From a virus: 34,406 nt of DNA. A program made the position numbers and the translations under genes. Numbering within the stretch: the stretch's first letter is position 1; every line of letters starts with the position of its first letter. Positions 1 to 34,406 of this stretch are shown here, piece by piece. The notes below the pieces were generated by a model. That model was given only the letters and a program-made list of their open reading frames with translations. It was not told the DNA's origin and ran no database searches. Location: the IMG/VR virus record IMGVR_UViG_3300029397_000001, positions 1 through 34,406 of that record. One strand, given 5' to 3'.

Positions 1-57
1 GCCCCCTACCCCACCTGCGAAGGCTGCGGCAAGACCGCTGTGGCCGCCAAGGAATAA
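1..57 (+). CDS. C-terminal end of an unknown protein (partial)
   Basis: The first 57 bases read open from the window edge to a TAA stop and encode the last 18 residues of a protein, ending in PTCEGCGKTAVAAKE. A CxxC pair is visible, hinting at a small zinc-binding phage protein. An AAGGA just before the stop serves as the ribosome binding site for the recT-like gene that follows, so the two are probably in one operon. The rest of the gene is outside the window and no function can be given. Confidence 0.5.
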   Translation, partial: APYPTCEGCGKTAVAAKE

Positions 58-61
58 AGCC

Positions 62-1048
62 GTGAACAACCTCGCCGTCATCTCCCAGGACATCTACGAC
101 ACCCGCGACTCGTTCGCGGCGGTGCTGACCGACCCCTCGATCAACTTCGAGAAGGAGGCCGGCTTCGCCATCCAGGTGCTGCAGAACAACGACTTCGCGC
201 TGAAGGTCGCCACCGGCAACCGTCAGTCCGTCATCAACGCCGTGACGAACGTGGCCGCCATCGGCATCAGCCTGAATCCGGCCAAGCGCCAGGCCTACCT
301 GGTGCCGCGCGACGGGCGCATCTGCCTGGACATCAGCTACATGGGCCTGATCGACCTGGCCGTGGCCACTGGCTCGATTCGCTGGGCCCAGGCCGAGCTG
401 GTGCGCGAGGCCGACAACTTCGCGCTGAACGGGTTCGACGCGCCGCCCACGCACGTTTTCAACCCGTTCAGCAAGGACCGCGGCGAGATCGTCGGCGCCT
501 ACGTGGTGGTCAAGACCGCCGACGGCGACTACCTGACCACGCCGATGGGCAAGGACGAAATCGACGGGATCATGAACCGGTCGCAGTCGGTGAAGTCCGG
601 CAGGTCGTCGCCGTGGAAGACCGACTACGGCGAGATGGCCAAGAAGACGGTCGTGAAGCGCGCCTACAAGTACTGGCCGAAGAACGACCGCCTATCGGAG
701 GCGATCCATCACCTGAACACGGACGGCGGCGAAGGCCTGGCCACCACCGCCAGCGCTCCGGTCGATCCTGACCTGCTGCCGCGCCTGCGCAAGGCCGTGG
801 AGGCGGCCCGGGACGCCGCCGCCCTGGAGAAGGTCTGGAAGGACGGCCTGGCCGAGGTCCGCGCCACGCGGGACATGACCATCTACAACGCCTTCAAGTC
901 CGCGGTGGCGGCGCGCGGCGCCGTGCTGCGCGGCGAGGCCGTGCCCACCGAGACGCCGCCGAACGACGGCAAGACCATCGACGAGCCGCCCCGCGACCCG
1001 TCCGACGACGGCTTCGGCCGCGATGACCAAGGAGGTAACCAGGAATGA
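62..1048 (+). CDS. recT: RecT-family single-strand annealing protein
   Basis: This 328-residue protein matches the RecT family of ATP-independent annealing proteins, which coat single-stranded DNA made by a partner exonuclease and pair it with complementary strands. Visible family features are the segment NAVTNVAAIGISLNPAKRQA (about residues 60-79), the following AYLVPRDGRICLDISYMGLI block, and KTDYGEMAKKTVVKRAYKYW near residue 200. The C-terminal 100 residues are variable and end in an acidic, Asp/Gly-rich tail. The start is GTG, supported by AAGGA eight bases upstream. Its stop overlaps the start of the exonuclease gene in an ATGA junction, so the two are translationally coupled, the usual pairing for phage recombination systems. 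Confidence 0.93.
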   Translation: MNNLAVISQDIYDTRDSFAAVLTDPSINFEKEAGFAIQVLQNNDFALKVATGNRQSVINAVTNVAAIGISLNPAKRQAYLVPRDGRICLDISYMGLIDLAVATGSIRWAQAELVREADNFALNGFDAPPTHVFNPFSKDRGEIVGAYVVVKTADGDYLTTPMGKDEIDGIMNRSQSVKSGRSSPWKTDYGEMAKKTVVKRAYKYWPKNDRLSEAIHHLNTDGGEGLATTASAPVDPDLLPRLRKAVEAARDAAALEKVWKDGLAEVRATRDMTIYNAFKSAVAARGAVLRGEAVPTETPPNDGKTIDEPPRDPSDDGFGRDDQGGNQE

Positions 1049-1692
1049 ACCGCTACATCCTCTCCCCCCACGAGCAAGGCAGCGACGGCTGGCTGCTGGA
1101 CCGCTGCGGCAAGGTGACCGGCTCGCGCGCCGCCGACATGCTGGCGATGACGGCCAAGAAGGAATGGTCGGCCAAGCGCGCGGACTACAAGTTCGAGCTG
1201 GCCATCGAGGTTCTGACCGGCATGCCGCAGGCCAGCGACTACACCAGCAAGGAAATGCAGTGGGGCATCGACCAGGAGCCGTTCGCCCGCATGGCCTACG
1301 AAGAGAAGTCCGGCAACGTGGCCATCGAGAGCGGCTTCATGTACCTGCCCGATCTGGACGCGGGTTGCAGCGTTGACGGCCTGTTCGTCGAGGATGGCCG
1401 CCGCGGCGTGCTGGAGACGAAGTGCCCGAAAAGCACCACGCACATTCGCTACCTCGAGGCCGGCACGGTTCCGGACCAGTACCGCCCGCAGTGCCTGCAC
1501 AACGTGTGGGTGACCGGCGCCGAGTTCGCCGACTTCGTGTCGTTCGACCCGCGCTTCCCGGAAGAGCTGCAGCTTTTCATCTGCCGCTACACGCCCACCG
1601 CCCAGGAACTCGCCGACCACGAGAAGGCGGTCCTGCAATTTCTGGCCGAGCGCGATGAGCTGGTGGCTCAGCTCAAGCGCCTGGCCGCCTGA
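1045..1692 (+). CDS. YqaJ-type viral exonuclease (lambda Exo-like)
   Basis: The 215-residue product resembles YqaJ/lambda Exo-family nucleases, which digest 5' ends of double-stranded DNA to expose single strands for the annealing protein. The metal-binding core is visible: QWGIDQEPFARMAYEE (helix with the conserved Glu, about residues 72-87), CSVDG (Asp, about 110), LETKCPK (Glu-x-Lys, about 125) and QYRPQCLHNVWVTG (Gln in the last motif). The length is normal for the compact phage form. The gene overlaps recT by four bases. The RecT-Exo pair probably serves phage recombination, genome circularisation or repair; that role is inferred from the family. Confidence 0.93.
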   Translation: MNRYILSPHEQGSDGWLLDRCGKVTGSRAADMLAMTAKKEWSAKRADYKFELAIEVLTGMPQASDYTSKEMQWGIDQEPFARMAYEEKSGNVAIESGFMYLPDLDAGCSVDGLFVEDGRRGVLETKCPKSTTHIRYLEAGTVPDQYRPQCLHNVWVTGAEFADFVSFDPRFPEELQLFICRYTPTAQELADHEKAVLQFLAERDELVAQLKRLAA

Positions 1693-1724
1693 CCCTTTCC
1701 CCAACGTAGCACCCTGGAGCCAAC

Positions 1725-2252
1725 ATGCTCGCACTTGAAAAACAGACTGGCCAATTCCAGAACTTCAACCTGCGCCCGGAAAAGCACGGCGACGAGAACG
1801 TGCCGGGCGCGGACCTGAAGATCCAGATCACCGCGTCCAACGACATCCTGAGCGAATTTCACCCCTCGCTCAAGGCTTCGTTTTACCGGGCGCCGCACCC
1901 CGGCGAGATGGACATGGTCGACCAAGCAGAAGCCGAGGAAGGCCAGCCCCCCGCGCTCACCCGCCTCGCCTTCGGCAACAAGCTGCACGGCTTCAAGTGG
2001 GACGACGAAATCGTCGGCGCCGCCTTCACCGTGCACTACGGCACCGGCGGCAAGAGCGACATCGAGCTGGACGATTGCACGGTCGACAGCTTCACCATCG
2101 AACCGCTCGACGGCGGCAGTTGCTCGGTGTCGTTCCGCGTGAAGTGCAACCCGGACGAGAAGGCCGTGGGCAAGCTCTCGCGCCTGATGGGCAACGAAAT
2201 CGAGTTCACCCTGCGGCCGCCGGAAGCGCCGGAGATGCGCGAAGCGGCGTAA
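1725..2252 (+). CDS. Unknown protein following RecT-Exo
   Basis: A 175-residue soluble protein, preceded by TGGAG. I do not recognise a named family. It is rich in beta-prone stretches (DLKIQITASNDILSEF near the start, GAAFTVHYGTGGKSDIELDD in the middle, SCSVSFRVKCNPDEK late) and is acidic overall, with no signal peptide or membrane segment. A phage protein of this size directly after RecT and Exo is often a single-strand binding protein or a host-nuclease inhibitor, but no OB-fold signature or acidic tail is clear enough to call it. The gene itself is convincing: good start, operon position, and composition like its neighbours. Confidence 0.8.
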   Translation: MLALEKQTGQFQNFNLRPEKHGDENVPGADLKIQITASNDILSEFHPSLKASFYRAPHPGEMDMVDQAEAEEGQPPALTRLAFGNKLHGFKWDDEIVGAAFTVHYGTGGKSDIELDDCTVDSFTIEPLDGGSCSVSFRVKCNPDEKAVGKLSRLMGNEIEFTLRPPEAPEMREAA

Positions 2253-2332
2253 CCCTTTGGCCGGCCCGGCGGCGGGACTCCCTCCCCCATCCGACCGCCG
2301 CCGGTGCCCGGCCTCCATATACCGAGAAGACC

Positions 2333-2764
2333 ATGACCCACGCCCGCAAGCCCCGCCGCCACAAGCGCTTTCGGCCCAGCATCCCGCGGTTGCCGATGAC
2401 CAGCGCGCTGCGCGATCGCATCGCCACGCACATGCACGGCGCATTCGCGGCGCTGCGCCTGTCGCCCAACGCGGAGGCGTTCGACTCCCTGGCCAACATC
2501 ATGAACATGGTCGGCCTGACCGTCCAGAACGATCCGGCGTTCCGCCAGCAGTACCTGCTGATCAACGGCGCGGCGCGGACGATGAACCAGATCGGCGCCA
2601 AGGTCGAGGCCGGGCTTGCGCTGCGTGACCACGAGATTGCCTCGCTGACGGTTGCGGTCAGCGCCATTGACGACATCCTGCCGCGCATCGACGCCGCGCG
2701 GCTGCGCATCAACGAATACATCGCCGTCGCCCTGATTCGGGCGGCGCAGACCCAAGGAGCCTGA
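2333..2764 (+). CDS. Unknown phage protein with basic N-terminus
   Basis: The ATG at 2333 gives a 143-residue protein. The frame stays open far upstream, but that part is an Arg-rich shadow of the previous gene, so the internal ATG is preferred. The first 20 residues are strongly basic (KPRRHKRFRPS), followed by a mostly helical body (LRDRIATHMHGAFAALRLSP, then INGAARTMNQIGAKVEAGLA). There is no membrane segment and no family I can name. About 80 bases separate it from the gene before, with no clear terminator, and it nearly abuts the gene after. The basic tail could bind nucleic acid, but that is speculation. Confidence 0.7.
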   Translation: MTHARKPRRHKRFRPSIPRLPMTSALRDRIATHMHGAFAALRLSPNAEAFDSLANIMNMVGLTVQNDPAFRQQYLLINGAARTMNQIGAKVEAGLALRDHEIASLTVAVSAIDDILPRIDAARLRINEYIAVALIRAAQTQGA

Positions 2765-2765
2765 C

Positions 2766-3287
2766 ATGACCACCACCATTCCCGCCGGCTGGAAGCTTCT
2801 GGCGAAGAAGACCTGCTACGTGCTGATGCATGACGGAGCCGTGATTGCCACGCTGGCCGGGCCGGAGTCGAAGGAGAACGCCGCCATCATCGCGCGCATG
2901 CTCGCCCCCCCTTCGTGCCCGACCTGCAACGACCAGGGCGCAGTCGGCAACATCCTGACCGCCCAGCCTTGCCCCGACTGCGCCGCCCCTGGCGTATCCA
3001 CGATGGAGGATGCGCAGGCCGGCGAAACCCTGGCGACCTCGATTTTCGGCGAGCGCATCGGCAAGATGCTGGATGGCAACGCTCCCGCTGCTGGCGATGA
3101 GCTGGATGCGGCGCGGTATCGCTGGCTGCGCGATGAAAGCTTGGGCGTTCCGGACGGCATGCGCGAGATCTATGTAATCCAGCAGCGATTGCCGCACACC
3201 GAGGGCACGGACACGGAGCTTTTCGACACCGCCCTTGATGCTGCTGTGGACGCCGCCATTGCAGCCCAACGTAAGGGGGATGCGTGA
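2766..3287 (+). CDS. Unknown protein with DnaJ-like zinc-finger cysteines
   Basis: This 173-residue protein starts at an ATG one base after the previous stop, with AAGGAG just upstream. Residues about 50-75 contain a CPTC...CPDC pair in the spacing of a small treble or DnaJ-type zinc knuckle. The C-terminal part, DAARYRWLRDES followed by a hydrophobic stretch and DTALDAAVDAAI, is a module I associate with many unrelated small phage proteins. Function is unknown; a zinc-stabilised small regulator or adaptor would fit. Its TGA overlaps the ATG of the methyltransferase gene. Confidence 0.75.
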   Translation: MTTTIPAGWKLLAKKTCYVLMHDGAVIATLAGPESKENAAIIARMLAPPSCPTCNDQGAVGNILTAQPCPDCAAPGVSTMEDAQAGETLATSIFGERIGKMLDGNAPAAGDELDAARYRWLRDESLGVPDGMREIYVIQQRLPHTEGTDTELFDTALDAAVDAAIAAQRKGDA

Positions 3288-5002
3288 TGGCCAGGGCCGT
3301 CGCCTACTACAACGAGATCGACCCTTACGCCGCCGACTGGCTCCGCAACCTGATCGCGGCCGGCCACATTGCCCCCGGCGACGTGGACGAACGCAGCATA
3401 GAGGATGTACACCCCGATGACCTTCGACCCTACACCCAGTGCCATTTCTTCGCCGGCATCGGCGTCTGGTCCTATGCCCTTCGCCGCGCCGGCTGGCCTG
3501 ACGATCGACCTGTTTGGACCGGTTCCTGCCCCTGCCAACCTTTCTCCGCGGCAGGCAAAGGAACTGCGTTTGATGACGAGCGGCACCTCTGGCCGGCCTG
3601 GCACTGGCTCATCCAAGAGTGCCGCCCTCCAGTCGTCTTTGGTGAGCAGGTTGCAAGCAAGGACGCAGAGCCTTGGCTCGACCTTGTTTCGACTGACCTG
3701 GAAGCCCTGGCCTTTGTCGTCGCGGCGTGCGCTTTCCCGTCTGCGAGCGTCGGTGCTCCGCACATCCGCGATCGAACCTACTTCGTGGCCCACGCCGCAG
3801 GCCAGGGATTTCAAGGGCGCCAACTCGGCCGGCAACGAGCTGGATCACAACAGCCGGCCGTTGAACGAAGTGGCCGTATTGGCCGGTTGGAGAACACCCA
3901 ACACGGTGGACTCGAAGCTGGGCAACCGGGACGGCGACGGGCAGGTGCAGTTGTGCCACCAAGCGCTGCTGGCGGGCTGGGGAACGCCGCTGACCAACCA
4001 TGCCAACGGGACACCGGAGGCGTTTCTCGAGAGAAAGCGTCGGAGCATGGAGCGCGGGTCGGCATCGATGGGAGTCAGCCTGACCGACCTGGACATGCAG
4101 GTGCAAGCGTGGTGCGCGGGATGGCCGACACCGATGGCAGGCACGCCGGCGCAGAACGGAAACAACGCGGCGGGGAACAACGACAGCAGCCGGAGGACAG
4201 TGGAACTGGCGACCTGGCCAACGCCACGGGCGGCGGACGGCGAGAAGAACGTGCGGACGCTGGACGGCGCCATGTCGGAGATCTCCCGCAAGGGCTCGCC
4301 GCAGGATCTAGCGCAGGCGGCAGCGATCTGCGGCCCGGCCCGGTTAACGGCTTCTGGCGAGCTGCTGATTGGCTGCTCTGCCGGGATGGAAAGTGGCGGC
4401 CAGTTGAACCCGGCTATGAGCAGATGGTTGATGGGTCTGCCGGCAGCCTGGGACGAGTGCGCGCCGGCGACATCGAAGAAATCCAGGAGGAAGTGAATGC
4501 TTGGGAGATCAGACATCAAGCCGACGCCGGGGAAGCCCTGCGCCGAGTGCGGCTCGATCTTCGAGCGCAAGCGCTTTGCGAGCGGGAGGCTGGAAGATTT
4601 TCTGGCATTCAGTCGCCGGCGGTACTGCTCGCTTTCCTGCGCCAACTCACAGAGCAAGGGTGGCGATTCGCGGACGCGCTGGCATGCGAGGGCGCAGCAG
4701 CACTGCAAATCGTCGTGCGAGTCCTGCGGTTCGATCCGAGCGCTGCACGTACACCACTGCGACGAGAACTGGAGGAACAACTCGCCGGACAACCTGCAGA
4801 CCCTCTGCAAGAGTTGTCATCGATCCTGGCACATCACGCAGCGAAATGCTGGGGTGACGCCTGCCGGGAGAAAGCCGGCGCTGCAAGTTTCCCCCTCGCT
4901 CATGGGGCTCCCGCCCGAGTGGGACGCCTGCGCGCCTACGGCAACGCGATCAACGCGCAGCAAGCGCAAATCTTCATCGAAGAAAGCATGAGGTGCATAT
5001 GA
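3287..5002 (+). CDS. C5 cytosine DNA methyltransferase with an in-frame insertion
   Basis: The N-terminal 170 residues carry the C5 methyltransferase core: FFAGIG (motif I, SAM binding, about 54-59), GSCPCQPFSAAG with catalytic Cys about 83 (motif IV), FGEQV in place of the usual ENV (motif VI) and HIRDRTYFVA (motif VIII). The end carries RVGRLRAYGNAI plus AQIFIE (motifs IX/X). Between lies a Gly/Arg/Gln-rich segment where target recognition normally sits, with recurring LxNA and ADTDG units. The frame also runs open through about 157 extra residues (roughly 4420-4890), exactly where an HNH gene sits in another frame. The protein, 571 residues, probably methylates phage DNA against host restriction. 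Whether it is active with the insertion is unknown. GTG at 3284 is an alternative start, but ATG 3287 is better spaced from AAGGGGG. Confidence 0.8.
   Translation: MARAVAYYNEIDPYAADWLRNLIAAGHIAPGDVDERSIEDVHPDDLRPYTQCHFFAGIGVWSYALRRAGWPDDRPVWTGSCPCQPFSAAGKGTAFDDERHLWPAWHWLIQECRPPVVFGEQVASKDAEPWLDLVSTDLEALAFVVAACAFPSASVGAPHIRDRTYFVAHAAGQGFQGRQLGRQRAGSQQPAVERSGRIGRLENTQHGGLEAGQPGRRRAGAVVPPSAAGGLGNAADQPCQRDTGGVSREKASEHGARVGIDGSQPDRPGHAGASVVRGMADTDGRHAGAERKQRGGEQRQQPEDSGTGDLANATGGGRREERADAGRRHVGDLPQGLAAGSSAGGSDLRPGPVNGFWRAADWLLCRDGKWRPVEPGYEQMVDGSAGSLGRVRAGDIEEIQEEVNAWEIRHQADAGEALRRVRLDLRAQALCEREAGRFSGIQSPAVLLAFLRQLTEQGWRFADALACEGAAALQIVVRVLRFDPSAARTPLRRELEEQLAGQPADPLQELSSILAHHAAKCWGDACREKAGAASFPLAHGAPARVGRLRAYGNAINAQQAQIFIEESMRCI
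3405..4496 (+). CDS. WPTP-repeat protein overlapping the methyltransferase gene in another frame
   Basis: This 363-residue ORF lies wholly inside the methyltransferase gene in a different frame, yet does not look like a shadow. It has an ordered N-terminal block (IDLFGPVPAPANLSPRQAKE, then SRLQARTQSLGSTLFRLTWK), recurring W-x-TP units (SWPTPQARDFKG, GWRTPN, GWGTP, GWPTP, TWPTPRAADGEKN) and a tidy end, GGQLNPAMSRWLMGLPAAWD. From memory, phage proteins of this type are widely annotated beside cytosine methyltransferases. Function is unknown. The first ATG is used, with ATG 3417 as an alternative. The TGA stop is followed at once by the ATG of the HNH gene in the same frame. It may instead be a conserved by-product of methyltransferase coding; I judge it more likely real. 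Confidence 0.6.
   Translation: MYTPMTFDPTPSAISSPASASGPMPFAAPAGLTIDLFGPVPAPANLSPRQAKELRLMTSGTSGRPGTGSSKSAALQSSLVSRLQARTQSLGSTLFRLTWKPWPLSSRRALSRLRASVLRTSAIEPTSWPTPQARDFKGANSAGNELDHNSRPLNEVAVLAGWRTPNTVDSKLGNRDGDGQVQLCHQALLAGWGTPLTNHANGTPEAFLERKRRSMERGSASMGVSLTDLDMQVQAWCAGWPTPMAGTPAQNGNNAAGNNDSSRRTVELATWPTPRAADGEKNVRTLDGAMSEISRKGSPQDLAQAAAICGPARLTASGELLIGCSAGMESGGQLNPAMSRWLMGLPAAWDECAPATSKKSRRK
4419..4496 (+). repeat. Diverged direct repeat of the methyltransferase 3' end, copy 1
   Basis: This stretch aligns with the true end of the methyltransferase gene, displaced by 471 bases (157 codons). ATGGGTCTGCCG here matches ATGGGGCTCCCG at 4902, and GGGACGAGTGCGCGCC matches GGGACGCCTGCGCGCC. Both readings are echoed: LMGLPAAWDECAP against LMGLPPEWDACAP in one frame, GRVRAG against GRLRAY in the other. 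The copies have diverged, so the event is not recent or the second copy came in with the HNH gene. Confidence 0.7.
4497..4991 (+). CDS. HNH endonuclease inserted in the methyltransferase locus
   Basis: A 164-residue HNH protein. An N-terminal zinc knuckle (CAEC at 15-18 and YCSLSCAN at 43-50) precedes the nuclease: CESCGSIRALHVHHCDENW with HH at 86-87, NNSPDNLQTLC with Asn at 95 and 99, and KSCH with Cys 104, Cys 107 and His 108. Such free-standing HNH enzymes nick or cut DNA and can spread as homing endonucleases. The last 30 residues, beginning SLMGLPPEWDACAPT, are not part of the nuclease: they repeat the C-terminus of the WPTP ORF just upstream (RWLMGLPAAWDECAP). The gene therefore appears to have inserted while duplicating, or carrying its own copy of, the 3' end of its target. 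Confidence 0.85.
   Translation: MLGRSDIKPTPGKPCAECGSIFERKRFASGRLEDFLAFSRRRYCSLSCANSQSKGGDSRTRWHARAQQHCKSSCESCGSIRALHVHHCDENWRNNSPDNLQTLCKSCHRSWHITQRNAGVTPAGRKPALQVSPSLMGLPPEWDACAPTATRSTRSKRKSSSKKA
4890..5002 (+). repeat. Direct repeat, copy 2 (intact methyltransferase 3' end)
   Basis: This is the second copy, which encodes motif IX/X of the methyltransferase (GRLRAYGNAINAQQAQIFIE) in one frame and the last 30 residues of the HNH protein in the other. It retains the conserved GNA motif that copy 1 has lost. Confidence 0.65.
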
Positions 5003-6408
5003 CCCAACAAGACGACATCACCCAGCGCGTGCTGACGGCAGAGCATCATCTGAACGAGCTGATGCGCCTCACGCAACCCTGGCCGAACGCCACGATACCC
5101 TGCGCAACCGTGCGCTCGCATGTTGAACAGGCGCTGTCCAAGCTGCGCGCCCCTCTAGCCGACGAGCGGGCGTCGGACCAGACTGCGCCGGGGCGTCAGT
5201 ACCACATCCTCAAGACCGACCCGGAGGTTTTCCAGGCGGTCCTGTCCGGCGCAAAGACGTTCGAAATCCGCTTGAACGACCGAGGCTATGCCGTTGGCGA
5301 CGTGCTGGGCCTGCGCGAAACGAAGCACACCGGCGCGGAAATGCGGGCCGGCGCGCCGTTGGTTTACACCGGGCGCGAGTGCCAGCGCTTCGTCAGCCAT
5401 GTGCTGACGGGCTACGGGCTTGCGGATGGCTGGTGCTGCCTGTCGTTCCGGCTGCCCCACGCTGGCGGGGAAAGCGCCCCTGTAGCCGATGAGACGACGC
5501 TCCAGGTTTGGGCTGAACGCTTCCCGGAGATATCCGACATGGGCCGCCTGCGCGATGCGTGGAACGAAGCCAGAGCAAGCGCCCCGGTAGCCGACGAACG
5601 GGAATTGCGCTCGGCAGCGCAAGCCTTTTACGACGCGTCGAAAACTGTTGTGCGCTTCGCTGTGGAATCGTTGGATGATCGGGATGCGCTTGTTGCCGCA
5701 AACGTTCGCCTGCGCGCCGCCCTGGCAAGCGCCCCTGTAGCCGGGGCCGACCGTGACGCCGATGAACGCGCAGTAATGACGCCTGCTAAGGCCGCGTATG
5801 TGGAGCATTTCGGCCATGCCGCAGGGTGGCTTTCCTATAAGGGAAGCTGGTTCATCGAAGGGTTTAAGGCGGGACAGAAAAGCGCCCCTGTAGCAGGGGA
5901 GGCGCAGCCGGTGGCTCTGGTCGAAGTGTCGGTACCACATCTGCGCTCTATCTCCGTCAAGATCATTCCGGACGCGCCAATGCCGAATGTCGGCGACCTG
6001 CTCTATGCCACGCCCCAGGCCAGCGCCGAGCCACAGCAATACACACACGCCGAAGTGTTTGGGCCGATGGAAAGCGCTTGGAATGCAGCCCTGGATCAAG
6101 CCGCGGCTGTTGCCAAGCGCATCAGCGACAAATACGCCTTCGGCCATTATGGCAACGAGACGGACACGGCGGACGAGATCGAGCGGGAGATTCTGGCCCT
6201 CAAGCAGCCCCAGGCGGACAAGGACGACGGCCAGCAGCGCGCCGTTGATGTGGACCTGTACGGGTTGGCAATTGAATGCGGCGCCGTCATCAGCACCGAT
6301 GACCTGTCCTGGGCGTTTTCATACAGCGCCATGCGCAATTTCTGCATCCGCGTCCGCGCCGCCCTTTCTGCCACCCAGGCCGAACAAGGAGAGCGGGATG
6401 CGAAGTGA
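4999..6408 (+). CDS. Repeat-built protein with DUF3850/ASCH-like domain
   Basis: A GTG at 4993 is possible, but ATG 4999 has GAGG five bases upstream and overlaps the methyltransferase stop. The product is 469 residues. Residues about 65-155 match the DUF3850 (ASCH-like) fold: YHILKTDPEVFQAVLSGAKT, FEIRLNDRGYAVGDVL, VYTGREC and LTGYGLADGW; ASCH folds are thought to bind RNA or modified nucleotides. The rest is a chain of unrelated segments joined by near-identical SAPVADE or SAPVAGE linkers, each encoded by a ~20-base repeat, with further pieces such as GDLLYATPQAS and YGLAIECGAVIS. It looks assembled from cassettes. No catalytic motif is evident in the later segments. Confidence 0.8.
   Translation: MTQQDDITQRVLTAEHHLNELMRLTQPWPNATIPCATVRSHVEQALSKLRAPLADERASDQTAPGRQYHILKTDPEVFQAVLSGAKTFEIRLNDRGYAVGDVLGLRETKHTGAEMRAGAPLVYTGRECQRFVSHVLTGYGLADGWCCLSFRLPHAGGESAPVADETTLQVWAERFPEISDMGRLRDAWNEARASAPVADERELRSAAQAFYDASKTVVRFAVESLDDRDALVAANVRLRAALASAPVAGADRDADERAVMTPAKAAYVEHFGHAAGWLSYKGSWFIEGFKAGQKSAPVAGEAQPVALVEVSVPHLRSISVKIIPDAPMPNVGDLLYATPQASAEPQQYTHAEVFGPMESAWNAALDQAAAVAKRISDKYAFGHYGNETDTADEIEREILALKQPQADKDDGQQRAVDVDLYGLAIECGAVISTDDLSWAFSYSAMRNFCIRVRAALSATQAEQGERDAK
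5473..5900 (+). repeat. Four ~20-bp direct repeats encoding SAPVA linkers
   Basis: AGCGCCCCTGTAGCCGATGA occurs at 5473 and recurs with few changes at 5578, 5728 and 5881; a weaker copy (GCGCCCCTCTAGCCGACGAG) begins near 5148. Spacings are 105, 150 and 153 bases, all multiples of three, so exchange between copies would keep the frame. Confidence 0.85.
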
Positions 6409-6751
6409 CCGCGAGCTATTGGAACTGGCAGCCCGAGCCGCGCTGGGAAGCACCAGCATTCCCGACCACCACGTCCAGATGGTCAGCAAGGGCTGGAATC
6501 CACTGGAAGACGACGCGGCCGCGTTGCGTCTGGCTGTCCGGCTTTGGATGACGGTTCAGCGCAAGACCGACCGCGCCGTCGTCACTGCTCAAGACCCGCG
6601 TTTCACGGGCACGATCGAGGTCCCATTCGTCGCCGAAGACCAAGGGGAATATGCCGGGGCTCGGCGCGCAGTCGTGCTGGTCGCCGCTGAAATCGGAGCT
6701 GCGATGTCCTCATCCGCCCAGCCCACCGAGGACGGAGGCGCCCATGGCTGA
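6398..6751 (+). CDS. Unknown small phage protein
   Basis: This 117-residue protein starts at ATG 6398, inside the end of the previous gene; the frame is open further upstream but only as its shadow. AAGGAGAG lies just before the start. It opens with a helix (MRSDRELLELAARAAL), then GWNPLEDDAAALRLAVRLWM, a pattern I recall from many short phage proteins of unknown role in early operons. The C-terminus is Ser/Gly-rich and probably flexible. There are no membrane segments or catalytic motifs. Confidence 0.75.
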   Translation: MRSDRELLELAARAALGSTSIPDHHVQMVSKGWNPLEDDAAALRLAVRLWMTVQRKTDRAVVTAQDPRFTGTIEVPFVAEDQGEYAGARRAVVLVAAEIGAAMSSSAQPTEDGGAHG

Positions 6752-7385
6752 TTCTTTGACACGCCTTCACCAACGCGAATACATGTCCTGGCGAGCGATG
6801 CGACGCCGCTGCAACGATCCGAAGGACCCGCAATTCCATAACTATGGAGGTCGCGGAATATCGATCTGTGCGCAGTGGAACCAATCCTTCGGCCAGTTCC
6901 TGCGGGATATGGGGCCGCGGCCTGAAGGAAAGACCCTTGACCGGATAAACGTCAATGGAAACTACGAGCCGACCAACTGTCGTTGGGCAACGATTAAGGA
7001 GCAGAACTCAAACCGGCGCGACACCGTCATCATCGAACGCGATGGCTTGGCGCTGCCGCTGAAGGACTGGGCCTCGCGTCTTGGCATCCCCTCAACCACG
7101 CTCTACAACCGCCACAAGGCGGGTCTCAAGGGCGTGACCATTCTTTCTGGTCGCCCGGCATGGATGAAGAAAAAGCCGGTGACTATCCCGGAACGTCCGA
7201 ACCGTGGCAACAAGGCTGGATATCGAGGCGTCAGCAAGGACGGGAGCATGTGGAAGGCACAGACGCGCATCAACGGCAAGAAGATCTACCTGGGGCGGTT
7301 TCCCAGTGCTGAAGAGGCACATGCGGTGTACTGCGCGGCTCAAGCCGGACGCCCGAAATCCGACACCGACAAGAAGGAGATGTGA
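6744..7385 (+). CDS. AP2-domain protein, homing-endonuclease relative
   Basis: The ATG at 6744 overlaps the previous gene by eight bases and gives 213 residues. Three parts are visible. Residues 10-92 hold a module common in phage mobile-endonuclease relatives: MRRRCNDPKDPQFHNYGGRG, LDRINVNGNYEPTNCRWATI and KEQNSNRR. Residues 104-127 form an HTH (LPLKDWASRLGIPSTTLYNR). Residues 156-205 are an AP2 DNA-binding domain: GYRGVSKDGSMWKAQTRING then KKIYLGRFPSAEEAHAVY. I see no full HNH active site, so it may be a degenerate nuclease or a plain DNA-binding protein. GC is somewhat lower than in neighbouring genes, fitting an acquired gene. Confidence 0.85.
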   Translation: MADSLTRLHQREYMSWRAMRRRCNDPKDPQFHNYGGRGISICAQWNQSFGQFLRDMGPRPEGKTLDRINVNGNYEPTNCRWATIKEQNSNRRDTVIIERDGLALPLKDWASRLGIPSTTLYNRHKAGLKGVTILSGRPAWMKKKPVTIPERPNRGNKAGYRGVSKDGSMWKAQTRINGKKIYLGRFPSAEEAHAVYCAAQAGRPKSDTDKKEM

Positions 7386-7627
7386 TGGTCATCACCATCG
7401 AACAACACGAACTGCAACGACTGCTGGTGGAGGCCGCGCGCCAGGGCGCCAATCACGCGATCGACGACCTGGTCTGCTACCACTTCAACGAGGCCTGCGA
7501 GCGCCTGGGCATCAGCTACAACACGCTGAAAAAGCGCATCCAGGAAGGCAAGCTTCGGCCTGTCGACGGGCGCATCACCGGCGCCGAAATCCGGCGGTAT
7601 CTAGCCCAGCTTCGCAGCGATGCTTGA
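7385..7627 (+). CDS. Excisionase-like small HTH protein
   Basis: The ATG at 7385 has AAGGAGA five bases upstream and gives 80 residues. After a short helix, residues 38-75 read CERLGISYNTLKKRIQEGKL then RPVDGRITGAEIRRYLAQL, a winged-helix/MerR-like fold typical of phage excisionases, which bend DNA at the att site to favour excision. It is the last gene of the plus-strand operon and overlaps the 3' end of the convergent integrase gene by 27 bases. That position supports an Xis role, although the sequence alone would also allow a general DNA-binding protein. Confidence 0.65.
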   Translation: MVITIEQHELQRLLVEAARQGANHAIDDLVCYHFNEACERLGISYNTLKKRIQEGKLRPVDGRITGAEIRRYLAQLRSDA

Positions 7628-8584
7628 CCCGTGCGGGTTGTAATAGACCATGGCCATCTTCGGGTCGGTCCAGCCGAACATCTTGCACAGGTCCAGCACG
7701 TCGATCTTCTTGGCGATCATCGTTGCCGCGGTGTGGCGCGTGTCGTGGAAGGTGAACCCCTCCAGCTTGGCGCGCTTGCGGTACTTGCGAAACAGGGCAT
7801 CCAGGGACGCCGAAGCGAGGCCGAACACCAGCTCGTCGTCCCAGCCCTTCATCCGCGCCAGGATGGCGCGCGCCCGCGTCGACAGCGGCACATCGCGCGG
7901 CCGGTCGCTCTTCGTGTCGGGCAGGTGCACGTGCAGCTCGTGCACGTTCTTCCACGTCAGCCCGCACAGCTCGCCGGCGCGCATGCCGGTGCGCAGCGCC
8001 AGCAGCATGCAGTTGGCCACCGCCTGCCCGGTGCTGGCCACTCGCCCGCGGCGCCGGTAGCCCATCTCGCGCAGCATCGCCCGCACTTCCCCCATCGCGA
8101 TCACTCGGTCGCGGTGTTTGCCCTTGGCAGGCTTGCGGATACCCCGGCAGGGATTGACCTGCACCCATTCCCATTCGAGGCGGGCCGCCTCAAATACGGA
8201 GGCCAGCAGGCTCAATTCACGAAGCACCGAGGACGGGCCTATGCTCTTAGCGCGGTCGTCCCGGAACGCAGCGACGTGCTGGGCGGTTACCTTGGATATG
8301 GGCAGGTCCAGCGGCAGCTCGTAGCTTTCGAAGGCAGCCAGCCGCACCTGCTCCCACCGCTCCCCCTTCCGGTGCGGGGACACTTCATCGCTGTATTTTC
8401 GCAACGCCTGGCGCAGCGTATGCAGGTCGCCGGCCGGCTTTGTGGCGTGGTCACGGATCTCTGCCTCACGCTTTGCCGCCCACTCGACCGCCTCCCGGCG
8501 CGTGGGGAAGGTGTCGCTGTCGCGGACGCCCGCCAGCTTGATCTGGGCGCGGTAGCCCTTTGCTGTCTTCTGGATGCTTGCCAT
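7601..8584 (-). CDS. int: Tyrosine site-specific recombinase (phage integrase)
   Basis: A 327-residue integrase. The N-terminus is an arm-binding domain (KGYRAQIKLAGVRDSDTFPT), residues about 55-145 are the SAM-like core-binding domain, and the catalytic domain follows with RTGMRAGELCGL (Arg 202), TKSD (Lys 225), FHDTRHTAA (His 280, Arg 283), FGWTDP (Trp 305 in place of the second His, a tolerated variant) and the nucleophile in VYYN (Tyr 314). It would join attP to the host attB. Its start faces the candidate attP region, and its 3' end overlaps the excisionase-like gene from the other strand. Confidence 0.95.
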   Translation of the reverse strand: MASIQKTAKGYRAQIKLAGVRDSDTFPTRREAVEWAAKREAEIRDHATKPAGDLHTLRQALRKYSDEVSPHRKGERWEQVRLAAFESYELPLDLPISKVTAQHVAAFRDDRAKSIGPSSVLRELSLLASVFEAARLEWEWVQVNPCRGIRKPAKGKHRDRVIAMGEVRAMLREMGYRRRGRVASTGQAVANCMLLALRTGMRAGELCGLTWKNVHELHVHLPDTKSDRPRDVPLSTRARAILARMKGWDDELVFGLASASLDALFRKYRKRAKLEGFTFHDTRHTAATMIAKKIDVLDLCKMFGWTDPKMAMVYYNPHGSSIAAKLG

Positions 8585-8671
8585 CTGGGGCCGAGGCCGG
8601 GGCCTGGATGGGGCCGGAGACTGCGAATTCTTGCTTTTTAGCAGTCAACCGATCACCCACCCATCCCGCCA

Positions 8672-8715
8672 AACCGTTGATTTGAAAGGCTTTGATATTA
8701 GCCGATCAACGGTTT
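8672..8715. repeat. 11-bp perfect inverted repeat near attP
   Basis: AAACCGTTGAT (8672-8682) and ATCAACGGTTT (8705-8715) are perfect inverted copies 22 bases apart. A related CAACCGATCA lies at 8647-8656. The block lies about 90 bases upstream of the integrase start. Integrase arm sites, excisionase sites or an operator are all possible. It is not followed by a T-run, so it is not an obvious terminator. Confidence 0.6.
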
Positions 8716-8724
8716 TCAATAAGT

Positions 8725-8752
8725 TGGTGCGAAGGAGGGGACTCTCGAATCC
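8725..8752 (-). other. Candidate attP core resembling the 3' end of a tRNA
   Basis: Read on the minus strand, this stretch is GGATTCGAGAGTCCCCTCC followed by TTCGCACCA. It has a T-loop-like TTCGA and a terminal CCA, as expected if the phage integrates in the 3' end of a tRNA gene. Two bases too many lie between TTCGA and the acceptor strand for a normal T-arm, so it is not an intact tRNA end. Its place upstream of int supports an attP core; the exact crossover cannot be set from one sequence. Confidence 0.4.
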
Positions 8753-8854
8753 AGGATTGGCGCGGGTTTCGTCGACTTTTGGGGCCAATTTGGGGCTGGC
8801 CCCAGCCCTTCACTGCACCACGCCGACTCGAACGCGCGCTCGTATACTCGAACC

Positions 8855-9073
8855 ATGGACGACAACGGAATCCTGGAACAGGTCCCCGGCCAGTACGTGG
8901 CCCAGGCCGCCCGCACCCTGCCGCCGGCGGCCACCGCCGAGGACCGCGACTACCCGGTCGAGATCGACGCCGGCCATGCCGGCCTGGTGCGCATCATCTT
9001 CCGGCGCCAGAAGGCCAGGCGCGCCAAGCATATGCATTGGTTCTGGCTGGCCAAGCGAGCGGACAAGATCTGA
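8855..9073 (+). CDS. Unknown 72-residue protein beside attP
   Basis: The ATG at 8855 gives a 72-residue soluble protein with an acidic first half (AEDRDYPVEIDAGHAGLVRI) and a very basic second half (FRRQKARRAKHMHWFWLAKR). No family is recognised and there is no HTH. No ribosome binding site is visible. TATACT lies at 8843-8848, so a promoter there would begin transcription at about the start codon, giving a leaderless message. It ends 38 bases before the membrane-protein gene and may be cotranscribed with it. Confidence 0.5.
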   Translation: MDDNGILEQVPGQYVAQAARTLPPAATAEDRDYPVEIDAGHAGLVRIIFRRQKARRAKHMHWFWLAKRADKI

Positions 9074-9111
9074 CGAAGTAAACTCCCCGGGCCAACGACA
9101 ACAAGAAGCCC

Positions 9112-10512
9112 ATGAAAACTACCTCCAAGCCCGTCAGCTTGTGGGAATGCGCGGCATTCCTTTACCTGTTTGCCCCGGTCGTCGTCTTCTTCGCCACCTC
9201 CGTGCGGTGGGAAATCGCCGTCCTGGCTGTGCCGCTGCTGCTGTGGAGCTTGGCCAGCATTGCCCGGCGCACGAGCTTCGCACTGCCGGTGGGTCAGCGT
9301 AAAGCGGCCCTCTGGTACGCAGGCCTGAGCGCGGCCTGTCTGGTCCTCGGCGGCGCTGGCGGCTTCACCGCGATCCCTGGGGATTGGGAGAAGCACTTCG
9401 CCATCCTGAACTTCCTGCTCAAGAACGACTGGCCGCCGACCATCACATCCGCCGCCGGTGACGTCGAAGTGCTGCGCTACTCGCTGGGCTGGTATCTGGT
9501 GCCGGCCCTGGTGGCCAAGGCCGTCGGCGCCCACAACGTCGACCTGTTCAGCGCGGGCTGGTCCCTCATCGGGCTGACGATCTTCTTTTCCCTCGCCGCC
9601 GACTTCTGGCCAGGCTGGAAAGGGAAAATTGCCGGCCCTGTGGTGTTCCTGCTGTTCAGTGGGATGGACTACGTCGGGACGCAAGTGACCGGGTACATGC
9701 TGATGCCCACGCACTGGGAGTGGTGGGCGGGTTGGATGCAATACACGGCGAACCTAACGTCGCTATTTTGGGTGCCTCAACATGCATTGCCAGCGTGGCT
9801 GATTATTGCGCTGCTCCTCAAACAGTGGGAAACCCCTACTCTACTTGAGCATGCGGCAGGCCTATTGGCAGTCGCCGCATTCTGGTCACCGTTTGTGGCG
9901 GTCGGCTTGGCGCCCTTCTACATAGTGCTCCTGTGCCGATATGGACTACGACCGATCAGCCTGCACTGGCGCCCAATCGCCGAGGTGCTTATTGTCGGGA
10001 TCCCTCTAATGCTCTACCTGATTTCTGGCACCGGGGAGCTGATGCGCGGATTCATCTGGCAAAACCCATGCGTGCTGCTGCCACACTCCCCGCCTTGTTT
10101 TAGCCCTAGCTCATATGCCCTTGTAATGGCGCTGGAGGTCTTGCCATTTGTCGTTTTGGGCTTGATCGCACAGCCCACGCTGCGGCCGCTCATCTTCGCG
10201 GCGGCCGCGGCCTTGGCGATTTTTCCGATCTACCGTCTGGGCATATACAACGACCTGACGATGAGGGGATCTGCCCCGGCCATTGGTTTGTTGGCCATCG
10301 TCACAGTCCGCGCCGCGCTCACCCAGAAAGCGTGGCTGGCCGTTGCCACATGGGCCATATTGACGGTTGGCGCCGTGACACCGATCGGTGAAATTCAGAC
10401 CGCACTCACCTATGAAGTGAAACCGACGTCATCGCACGAGTTCGACAACGCCCTGCTGGGGACGTTCCGGCAACAGTACTTCGCACCGTATCGGGCCGGC
10501 TTGCTGCGGTGA
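9112..10512 (+). CDS. Polytopic membrane protein, possible surface-modification (GT-C-like) enzyme
   Basis: This 466-residue protein is hydrophobic along its length, with roughly ten membrane segments, for example FLYLFAPVVVFFATSV, AVPLLLWSLASIA, PVVFLLFSGMDYV, LPAWLIIALLL and VLPFVVLGLIAQP. A polar loop after the third segment has GDWEKHFAILNFLLKNDWPP, an acidic patch of the kind seen in the first outer loop of GT-C glycosyltransferases. I cannot assign a family with certainty. Its place between attP and the lysis genes, on the opposite strand to the late operon, is where phages such as P22 carry O-antigen conversion genes. The middle part (about 9,750-10,200) is visibly less GC-rich than the phage core, suggesting separate origin. 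Confidence 0.7.
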   Translation: MKTTSKPVSLWECAAFLYLFAPVVVFFATSVRWEIAVLAVPLLLWSLASIARRTSFALPVGQRKAALWYAGLSAACLVLGGAGGFTAIPGDWEKHFAILNFLLKNDWPPTITSAAGDVEVLRYSLGWYLVPALVAKAVGAHNVDLFSAGWSLIGLTIFFSLAADFWPGWKGKIAGPVVFLLFSGMDYVGTQVTGYMLMPTHWEWWAGWMQYTANLTSLFWVPQHALPAWLIIALLLKQWETPTLLEHAAGLLAVAAFWSPFVAVGLAPFYIVLLCRYGLRPISLHWRPIAEVLIVGIPLMLYLISGTGELMRGFIWQNPCVLLPHSPPCFSPSSYALVMALEVLPFVVLGLIAQPTLRPLIFAAAAALAIFPIYRLGIYNDLTMRGSAPAIGLLAIVTVRAALTQKAWLAVATWAILTVGAVTPIGEIQTALTYEVKPTSSHEFDNALLGTFRQQYFAPYRAGLLR

Positions 10513-10514
10513 CG

Positions 10515-11045
10515 CTACGGTCTGGCACCGCGCAGCCCATCGTACGCACGCTCGCAAGTCAATCCGGCGATACGGGAACGGTCTGCAATTCCCGCAAGCG
10601 CTTCAGCTCGATCGACAGCGCGGCCGAGCATGTAGGCGAGCAGATCGGCGGCTGCGGCCCCTGCCGGGCTTCCTGCGGTAAGCTCGGGATATCTGCCGGC
10701 TGCGGCGCGAGCCAACGTGTTTGCGCGGGCGCGCATGCTGTCACGCTCAGCACGAGCGCCAACAGCATCAGCAGCCGCGGCAGAGGCTTGTTTATGGGCA
10801 TCATCAAGGGCATTCTCCAATGCGGCAACGCGCCGCCTTCCTTCCTCTCGGGCTGCCTCGACAGCGGTAATGGTGGCCTGGGCCTGGGCGTCACGCTCCA
10901 GCGCTCGCGCGGCCACCTCGGCGGCAAGCTGCGCATCTCCCCGCCAGCCCTGGACAACCCAAGCCAATCCGCCAGCCATCACCGCCCCGGCCAGCGCGGC
11001 GGCGGCGTAGCCGCGCCAACCGATCAACGCAGACCCGAGAGACAT
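10515..11045 (-). CDS. Rz-like inner-membrane spanin subunit
   Basis: A 176-residue protein with one N-terminal membrane segment (AAAALAGAVMAGGLAWVVQG, about residues 14-33) followed by a long Ala/Arg/Glu-rich coiled coil, the build of Rz. Spanins fuse inner and outer membranes in the last step of lysis, with a lipoprotein partner encoded in another frame inside the same gene, as seen here. The start overlaps the end of the endolysin gene by 22 bases. It ends two bases from the convergent membrane-protein gene. Confidence 0.85.
   Translation of the reverse strand: MSLGSALIGWRGYAAAALAGAVMAGGLAWVVQGWRGDAQLAAEVAARALERDAQAQATITAVEAAREEGRRRVAALENALDDAHKQASAAAADAVGARAERDSMRARANTLARAAAGRYPELTAGSPAGAAAADLLAYMLGRAVDRAEALAGIADRSRIAGLTCERAYDGLRGARP
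10559..10804 (-). CDS. Rz1-like outer-membrane lipoprotein embedded in Rz
   Basis: An 81-residue ORF lies entirely within the Rz gene in another frame. It has a lipoprotein signal, LLMLLALVLSVTAC, with the lipobox VTAC, then a Pro/Gln-rich mature part (APAQTRWLAPQPADIPSLPQ), typical of Rz1. The frame is open further upstream, but that is Rz shadow; an ATG at 10804 with GGAGA about nine bases before it is preferred, with 10813 and 10801 as alternatives. It would bridge to Rz across the periplasm. Confidence 0.8.
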   Translation of the reverse strand: MMPINKPLPRLLMLLALVLSVTACAPAQTRWLAPQPADIPSLPQEARQGPQPPICSPTCSAALSIELKRLRELQTVPVSPD

Positions 11046-11578
11046 AACCGCTCCTCATCCAGCCGGCGGTTGTACAGGCCCCGCACGAAGACCTTGGCGC
11101 CCTTGGCGTCCGTGACATAGGACCAGACAGGGGAACCGTTCGGCGCGTGCGCCAGGGCGTTGCACCCCTCGCGCAGCCGGCCCGCGTTGATCAGGCCCAC
11201 GGCACGGCTCGCGCAGGTGGCGGGCGTGCCGAAGTTGTGGGCGTGGCTGCTCAGCGCGTCGAAAATCGGCTGGCTGATCGTCACGTCGATGCAGTCCGCC
11301 AGCTTCAACTGGCCCTTGGTAACCACGAGGCGCTCGATCTGCTCGCAACGCTCCGGCGCCCAGTAATCGCCCACCACCAGCGGCTCCTGGCTGGTGTGCT
11401 TGGTGATTCCCTTGCAAACCGTGGGCAGCCCGCCGGCCAGCTTGTCAGCGTAGACGACGTTCTGCCCCTCGCCTTCCCACTTGCCGAGGAACGTTTGCAG
11501 CGTCGGCGAAAACACCGCCAGAGCGCCAGAAGCAACGAGCGTGGCCGCGCCGCCCGCGATTTTTGTACCCAGCTTCAT
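11024..11578 (-). CDS. Endolysin, lysozyme of GH24 type, probable SAR form
   Basis: A 184-residue muramidase. The N-terminus (KIAGGAATLVASGALAVF, residues 6-23) is a weakly hydrophobic Gly/Ala-rich segment as in signal-anchor-release endolysins, which reach the periplasm without a large holin hole. The catalytic region is FLGKWEGEGQNVVYADKLAG (Glu 35 or 37, Asp 45) and then LPTVCKGITKHT, in the Glu-8-Asp-5-Thr style with VC near the third position. Several cysteines could support disulphide-controlled activation. It overlaps the holin gene by four bases and the Rz gene by 22. Confidence 0.88.
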   Translation of the reverse strand: MKLGTKIAGGAATLVASGALAVFSPTLQTFLGKWEGEGQNVVYADKLAGGLPTVCKGITKHTSQEPLVVGDYWAPERCEQIERLVVTKGQLKLADCIDVTISQPIFDALSSHAHNFGTPATCASRAVGLINAGRLREGCNALAHAPNGSPVWSYVTDAKGAKVFVRGLYNRRLDEERLCLSGLR

Positions 11579-11859
11579 TTGATGCCCCTCCAGGCAGAGT
11601 AGGCGGTGATTACGGCAGTCACCAACCCCACGATGTAGGCAAGCGGACGCGCAAGGCGACCGAGCCCCTGGAGCACCTTGAACCCGCCCGCCAGCGCCTG
11701 AAAGGTATCCACGATGTCCTGAGTGTTCTGCCTAATCGTTTCGATTGACTCGGTATTACGGGCGGTGGCTTGTGTGTTCGCCGCCATGTCTGCCTCGATT
11801 TGCACGACTCGCGCGTGCAGTGATTTGATAAATGCGTCGGACAGATGCTCGTCAGCCAT
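11575..11859 (-). CDS. Holin-like protein (XhlA-type topology)
   Basis: A 94-residue protein with a long N-terminal coiled coil (residues about 8-60, QIEADMAANTQATARNTESI) and a single C-terminal membrane segment (PLAYIVGLVTAVITAYSAW, about 71-89). This matches the layout of XhlA-like lysis proteins, and it sits first in the holin-endolysin-Rz-Rz1 cassette. AAAGGAAAG lies just before the ATG. It probably forms or helps form the membrane lesion that triggers lysis. A different membrane-associated role cannot be excluded from topology alone. Confidence 0.7.
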   Translation of the reverse strand: MADEHLSDAFIKSLHARVVQIEADMAANTQATARNTESIETIRQNTQDIVDTFQALAGGFKVLQGLGRLARPLAYIVGLVTAVITAYSAWRGIK

Positions 11860-11901
11860 GGACTTTCCTTTGAAGCGACAACATCGCGTCCCCTATAGAC
11901 G

Positions 11902-11925
11902 AAAAAAAGCCCGCGCGCGGCGGGC
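11902..11925 (-). terminator. Rho-independent terminator between tail and lysis genes
   Basis: On the minus strand GCCCGC-CGCGC-GCGGGC is followed by seven T. It lies after the tail-fibre assembly gene and before the holin gene, so lysis genes need readthrough, antitermination or their own promoter. Confidence 0.8.
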
Positions 11926-11946
11926 ATGTATCTACCGGAAACACCG

Positions 11947-12348
11947 CTATCCGGCCGGCGCTTGGGGCCACTGTATGGTGACGGGAAATCCCTCCTGCTG
12001 ATCGATGCGATTCAGTGCCACGCGGTAGAGCTTCCAAGCACGCAGACGCTCGTCTTCGACGGGGGTTGCCATACCCAGGTCGGCAGCGTCTTGCAACGGG
12101 GCGATTTTGGCCGCGGCCAACTGGAGATTGTGGTCCCTCACCATCAACGCATTGGCCCCCAACTGCTCCGCAGTTAGGGGCGGCGGTTCTTCGACGATGG
12201 GAAACCCGTCTTTGTTGGGGGACACGACCTTTCCCGCAGCGCCGGCCGCGATGATTGCCGCATGTGCGTCGGCGCTTATTTCTACGCCACCGTTATCGTG
12301 CAAGTCATAGGCAAAACGCTGGTCTTCTTCAATCCATTTTGCGAACAT
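11947..12348 (-). CDS. Tail fibre assembly protein
   Basis: A 133-residue protein of the tail-fibre assembly (Caudo_TAP) type, which helps fibres fold and attach and usually lies directly after the fibre gene, as here. Visible features are PIVEEPPPLTAEQLGANALM near the middle, a helical run (LAAAKIAPLQDAADLGMATP) and the typical end WKLYRVALNRI, then a Pro-rich IQWPQAPAG. The first 60 residues differ from lambda-type members, which is normal for host-range genes. It is separated from the fibre gene by about nine bases. Confidence 0.8.
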   Translation of the reverse strand: MFAKWIEEDQRFAYDLHDNGGVEISADAHAAIIAAGAAGKVVSPNKDGFPIVEEPPPLTAEQLGANALMVRDHNLQLAAAKIAPLQDAADLGMATPVEDERLRAWKLYRVALNRIDQQEGFPVTIQWPQAPAG

Positions 12349-12357
12349 TCGAGGCTC

Positions 12358-13155
12358 CTAGTATCCGATCGCCAACCACGTGCAGCTAACAAGGTTTGAC
12401 CCGCTTGCCAGCACTGGCACCGATCCACCCGGAGCCGCAAAGCAATTAACAGTCGCGCCAGTTCTTGTAAATCCATTCAACGTGACATACGCCTGAAAAT
12501 TGGCGCCCGTGTTAGCGCCGATTGGTATAACGCTAAGGCAGGCAGTGGGGAATGCCTGCGCAAAAGTAATATTTGTGTTCGCAGACGGTGCGCTGGCCTG
12601 GTAGCCCCACTTCAAAATCAGACTGCCAGGAGTCGCTTGAAAGCCGATGTCGGTAAGAGATTGCGCGCCGCCTTTGAAGGCATCGGCCAGCTTCTTGGGC
12701 GTCAACAACACCAGGTCATCGACCAGCGCCTGGGCCTGCGCCGTGGTTGCGATTCCGGCGCCCAGCGATACCCAGTTGGCTCCGCCGCTGTCCGGGTTCG
12801 ACGTGTTGTTGTCGACCAGGTTCAGCCAGCTTCCATTTCCAGAAGCGGCCGCGAGAACGGCTCCCTTCGGGTAGCCGCCCGCCGCGGTCGCGAATGCGGA
12901 GTCATAGGGATAGCGTCCGCCGGCCTGTGCCCACCGCACGGCCGTGCTCAAGAAATTCAGGATGCCGTTGAAGTCCGCCCCATATGGGGGCACCCCGCCG
13001 GCCGCCAGCGGCGTCATCGTCAGCGGCGGGAATCCGTCGGTGAATGACGCCGCCCCAGGCGTGATTCCGATCTGGGACGAAACGGGGATGGTGTTCTTGG
13101 TGCCGCTATCCGCAAAGGGAACGGCGGACTTGCTGGGTGCGTTGCTAACCTGCAT
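12358..13155 (-). CDS. Tail fibre / receptor-binding protein
   Basis: A 265-residue, Gly/Ala/Ser-rich protein with a phage fibre layout. The N-terminus (SKSAVPFADSGTKNTIPVSS and PPYGADFNGILNFLSTAVRW) resembles baseplate-attachment ends of short fibres. A middle segment, LVLLTPKKLADAF, is a common fibre element. The C-terminal 90 residues, ending CTWLAIGY, form a beta-rich tip likely to touch the receptor. Base composition is less GC-biased toward its 3' end (about 12,360-12,640), suggesting tip exchange. There is no reverse transcriptase nearby, so no sign of a Bordetella-type diversity-generating system. Confidence 0.85.
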   Translation of the reverse strand: MQVSNAPSKSAVPFADSGTKNTIPVSSQIGITPGAASFTDGFPPLTMTPLAAGGVPPYGADFNGILNFLSTAVRWAQAGGRYPYDSAFATAAGGYPKGAVLAAASGNGSWLNLVDNNTSNPDSGGANWVSLGAGIATTAQAQALVDDLVLLTPKKLADAFKGGAQSLTDIGFQATPGSLILKWGYQASAPSANTNITFAQAFPTACLSVIPIGANTGANFQAYVTLNGFTRTGATVNCFAAPGGSVPVLASGSNLVSCTWLAIGY

Positions 13156-13819
13156 GGATGAGCCCCGAAGAAGTGAAGAATACGCCGGACCCGAAAGGCT
13201 GCATCAGCCCCTCGTTAAATCCGAAAGTGGAAGATCGGTCCACCTGCAACACGTTGGCCAGAACGGCCGCAGGCTTGGGAATGGCTCCAGACTGGGTGAG
13301 GATGGCAATCTCGAAAGGTTCGAGCGCGAACTCGAAGACATAGCGAAATTCCATCTTTCCGGTGTCGGACACGTAGCACCGGCCGCGGCCGTTGAAGAGG
13401 TTGGACAGCAGCCGATTCAGGCTCGGTGATGTGCAATCCGAGATGTTGGCCAGCGCCTTGACCAAGATCAGCTTTCGATACGCATCGTCGGCCAATCGAT
13501 AGGTCTGCGTGTCTTGCACGCCGGTGTAGAACGGCGCTTGGTTGAAGGGCTGCCAGCTGATTGCCTCCTCATAGCCAAGGTAGGTCACGTCCCCTGGAAC
13601 CATCAGCATTCGCCCTATACCGACGATCCTGCCCCAGATATCCAGGCCGAAGCCCTGCGCCGTTTCCACGTTCCAGACGAAGCTGTAGAAGGCGTCGAAA
13701 TCCGTGTCCGGGTTGATGTAGTCATCCATGTTGTTGGCCAACTGGACGAGCGTCGGGCTGTTCGCGTACTGGCTGATGATGGTCCGCGCCACCAAGCCTG
13801 GTTTCGGTTGCACGCTCAT
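13145..13819 (-). CDS. Baseplate protein, DUF2612 (gpI-like)
   Basis: A 224-residue baseplate component. The middle reads FDAFYSFVWNVETAQGFGLD then IWGRIVGIGR, and later LADDAYRKLILVKALANISD, the typical DUF2612 pattern. These proteins take the place of P2 gpI, linking the gpJ wedge to the tail fibres. Gene order (gpJ, this gene, fibre) agrees. Start and stop overlap neighbours by a few bases, as in the rest of the late operon. Confidence 0.88.
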   Translation of the reverse strand: MSVQPKPGLVARTIISQYANSPTLVQLANNMDDYINPDTDFDAFYSFVWNVETAQGFGLDIWGRIVGIGRMLMVPGDVTYLGYEEAISWQPFNQAPFYTGVQDTQTYRLADDAYRKLILVKALANISDCTSPSLNRLLSNLFNGRGRCYVSDTGKMEFRYVFEFALEPFEIAILTQSGAIPKPAAVLANVLQVDRSSTFGFNEGLMQPFGSGVFFTSSGLIHAG

Positions 13820-15024
13820 ACCAAGGTCACCGAGATATCGGCCGCCGACACTGTCGGGCGCCGGTTGATGGGCACGGTCAAGCTCGCCGCTGATGGGGTC
13901 ACGTCACCCAGCAGCAATGAAAGGATCGACACCGACGAACCAAGCAACGACACGGGCGCATAGAAGCGGCTCGCGTAGATCGTGGAGCCGATCCGCGCGC
14001 GCTGGCCGCCGTCGGCGCCGTTGAAGGCATCGATGATGGCCTGCTTGGTCAGATCCACAATGTTCGAAGGCAGCGCCGGATTGTTGGCCAGCTGCACCGC
14101 GAACTTCACCGGCAGCGCGGCGGGCGTCTCCCACTTCACAACGTAGGACGGATATGGATAGGCATAGCCATCCTTGTCCTCTACCGTATAGGAGGTGTTC
14201 CCGTTGTAATCGGCACCGTTGCTCTTCTTGCGCCAGATGGCCGTGGCGATATCCGCCGCCTCGCCGCCCACCACTGCCACCCAAATGGAATGCGGCACCA
14301 GCGACACGCCGCCGATGGTCTGAGCAATGGAAAGGTTGTTCTCCGTCACGTAGACGTCGATGACCCCGTCCAAGTTCGCGACCGCGGCATAGATGGACTG
14401 GAGCGAGCTTCGGGCATTGATCGCCACCGACTGGCGCCGCCGTTCTTCGAACTCGGCGCGCGATTCCACATCGCTGCCCACGGTGCCAGCGTCCGCATTC
14501 AAGACCGAGTCCCACCCAGGGATGGCCTGGTAGATCTGGTTCAGCGTGCCGGCCGCGCAGCTGATCGGGCCGTTGACCGAGCAGGAGAACGGCAGATCGA
14601 TGCTGCCCGAGGCAGGGATGGTGCCGGCCTGCGTGCACAGGTAGATATTGCCGTCGACCGCCTGCGCGCGAGCGCCCACAGGGATCGTGACACCCGTCAG
14701 ACCCATGCATGTCGCGATCACCGTAGTGGCCGTGCCGGGCTTACGGTCCAGGAAGTAGATTCGGCCGATGGCGTCCTGCATCCGGCCGGCGGCGAAGGCC
14801 GGGTCCACCTGGTTCACATACGAGGCGAATTCGCTGTTCTTGTCCCCGATGATCGCCGTGGTGGTGCTGGCCAGCTGGCCCTGGGGCGTCTCCAGGTTTT
14901 TGTTCAGGCCGCCACCGAAGGCGCTGTCCATGTCCGCCAGCACGCCGGCCAGGATCTCGGATTCTTGAGGCAATACGAGGCCTTCCGGCGTGAACTGCAC
15001 GCGCGGTACTTGGGAGGTAGCCAT
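13816..15024 (-). CDS. Baseplate wedge protein J-like
   Basis: A 402-residue protein of the baseplate J family, the main wedge that forms the baseplate ring. The N-terminus contains LVLPQESEILAGVLADMDSA and the central part has PVGARAQAVDGNIYLCTQAG and RAEFEERRRQSVAINARSS, hallmark stretches of gpJ. The C-terminal third (SNIVDLTKQAIIDAFNGADG, then ASRFYAPVSLLGSSV) is also typical. It lies between the gp25-like and DUF2612 genes, the canonical wedge order in contractile tails. Confidence 0.93.
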   Translation of the reverse strand: MATSQVPRVQFTPEGLVLPQESEILAGVLADMDSAFGGGLNKNLETPQGQLASTTTAIIGDKNSEFASYVNQVDPAFAAGRMQDAIGRIYFLDRKPGTATTVIATCMGLTGVTIPVGARAQAVDGNIYLCTQAGTIPASGSIDLPFSCSVNGPISCAAGTLNQIYQAIPGWDSVLNADAGTVGSDVESRAEFEERRRQSVAINARSSLQSIYAAVANLDGVIDVYVTENNLSIAQTIGGVSLVPHSIWVAVVGGEAADIATAIWRKKSNGADYNGNTSYTVEDKDGYAYPYPSYVVKWETPAALPVKFAVQLANNPALPSNIVDLTKQAIIDAFNGADGGQRARIGSTIYASRFYAPVSLLGSSVSILSLLLGDVTPSAASLTVPINRRPTVSAADISVTLV

Positions 15025-15031
15025 GGGGTCC

Positions 15032-15382
15032 CTAGAAAGTGATGGTCGACGTCGTGCCGTTGGTCAGCGTGACTTCGACGTAGCCGCTCAGGCGGCGATT
15101 CTCGAAAGCGGTGATGGTCGGTACGGCGTCGGCCACGTCCGGTACTGTCAAGGCCGCGGCGCGCAGCCGTTCGCGCACCAGCGCCAGGGGCGGCAACTGG
15201 CCCAGCACCTCGGTCCAGTACGGTATGCCCTTGGCCGTGTCATAGAACAGCTCGCCCCGGAACAGCTTGATGGCGCTGGCCACGTCCTGCGCGACCGCGT
15301 AGGGATTCGACGCCATCGCGATGTTGCCTGCGGCATCCAGGACCATGTCCCACGCCGATCTGTCCAACAAAAGTGTGTTCAC
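15032..15382 (-). CDS. Baseplate wedge protein, gpW/gp25-like
   Basis: A 116-residue protein with features of the GPW/gp25 family: NPYAVAQDVASAIKLFRGEL followed by FYDTAKGIPYW, then the end VEVTLTNGTTSTITF. In contractile tails this protein joins the sheath-proximal baseplate to the wedge. It is followed at seven bases by the gpJ gene. Its start abuts the stop of an HNH gene that seems to have been inserted between it and the spike gene. Confidence 0.88.
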   Translation of the reverse strand: MNTLLLDRSAWDMVLDAAGNIAMASNPYAVAQDVASAIKLFRGELFYDTAKGIPYWTEVLGQLPPLALVRERLRAAALTVPDVADAVPTITAFENRRLSGYVEVTLTNGTTSTITF

Positions 15383-15876
15383 GTCAGCCTCGCAAATTCA
15401 CCAAAGTGCTTCTTGGCGGCAGCTTGGTATGCCAGGGATGCCAACTGCGGGTCGTCGAAATAGCCGAGGTGCTTGCGCTCGCCAAGCACACATATCTCCG
15501 CCTTCCATCTTCCTCGTGGCTTAAACCAGCACACCCCCTTAAATCCGCTGCTGTTATTCCGTTGCATCGCCTTGTTTTGCCCTTGCTGCGAGCGATTTGC
15601 TTCACGCAGGTTTGCAATTCGGTTATCCGCGCGGTCGCCATTGACATGGTCAATCTCTCGCCCGGGCCACTCGCCGTAAAAAATCAACCAAGCAAGTCGA
15701 TGTGCATGATGCAGAACTCCGTGGAGCCGCAGCCTCACATACCCGATGGAATCAATATTTCCCGCTTGGTCACCGGGCCGCATATGTCCGCGTCGCACCT
15801 TCCAAAAAAAAGACCCCGTCTCGGGGTCGTAGGTCAGAAGCTCGCGTGCTTGATCGGCGGTCAGCATGTCTTTCAT
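15379..15876 (-). CDS. HNH endonuclease with AP2 domain inside the baseplate operon
   Basis: The ATG at 15876 gives 165 residues; the upstream open frame is shadow of the spike gene. Residues 20-100 are an HNH_3-type nuclease: GSFFWKVRRG, HHAHRLAWLIFYGEWP, then REIDHVNGDRADNRIANLRE with Asp 76, His 77, Asn 85 and Asn 89. Residues 108-160 are an AP2 domain (SGFKGVCWFKPRGRWKAE and HLGYFDDPQLASLAYQAA). Such genes are free-standing homing elements. It sits precisely between spike and gp25-like genes, touching both, without breaking either, and is visibly AT-richer than they are. Confidence 0.92.
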   Translation of the reverse strand: MKDMLTADQARELLTYDPETGSFFWKVRRGHMRPGDQAGNIDSIGYVRLRLHGVLHHAHRLAWLIFYGEWPGREIDHVNGDRADNRIANLREANRSQQGQNKAMQRNNSSGFKGVCWFKPRGRWKAEICVLGERKHLGYFDDPQLASLAYQAAAKKHFGEFARLT

Positions 15877-16610
15877 CAGTTCGGTGTCCCGGTGTTCGAG
15901 GGGCCCGTCTGCACGCCCGGATGTGTGTGCGTCGAGCCGACGTCCTTGCCGTTGTTGCGCAGCGTGCCGAGCGTATTCATGTTGCCCTGCCAGGTCGAAG
16001 TGCCACCGTATGAGCCGGCACCCTGTTGCACCGTGCCATTCAGCACGATCTGGGGCGAATTCAGGGCGCATTGCTCGCTGGCGTTCACCTCGACGCGGGG
16101 CGCCACCACTGTCACCTTGGAAGGCGACACCACGTTGATACCTCCCTCGGTGAACTGCACATACTGCACCGGCGCGCCGTTGAGCAGGCCACCGAAGTAC
16201 AGGCCATCGGCCATATCGTGAGTCCGCCAGGACCCGGGGTTCGCCTGCTGCCTGCTGGCCTTGACCGCCGACAGGTCCCGGCTGGCGAATGCCGCCATGC
16301 CGATGTCCCCGGCCTTGGGGTCGAGAATCACGGCGTCGGTGCCGCCCTGCAGCCGGAAATACGGCAACTGGAACAGCTGGCCATGCGGCACCGCATTCCC
16401 GTTTCCGTCCAGCTGGTTCACCAGCGGTTGCACGTCGACAAAGCCAACCGGTGACACCCCGCCGTTGTTTGTGACCGCGACCACGCGGACCAGCGTGCAG
16501 GTGTTCAGGCGGTTCAGCATCTGCGTCACCAGGAAAGAAAAGGCGCCATACTCGCCACTCCCGTCGGACGCCCTTGCCAGGCCCTGATAGCCGAATTCTG
16601 GGTTAGCCAT
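15876..16610 (-). CDS. Baseplate spike protein (gpV/Gp138-like)
   Basis: A 244-residue central spike that would pierce the outer membrane. The N-terminal OB-fold part includes TCTLVRVVAVTNNGG, GFVDVQPLVNQLDGNGNAVP and DIGMAAFASRDLSAV. The C-terminal half is a repetitive beta-structure (GGINVVSPSKVTVVAPRVEV) and ends with the apex motif STHTHPGV, where the HxH pair in each chain of the trimer is known to hold an iron ion in P2-type and phi92-type spikes. Position after the hub gene fits. Confidence 0.9.
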   Translation of the reverse strand: MANPEFGYQGLARASDGSGEYGAFSFLVTQMLNRLNTCTLVRVVAVTNNGGVSPVGFVDVQPLVNQLDGNGNAVPHGQLFQLPYFRLQGGTDAVILDPKAGDIGMAAFASRDLSAVKASRQQANPGSWRTHDMADGLYFGGLLNGAPVQYVQFTEGGINVVSPSKVTVVAPRVEVNASEQCALNSPQIVLNGTVQQGAGSYGGTSTWQGNMNTLGTLRNNGKDVGSTHTHPGVQTGPSNTGTPN

Positions 16611-17082
16611 TGAAAGACCTCACGCACATTATTTCGGACACCCATGCCCCGCCCGGACTCTCTGCATCCAGGGTGTGGACCAGACTCACCACAATCCATT
16701 CGCCGTGAGCACCTTCGTTCACGCTCACAACCTGCACCTTTTTCCCCACGCCCAGGCGGGGCTCATACAGGACGCGCACCATGATCCCACCCCCGGTAAA
16801 CGCCGGGTACCCGATCATGTTGGTGGCTGAGTCAATAGCAATGGCGTCGCTCTGGCGCCCCCCATCCCAAGGCCAGATTGCGAGAATTCCGCCCTCGATG
16901 GTGTAGTTGAATCGCGCCGCCTTGGCCAGCGCACGCAGCTGGTCTATGGCGGTGCCAGGGAAGTAAGGGTTGACCAGCCACCCCTCCACTTGGTTTGACT
17001 CGAAAGCCAAGCCGAGACTGGTAGCAATGTCGCGCGCCACATCGACAACGTTCACTGCTGTCCTGTAGCTTCTTGCGGGCAC
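16603..17082 (-). CDS. Baseplate hub protein, 3' part (frame broken)
   Basis: This 159-residue ORF, beginning at a GTG, is the second half of a phage baseplate-hub (gpD/gp27-like) gene. It reads ARSYRTAVNVVDVARDIATS, NPYFPGTAIDQLRALAKAAR, GGILAIWPWDGGR and ends in a beta domain with VSLVHTLDAESPGGAWVS. In one frame the coding sense continues upstream of the GTG as ASAALKP, which fits onto the end of the previous ORF if one base is slipped at a run of four G. No ribosome binding site supports the GTG, so independent translation is unlikely. Joined, the hub would be about 286 residues. Confidence 0.8.
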   Translation of the reverse strand: MPARSYRTAVNVVDVARDIATSLGLAFESNQVEGWLVNPYFPGTAIDQLRALAKAARFNYTIEGGILAIWPWDGGRQSDAIAIDSATNMIGYPAFTGGGIMVRVLYEPRLGVGKKVQVVSVNEGAHGEWIVVSLVHTLDAESPGGAWVSEIMCVRSFNG

Positions 17083-17087
17083 CGGTT

Positions 17088-17462
17088 TTAGGGCTGCGCT
17101 GGCCCCAGCGCCGTCACGTAGAAAACCACCTCCGGAGCCTGGTTGTAATCTGCCCAGGCCTGGTCAATCTTTCCCTCGTAGAGAACGGACAGGGCCTGCC
17201 CCGCATCTCCGGCCTCGACCAGAATCCGATTCTGACCGCGGCGCTGGGTCAAGACTGGCCCCACGGTCGTCAGCTTGTTGATGACGTCCTGAGGCAGCCC
17301 ATAGATGCGCATCTGCATCTGCGCCTGGGCGTCCCCGTTGTAGGAAACCACCACCACCTGAACACGGTGGCCAGTGAAGGTGACATCCGGACCTTTCTCA
17401 TCACCGAACTGCCCCTCTCCGAGGCTGATGGTCACGTCGATCCGGCGTTTGACGAAGCTCAT
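17088..17462 (-). CDS. Baseplate hub protein, 5' part (frame broken)
   Basis: A 124-residue ORF with hub-type N-terminal content: PDVTFTGHRVQVVVVSYNGD, QMQMRIYGLPQDVINKLTTV and EVVFYVTALG, followed by an abrupt PAQP and stop. At residue 120 the codons are CTG GGG; moving to the -1 frame there restores ASAALKPVPARSY and the rest of the hub. Either a base has been lost from a G-run (inactivating mutation or sequencing error), or ribosomes shift frame. Its start overlaps the previous gene in an ATGA junction. Confidence 0.8.
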   Translation of the reverse strand: MSFVKRRIDVTISLGEGQFGDEKGPDVTFTGHRVQVVVVSYNGDAQAQMQMRIYGLPQDVINKLTTVGPVLTQRRGQNRILVEAGDAGQALSVLYEGKIDQAWADYNQAPEVVFYVTALGPAQP

Positions 17463-17758
17463 AGGTCTGTGCCTTCTCGGTACATCAACTGGAACCGACC
17501 CCCAAAGCCGGTGTAGACGGGATCATCGCGCCCTTGGGTGTCGACGAACGTCAGGTCACCCACGAAGCCGCTGTAGGTCTCCCGGATCAGCCAGACGCGG
17601 TCATGGCACAGCACCGCCATGGCGACTGGCTCGTGATTCACCTGCAGGTCGAGGTATACCCCTGTGGACTTCTGGTAGACGCTGACCTGGCAATTCTGGC
17701 CGCCCAGCACCACGCTGAAGGCCTGCGCCGGCACGGCGCGCAATGGGATTTTCCTCAT
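17459..17758 (-). CDS. Small baseplate protein (DUF6983-like)
   Basis: A 99-residue beta-rich protein: RAVPAQAFSVVLGGQNCQVS, TGVYLDLQVNHEPVAMAVLC and a C-terminal GFGGRFQLMYREGTDL. I recall similar plug-like proteins directly before the hub in phages of this type, and tentatively match it to DUF6983. It probably packs at the hub or the tube end. It overlaps both neighbours by four bases, as expected for coupled structural genes. Confidence 0.75.
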   Translation of the reverse strand: MRKIPLRAVPAQAFSVVLGGQNCQVSVYQKSTGVYLDLQVNHEPVAMAVLCHDRVWLIRETYSGFVGDLTFVDTQGRDDPVYTGFGGRFQLMYREGTDL

Positions 17759-18390
17759 TGAAACTCCGTCGTCAGGATCAACGGCTCGCCAGGCTCGGTA
17801 CCGAGCGGGAAACTCTGCACCTGCCCGTTATTCTGCTCGCCGGCGCCGTCGGGCTCCGCTGTGCTGCTGAAGGCGGCCTGTGCCGTCTGCCGCACTTCCT
17901 CGACGTACAGGTCGACGATCAGCTGGCTGGGCCCCGAACGAGAATTCCGCTCGTAGGAATAGGCCACGACGTTGGCCGCCGGATAGACGATCTCCGGTGT
18001 CACCACCGAGAACAGGTCCACGCTGCCCTTCAACGTCTCCAGGGTGTTCAGCAACGCGCCGCGCGACGCCGTGTCACCGCTAAGGGCGAACCGCAGCATG
18101 GCGTCGAACGGCGTGTCCACCTTGTTGAACGACGAGAACGAGCCCTGCTCCACCGGGAAGCTCGATATCCGCGACCCGTTGCGAAAGCGGATTCCCAGGA
18201 ACGTGTCGAACAGAAGCACCTGCTGGCCATCCTGGTCATACAGCCCCCAGCGCGGGATGCCGAAGATCAGCGCGGCGATTGCGCCGAGGCCGAGATTGGC
18301 CAGCTCGCCAAGCGACGGAATCGTCAGCCCGCGCAGCACCGCCGGGACGCCTGGCACCTGCGGCACATTCGGAAATTCGATCAGCGGCAT
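17755..18390 (-). CDS. Tail/baseplate protein downstream of the tape measure
   Basis: A 211-residue protein with a Pro-rich, hydrophobic N-terminus (VPQVPGVPAVLRGLTIPSLG, then LANLGLGAIAALIFGIPRWG), followed by LFDTFLGIRFRNGSRISSFP and IVYPAANVVAYSYERNSRSG. The latter half resembles proteins that fill the distal tail or hub-adapter position. A precise family name is not certain. It begins by one-base overlap with the tape measure stop. Confidence 0.75.
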   Translation of the reverse strand: MPLIEFPNVPQVPGVPAVLRGLTIPSLGELANLGLGAIAALIFGIPRWGLYDQDGQQVLLFDTFLGIRFRNGSRISSFPVEQGSFSSFNKVDTPFDAMLRFALSGDTASRGALLNTLETLKGSVDLFSVVTPEIVYPAANVVAYSYERNSRSGPSQLIVDLYVEEVRQTAQAAFSSTAEPDGAGEQNNGQVQSFPLGTEPGEPLILTTEFQ

Positions 18391-20210
18391 CAGAAAGTCC
18401 CTGTATTCGCCTGGTTCACCAAGCTCTGGCTACCACCCAGCGCGCCCAGGTCTCGGGCAATGCCCTGGCCGTCAGTCGCCTGCGTGTGAATCGTCACCGG
18501 CCCGTTGATGTTGACCTCGTGATTGTTCTCGGTGTTCAGCGGCAACGGCTTCGCGCCGGCCTGCGCAATCACCGGCGCAGCTTGAGCAGCCGCGGCGGTA
18601 GAAGACCCCGCCGCCGCTTCCATGCTGGCGATATGCGCGGCGCCATACAATGCGCCGGCCGCGGCCGCGCGCTTCTCGGCCTCCCCGTCCTTGTCCTTCG
18701 GGCGCTCGTAGTAGCGTGACACGGCATCGCCGGCCTGCTGCGGCGTCTTGGCCGCCTGCAGCTTCTCCATGGCCGTGCGCTCTGTATTGCGCAGCTCCCA
18801 GTCCACGAACGCCAACTGCTGGGCCAGCGTCGCGTCCTTCAGGTCCATGCCAAACGCCTTCTTGAAGTCAGCCTGGCGCACGGGGTGCCACTGCCCTATG
18901 CCAACCGCCTGCCCGTTGTCGCCCACCGCCTTCGGGTTCAGGTTGCTTTCGGCCATCAGGTTGGCCACGATGCCGGCCGCCTGCTCTCGCGAATAGCCCT
19001 TTCCCTCGAAGAACTTGATGGCGTCCATCGCAGCCTTGTTGCCGCTCTGGTAGGACGGATTGTTCAGGGCGTCCAACTGCGCGCCCTCGCCCTGATTGAG
19101 CGACTTGCTGTAGGTGGCCAGGGCCACCCCGCCCGCCACCGTGGCAATGGTCCCCAGCGCCGCAACGCCGGCCGCGCCCGAGGCGCCGCCGATCACGCCC
19201 AGCGACGCGCCTATCGACGCCAGAGCGGTCGCAAGGGACGCCATGGGCGCAACGATCGACAGCAGCTTCAGGGCCGCCAGGCCGATCAGCACGTTCTTCC
19301 ATCCACCCACCGCCTGGGCGGCCTGGTCTGCCTTCTCGACCAGGTTGCTCAGGCCATCGACAGCTCGATCTATCCACTGCACGATCTGCTGCCGATTTTC
19401 CAGGAAGTAGTCGCCGACCTTCTGGGCCGCCTTCAACAGCTTCTCGAAGGTAGGAATCAGCGCGATCAGCACCTTGGTGCCCACCGATTCGAATGTGTCG
19501 CGCAGATCCAGGTAGATGTTGCGCAGCCGCTGGGCGTCCTGCGCATCTTTCGACGAGATGGCCGAGCGCTTTTCCTGCGCCAGCACCAGCTGCTGGATTG
19601 CAGCCGGCCCCTGCTTGATCAGGTCGAACTGATCGTCCGAGATGCCCATCATCTGGGCCGCCAGCGCGGCGCGGGCGCGGTCGGTCTTGTAGATCTCCGA
19701 CACGATGCGCGAGCGCGCCAGCAAGTAGCTGTTGCCGTCCTTCAGATCCTCGACCTTGCCGCCGAACTGGAAGAACGCAGGCAAGGTTTCGGCGGACATG
19801 CCGCGGCGGAACTTCGCCACCTCGCTGGCCGACTGGCGCAGCTGGGCGGTGATGCCTTCCGCCGACCCGCCCGCGCGCTCGGCGGCCCGTTGCCAGGCCT
19901 GCAGGCGCTCAGTGCTCATGTCCAGGTTCTTGGACATTTGCCCCAGGCCCGCGGCGCCGCTGATGGTGTTCGCGGTGAAGTTCTTCAGGCCCATCCCGGC
20001 CGTGAACACCGCCAGCAGCGCCAGCGCCTCGTTGCGCATGCGGCTGAAGAACATGGCCGCCTGCTTGCCGTTGGCCTCCATCGTCCGCGCGGCACGGCCG
20101 GATTCCTCCGTCGTGTGCTTCAGCGAACGGTCGACCTCGGCCACGCCTTGCTTGAACCCCTTGGCGTTCAGCTTCAGCTCGACGAACAGGGCATCCAGAA
20201 TGGTGGCCAT
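18390..20210 (-). CDS. Tape measure protein with C-terminal tail lysozyme domain
   Basis: A 606-residue tape measure. The N-terminal 300 residues are helical (NAKGFKQGVAEVDRSLKHTT, GLGQMSKNLDMSTERLQAWQ). Residues about 306-367 are hydrophobic and Gly/Ala-rich (GLAALKLLSIVAPMASLATA), as in tape measures that enter the host membrane. Residues about 395-505 match a phage tail lysozyme: AMDAIKFFEGKGYSREQAAG, IVANLMAESNLNP with likely catalytic Glu 421, VGIGQWHPVRQ, and LAFVDWELRNTE. This domain would cut peptidoglycan during DNA entry. The short length predicts a relatively short tail. It directly follows the chaperone frameshift product. Confidence 0.92.
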   Translation of the reverse strand: MATILDALFVELKLNAKGFKQGVAEVDRSLKHTTEESGRAARTMEANGKQAAMFFSRMRNEALALLAVFTAGMGLKNFTANTISGAAGLGQMSKNLDMSTERLQAWQRAAERAGGSAEGITAQLRQSASEVAKFRRGMSAETLPAFFQFGGKVEDLKDGNSYLLARSRIVSEIYKTDRARAALAAQMMGISDDQFDLIKQGPAAIQQLVLAQEKRSAISSKDAQDAQRLRNIYLDLRDTFESVGTKVLIALIPTFEKLLKAAQKVGDYFLENRQQIVQWIDRAVDGLSNLVEKADQAAQAVGGWKNVLIGLAALKLLSIVAPMASLATALASIGASLGVIGGASGAAGVAALGTIATVAGGVALATYSKSLNQGEGAQLDALNNPSYQSGNKAAMDAIKFFEGKGYSREQAAGIVANLMAESNLNPKAVGDNGQAVGIGQWHPVRQADFKKAFGMDLKDATLAQQLAFVDWELRNTERTAMEKLQAAKTPQQAGDAVSRYYERPKDKDGEAEKRAAAAGALYGAAHIASMEAAAGSSTAAAAQAAPVIAQAGAKPLPLNTENNHEVNINGPVTIHTQATDGQGIARDLGALGGSQSLVNQANTGTF

Positions 20211-20212
20211 TG

Positions 20213-20817
20213 CTACTTCCTCACTTCGGACAGCACACGCCTGTTGTGCGCGTCCACCGCGATCACCTCAAGCAGGTTGTAGAGATCCTCGGCCCCGTAT
20301 ACGGTCTGCAGGTCATGCAGCATGTGCGGGTGCCGGGAGATGACCGCGGCGATGTTGGGCGGCACATTGGCGTAGCTGATCAGCCGGTGGTTGCCGCCGT
20401 GCCAGGACTGGACGCCGAAGTCGATTGGCCGGCGGCTTGCGAAAAATCCAGATGCAGCGCCACGATCTCGCGGCGCAGCAGCAGGCGCGTGGCTACTTCC
20501 TCGATGTCGTCGTCGTCCAGCCGCCGCGTGCCGGCGCGGCCCATGTCCAGCTCGACGCATTCCATCATCTTGTCGAAAAGCGGCTTCGCCTGTTCGAACT
20601 TCAGCGTTTGGAGCGCCTTCAGGCCGATCGACGCGAGCCCGGCTAGGCCGGCCTGCGCGATGTTTTCGGGGATCTCTACCCCCGCATTCATCAGCGCGAA
20701 CATCGCGCGGCCGGCCCACTCCTCGGCGTCGGCCGCCGATAGCTCGGTTATCAAGAACGCCTTGCCCTTGTCGCGCCCCGGCGCGCTGATAGTGATGGTC
20801 TTCTGTTTTCGCGCCAT
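20213..20817 (-). CDS. Tail assembly chaperone, predicted -1 frameshift product (GT-like)
   Basis: The frame that ends at 20213 carries a protein-like segment, FFASRRPIDFGVQSWHGGN and PPNIAAVISRHPHMLHDLQ then LYNLLEVIAVDAHNRRVLSE, that has no credible start of its own: its ORF begins with Arg-rich shadow of the chaperone gene. A -1 shift at the T5 run (minus strand GGATTTTTCGC) would fuse the first 125 residues of the chaperone to these 76, giving about 201 residues. Short and frameshifted chaperone forms encoded upstream of the tape measure are a known feature of long-tailed phages (lambda G/GT). The site here is my inference. Confidence 0.65.
20380..20817 (-). CDS. Tail assembly chaperone, short form (G-like)
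   Basis: A 145-residue protein between the tube and tape-measure genes, where tail chaperones sit. It begins ITISAPGRDKGKAFLITELS and contains AADAEEWAGRAMFALMNAGV and a helix DDDDIEEVATRLLLRREIVA. It would coat the tape measure until the tube assembles. The last 20 residues (QAAGQSTSASSPGTAATTG) are low-complexity and follow the T-run where the frameshift is predicted, consistent with that tail being an unimportant readout of the unshifted frame. Confidence 0.8.
   Translation of the reverse strand: MARKQKTITISAPGRDKGKAFLITELSAADAEEWAGRAMFALMNAGVEIPENIAQAGLAGLASIGLKALQTLKFEQAKPLFDKMMECVELDMGRAGTRRLDDDDIEEVATRLLLRREIVALHLDFSQAAGQSTSASSPGTAATTG
20441..20449 (-). other. Candidate -1 ribosomal slippery site
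   Basis: Minus strand reads CTG GAT TTT TCG in the chaperone frame, with five T in a row. tRNA-Phe on TTT can re-pair with TTT one base back, moving into the GGA TTT TTC frame. The A-site re-pairing is imperfect, so efficiency would be modest. Confidence 0.5.
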
Positions 20818-20818
20818 G

Positions 20819-21250
20819 TCACACCACCGACGGGCTGACGTTTTGCCAGGTAATCTGGAACGTCATGGGTTGCAGGATGGCGCGCGCGGTCGGCACCGGC
20901 GGCGCTTGGGTCAGCACGCCGCGCTGGAGCGTGTACTTGCGCTCCAACGACGGAATCGCCAGGGACCCGCTGGCGTAGAACACCTCCCGCGACGTCTGCA
21001 TCGCGGCAATCCAGGCTTCGAACAGTCCCTTCGACGGGGAGTCGGCCTGGATAGTGATGGTCTGGATCACGGGCTGCGGCGTGTAACCGGCGGACATATA
21101 GCCATCCACACCCATCACCGCCTGGGCGAGCTGCACGGCGTCGAACGCGAATGCGTCGTCCGTGGCGTAGCCCTCGACCTTGCGGGGCTGGGCGAAGACG
21201 GTACCCACCGCCAGCATGAGGACGGAATTGGCACTGGTCAGAGTCGTCAT
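20819..21250 (-). CDS. Tail tube protein
   Basis: A 143-residue beta-rich protein directly after the sheath gene, the usual tube position in contractile phages. It reads VFAQPRKVEGYATDDAFAFD, YTPQPVIQTITIQADSPSKG and ends PMTFQITWQNVSPSV. The central ITIQADSPS block followed by an amphipathic helix (LFEAWIAAMQTSREVF) resembles tube subunits that stack into hexamer rings. Called mainly from gene order and fold-like pattern rather than a named family. Confidence 0.8.
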   Translation of the reverse strand: MTTLTSANSVLMLAVGTVFAQPRKVEGYATDDAFAFDAVQLAQAVMGVDGYMSAGYTPQPVIQTITIQADSPSKGLFEAWIAAMQTSREVFYASGSLAIPSLERKYTLQRGVLTQAPPVPTARAILQPMTFQITWQNVSPSVV

Positions 21251-21262
21251 GATTTGTTGCCC

Positions 21263-22741
21263 TTACAGGACGGCCAACGAGGCCAGGGTGATCTGCTGGA
21301 CGGAACCGCCGTCCATGTACCAGAAGGTCATGGGCGGCGTACCGCGCGCCTCGCGCACCTGCGGCGTGGCGTCCTTGATCTGGAGGTACCAGCCACGGGT
21401 CTGCAGCGTATCGGCGATGTCCACGCCGGCCTGGTTGTTCACCTGGGCCTTCTGCTGCGCGGACAGCGTCACGCCTGCCCGGATAGCGCCGAAGTTCGCG
21501 CCCGCATTGATCGGATCCAGGCAGGCCGCGTCGATCAGCGTGTAGCCGTCCAGGTTGTAGGGGATCGAGTTCACCTGCGTGAGCAGCGTCATCAGCGCCT
21601 GCTGGAAGGCGGCGTTGAGCCAGATTTGGTTCACATAGGTGTCGATCCACTCCCAGTTGCCGCTGATCTGCCCCGGGTAGAAGAAGCGGAAGCGGTCATT
21701 GCTGGTCGCATAGTCGCCGTAGAAGTTGTAACCATTGTCGATCAGCGTCTTCGCGGTCGTGGCGTCGGTCACCGAGAACGTCAGCCCCGACTGGCTCTTG
21801 AAAGCCAGCGTGATCCGGCCGTTCGTGCGCTCGAAGTCGATCGATGCCACGGCGGCCAGGACGAAGGCCGCGTGCTGGACATCCTTGTAGACCGGCACCG
21901 AGCCGGAATACTCGCTCGCCCGGATGCGCGCGGCCCAGCTGGTGGTGCTGCCCTGCTGCGTGGCCGCCACGTCGGTATCCCAGCCCACATAGGCGTAGCG
22001 ATTGCCCCGGCTGTTCGTCCAGGCCGAGAAAGCGACCTTGCCGTCGGTGTCGGGCTCGAACGTCGTCATGAACGACGCCCAGTTCTGGGTGATGTCCGTG
22101 ATCGCGCTCATGTTCGTAGCCGGCACACCGGCGTCGGCGCCCTGCGACAACACCGCGCCGGTGGCCTGCGTCAGCTTCAGGCCGGCCGCGATCGTGCCGC
22201 TGCCGTAGCTGATGGTGCTGGCCGCGCCATCGGTGGCCGAGGTGATCACGAAGGCCGCGCGCTGCGCGTCATAGGTGCACGAGGCGCCGAACGACGTGAA
22301 CGCGGCCTGGATGATCGAGGCGGCGTTCGAGAAGCTGGTGGCGGCCGACAGGTTGATCGTGCTGGACGTCTTCGGGGTGCCGTCAACGCTGACCGTCAGG
22401 ACGCCCGTCAGGGCCTGCAGCTGCGCCAGCGTGGTCGACGCCATCGAGCCGCCGCGCACGTAGGCGGCCACGGCCTCGGTCGGATACTGGGCGAACAGCA
22501 GGTTGCCCGGCTTGCGCGTCGAGTTGTCGAAGCCGTTGAAGTAGATGCCGGCCAGCGTCGCCTCGGTCGAGGTGGCGCCGAAGAAGCGCTCCACATCGCG
22601 CGCCGTGGCGAAGCTTTGGACGGTTCCGACCGGCACAGCCGTATCGGTGGTCAGGATCAGGCCGTTCAGGTCGAGCGCCGATCCGCCGGCGCCGATCACG
22701 CCAGGGACGACCTGGACGATTTCACTGGCGGGAATGGTCAT
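21263..22741 (-). CDS. Contractile tail sheath protein, DUF3383
   Basis: The ATG at 22741 gives 492 residues; the frame is open further upstream only as shadow. The N-terminus ([40 protein letters not shown]) and the repeated Thr/Ser-rich insertion are typical of DUF3383 sheaths. The C-terminal half ([58 protein letters not shown]) is the conserved sheath core. This protein shows the phage is a myovirus. It is the largest late tail gene besides the tape measure. Confidence 0.95.
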
Positions 22742-22745
22742 AGCT

Positions 22746-23279
22746 TTAAGCTCCCGGAGGGTAGGTAGTGTCGACCTCGACGAAGTCAACGTGAAGTTCG
22801 TCCGCAAACTGCTGCGGCACGGTGATGGATGGGTTGAACTGCAGGATCGCGTCGACTGACCAGCGTTCCAGGTACTGATCCTCGCCGGTGATGAACGGCA
22901 GTTGCCGCGGCTCACCGGTGTAGAGCGGCTGCGCGCCGCTCGCCTTCAATGCGTCGCAGCCGTAGGAGCTGCGCAGCGCGATGCAGATGGCCAGGGCCAT
23001 GTCCTGCGCGCCGTCGCCGTAACAGTCGACCTGGGCATTCCACTGGGTGGGCCGGGTCAGGGTCATGGTGCCGGCGCTCGGCACGTCGGCGTAGGTGGTG
23101 CGCGGTAGGGACAACGCGGGCGCCAGGATGGGCGTGATGTACACGTAGCGCCCCGCTGGCGGCGGCACGCGGTTCTGCTGCCCGCGCACCACCTCCACCT
23201 GGTCCCCGACGATGACCTGCACGAACGCGCCCAGCGCCTCGACCAGGGCATCTTCGGTGAGGGAAACGGGAATGCTCAT
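22746..23279 (-). CDS. Tail terminator / neck protein
   Basis: The ATG at 23279 gives 177 residues. It has the layout of the LIC_12616-like neck proteins: [40 protein letters not shown] and [20 protein letters not shown], a motif that recurs in these families, then a C-terminal [20 protein letters not shown]. Lying just before the sheath gene, it probably caps the tail for joining to the head. Start and stop closely flank neighbours. Confidence 0.78.
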
Positions 23280-23653
23280 GGTGCCGCGTCCATCTGAAGG
23301 GTCACGCCGACCTTGCACCAGTCGGGCCAGGTCTCGAACACTAGGGTCACCAACCATACCTGGCCGCCGAAGACCAGCAGATCGCCGCCCTTGCCCAGCG
23401 GGCGCACAACGCCCTGGGTGTCGCCGTACATGTAGACGCTGCGCTGCACCCCCTGGATGTTCTGCGCCTCGAGGTGAGCCAGGTCCTTGCCACTCAGCGG
23501 CTGCACCTGCAGGCGCGCGGGCGCGTCCGGCTTGTACTTCGGCACCTGCTTGCGACCGGCGCCGATCTCGTAGCCATCGCTGGCGCGCAGCGTGCCGTCG
23601 ATCATCGGGTTCACGGCGGCGATGATCGGGCCGGCGATTCCGTGCAGGTTCAT
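23276..23653 (-). CDS. Head-tail joining protein, unnamed family
   Basis: A 125-residue protein within the connector block. Visible features are IAGPIIAAVNPMIDGTLRAS, KYKPDAPARLQVQPLSGKDL and a late VFGGQVWLVTLVFETWPDW. This beta-rich pattern with a tryptophan-rich end is found in stopper/neck proteins of this phage type. No catalytic motif. It overlaps both neighbours by four bases, supporting coupled synthesis with them. Confidence 0.75.
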   Translation of the reverse strand: MNLHGIAGPIIAAVNPMIDGTLRASDGYEIGAGRKQVPKYKPDAPARLQVQPLSGKDLAHLEAQNIQGVQRSVYMYGDTQGVVRPLGKGGDLLVFGGQVWLVTLVFETWPDWCKVGVTLQMDAAP

Positions 23654-24102
23654 GTGTCGACCTCGTAGTCCACGCTGTTCATCATGTGGCCGGTATCGAC
23701 CAGCGGCTTGGCGAAGCCCTTGCGAGCCACGGTGACAGGCGACAAGGCAGGACTGTCCAGGTTCCGGATGGATTCCTGCAACTGGCCTCTGATGCCCTCG
23801 CCCATCTGGCCGAGCGTCTTGTCGATGTCGTAGTCGTTGTTCTTGGCCACGGCGCCCAGGGCGCGCGGCCAGTCCTTCTGTTTCTCAGCGATCATCGCCC
23901 GGAAGAACGGCCGCGGCGGCTGGTTTCGGTCCGGCCGGCCAAACTCGTTGACGGCGGCCACAAGCGCGACCGGCGTACCGTCTGGGTATGTCGCCCCTTC
24001 CAGGAACCCCACGCGCAGCGAGCCGCCGTCGCCCAGCTTCTTGGCCATGTCCTCCAGCCGCCGCACCAGGGCCTGGCCGCCCTTCAGGCCTACGGTCGCC
24101 AT
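23650..24102 (-). CDS. HK97 gp10-like tail/neck component
   Basis: The ATG at 24102 gives 150 residues; upstream codons are Arg-rich shadow of the connector gene. It reads GGQALVRRLEDMAKKLGDGG, SLRVGFLEGATYPDG, VALVAAVNEFG and QPPRPFFRAMI, the last being characteristic of HK97 gp10/virion-morphogenesis proteins. These join or terminate the tail at the head. The C-terminal half is helical and ends GHMMNSVDYEVDT, also usual. Confidence 0.85.
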   Translation of the reverse strand: MATVGLKGGQALVRRLEDMAKKLGDGGSLRVGFLEGATYPDGTPVALVAAVNEFGRPDRNQPPRPFFRAMIAEKQKDWPRALGAVAKNNDYDIDKTLGQMGEGIRGQLQESIRNLDSPALSPVTVARKGFAKPLVDTGHMMNSVDYEVDT

Positions 24103-24106
24103 GGAA

Positions 24107-24520
24107 TCACCAGGGGACCGCGTAGCCAGTCGGCGCGGGCCGGTAGCGACCCACCCGGTACTTGGCCGTGGCCTCCCAATACTGGGCGCCATAGCCGGTC
24201 TGCGCGTACCACTGCGCCGAGCCCGGCGCCACGTTGTACTCGGCCGAAACCGAAACCGAGCCCTCCGTGGCGCTGCTGATCCGGCCCACCAGCGGCCGCG
24301 GGCCCTGGCCGTTCTCGCCATAGGTCAGCGCCGCGACGTGGGCCGTCAGCAAGTACAGGAGCACCTTGCGCTCGTCGACGTCACAGACCGCGCTGCTGTC
24401 CTTGTTGCTCAGGTACAGCGTGGCCATGCTGAATGCATGGTTCAGCTGCTGATCCGTGAGCGTCGCGAAGGACGGGTAGATCTGCCGGAACTCGGCGGGG
24501 TCAAAGACGACGACAGCCAT
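24107..24520 (-). CDS. Head-tail connector protein, DUF4054
   Basis: A 137-residue protein. The start VVVFDPAEFRQIYPSFATLT is the classic DUF4054 opening, followed by LNHAFSMATLYLSNKDSS and KVLLYLLTAHVAALTYGENG. The C-terminal part (QWYAQTGYGAQYWEATAKY) is also family-like. These helical proteins form a ring below the portal, like HK97 gp6. It is four bases from the gp10-like gene. Confidence 0.9.
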   Translation of the reverse strand: MAVVVFDPAEFRQIYPSFATLTDQQLNHAFSMATLYLSNKDSSAVCDVDERKVLLYLLTAHVAALTYGENGQGPRPLVGRISSATEGSVSVSAEYNVAPGSAQWYAQTGYGAQYWEATAKYRVGRYRPAPTGYAVPW

Positions 24521-24529
24521 GGGCCGCTC

Positions 24530-24862
24530 CTAGTTTTTCTGATCGGGCACGCGCTCGAGGCCCTTGCCGGGCTTGTCGGGGTCCAGGCCTTCCAGGCCAC
24601 TCTTTTCGCCCTTGCGTTCCTTGGCCTTCGAGATGGCGCTGCGTTCGCCGCCTTGGGCGAAGATCAGCTCCTTCTTCAGGGGTTGGAAGTCGGGGTACAG
24701 CTTCGTCCAGGCTTCCCAGAAGTCGGCGGCCACTTCGGTGAGGCCATGGCCTGCGATGGCGTCCGGGTGATTGGCGCCGTTCAGCACCACCGGCTCTTTG
24801 GCGCCCGGGATGTCCAGGATCAGCCCATTGGGCAACTTGCACGCGACGGTAACGGTCGACAT
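24530..24862 (-). CDS. Unknown small structural-region protein
   Basis: A 110-residue protein between the capsid and connector genes. The first half is folded-looking (KLPNGLILDIPGAKEPVVLN, HGLTEVAADFWEAWTKLYPD); the second half is charged and Lys/Glu-rich (SKAKERKGEKSGLEGLDPDK), probably disordered. Proteins like this are common at this spot in related phages but unnamed. It lies just downstream of a terminator that follows the major capsid gene. Confidence 0.7.
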   Translation of the reverse strand: MSTVTVACKLPNGLILDIPGAKEPVVLNGANHPDAIAGHGLTEVAADFWEAWTKLYPDFQPLKKELIFAQGGERSAISKAKERKGEKSGLEGLDPDKPGKGLERVPDQKN

Positions 24863-24875
24863 TTCTCTTCCTCGA

Positions 24876-24903
24876 ATAAAAAGGGGCGCCGGATTGGCGC
24901 CCC
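24876..24903 (-). terminator. Terminator after the major capsid gene
   Basis: On the minus strand GGGGCGCC-AATCC-GGCGCCCC is followed by TTTTTATT. It lies 23 bases beyond the capsid stop and before the connector genes, so it would reduce transcription of tail genes relative to capsid. Confidence 0.88.
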
Positions 24904-24925
24904 TGGTCGTTGCTGGAGACCTGCG

Positions 24926-25951
24926 TTACACGCCGATCATGCTGGCAATGGCCATCGGAACCTTGATGACCGCGCCCCAGGTGCCCTGCGACTTCTTCTG
25001 CTTGAAGCTGGAGGTGTCGCGGACGATGGCATGGGCGCGCATCTTCTCGGTGAAGGCGGCGGTGCCCACGTTTTGGCCTTCGATCGAGTCGGCGATGAGC
25101 TGCACCAGCTGGCCCGAGCCCGTGGCGTACTGCACGGCGGTCTCGACGGTCAGGTTGGGGAAGTTCTTGGCCAGCATGTCGCTGACGTTGACGTTGTACT
25201 GGTTCGTCTTCGTCAGGTTGACTTCGATCTCGGGCGACATGCACAGCTTCAGCTTGTCGCGCCGCGTGACCAGGCCGCGCGTCTGCGCAACCAGCTGGCC
25301 GTAGATCTTCACGATGTCGTCGTAGACCGCTTGGCCATCCTTGCCCGACCAGAGGGTCACGCCGCCGACCGAGATCGGGGCCACCGGCGCCGACAGGTTC
25401 GGATCGTTCAGCAGGCCGTAGTTCTGCAGGCCGGCGATGCCGAAGAAGTAGCTGTTGTCCTGGAACTTGTTCAGCACCAGGGCGGACGCGATGTTCAGTT
25501 CCGACGCCCAGTTGATCTTCGCCTGGCCGGCCATATCCAGCTCGCGCTCACCCCATTCCGTCATGGTCTGGTAGTGGTACGACTGGCGCTGGGGGAAGTT
25601 CGTATTCGCGCCGGCGCGGCCGTTGTTGTTGAAGTCGCCGTAGGACGACACTTCGCCCGTGGATTCCACCACCGGGAAGGTGGCGGTCAGGGTCGTCCAG
25701 TCGCCTTTCTTCGACTCGCCCAGGATCACGGCGCCCTGCATCGGCGTCGTGAGGACACGGGTCAGCTCGGGGTCGATGTAGTTCAGCAGGTAGCCCGGGA
25801 TGCCCGAGTTGCTGACCGTCACCAGCGGGCCGGCCGCGTCCATGGCGAAGCCATAGTCGCTGCGGAAGCCCTCGGGCAGGTAGTCCTGAGCGCCCGGGAA
25901 CACGATGCCGAAGCGCTTCTCCAGCATCGCGAGGTCTTGATGTCGTTTCAT
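24926..25951 (-). CDS. Major capsid protein, DUF2184
   Basis: A 341-residue capsid protein of the DUF2184 type (HK97-like fold). Features include [40 protein letters not shown], a long region [20 protein letters not shown], then [20 protein letters not shown] and [20 protein letters not shown]. There is no long N-terminal scaffold, so scaffolding probably comes from the DUF2213 protein upstream. The gene is followed by a strong terminator. Confidence 0.95.
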
Positions 25952-25955
25952 GTCA

Positions 25956-26441
25956 TTACCCCAGGTTGGTGGAGGTGATCTTGATCAGCGCGCCGACGGC
26001 CCCCGCGCTGGCGACGAACCAGTCGGTTTCGGTGCTGCCGGCGATGGTGGCGCCAGCGGCACCGGTGGAAATGGTGCCGTCCGTGTTGGAGGCGAACACC
26101 TTCTGGCCGATCGTCGCCACGGTCTTGGTGGCCGCCCAGAAGTCGCCCAGGTTGTGCAGGGTGACGCCCAGACCGGCCGGGATGACCATGGTGGACTCGG
26201 CCAGCCAGATGGTGATGACGCCCTGCTGCTCACGGTGCACGAAGCCCGTGGGCACGCCGGTGCCGGCGTTCGTGACCTTGCCGTTGGCGTCAGCCCAGGC
26301 GAAGCGCCCGACGGTCACGCCGGCGGTGTCCGCCACCAGCGCGCCGGGGCCGGCCAGGACAGTCGAACGCGGGTTCGAGCTGGCGAAGTCGCCGGCAACC
26401 GCGGCGGCGGGTTCGATGTAGACCTGTTTCTGGAAGCCCAT
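25956..26441 (-). CDS. Capsid cement/decoration protein
   Basis: A 161-residue, Gly/Ala/Thr-rich beta protein: [59 protein letters not shown] and [15 protein letters not shown]. This is the layout of structural cement proteins that stabilise the capsid surface and are encoded directly before the DUF2184 capsid gene. The C-terminal end is variable. It abuts the DUF2213 gene with no gap. Confidence 0.82.
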
Positions 26442-27809
26442 TTAGATCACCTTCGGCTGATGGGGGTAGCGCTGGTTGAAGCTCTGCACCGAGGCCGAGT
26501 CCATCGCCACACGCGGGGTTTGGGGAGCCTGGTCTTGCGCCTGCAGCATCTTGACCAGCGCGCGGTACGCCGAGGGCGGCGTATCGGTCAGGTCGACACC
26601 CTTGGCATCCAGGGCCATCTTGTAGACCGCCTCGGCCGAGTCCTGGGCGACAATCTCTCCGAGGATGGGCCGGCATTCCTGCTCGGCGGTGCGGATTTCG
26701 GTCCAGCGCTTGACGGCGGCCTGCTCGCCATCCTTCTGCGCCTTGGCCAGCGCGGCGTCCATGGCCTGCTTGGTCACGGGCGCCGGCGGCGTGCCGGGCG
26801 TGGGCGGCGGTTCGTCGTTGGCCGCGGCCGGCTCGCCGAGGGCAGCCATGACGCGCGCGGCTTCTTCCGGGCCCAGCTTCTCGCCGAGCATTTCGCGGAT
26901 CTTGCCCATCAGCTCGTCGTCTTGAGCGACCGGCTTGGGCTCGACGGTGTCGTCGTCCTCGTCCTCGCCGATCGGCGCGACGGTCGGGTCGGTGAAGACC
27001 TCGATGACTTCTTTCAGGTCTTCCAGGTCGGCGTCCTGCGCCAGCTTGCCCTTGAAGTGGTTCTGCATGGCGCGGATGATGCGCGGCTGCTCGGACTTCA
27101 GGTTCTTGCGGCTGACGCCCTTCAGGAAGGGGGTCAGGTCGCCCAGTGCCGCGTCCTGGGCCAGCCGGGGCCGGATATGCGCCCCGAGTGCCCCGGCGAC
27201 GACGGCGGCGGTTTTGCTCAGTTTCATTTTCGGGATCTCCGAAGGGTTGAGGGTACTGCTGTCGCCTACGACGACGTCCGGGCCTGCGCGGCCCACTTCG
27301 ACAAGCGCGACGTGATTGCCGCGGATGTCTCGCATCACCCCGTCGTGTGCGACGCCTTCATAGACGCCGGGCGTCATGTCGGCCCGGTAGCGATAGGCGC
27401 TCGAAAGCTCCTTTTGCTCTTCGGATTCGATCAGCGCGATCGCGACGGCGTCCCACACGACGAGGGAATTCTTCAGGTACGGCGCCCGGTAGGAGGCGTT
27501 CGAACCCGTGGCCCCGACCACGAACTCTTTCTGCGGCTCGGCGGCCGAGACGGGGATGTGCTTGGACAGCAGCGGGATGTTGTTGAAGGTCGACGCCGCC
27601 TTCTCCAGTTCCTGCGGGTCACGCAGCAGGAAGTAGATCCGGTTGGCGTCGAGCCCCAGGGCCTCCCAGTCCGGGATTTCGTTGCCGCGGTACGGGTTGA
27701 CCGTGGCCTTGCTGATATTGCTGATTTCGACGTGCATCCGCCCGTCCACGTCGATCCGGCGGACGGTGGCGCGGTCGAAAGCCAGGCCGTGGTGGTTCTG
27801 CTGTGTCAT
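26442..27809 (-). CDS. DUF2213 protein, likely prohead protease with scaffold
   Basis: The ATG at 27809, in an ATGA overlap with the MuF-like gene, gives 455 residues. The N-terminal 190 match DUF2213: [16 protein letters not shown]-like [60 protein letters not shown] and [20 protein letters not shown], with His at [20 protein letters not shown]. The C-terminal half is charged, acidic and helical with a Pro-rich linker ([13 protein letters not shown]) and ends [13 protein letters not shown], which fits a scaffolding domain. Protease activity is inferred from the family's position and the Ser/His pattern. Confidence 0.88.
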
Positions 27810-28609
27810 GGGTCGAATCCCGGGATGATGCTGATGGCCACGCAGCGGCAGTTCGGCAGCTCGCCGGGGCGGATGTACTCGCCGTCGATGAGCATGCCCT
27901 TGTCCACGTCGTAGACCTTGCCGTCGACTTCCTGGTGCGACTTGCGCGGGTGCTTGCCGCCGCGCGAGTGCCGCCACTTGGCCTGTTTGATGCCGAGCCC
28001 CTGCTGGCGCACCCGCGTGATGGTGGCCGTGGCCTTGTTGTTCTGGTCGCGGGCGATGAACGCCGCGCGCCGCTTGGTGACGCCGTAGCGCTTCTGCAGA
28101 TCCTCGACCAGCCCTTCCAGGTCACGGCCCTGGGTCACGGACCGCATGACCATGCCCTGCACGTCCTGCAGGTGCTCGGCGGCGATCGACTTGATCAGCC
28201 CGACGTTCTCCTGCACGGTGGCCTGGAACACGTCGTTGGCGGCTCGGGTCAACTGGAACTGCACGCTGAACCCCTTCTGCCGCAGGGCATTGCGCAGCGA
28301 GTTGTCCGCCGCGCTCATCGAGGTCTCGGCGAACTCGCTGGCCACCGGCTGGGCTGCCTCGTCGAATCGGCGCTGCCACTGCTTGGCCAAGCGCCGCATC
28401 ATCTTGGTCAGCGCCATGGCCGGGCTTTCGTCCTGGGCGATCTCGGGCACGTTGCGCCGGTATGCCGCCGTCAGCCAGTACACCAGGGAACGCTGCATCT
28501 CATCGATGAGGCGGTCCAGGCGCTTGCGGTAGGCCGCTTCGATTCCCTGGTTGGCGTGCACGGGGCGCAGCGGCACCTCGCGGCCGGTAGGGGAAACGAG
28601 GTCAGGCAT
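27806..28609 (-). CDS. MuF-like head morphogenesis protein
   Basis: The ATG at 28609 gives 267 residues. It reads [40 protein letters not shown] and, at the C-terminus, [20 protein letters not shown], then [13 protein letters not shown], the PNCRC motif being diagnostic of phage Mu gpF relatives. These minor head proteins associate with the portal and may be injected. It overlaps the portal gene by eight bases. Confidence 0.92.
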
Positions 28610-30152
28610 TGGCGTCGTCCTGCGGTTCGTCGTCCAGGGGCGGCGGCGCGCCCGGCACCGAGTCAGGCACGCCGTCGGCGTCATCGTCGGCCAGGTCCAG
28701 CGAGTGGTATCCATTCGTCTCGTCCGCTGCCACGCGCTCGCGCTCTTCCTGCGGGCTGATGGCGCCGGACTCGATTAGCACTGCGCCGGTGTCCGCGTCC
28801 AGCTTGCGCACCTCGGCCTGTTCCTTCTCGCTCATCTGCCACAGCGGCACGAAGCTGAAGGTGATGTCGGGGTCGATCTCGCCGAACTCGCTCAGCTGGA
28901 TCACCTCCAGGCACTGCTGCAGCGGGTCGCGGAATACCGCCTCCTGGGCCGACAGCATTTCGTCGTAGAAGACGCGGATTTCGCCCTCGGCGGTGGCGTT
29001 CAGTCCACTCGGCGCGATCCCCGTGTACTTCACCAGGGGGAGCCCAGGGACCACGCACAACTGCTCAAGCGACTGGTTCTGAAGCGCGTCCAGGCCCGTC
29101 AGCGGGACATTCTCGAAACCAAATTCCTCGGTGTCCTTGTCGGTTGCATAGGTGCCGCGATTGCTGCGCGTTCGATTGAACACATCGATCCGCGCGTACA
29201 CGTCATCACCCGGCCCGCCGCTCAGGATCGATTGCAAATTCGTCCGGAGTACCGGGATCGAGAACCCATCGATCAGGTTGGCCACCGCCTGACGCGTCTT
29301 CAGCCAGTTGTTGACGTAGGGAATCGTCAGCTGGGTCAACGACATGCCGCCGAAGTTGTACGACGGCTTCAGCAGGTCCGGCACCTCGCGCGACACAATG
29401 TTCAGCAGGCGCGTCGAATGCACCTGGCGGCCCAGCACAAACCATGATGTCGGCTTGTAGAAGTCCGGCCGCATCGGGTTGTCGCTGTTGTAGAGGTACG
29501 GCGTGGTCCAGACCGGGTCGATGACCTTGAAGCCCACCAGCGCGCCCTTGGTGATCTTGGCCGGGCTCTTGACCAGGATGGACTTCAGCTCATCCGGGTC
29601 GGCCCATGCCAGCATGCCGCTGGGCGTCTTCACGTCGATGTAGATCTGCGACCGGCCGAACAGACCGTCCTGCAGCGCGGCGAGGCGGAACTTGGCGCGC
29701 AGGCGGTGCCGGCGCATGGCCTTCTCGATGACCTCGAGCTTATCGCTCTTGTCGTCTTCGCCCTTGACCTCCAGCTTGATCCACTTCCGGGTCATCTCCT
29801 TGGCGATGACGTCGGACATCTTGCGGTACTCGGGGCGCTGGGATAGCTCGGCCAGGTAGGGGTAGCCGATGAAGCCCATCCCGGCGTAGGCCTCGCTCAC
29901 GTAGGCGTAGACCGGCTCCATGGCCTCGTCCATGGCCAGCATCGCCTGCTTCTTGTCGTCAGGAATGACGAATGGCGCCACGGCCGGACGCTTGAACTCC
30001 CCCACGGGCGTGGCCACGGGCTCGGCCGGCGGGATGTTCGCTTTCCCCAAGGCTTCCAGGCTGATTTTCATCCCGGGCTCGCGGCGCGCAGCCGGCTCCG
30101 CCGCGGGGGCCGTCGCCGGCGTCCTGCGGAGGATCCAGTCGAGTAGTTTCAT
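28602..30152 (-). CDS. Portal protein, DUF1073 family
   Basis: A 516-residue portal, the ring through which DNA enters and leaves the head. After a flexible Pro/Ala-rich start come YVSEAYAGMGFIGYPYLAEL, RPEYRKMSDVIAKEMTRKWI, LAALQDGLFGRSQIYIDVKT and, later, VVPGLPLVKYTGIAPSGLNA with a helical crown (YDEMLSAQEAVFRDPLQQCL). The end is acidic (DDDADGVPDSVPGAPPPLDD). This belongs to the DUF1073 portal type. It overlaps terminase by four bases. Confidence 0.93.
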   Translation of the reverse strand: MKLLDWILRRTPATAPAAEPAARREPGMKISLEALGKANIPPAEPVATPVGEFKRPAVAPFVIPDDKKQAMLAMDEAMEPVYAYVSEAYAGMGFIGYPYLAELSQRPEYRKMSDVIAKEMTRKWIKLEVKGEDDKSDKLEVIEKAMRRHRLRAKFRLAALQDGLFGRSQIYIDVKTPSGMLAWADPDELKSILVKSPAKITKGALVGFKVIDPVWTTPYLYNSDNPMRPDFYKPTSWFVLGRQVHSTRLLNIVSREVPDLLKPSYNFGGMSLTQLTIPYVNNWLKTRQAVANLIDGFSIPVLRTNLQSILSGGPGDDVYARIDVFNRTRSNRGTYATDKDTEEFGFENVPLTGLDALQNQSLEQLCVVPGLPLVKYTGIAPSGLNATAEGEIRVFYDEMLSAQEAVFRDPLQQCLEVIQLSEFGEIDPDITFSFVPLWQMSEKEQAEVRKLDADTGAVLIESGAISPQEERERVAADETNGYHSLDLADDDADGVPDSVPGAPPPLDDEPQDDANA

Positions 30153-31651
30153 GCACGCCTCAATGCGTCGGGGTTGATTTGCATCGGCCGCTTGGTGATC
30201 AGCTCGGCGAAGGCCCGTGAGAGCCCGTCGATCTGGTCGTCATGCTTGCCGTTCGGGAAAGACCGCATTTCGTCAATCAGTGGCTTGTTCCATTCGCCGC
30301 GCAGCATCAGCACGTTGCCGACGTTGACCTGGGCGGCGAACGGCTCGGCGCGCACGACCTTGTCGCCGCTTTCCGGGCTGCTCACGATCCGGTAGCCGGG
30401 CATGCCGCGCGTCAGGTACAGCACCTGCGTCCTGCCGGCCTGGCCCGGGTCCTGCGGGATGCTGATGCGCACCTGCCGGCCGTCCAGCGCCGCGGTGTTC
30501 TCCAGCGCCTTGTCGCGGCGGTCCGGGCCCCACTGGCCGCGCACCATGTCGCCGATCACGTACTGACCGGTCGGCAGGCGGCCCAGCTTCGGGCCGGCGG
30601 TGAAGTCGCCCGCGCCGTCGGTGCTGGCGAAGTCCCAGCCGCGCACCCAGTCGATGCGGCCGGCGGGCAGCGCGTCGATGACCTGGATCTGGTCAGGCTT
30701 GAAAAGGTCGCCATCCAGCGGCGTCGGCAACTGCTGATACAGCGACGACCAGGTGCGCGAGTTGCTTTCGAACTGTGCCCAGTGCTGGCGATCGAACCAT
30801 TCCGGCCAGAGGTATTCGCCCCTGGCGCGCCCGAGCGGGTCGCTGCCGACCTCACAGCGCGCCTGGATGCACAGCACCTCCCAGTCGTTGCCGTCCTTGC
30901 AGCGGATCAGCCCGCTTTCGCCCTTCCAGTCATCCGGCAGAATCCGGCCGGCCAGGTCGTCCTCGTGCCACCGAGTGGTGATCAGGACAATCCAGCCGCC
31001 GGGGATCAGGCGCGTCTTCAGGTCGTCTTCGTAGGCATCCCAGGTCTTGTTCCGGATCGTCTCCGAATTCGCCTGCTCGCGGCCCTTGATCGGGTCATCG
31101 ATGATGATGCCGTGCGCGCGGTTGCCGGTGATGCCGGACAGGATGCCGCAGGCCATGTACTCGCTGCCGTTGGACAGCGCGAATTCCTGGGCGGCGTTCG
31201 AATCCGACACCAGGGCCGCGCCCCAGATGTTCCGGTAGCGCGCCTGCTTGATGATCGAGCGCGTGCGCCGCCCCATCTTGCGGGCCAGGTCGTCGCCGTA
31301 GCTGGCCAGGATGACGCGCCGGCCGGGCGTGGCGCCCAGATACTTCGAAGGGAACACCACCGACGCATACGTCGACTTGGCGCTGCCCGGCGGCATGCAA
31401 ACGATCATCCGGCCGTGCCGGCGCTGGCTGGTCTCTTCCAGCTTGGTTAGCAGCAGGCGGTGGTGCACCGCCATAGTGGTCTCGATAGGCTCGAAAAACT
31501 CGGCGTCCGGGTCTTCCTCGTCCATCGGCCGGCCTGGAACCTCGATCGCGTTGGCGTACTGAAGGATGTCAGCCCTCGCCCGCCTCCGGATCAGCAGCTC
31601 CCGGGCCGCTTCCTGCCGCGAGGGCAAGTAGCTCTTCGTCTGTGAGGTCAT
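30149..31651 (-). CDS. terL: Terminase large subunit
   Basis: A 500-residue packaging motor. The ATPase has Walker A MPPGSAKST (86-94), Walker B IIIDDP (182-187) and a coupling motif LITTRWHEDDLAGR. The nuclease half has VRGWDFASTDGAGD (first acidic residue) and GKHDDQIDGLSRAF (last acidic pair). The conserved N-terminus QYANAIEVPGRPM shows the start is correct although it lies 83 bases inside the small-subunit gene in another frame. Confidence 0.96.
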   Translation of the reverse strand: MTSQTKSYLPSRQEAARELLIRRRARADILQYANAIEVPGRPMDEEDPDAEFFEPIETTMAVHHRLLLTKLEETSQRRHGRMIVCMPPGSAKSTYASVVFPSKYLGATPGRRVILASYGDDLARKMGRRTRSIIKQARYRNIWGAALVSDSNAAQEFALSNGSEYMACGILSGITGNRAHGIIIDDPIKGREQANSETIRNKTWDAYEDDLKTRLIPGGWIVLITTRWHEDDLAGRILPDDWKGESGLIRCKDGNDWEVLCIQARCEVGSDPLGRARGEYLWPEWFDRQHWAQFESNSRTWSSLYQQLPTPLDGDLFKPDQIQVIDALPAGRIDWVRGWDFASTDGAGDFTAGPKLGRLPTGQYVIGDMVRGQWGPDRRDKALENTAALDGRQVRISIPQDPGQAGRTQVLYLTRGMPGYRIVSSPESGDKVVRAEPFAAQVNVGNVLMLRGEWNKPLIDEMRSFPNGKHDDQIDGLSRAFAELITKRPMQINPDALRRA

Positions 31652-32075
31652 TGACTTTCTTGAGCTGGATGGGGCCGCCGTCGGGGCCGGTCAGGCGCTG
31701 TTCGACGCGCTCGCCGTACTTCTTCGGCCGCAACTTGCCAGCCAGCCACTTACGCGACTCGATCTGGAGCCGCGACCGCTCGACCATGTCCACCTGTACG
31801 GTCTCGGTCTCGCCCGTCACCTTCGTCGTGACCTTCGTGCCGAGCCGCGTGGTGTCGGCCAGGTAGATGATCTCGTCGGCCAGCGTGTCCGCCTGGACTT
31901 CTCGCGCGCGGGCGTACTGCTGCTGAAACTGGACGTCCTCGGACAGCCAGGTGTACACAGTGCGCACGCCCGGCATCTTGGTGTCGGCGCATATCTTGCG
32001 CAGGCTTTGCCCTTCCATAAGGCGGGCGCAGATTTCTGCGGCGATCTCCGGGGTGTAGGTTGAAGGTCGGGCCAT
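31569..32075 (-). CDS. terS: Terminase small subunit
   Basis: A 168-residue protein with an N-terminal HTH (YTPEIAAEICARLMEGQSLR, then KICADTKMPGVRTVYTWLSE) and an oligomerisation region (QQQYARAREVQADTLADEII, ESRKWLAGKLRPKKYGERVE). This layout is usual for small terminases that recognise the phage packaging site. The C-terminal 27 residues are encoded in DNA shared with terL. It starts four bases after the HTH/GIY-YIG-like gene. Confidence 0.88.
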   Translation of the reverse strand: MARPSTYTPEIAAEICARLMEGQSLRKICADTKMPGVRTVYTWLSEDVQFQQQYARAREVQADTLADEIIYLADTTRLGTKVTTKVTGETETVQVDMVERSRLQIESRKWLAGKLRPKKYGERVEQRLTGPDGGPIQLKKVNDLTDEELLALAAGSGPGAADPEAGEG

Positions 32076-32078
32076 GAG

Positions 32079-32564
32079 TTAGACGAGCAGCGCACGGGCT
32101 GCGATTTCCTTCAGGTCGGTTTCGGTGAGCCGATACCACTCGCCTCGCACGCGGCTTGCCGAGAAACGTTTGTGCAGCGCCCGCTCTTCTCTGCGCATCT
32201 GCGAGCAGAAGTAGCAGCAGGCCACGCAGATCTCGAAAGGCGATGACGTCTGGTGCTGGTCGTACCGAGCGCCGAAGCTTTTGGCCATGCCGATCTTGTA
32301 GAAGCGCTCCAGGCCTGAGTCGATGTAGATCACGTACACGAAGCCGGCGCCGGCCGCCAGGTCATCGGGATCAATCGCCGCCAGCACTGGCTTGTGCGGA
32401 TGAGGTTCCTTCCCCGCGCGCTCCCACTCGTCGCGCTTGGCGCGCTTGCGGATGGCCCCCTCGGTGATGCCGTGCAGGGTGGCGAGTTCCCGCAAGGACA
32501 TGACGCCCGCGCGGTAGCCCGCCTCGATGCGCTCCCAGTCGGGAGACTTCTTTGCTTCGGTCAT
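32079..32564 (-). CDS. HTH protein fused to a GIY-YIG-like (T5orf172/MUG113) domain
   Basis: The ATG at 32564 gives 161 residues. Residues 8-50 are an HTH like those of small terminases: DWERIEAGYRAGVMSLRELA then TLHGITEGAIRKRAKRDEWE. Residues 74-150 are a T5orf172/MUG113-type GIY-YIG nuclease: GFVYVIYIDSGLERFYKIGM with Tyr 77 and Tyr 89, AKSFGARYDQHQ with Arg 100, MRREERALHKRFSASRVRGE with Glu 127. It lies immediately upstream of terS/terL. A role near the packaging site, such as DNA nicking like the HNH partners of some terminases, or a mobile nuclease, are both possible. Confidence 0.82.
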   Translation of the reverse strand: MTEAKKSPDWERIEAGYRAGVMSLRELATLHGITEGAIRKRAKRDEWERAGKEPHPHKPVLAAIDPDDLAAGAGFVYVIYIDSGLERFYKIGMAKSFGARYDQHQTSSPFEICVACCYFCSQMRREERALHKRFSASRVRGEWYRLTETDLKEIAARALLV

Positions 32565-32568
32565 GAAT

Positions 32569-32760
32569 TCAATGCCTCGTTGGCAGGGTGGCGCCATAGA
32601 GGTGGGCCGAGATGATCAGCGCTACCCATTCGCACCCATGCGCCTCGGCGCCATTGCCGATCGCGCGAGCGACCCGAGCGGCGCGGCGGGCGTCTTCAAG
32701 AGTGTCTTGGTTCAAAGGCCGACCGATGAACTCGGCGGCTACGCTGTGAAGGTGGTCCAT
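32569..32760 (-). CDS. Unknown 63-residue protein
   Basis: The ATG at 32760 has GGGAG five bases upstream and gives 63 residues. It begins MDHLHSVAAEFIGRPLNQDT and continues LEDARRAARVARAIGNGAEA, a helical region, then WVALIISAHLYGAT. No family is recognised. The frame is open upstream but with weaker starts. It ends just before the HTH/GIY-YIG-like gene. Confidence 0.6.
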   Translation of the reverse strand: MDHLHSVAAEFIGRPLNQDTLEDARRAARVARAIGNGAEAHGCEWVALIISAHLYGATLPTRH

Positions 32761-32907
32761 AGTTGCTCCCATCCGACTACCCGCCACGGCGGGCTGGGCG
32801 CGGCGGTTCTCGTCGTGCTGGCCGCCGGCGACAAGACCGGAAAGAAGTGCCCCGCGCATTTGCCCCTGCGCGGGCGCCAGGCCAGCTGAGGCGACTCATG
32901 GGGGTGT

Positions 32908-33171
32908 TCAGTGCTTCAGCTCACCGTCGATGGCGATCATGAAGCCGGGGTGTTCGAATTCGGGGTTCATAGCCTGCATGCAGTCGACCGCGACGGCCCA
33001 GATCCAGTCTGCGGCATCCAGCATCCACTCCGGCCACCAGTTGCGCACGGCAACCCGCGGCGCTTCGCCATACGGATCGCCCAGGTACACCGGGACGATC
33101 TTGTAAAGGCGGCCGTAGTGCGTGTAGTCCTGGGCCAGTTGCTCGGGCGTCAGGCGTTTGAGAATGGCCAT
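32908..33171 (-). CDS. Unknown 87-residue protein, first gene of the late block
   Basis: The ATG at 33171 has GGAGG four bases upstream and gives 87 residues. It reads ILKRLTPEQLAQDYTHYGRL, YKIVPVYLGDPYGEAPRVAV, then NWWPEWMLDAADWIWAVAVD, with many aromatics. I do not recognise it. There is no signal peptide, and the hydrophobic stretch is too short and broken to be a clear membrane span. It is the first clear gene after the 400-base gap. Confidence 0.7.
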   Translation of the reverse strand: MAILKRLTPEQLAQDYTHYGRLYKIVPVYLGDPYGEAPRVAVRNWWPEWMLDAADWIWAVAVDCMQAMNPEFEHPGFMIAIDGELKH

Positions 33172-33430
33172 GCGGCCTCCATGTGGGTTGTGGGGCCCCT
33201 CCCCCAAGCACGCGTTGCACGTGGCGCTGTGTGGCGCAGGGAGACTTCGGGCGGCGCCGGTCGGAGCCAGTGGTACGGGGCCATCCCCGCGCGCAGCGGC
33301 CGCGGGGGCTCACTGTGCTGTCTGGTCGATTGCGGCGGCTGTTCCCACAGAGCAGAGGCCAAAGCGTGACGTCTGCCAGCCGGTGACCATGCGGCCCCGC
33401 GGACGGTTCTCTCTGGCCCCTGCTCTCTGG

Positions 33431-33453
33431 AAACAAAAGGTGCGGATGCACCT
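33431..33453 (-). terminator. Second terminator-like hairpin in the late-control region
   Basis: Minus strand AGGTGC-ATCC-GCACCT is followed by TTTGTTT. The six-base stem is weak. It could be an early terminator bypassed by a Q-like protein. Confidence 0.5.
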
Positions 33454-33498
33454 ATGTCGTCAGCTCGATCACGCTCAGACGACGACGCCCGCAATGCA

Positions 33499-33528
33499 AA
33501 AAGCCCCGGCCATTGGCTCGGGGCTTTT
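33499..33528. terminator. Bidirectional terminator after the Q-like gene
   Basis: AAAAGCCCCG and CGGGGCTTTT form a perfect ten-base stem around a ten-base loop, with T-runs on both strands. It lies 43 bases past the stop of the Q-like gene. Confidence 0.9.
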
Positions 33529-33571
33529 CTTCCGGAAACGCGACATCCGCCTACGGGCATCAGTCTCGTCG

Positions 33572-34021
33572 TTAGACGGTAGTCATCACGGATTGAGGGG
33601 GATTATGCACCCGTGATACGAACTTGGCAACATAGAACTCGAATTCGTGAACGGCACGGACCAGAATGTCGTCGAATTCCCGCACCCGCATCCCCTGCAT
33701 CCGGCAAATGATGGCCGGCGGCTGTCGCAGAACGTAGTAGGACCGCAACAGCGCTGTTTCTCGCGGCAGGCCTCGATATCCCGCCGCGGTGCGCCAGCAA
33801 GCCTCGATCAACTCCGCATCTGCCTCGTCCTTCTCTGGTCGCGGCTGCTCGCTGTCCTCGCCACGCGGTAGCTTGCCCGCCCTGCGGGCCAGCTCCTGGC
33901 ACACCTGATACGTGGGCGAGACTGAGAACGATGGCCGGTCTCGCATGACGGCTCCCCAGTTCTCAAGCCGTTCGTGAAAGTCGGCCGGCAGACGGTCCAA
34001 CAGCAGTTTGGGAATGGTCAT
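33572..34021 (-). CDS. Antitermination-like late regulator (Q-like)
   Basis: The ATG at 34021 gives 149 residues. The opening LPADFHERLENWGAVMRDRP has the R-LENW pattern seen in phage late regulators of the Q/sigma-like group. The C-terminal half resembles a sigma region-4-like HTH: AELIEACWRTA, then LLRSYYVLRQPPAIICRMQG and MRVREFDDILVRAVHEFEFY. Such proteins let RNA polymerase read through terminators into late genes. Its place before two terminators and the late block supports this. It starts in an ATGA overlap with the gene upstream. Confidence 0.65.
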   Translation of the reverse strand: MTIPKLLLDRLPADFHERLENWGAVMRDRPSFSVSPTYQVCQELARRAGKLPRGEDSEQPRPEKDEADAELIEACWRTAAGYRGLPRETALLRSYYVLRQPPAIICRMQGMRVREFDDILVRAVHEFEFYVAKFVSRVHNPPQSVMTTV

Positions 34022-34224
34022 GGCGCGGTGCGCTCCTCGTACTTCGAACAACGTTGGCCGATCTCCTGGCCCAGGGCGCAGCGCAGGACGCGCCGGCCGC
34101 CGAAGGGGTTGGTGATCAGGCGGATTTCCTTGCAGCCGGCGCAGGTGCGCGCAGGCGGCGGTTCTTGGCGGCGCTCCAGCAGCTTGGCCGGGTCGCCGCG
34201 CTCGGGTCGTGTGGCCCAGGTCAT
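34018..34224 (-). CDS. Small Cys-containing protein upstream of the Q-like gene
   Basis: A 68-residue protein with a likely zinc site: CAGCKEIRLI and, later, RCALGQEIGQRCSKYEERT. I recall similar small proteins beside phage late regulators, but no function is established. It overlaps genes on both sides in ATGA junctions, so the three genes form one transcript. Confidence 0.7.
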   Translation of the reverse strand: MTWATRPERGDPAKLLERRQEPPPARTCAGCKEIRLITNPFGGRRVLRCALGQEIGQRCSKYEERTAP

Positions 34225-34406
34225 GCGGCACGCTCCTGAATGCCTGCCAGCGAATGCAGCGGATCCTGCGCTGCCCGGGCGCGCTGCGCGACCATCTCCA
34301 TGGCGGGCGACAGCGCGAATGCGCGCGGCGCCACCTTGGTGCCAGGCACGACCGTGACCGGGCCGGCGTAGGGCTTCTCCGGCTCGGCCGTCTTTGGCAC
34401 CTGGGG
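34221..34406 (-). CDS. C-terminal part of an unknown protein (partial)
   Basis: The frame is open from the right edge to a TGA at 34221 and encodes about 61 residues, including AEPEKPYAGPVTVVPGTKVA and a helical end FALSPAMEMVAQRARAAQDP. The Pro/Lys-rich part looks like a linker. It overlaps the next gene in an ATGA junction. The rest is outside the window; no function can be given. Confidence 0.6.
   Translation of the reverse strand, partial: PQVPKTAEPEKPYAGPVTVVPGTKVAPRAFALSPAMEMVAQRARAAQDPLHSLAGIQERAA

Follow-up and report, generated by a model that had tools for sequence, protein, structure and literature searches.

The window (the whole analysed stretch of 34,406 nucleotides, positions 1 to 34,406 of IMG/VR virus record IMGVR_UViG_3300029397_000001) carries a long open reading frame, frame A, with two further ORFs lying end to end inside it in the +1 frame, frame B. 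Frame A is open over 3284-5002 and may start at GTG 3284 (572 aa) or ATG 3287 (571 aa), overlapping the upstream ORF in a TGATG at 3285-3289. An earlier note set the dual-coding locus at 3405-5002; frame B is indeed open from 3405, but ends at 4496 (363 aa), and a separate HNH-type ORF follows at a TGA-ATG junction (4494-4499). We refer to the two main products as alpha (frame A) and beta (frame B). The features of the locus are as follows, the motifs and repeat units having been read from the sequence:

3287-5002, plus strand: alpha, proposed catalytic subunit of a cytosine-C5 methyltransferase, 571 aa (phrog_363 and Pfam DNA_methylase)
3449-3463, plus strand: motif I of alpha, FAGIG
3530-3547, plus strand: motif IV of alpha, PCQPFS, with the catalytic Cys
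3557-3563, plus strand: Shine-Dalgarno-like AAAGGAA ahead of beta
3573-4496, plus strand: beta, proposed specificity subunit, 307 aa, in the +1 frame and nested in alpha (phrog_1008, phrog_31772)
3644-3652, plus strand: motif VI of alpha, with EQV replacing ENV
3767-3775, plus strand: motif VIII of alpha, RxR (RDR)
3786-3797, plus strand: first WPTP unit of beta
3825-4175, plus strand: "ghost" linker of alpha, open but without amino-acid selection (from omega, the stop test and the structure model)
4122-4133, plus strand: WPTP unit of beta, WPTPMAGTPAQNGNNAAGNNDSSR, the most conserved of the units
4215-4226, plus strand: WPTP unit of beta, TGGCCAACGCCA, which reads LANA in frame A
4401-4460, plus strand: motif-IX-like end of beta, QLNPAMSRWLMGLPAAWDEC, which aligns with LAPAFSEWMMGWPAGW of single-chain C5 methyltransferases
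4415-4885, plus strand: HNH cassette, inserted relative to the close relative L002 (from the alignment with L002)
4497-4991, plus strand: HNH endonuclease ORF, 164 aa, in frame B directly 3' of the beta stop and nested in alpha
4940-4954, plus strand: motif X of alpha, GNAIN

Alpha matches the DNA methyltransferase family phrog_363 (E 1.6e-83) and scores 44 bits, above the cutoff, against Pfam DNA_methylase. As the earlier note had recognized, the cytosine-C5 motifs I, IV (PCQ), VI (ENV-like), VIII and X all lie in frame A, and they are invariant or nearly so: F, A, G and the second G of motif I across 39 alpha homologues, and motif IV, the GEQV of motif VI, both arginines of motif VIII and the GNA of motif X in our alpha alignment (A2). 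In an AlphaFold2 model of alpha from L002, residues 1-172 are largely ordered (core mostly at pLDDT 80-96), residues from about 180 to 332 have no regular structure (linker pLDDT 29-39), and the C-terminal helix right after motif X is ordered (pLDDT 82-92). The top Foldseek matches to this model are to M.HhaI (E 1.5e-6, probability 1.00), and alpha is accordingly modeled with a C5-methyltransferase fold like that of M.HhaI. The order of its motifs looks permuted, with a motif II/III-like YYNEIDPYAA...GDVDERS ahead of FAGIG and motif IV directly after it (residues 8-88, 3305-3547). The alignment of alpha begins at profile position 23 of TIGR00675 and 65 of the Pfam profile, hhalign leaves out motif I, and separate-segment matches are weak. 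The alpha of Paenibacillus phage Rani shows the canonical order.

Beta matches phrog_1008 (E 2.7e-39) and phrog_31772 (E 2.1e-44), both named DNA methyltransferase, and a sequence search of the PDB with beta gave no match. Its structure model is poor (mean pLDDT 56), and therefore its fold could not be matched to any known target-recognition domain. Residues 14-61 (3612-3755) form a strongly conserved helix and beta-hairpin module (SxxLQSSLxSRL...GSTLYxLTWKxW, pLDDT about 74-82) that has no counterpart in the single-chain enzymes examined, and that is perhaps a subunit interface. These single-chain enzymes, the actinophage C5 methyltransferases represented by Mycobacterium phage ShiLan gp70 and its relatives, display motifs I-VIII, LLPTP repeats, WMMGWPxGW and motif X, like the pair described here, but in one polypeptide and one frame, without nesting. 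When compared by hhalign, alpha matches their motif I-VIII half (E 1.8e-19), beta matches the part after motif VIII up to WMMGWPxGW (E 3.5e-7), and there is no match between alpha and beta. The beta match comes partly from proline/glycine-rich repeats, and the motif-IX-like end aligns too. Each of the two proteins thus resembles a different half of one enzyme, a relationship that the earlier note did not contain, any more than it did the later start of beta and the nested HNH gene.

The comparison of per-frame substitution rates proposed in that note was carried out with four-class substitution counts on 27-28 independent pairs, the DNA being aligned blind to frame and positions counted from an anchor at 3575. 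It revealed selection on both frames, divided by region. Before beta (-200 to -120), frame A alone is constrained (omega_A 0.23, omega_B 1.18). Between +50 and +200 purifying selection acts on A and B (both are constrained over about 3575-3775), and over most of the dual region omega_A is 0.17-0.72 and omega_B 0.44-0.52. In the variable region (+250 to +600, about 3825-4175) frame B alone is constrained, with omega_A at 1.0-2.4 and omega_B at 0.24-0.33, while near the end (+700 to +800) both are again constrained (0.51 each). With omega_A at about 1 or above and omega_B low, the ghost in the variable region is the methyltransferase frame and not the WPTP frame.

Stop codons point the same way. 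When synonymous codons were shuffled with the beta protein held fixed, 259 frame-A stops were expected across 67 loci over the variable region and the 3' end of beta, and none was observed; with the alpha protein held fixed, no frame-B stop was observed against 69 expected, while the upstream control had 134 against 93 expected. The loci of this test had been pre-selected by overlap length (700 nt or more), a threshold that 75/79 pass. Frame-B NNT codons never precede codons beginning with AA, AG or GA, and stops are also absent from N15, K1ind2, Rani (45% GC), a T4-like phage (43% GC) and a Lacticaseibacillus phage. Since frame A has no stops where its residues are unselected, alpha must be read through a stretch in which its own amino acids seem irrelevant, and the frame is apparently kept open through the variable region in order to reach motif X. 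Both frames are open beyond chance, conserved and under purifying selection over parts of the overlap, as defines an overprinted pair.

The bias of searching with beta was to be removed by a retrieval with the N-terminus of alpha only, and beta is present in +1 in every one of the 73 distinct loci so obtained; homologues with a second frame broken by stops, which would have spoken against dual coding, were thus absent from this set. The beta-first retrieval took in IMG/VR contigs and 79 bacterial-genome loci, most of them from Proteobacteria. Here beta is nested in +1 in 154/158 loci, in each of which the alpha ORF covers 95% or more of beta and itself closes with motif X. Neither count involved the 700-nt filter. 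The two sets are not fully independent, as several IMG/VR contigs are shared between the searches (e.g., L003 and L254). Among the IMG/VR loci with both parts, neither frame is interrupted in 75/79 over a length of 700 nt or more. The four exceptions among the 158 consist of a single stop in alpha (two loci), a frameshift (one) and both parts in one phase (one). L247 (Klebsiella michiganensis) has the N-terminal part of alpha and the C-terminal part of beta in phase within a single ORF, and its motif X lies in a different frame, possibly through a sequencing error or a frameshift that fused the two. In L059, alpha and beta are both cut early and a beta-like 3' end lies about 2.7 kb downstream, as if the pair had been broken by a larger insertion. 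In tblastn searches the frame-B protein retrieved 192 phage records, aligned through the variable region, and the alignments of frame A were mostly limited to the first ~170 residues. The arrangement occurs in hundreds of phages, including N15, epsilon15, BcepC6B and many prophages, and also in low-GC carriers (phages of Paenibacillus and Lacticaseibacillus, and a T4-like coliphage).

Taken with the stop counts, the 73/73 loci put dual coding far beyond chance, and the second protein that had been suspected at this locus is strongly supported. The other option offered in the earlier note, that repeated coding in the methyltransferase creates frame B as a ghost, had matters the wrong way round. 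Frame B does lack selection before about 3455, as that option would have it, but the selection on the WPTP frame in the variable region, the beta family aligning across phages where alpha does not, the stop tests and the presence of beta in every alpha-first locus refute it, and we regard it as extremely improbable.

The start of beta is less sharply defined. A conserved-looking start had been noted, and a start at 3405 is unsupported, omega_B being 1.18 at -200 to -120 (in frame B as far as about 3455). Immediately ahead of alpha's conserved (D/E)xRH, most loci have TTG, followed in many by ATG, and AAAGGA often precedes them; beta probably starts at ATG 3573, and possibly at TTG 3570 instead. 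Codon usage in alpha is skewed around this site: the Gly codon at the Shine-Dalgarno-like position is GGA in 41/57 loci with Gly (versus 166/614 other Gly codons), and the Phe codon creating TTG is TTT in 56/58 loci with Phe (versus 42/274 elsewhere in upstream alpha). The TTT preference may stem from the start codon itself or from selection on a beta residue, and frame-B coding is supported either way. Some loci have no ATG, TTG or GTG at the proposed position, so that the start may vary, and with omega_B at 0.71 (-120 to -60) and 0.79 (-6 to +50) it is not sharply located by selection.

The WPTP repeats noticed in frame B are present (at 3786, 4122 and 4215), together with WRTP and WGTP variants. 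A recurring word, TGGCCAACGCC, had been proposed to give WPTP in one frame and LANA in the other. It has one exact copy in the locus and four copies with at most two mismatches (3786, 3978, 4122 and 4215), and such loose matches are common across the window (61 versus 22 expected). The repeat therefore consists of loosely spelled WPTP codons, while LANA occurs only once.

The HNH ORF matches the HNH endonuclease family phrog_1271 (E 4.5e-14), with Pfam HNH and HNH_3 below cutoff. Frame A has no stop across it, where 4.3 are expected (P(open) 0.004). An HNH-type ORF in frame B right after the beta stop is found in nine further loci (L018, L019, L023, L024, L025, L041, L060, L061 and L062), and frame A is open through it in all ten, with 4-7 stops expected in each (P(open) at most 0.004); as L018/L024 and L023/L060 are near-duplicates, the independent cases are fewer than ten. 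The HNH frame is the selected one here (omega 0.24-0.43, versus 0.46-1.09 for A). Close relatives without the HNH gene exist, L002 among them, and in the alignment with L002 a stretch coding for LMGLPxxWDxCAP lies near both ends of the inserted 4415-4885. This is as expected if a putatively mobile endonuclease gene had inserted at a conserved site and given beta a new end.

These observations also bear on the idea that only beta is translated past motif VIII, the downstream part of alpha and its motif X being by-products of beta codons. The omega_A of about 1 in the variable region is what this idea predicts, but omega_A drops to about 0.5 near the 3' end, the GNA of motif X is invariant, frame A stays open through the HNH genes of all ten loci, and the avoidance of NNT before AA, AG and GA in frame B has no place in it; we consider it very unlikely.

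We propose instead that the locus encodes a two-subunit cytosine-C5 methyltransferase with the specificity subunit inside the gene of the catalytic subunit, working like M.EcoHK31I, a reading that we hold to be highly probable. SAM binding and catalysis (motifs I-VIII) would be the part of alpha, which also brings in motif X at its C-terminal end, and beta would contribute the target-recognition domain (WPTP repeats) together with the motif-IX-like segment. Ribosomes that start at 3287 would stay in frame A across the DNA encoding beta, and the stretch of alpha made there would be an unstructured linker, arbitrary in sequence, leading up to the helix of motif X. Beta would come from a second initiation near 3573, where AAAGGAA is followed by TTG ATG. 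We infer that beta is translated and assembles with alpha into a working heterodimeric enzyme that would methylate DNA. Phage orphan methyltransferases can serve in the evasion of host restriction, and this enzyme probably methylates the phage's own DNA against it. It also seems likely that this is the general organization of a widespread phage enzyme, its subunits nested, the middle of alpha a sequence-neutral by-product of beta codons that is open only to reach motif X, and HNH genes inserted with the frame kept open. With the linker open only for that purpose, target specificity could evolve while the linker takes any sequence.

Beta might otherwise be a real but separate protein, such as a regulator or an anti-restriction factor, that overprints the methyltransferase. 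Its N-terminal helix-hairpin module, foreign to the single-chain enzymes examined, would suit such a role, but alpha itself contains no conserved region for target recognition (omega_A about 1, disordered) and beta matches the part that alpha is missing, which makes a separate protein quite improbable. We find slightly more room, though still little, for a single chain made by programmed frameshifting, in which ribosomes would leave A for B by a +1 shift once past motif VIII, and perhaps return for motif X. In relatives of actinophage type the split comes directly behind motif VIII, the remainder lying in +1 with an overlap of only about 190 nt, and L247 has both parts in one phase, as this would allow. 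Frameshifting, however, needs neither an open frame A in the variable region nor a frame B upstream of motif VIII, whereas stops are missing from both and omega_B is 0.44-0.52 in the latter, and many loci have a start with a Shine-Dalgarno-like site ahead of beta.

Turning to known systems, a C5 methyltransferase in two polypeptides is already known, and nested pairs are annotated in a few phages. M.EcoHK31I and M.EaeI are such two-polypeptide enzymes, and the small ORF of M.EcoHK31I lies within the large one in another frame. In M.EcoHK31I, the larger polypeptide carries motifs I-VIII and X and the smaller one motif IX, the target-recognition domain being predicted in the larger subunit (PMC3404938). 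By this published description, our pair shares the distribution of motifs, with I-VIII and X on the large chain and IX on the small one, but selection places its target-recognition region in the smaller subunit (neutral in alpha, selected in beta); it differs also in the nested HNH gene, and no adjoining restriction enzyme is annotated in three plasmid-borne relatives, at least two of them phage-like. M.AquI is split after motif VIII, in the variable region, into alpha and beta (PMC3404938), and its motif X is in the smaller subunit, whereas here motif X is kept in alpha and reached through beta-coding DNA. An M.AquI-like split just after motif VIII, with a short +1 overlap, is seen in six actinophage-type loci (L119, L121, L124, L131, L114 and L115), where PTP repeats and motifs IX and X are all in the +1 frame; these loci are apparently intermediates between the single-chain and the nested forms.

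The PHROG library holds alpha (phrog_363) and beta (phrog_1008/phrog_31772) as separate families, their nested partnership being unstated in its output. Depositors annotated nested pairs in K1ind2 (ORF28/29) and Paenibacillus phage Rani (gp50/gp51, "g50 Internal gene"), and these records do not describe the pairing as subunits of one enzyme. In the literature consulted, we found no paper on this nested family in phages, and no description of the generality of the arrangement, the divided selection, the neutral alpha linker or the nested HNH genes. Only one of the two proteins is annotated in most of the database records of carriers that we inspected, so that these annotations probably lack half of the enzyme, and a recoded gene for the annotated protein alone should not be expected to give a working product. 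With its many long same-strand overlaps, in which selection has been mapped by region, the family constitutes a large natural dataset, and it gives a direct test of a specificity domain evolving inside another gene. Downstream, alpha is coupled through an ATGA overlap (4999-5002) to an ORF at 4999-6408 with a DUF3850/ASCH-like domain (Pfam DUF3850, E 1.7e-21).

Follow-up and report, generated by a model that had tools for sequence, protein, structure and literature searches.

Out-of-frame ('hidden') HNH genes have been described in mycobacteriophage DNA methylases as the ShiLan domain (Arsenault, Gosselin, Gogarten, Genes 2025, PMC11855218; Genes 2023, PMC9957025). In these phages the methylase frame is free of stop codons, the distribution of the domain is scattered and there are no intron or intein features (PMC11855218). 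The start of the ShiLan insert resembles sequence downstream of the insertion site, and the HNH reading frame starts with GTG and has no detectable RBS (PMC11855218). Pacc40 gp60 is another hidden HNH-like insertion, with the ORF in an alternate frame of the methylase gene (PMC11855218). Methylase and insertion site of Pacc40 gp60 are different from those of the locus analysed here, the two being set apart by description and not by sequence. Free-standing phage HNH endonucleases (phrog_144, phrog_1271) have the same HNH core with zinc knuckles as our protein, but they stand alone with no constraint on a second frame, whereas the HNH gene studied here is nested. In mitochondrial mobile elements, e.g. 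in fungal atp6, an endonuclease gene is accompanied by a duplicated C-terminus of the target. These elements displace the native end, whereas the methyltransferase (MTase) of our locus still uses its native end, in another frame than the nuclease. Our survey of the literature on out-of-frame HNH genes, covering few subscription papers and preprints, returned the ShiLan papers alone as relevant and nothing on C5-MTases.

The window, i.e. the whole viral sequence analysed (34.4 kb), has three overlapping ORFs at the site of interest, all on the plus strand. The first host gene codes for a C5-cytosine DNA methyltransferase of 572 aa (3284-5002; PF00145, E=1.9e-11; phrog_363, E=1.6e-83). The PF00145 core, the PCQ motif and the GN(A/S) motif X are all present, and the predicted fold is similar to M.HhaI. 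The second host gene, the 'WPTP' ORF (3405-4496), lies in the +1 frame of the MTase and matches phrog_31772 (E=2e-44) and phrog_1008 (E=3e-39). The WPTP start in Bordetella phage PHB09 corresponds to the ATG at 3417 of the window. The third ORF encodes an HNH endonuclease of 164 aa (4497-4991; phrog_1271, E=4.5e-14). As the original prediction had it, HNH lies in the WPTP frame and begins on the codon right after the WPTP stop (TGA, 4494-4496); this frame is +1 relative to the MTase. We propose, with a probability of about 0.8, that the HNH gene is mobile and of the homing type, and that its layout allows it to persist without splicing in the +1 frame of a phage C5-MTase gene, in which it is nested.

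The locus resembles ShiLan in having insert-free relatives, an open methylase frame, an HNH gene in an alternate frame, a flank-like insert start and a scattered distribution. It is important to note the differences. The ShiLan methylase is of the DPPY amino-type and that of the window is a C5-MTase; the ShiLan HNH occupies the MT+2 frame (in the ShiLan genome) and the window HNH the MT+1 frame; ShiLan uses GTG without a Shine-Dalgarno sequence (SD), the window ATG with AGGAGG; and the insertion sites differ. The HNH proteins themselves are about 26% similar (E 0.004). Moreover, the window element, unlike ShiLan, involves a third overlapping gene, the 3' end of which is duplicated, and a helical segment on which selection was measured. 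Since methylase class, frame and site differ and the HNH proteins are only weakly similar, the two elements are, judged by their sequences, of the same kind and of separate lineage. Thus a hidden HNH in a methylase is known; what would be new is the C5-MTase class, the frame, the site, the SD, the duplication for a third gene and the measured selection on the second frame.

Alignment with PHB09 and the empty alleles L220-L228 places the inserted segment at 4415-4888 (plus strand), where 474 nt stand in place of 3 nt ('ACA'). The net gain of 471 nt is exactly 157 codons. The insertion point is a codon boundary, between the MTase codons GGC (of EPG) and TTC (of FP), and in the enzyme it falls after the target-recognition region and before motif X. 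The insert encodes residues ~378-535 of the window MTase, with motif X (GNAI) C-terminal to them. PHB09 has no insert, and its MTase homologue of 335 aa is 88% identical to the window MTase. PHB09 and L222 are the best empty alleles for comparison, L222 being the nearest (96% identity). In L220-L228, the closest empty alleles, the sequences on either side of this point meet cleanly, with no scar. In the uninterrupted relatives with both motifs found, WRPVE and GNAI are almost always 25 aa apart, two relatives having 48; most HNH-bearing relatives have 182 (=25+157), and L016 and L017 have 180 and 181. MTases that differ considerably in sequence carry the insert at the same site. A 45-nt direct repeat (4431-4475 and 4902-4946, 73% identical) has an offset of 471, and together with the PHB09 alignment it bears out the earlier statement that the displacement is 471 bases, a multiple of three, which leaves the MTase frame open.

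Empty alleles also support the proposal that HNH was inserted into overlapping genes and that the 3' end of the target was duplicated. More specifically, the first ~50 nt of the insert copy the downstream flank, so that the overlapping WPTP ORF has its 3' end restored. Copy 1 (4415-4475) has diverged from the downstream flank that it duplicates and provides WPTP with a new C-terminus and stop codon, the WPTP 3' end from ~4415 onward having been imported together with the insert. WPTP can in this way stop normally before the HNH start. Copy 2 (4889-4999), the native MTase 3' end (FPLAHGAPARVGRLRAYGNAI...), is nearly identical to the empty alleles and doubles as the HNH tail. The original prediction took the HNH C-terminus for a copy of the WPTP end. 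The duplication is real, but its direction is the opposite: the PHB09 WPTP ORF terminates with ...MGLPPEWDACAPTATRSTRSRRKSLSKNA, which is the second copy of the window, and the HNH tail matches the PHB09 WPTP C-terminus ...MGLPPEWDACAPTATRSTRSRRK. The HNH tail is therefore the native end of WPTP, and what was imported is the first copy (MGLPAAWDECAPATSKKSRRK). Likewise, the suggested replacement of the 3' end of both genes holds for WPTP, which ends in copy 1, and does not hold for the MTase, which is read through HNH and keeps its native end in copy 2.

Conservation of the duplicated block differs between empty and inserted alleles. In 58 distinct empty alleles it is conserved in both frames, identity to the consensus being 0.87 for the MTase and 0.92 for WPTP. 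In 20 inserted alleles, copy 1 has an identity of 0.78 in the WPTP frame versus 0.30 in the MTase frame, and copy 2 has 0.76 in the MTase frame versus 0.49 in the WPTP frame, with stops in the latter in 6 of the 20. The identities show the two copies to be split between the host genes, copy 1 serving WPTP and copy 2 serving the MTase. The WPTP (+1) frame is open in all 58 uninterrupted MTases, while synonymous shuffling gives an expectation of 3.4, and by this measure the WPTP ORF overlapping C5-MTases is a real overlapping gene. Given the conservation of frames per copy and the open WPTP frame, both WPTP and MTase look real, with one functional end each.

Several features of the WPTP gene deserve mention. 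The WPTP-type protein carries the label 'DNA methyltransferase' in PHROGs, and the window has ~234 bp of additional WPTP-repeat sequence relative to PHB09 (about 3891-4115). Proteins of phrog_1008 are also known in another arrangement, as an in-frame fusion to MTase motif X. In L164, L170, L172, L174, L185 and L186 the nested HNH is present although the host ORF has no PF00145 core; the host ORF there encodes a protein of the WPTP type with MTase motif X (GNGQVP) as an in-frame fusion, which may correspond to the C-terminal half of an MTase that has been split. In L016/L137, L136, L139, L089 and L090, WPTP and HNH form a single continuous ORF with no stop between them.

The HNH protein consists of an N-terminal CxxC...CxxxC zinc knuckle, an HNH core with CxxC...CxxCH, and the tail described above. 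In 71 sequences H86, H87, N95, N99, H108 and H112 are invariant, as are the zinc cysteines 15, 18, 44, 48, 74, 77, 104 and 107. The core is modelled by AlphaFold with pLDDT ~90-96. A Foldseek search of the HNH model against the PDB gave weak HNH matches and no close homologue, and tblastn with the HNH protein against plasmids gave no match. A Shine-Dalgarno-like AGGAGG (4485-4490) is located 6 nt before the HNH ATG at 4497, which makes separate translation of HNH plausible. The AGGAGG is in the same position in L008/L128 and similar GAGG or AGGA sequences are found in many relatives; some relatives have no clear SD. The nuclease would thus be made from its own Shine-Dalgarno site, and the MTase would be translated straight through the HNH gene, acquiring an in-frame, mostly helical insert of 157 residues followed by the native 3' end.

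Does the MTase frame across HNH carry information? For the window alone, synonymous-codon shuffling gives a probability of about 0.0015-0.0045 for the open MTase frame. We gathered HNH relatives from viral and genome contigs, 85 of them distinct, and in 83 the MTase frame is stop-free across the HNH domain. The expectation is 0.5 when HNH protein sequences are fixed and codons shuffled; note that, the alleles being related, the 83 do not count as independent cases. Chance as the cause of the open frame is ruled out by this difference. The two exceptions are L093 with 5 stops and L210 with 19 stops, both outside an open host ORF. The relative in L093 is free-standing. That in L210 (1445-1951) lies between MTase fragments, with its 19 stops in the -1 frame, and may be a free-standing gene, intron-borne, or located in a disrupted MTase. 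The first eleven full-length HNH relatives are all nested in the same way, the MTase ORF being broken upstream of the insert in two of them (L011, L014). The same nesting occurs in Komagataeibacter phage phiKX1, with 31% identity in the MTase frame, and in the AT-rich Staphylococcus phage CUB-EPI_14.

Substitutions support the same conclusion. Differences that are synonymous for HNH give conservative MTase-frame substitutions far above random synonymous choice (z 5.2-6.1; 36 disjoint pairs, stops excluded, kappa 1-8). With stops scored neutral the MTase frame has z=+6.3, while the three other frames are about 0, and antisense reading of the same triplets gives negative z. The control frames and the kappa range of 1-8 rule out codon-usage or mutation bias behind the conservation. 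Conservation in the MTase frame is weaker than in the HNH frame (59% vs 78% identity). Statistically, the second (MTase) frame is shown to be kept stop-free and under purifying selection. The MTase-frame reading of the HNH gene (4475-4885) appears as a conserved alpha-helical segment in the alignment, the model and the substitution test. Specifically, the AlphaFold model of the MTase has helices at residues 394-457 and 507-534, the block having pLDDT mostly 70-94, and the adjoining repeat region is disordered.

A conserved segment predicted to be helical with good confidence could also be read as an ancestral MTase domain that HNH overprinted and the uninterrupted relatives lost. We regard this as highly improbable. 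In the HNH frame the sequence encodes a member of a known HNH family, the catalytic and zinc residues of which do not vary; uninterrupted relatives join without a scar; and the 5' end of the insert duplicates the flank. A search of the annotated phage collection with the MTase-frame segment found only HNH-bearing Komagataeibacter phages, and of the viral contigs with the segment, paired with the HNH survey by contig name, all 23 also carry HNH; no copy without HNH was found in either set. Because these searches gave only HNH-bearing loci, the 157-codon segment is not an independent MTase domain. Ancestry of the segment in uninterrupted relatives, which the original prediction named as the outcome that would speak against insertion, is rejected, since the segment is absent from them and was not found without HNH in the sets searched.

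Removal of the insert at the RNA or protein level, as a cryptic intron or intein, would make dual coding irrelevant. The same gene family does have a real intein elsewhere: in L005 (EBPR siphovirus 2, gp44; about 2740-3860) a C5-MTase carries one, recognised by Hint and LAGLIDADG_3 matches, that separates the pair of cysteines in the catalytic PC|CQ region. For the window, however, Rfam gives no sign of a group I or II intron in 3200-5200 (no match with E of 1 or below), and the MTase has no Hint-domain or other intein match in Pfam. Moreover, selection on the MTase frame would be unexpected if the insert were removed. We find this explanation barely credible.

Mobility of the nested HNH gene is indicated by its distribution. 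A tree of the MTases from which the insert was left out needs 7 state changes for the 9 carriers, at least 4 of these changes forced by well-supported (starred) branches; gains are not separable from losses on this tree, whose bootstrap had not settled. The window is nested in a 99/99-supported clade with 9 empty alleles, and most close MTase relatives have no HNH insert. Such scatter is as expected of a mobile element, and the homing-like behaviour foreseen by the original prediction agrees with it. The scatter also bears on the possibility that HNH is a functional partner of the MTase, a restriction, nicking or Vsr-type repair enzyme inherited with it, and not a selfish homing gene. Most of the close HNH relatives found are indeed nested in a C5-MTase gene or an MTase-like one, there are HNH enzymes that restrict or nick DNA, and SciA of phage T5 and EcoKMcrA are among the weak Foldseek matches. 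A partner of this kind is nevertheless unlikely, as most close MTase relatives do without HNH and the carriers are scattered on the tree, one site is used across MTases of quite different sequence, and the L093 relative has no C5-MTase in its near vicinity.

We infer homing by the HNH protein. It would cut MTase alleles that have no insert, close to where the duplicated sequence lies, and recombinational repair would then copy the insert into them, the insert-bearing MTase probably remaining active. A scan of flank identity for a long co-conversion tract found ~12 nt at the 3' junction that are common to the window and the carrier L007 and differ from the empty sisters; this fits co-conversion, but the stretch is short. 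Elsewhere in the window, an ORF at 6651-7385 has no Pfam match and contains a YGGRGI-type motif, typical by sequence of other phage HNH/AP2 homing proteins.

It is reasonably probable that the window represents a widespread mobile HNH family with dual-coding DNA, in which one frame gives the nuclease and the other a selected helical MTase segment. In the phage group of the window, duplication of the flank would in addition spare the third overlapping gene, so that three genes are preserved at one site with no splicing. If this is true, a selfish endonuclease can persist in coding DNA through a harmless second-frame segment and a duplicated end of the overlapping gene. The published precedent is a few mycobacteriophages; here the distinct alleles number in the dozens, on contigs as different as those of proteobacteria, of their phages and of a Staphylococcus phage, which allows selection on both frames to be demonstrated statistically. 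Database proteins annotated as methyltransferases thus contain unrecognised nuclease genes. For example, gp45 of CUB-EPI_14 (L088, 1830-3635), annotated as DNA-cytosine methyltransferase, has an HNH ORF inside at 2977-3468 with AGGAGG upstream.
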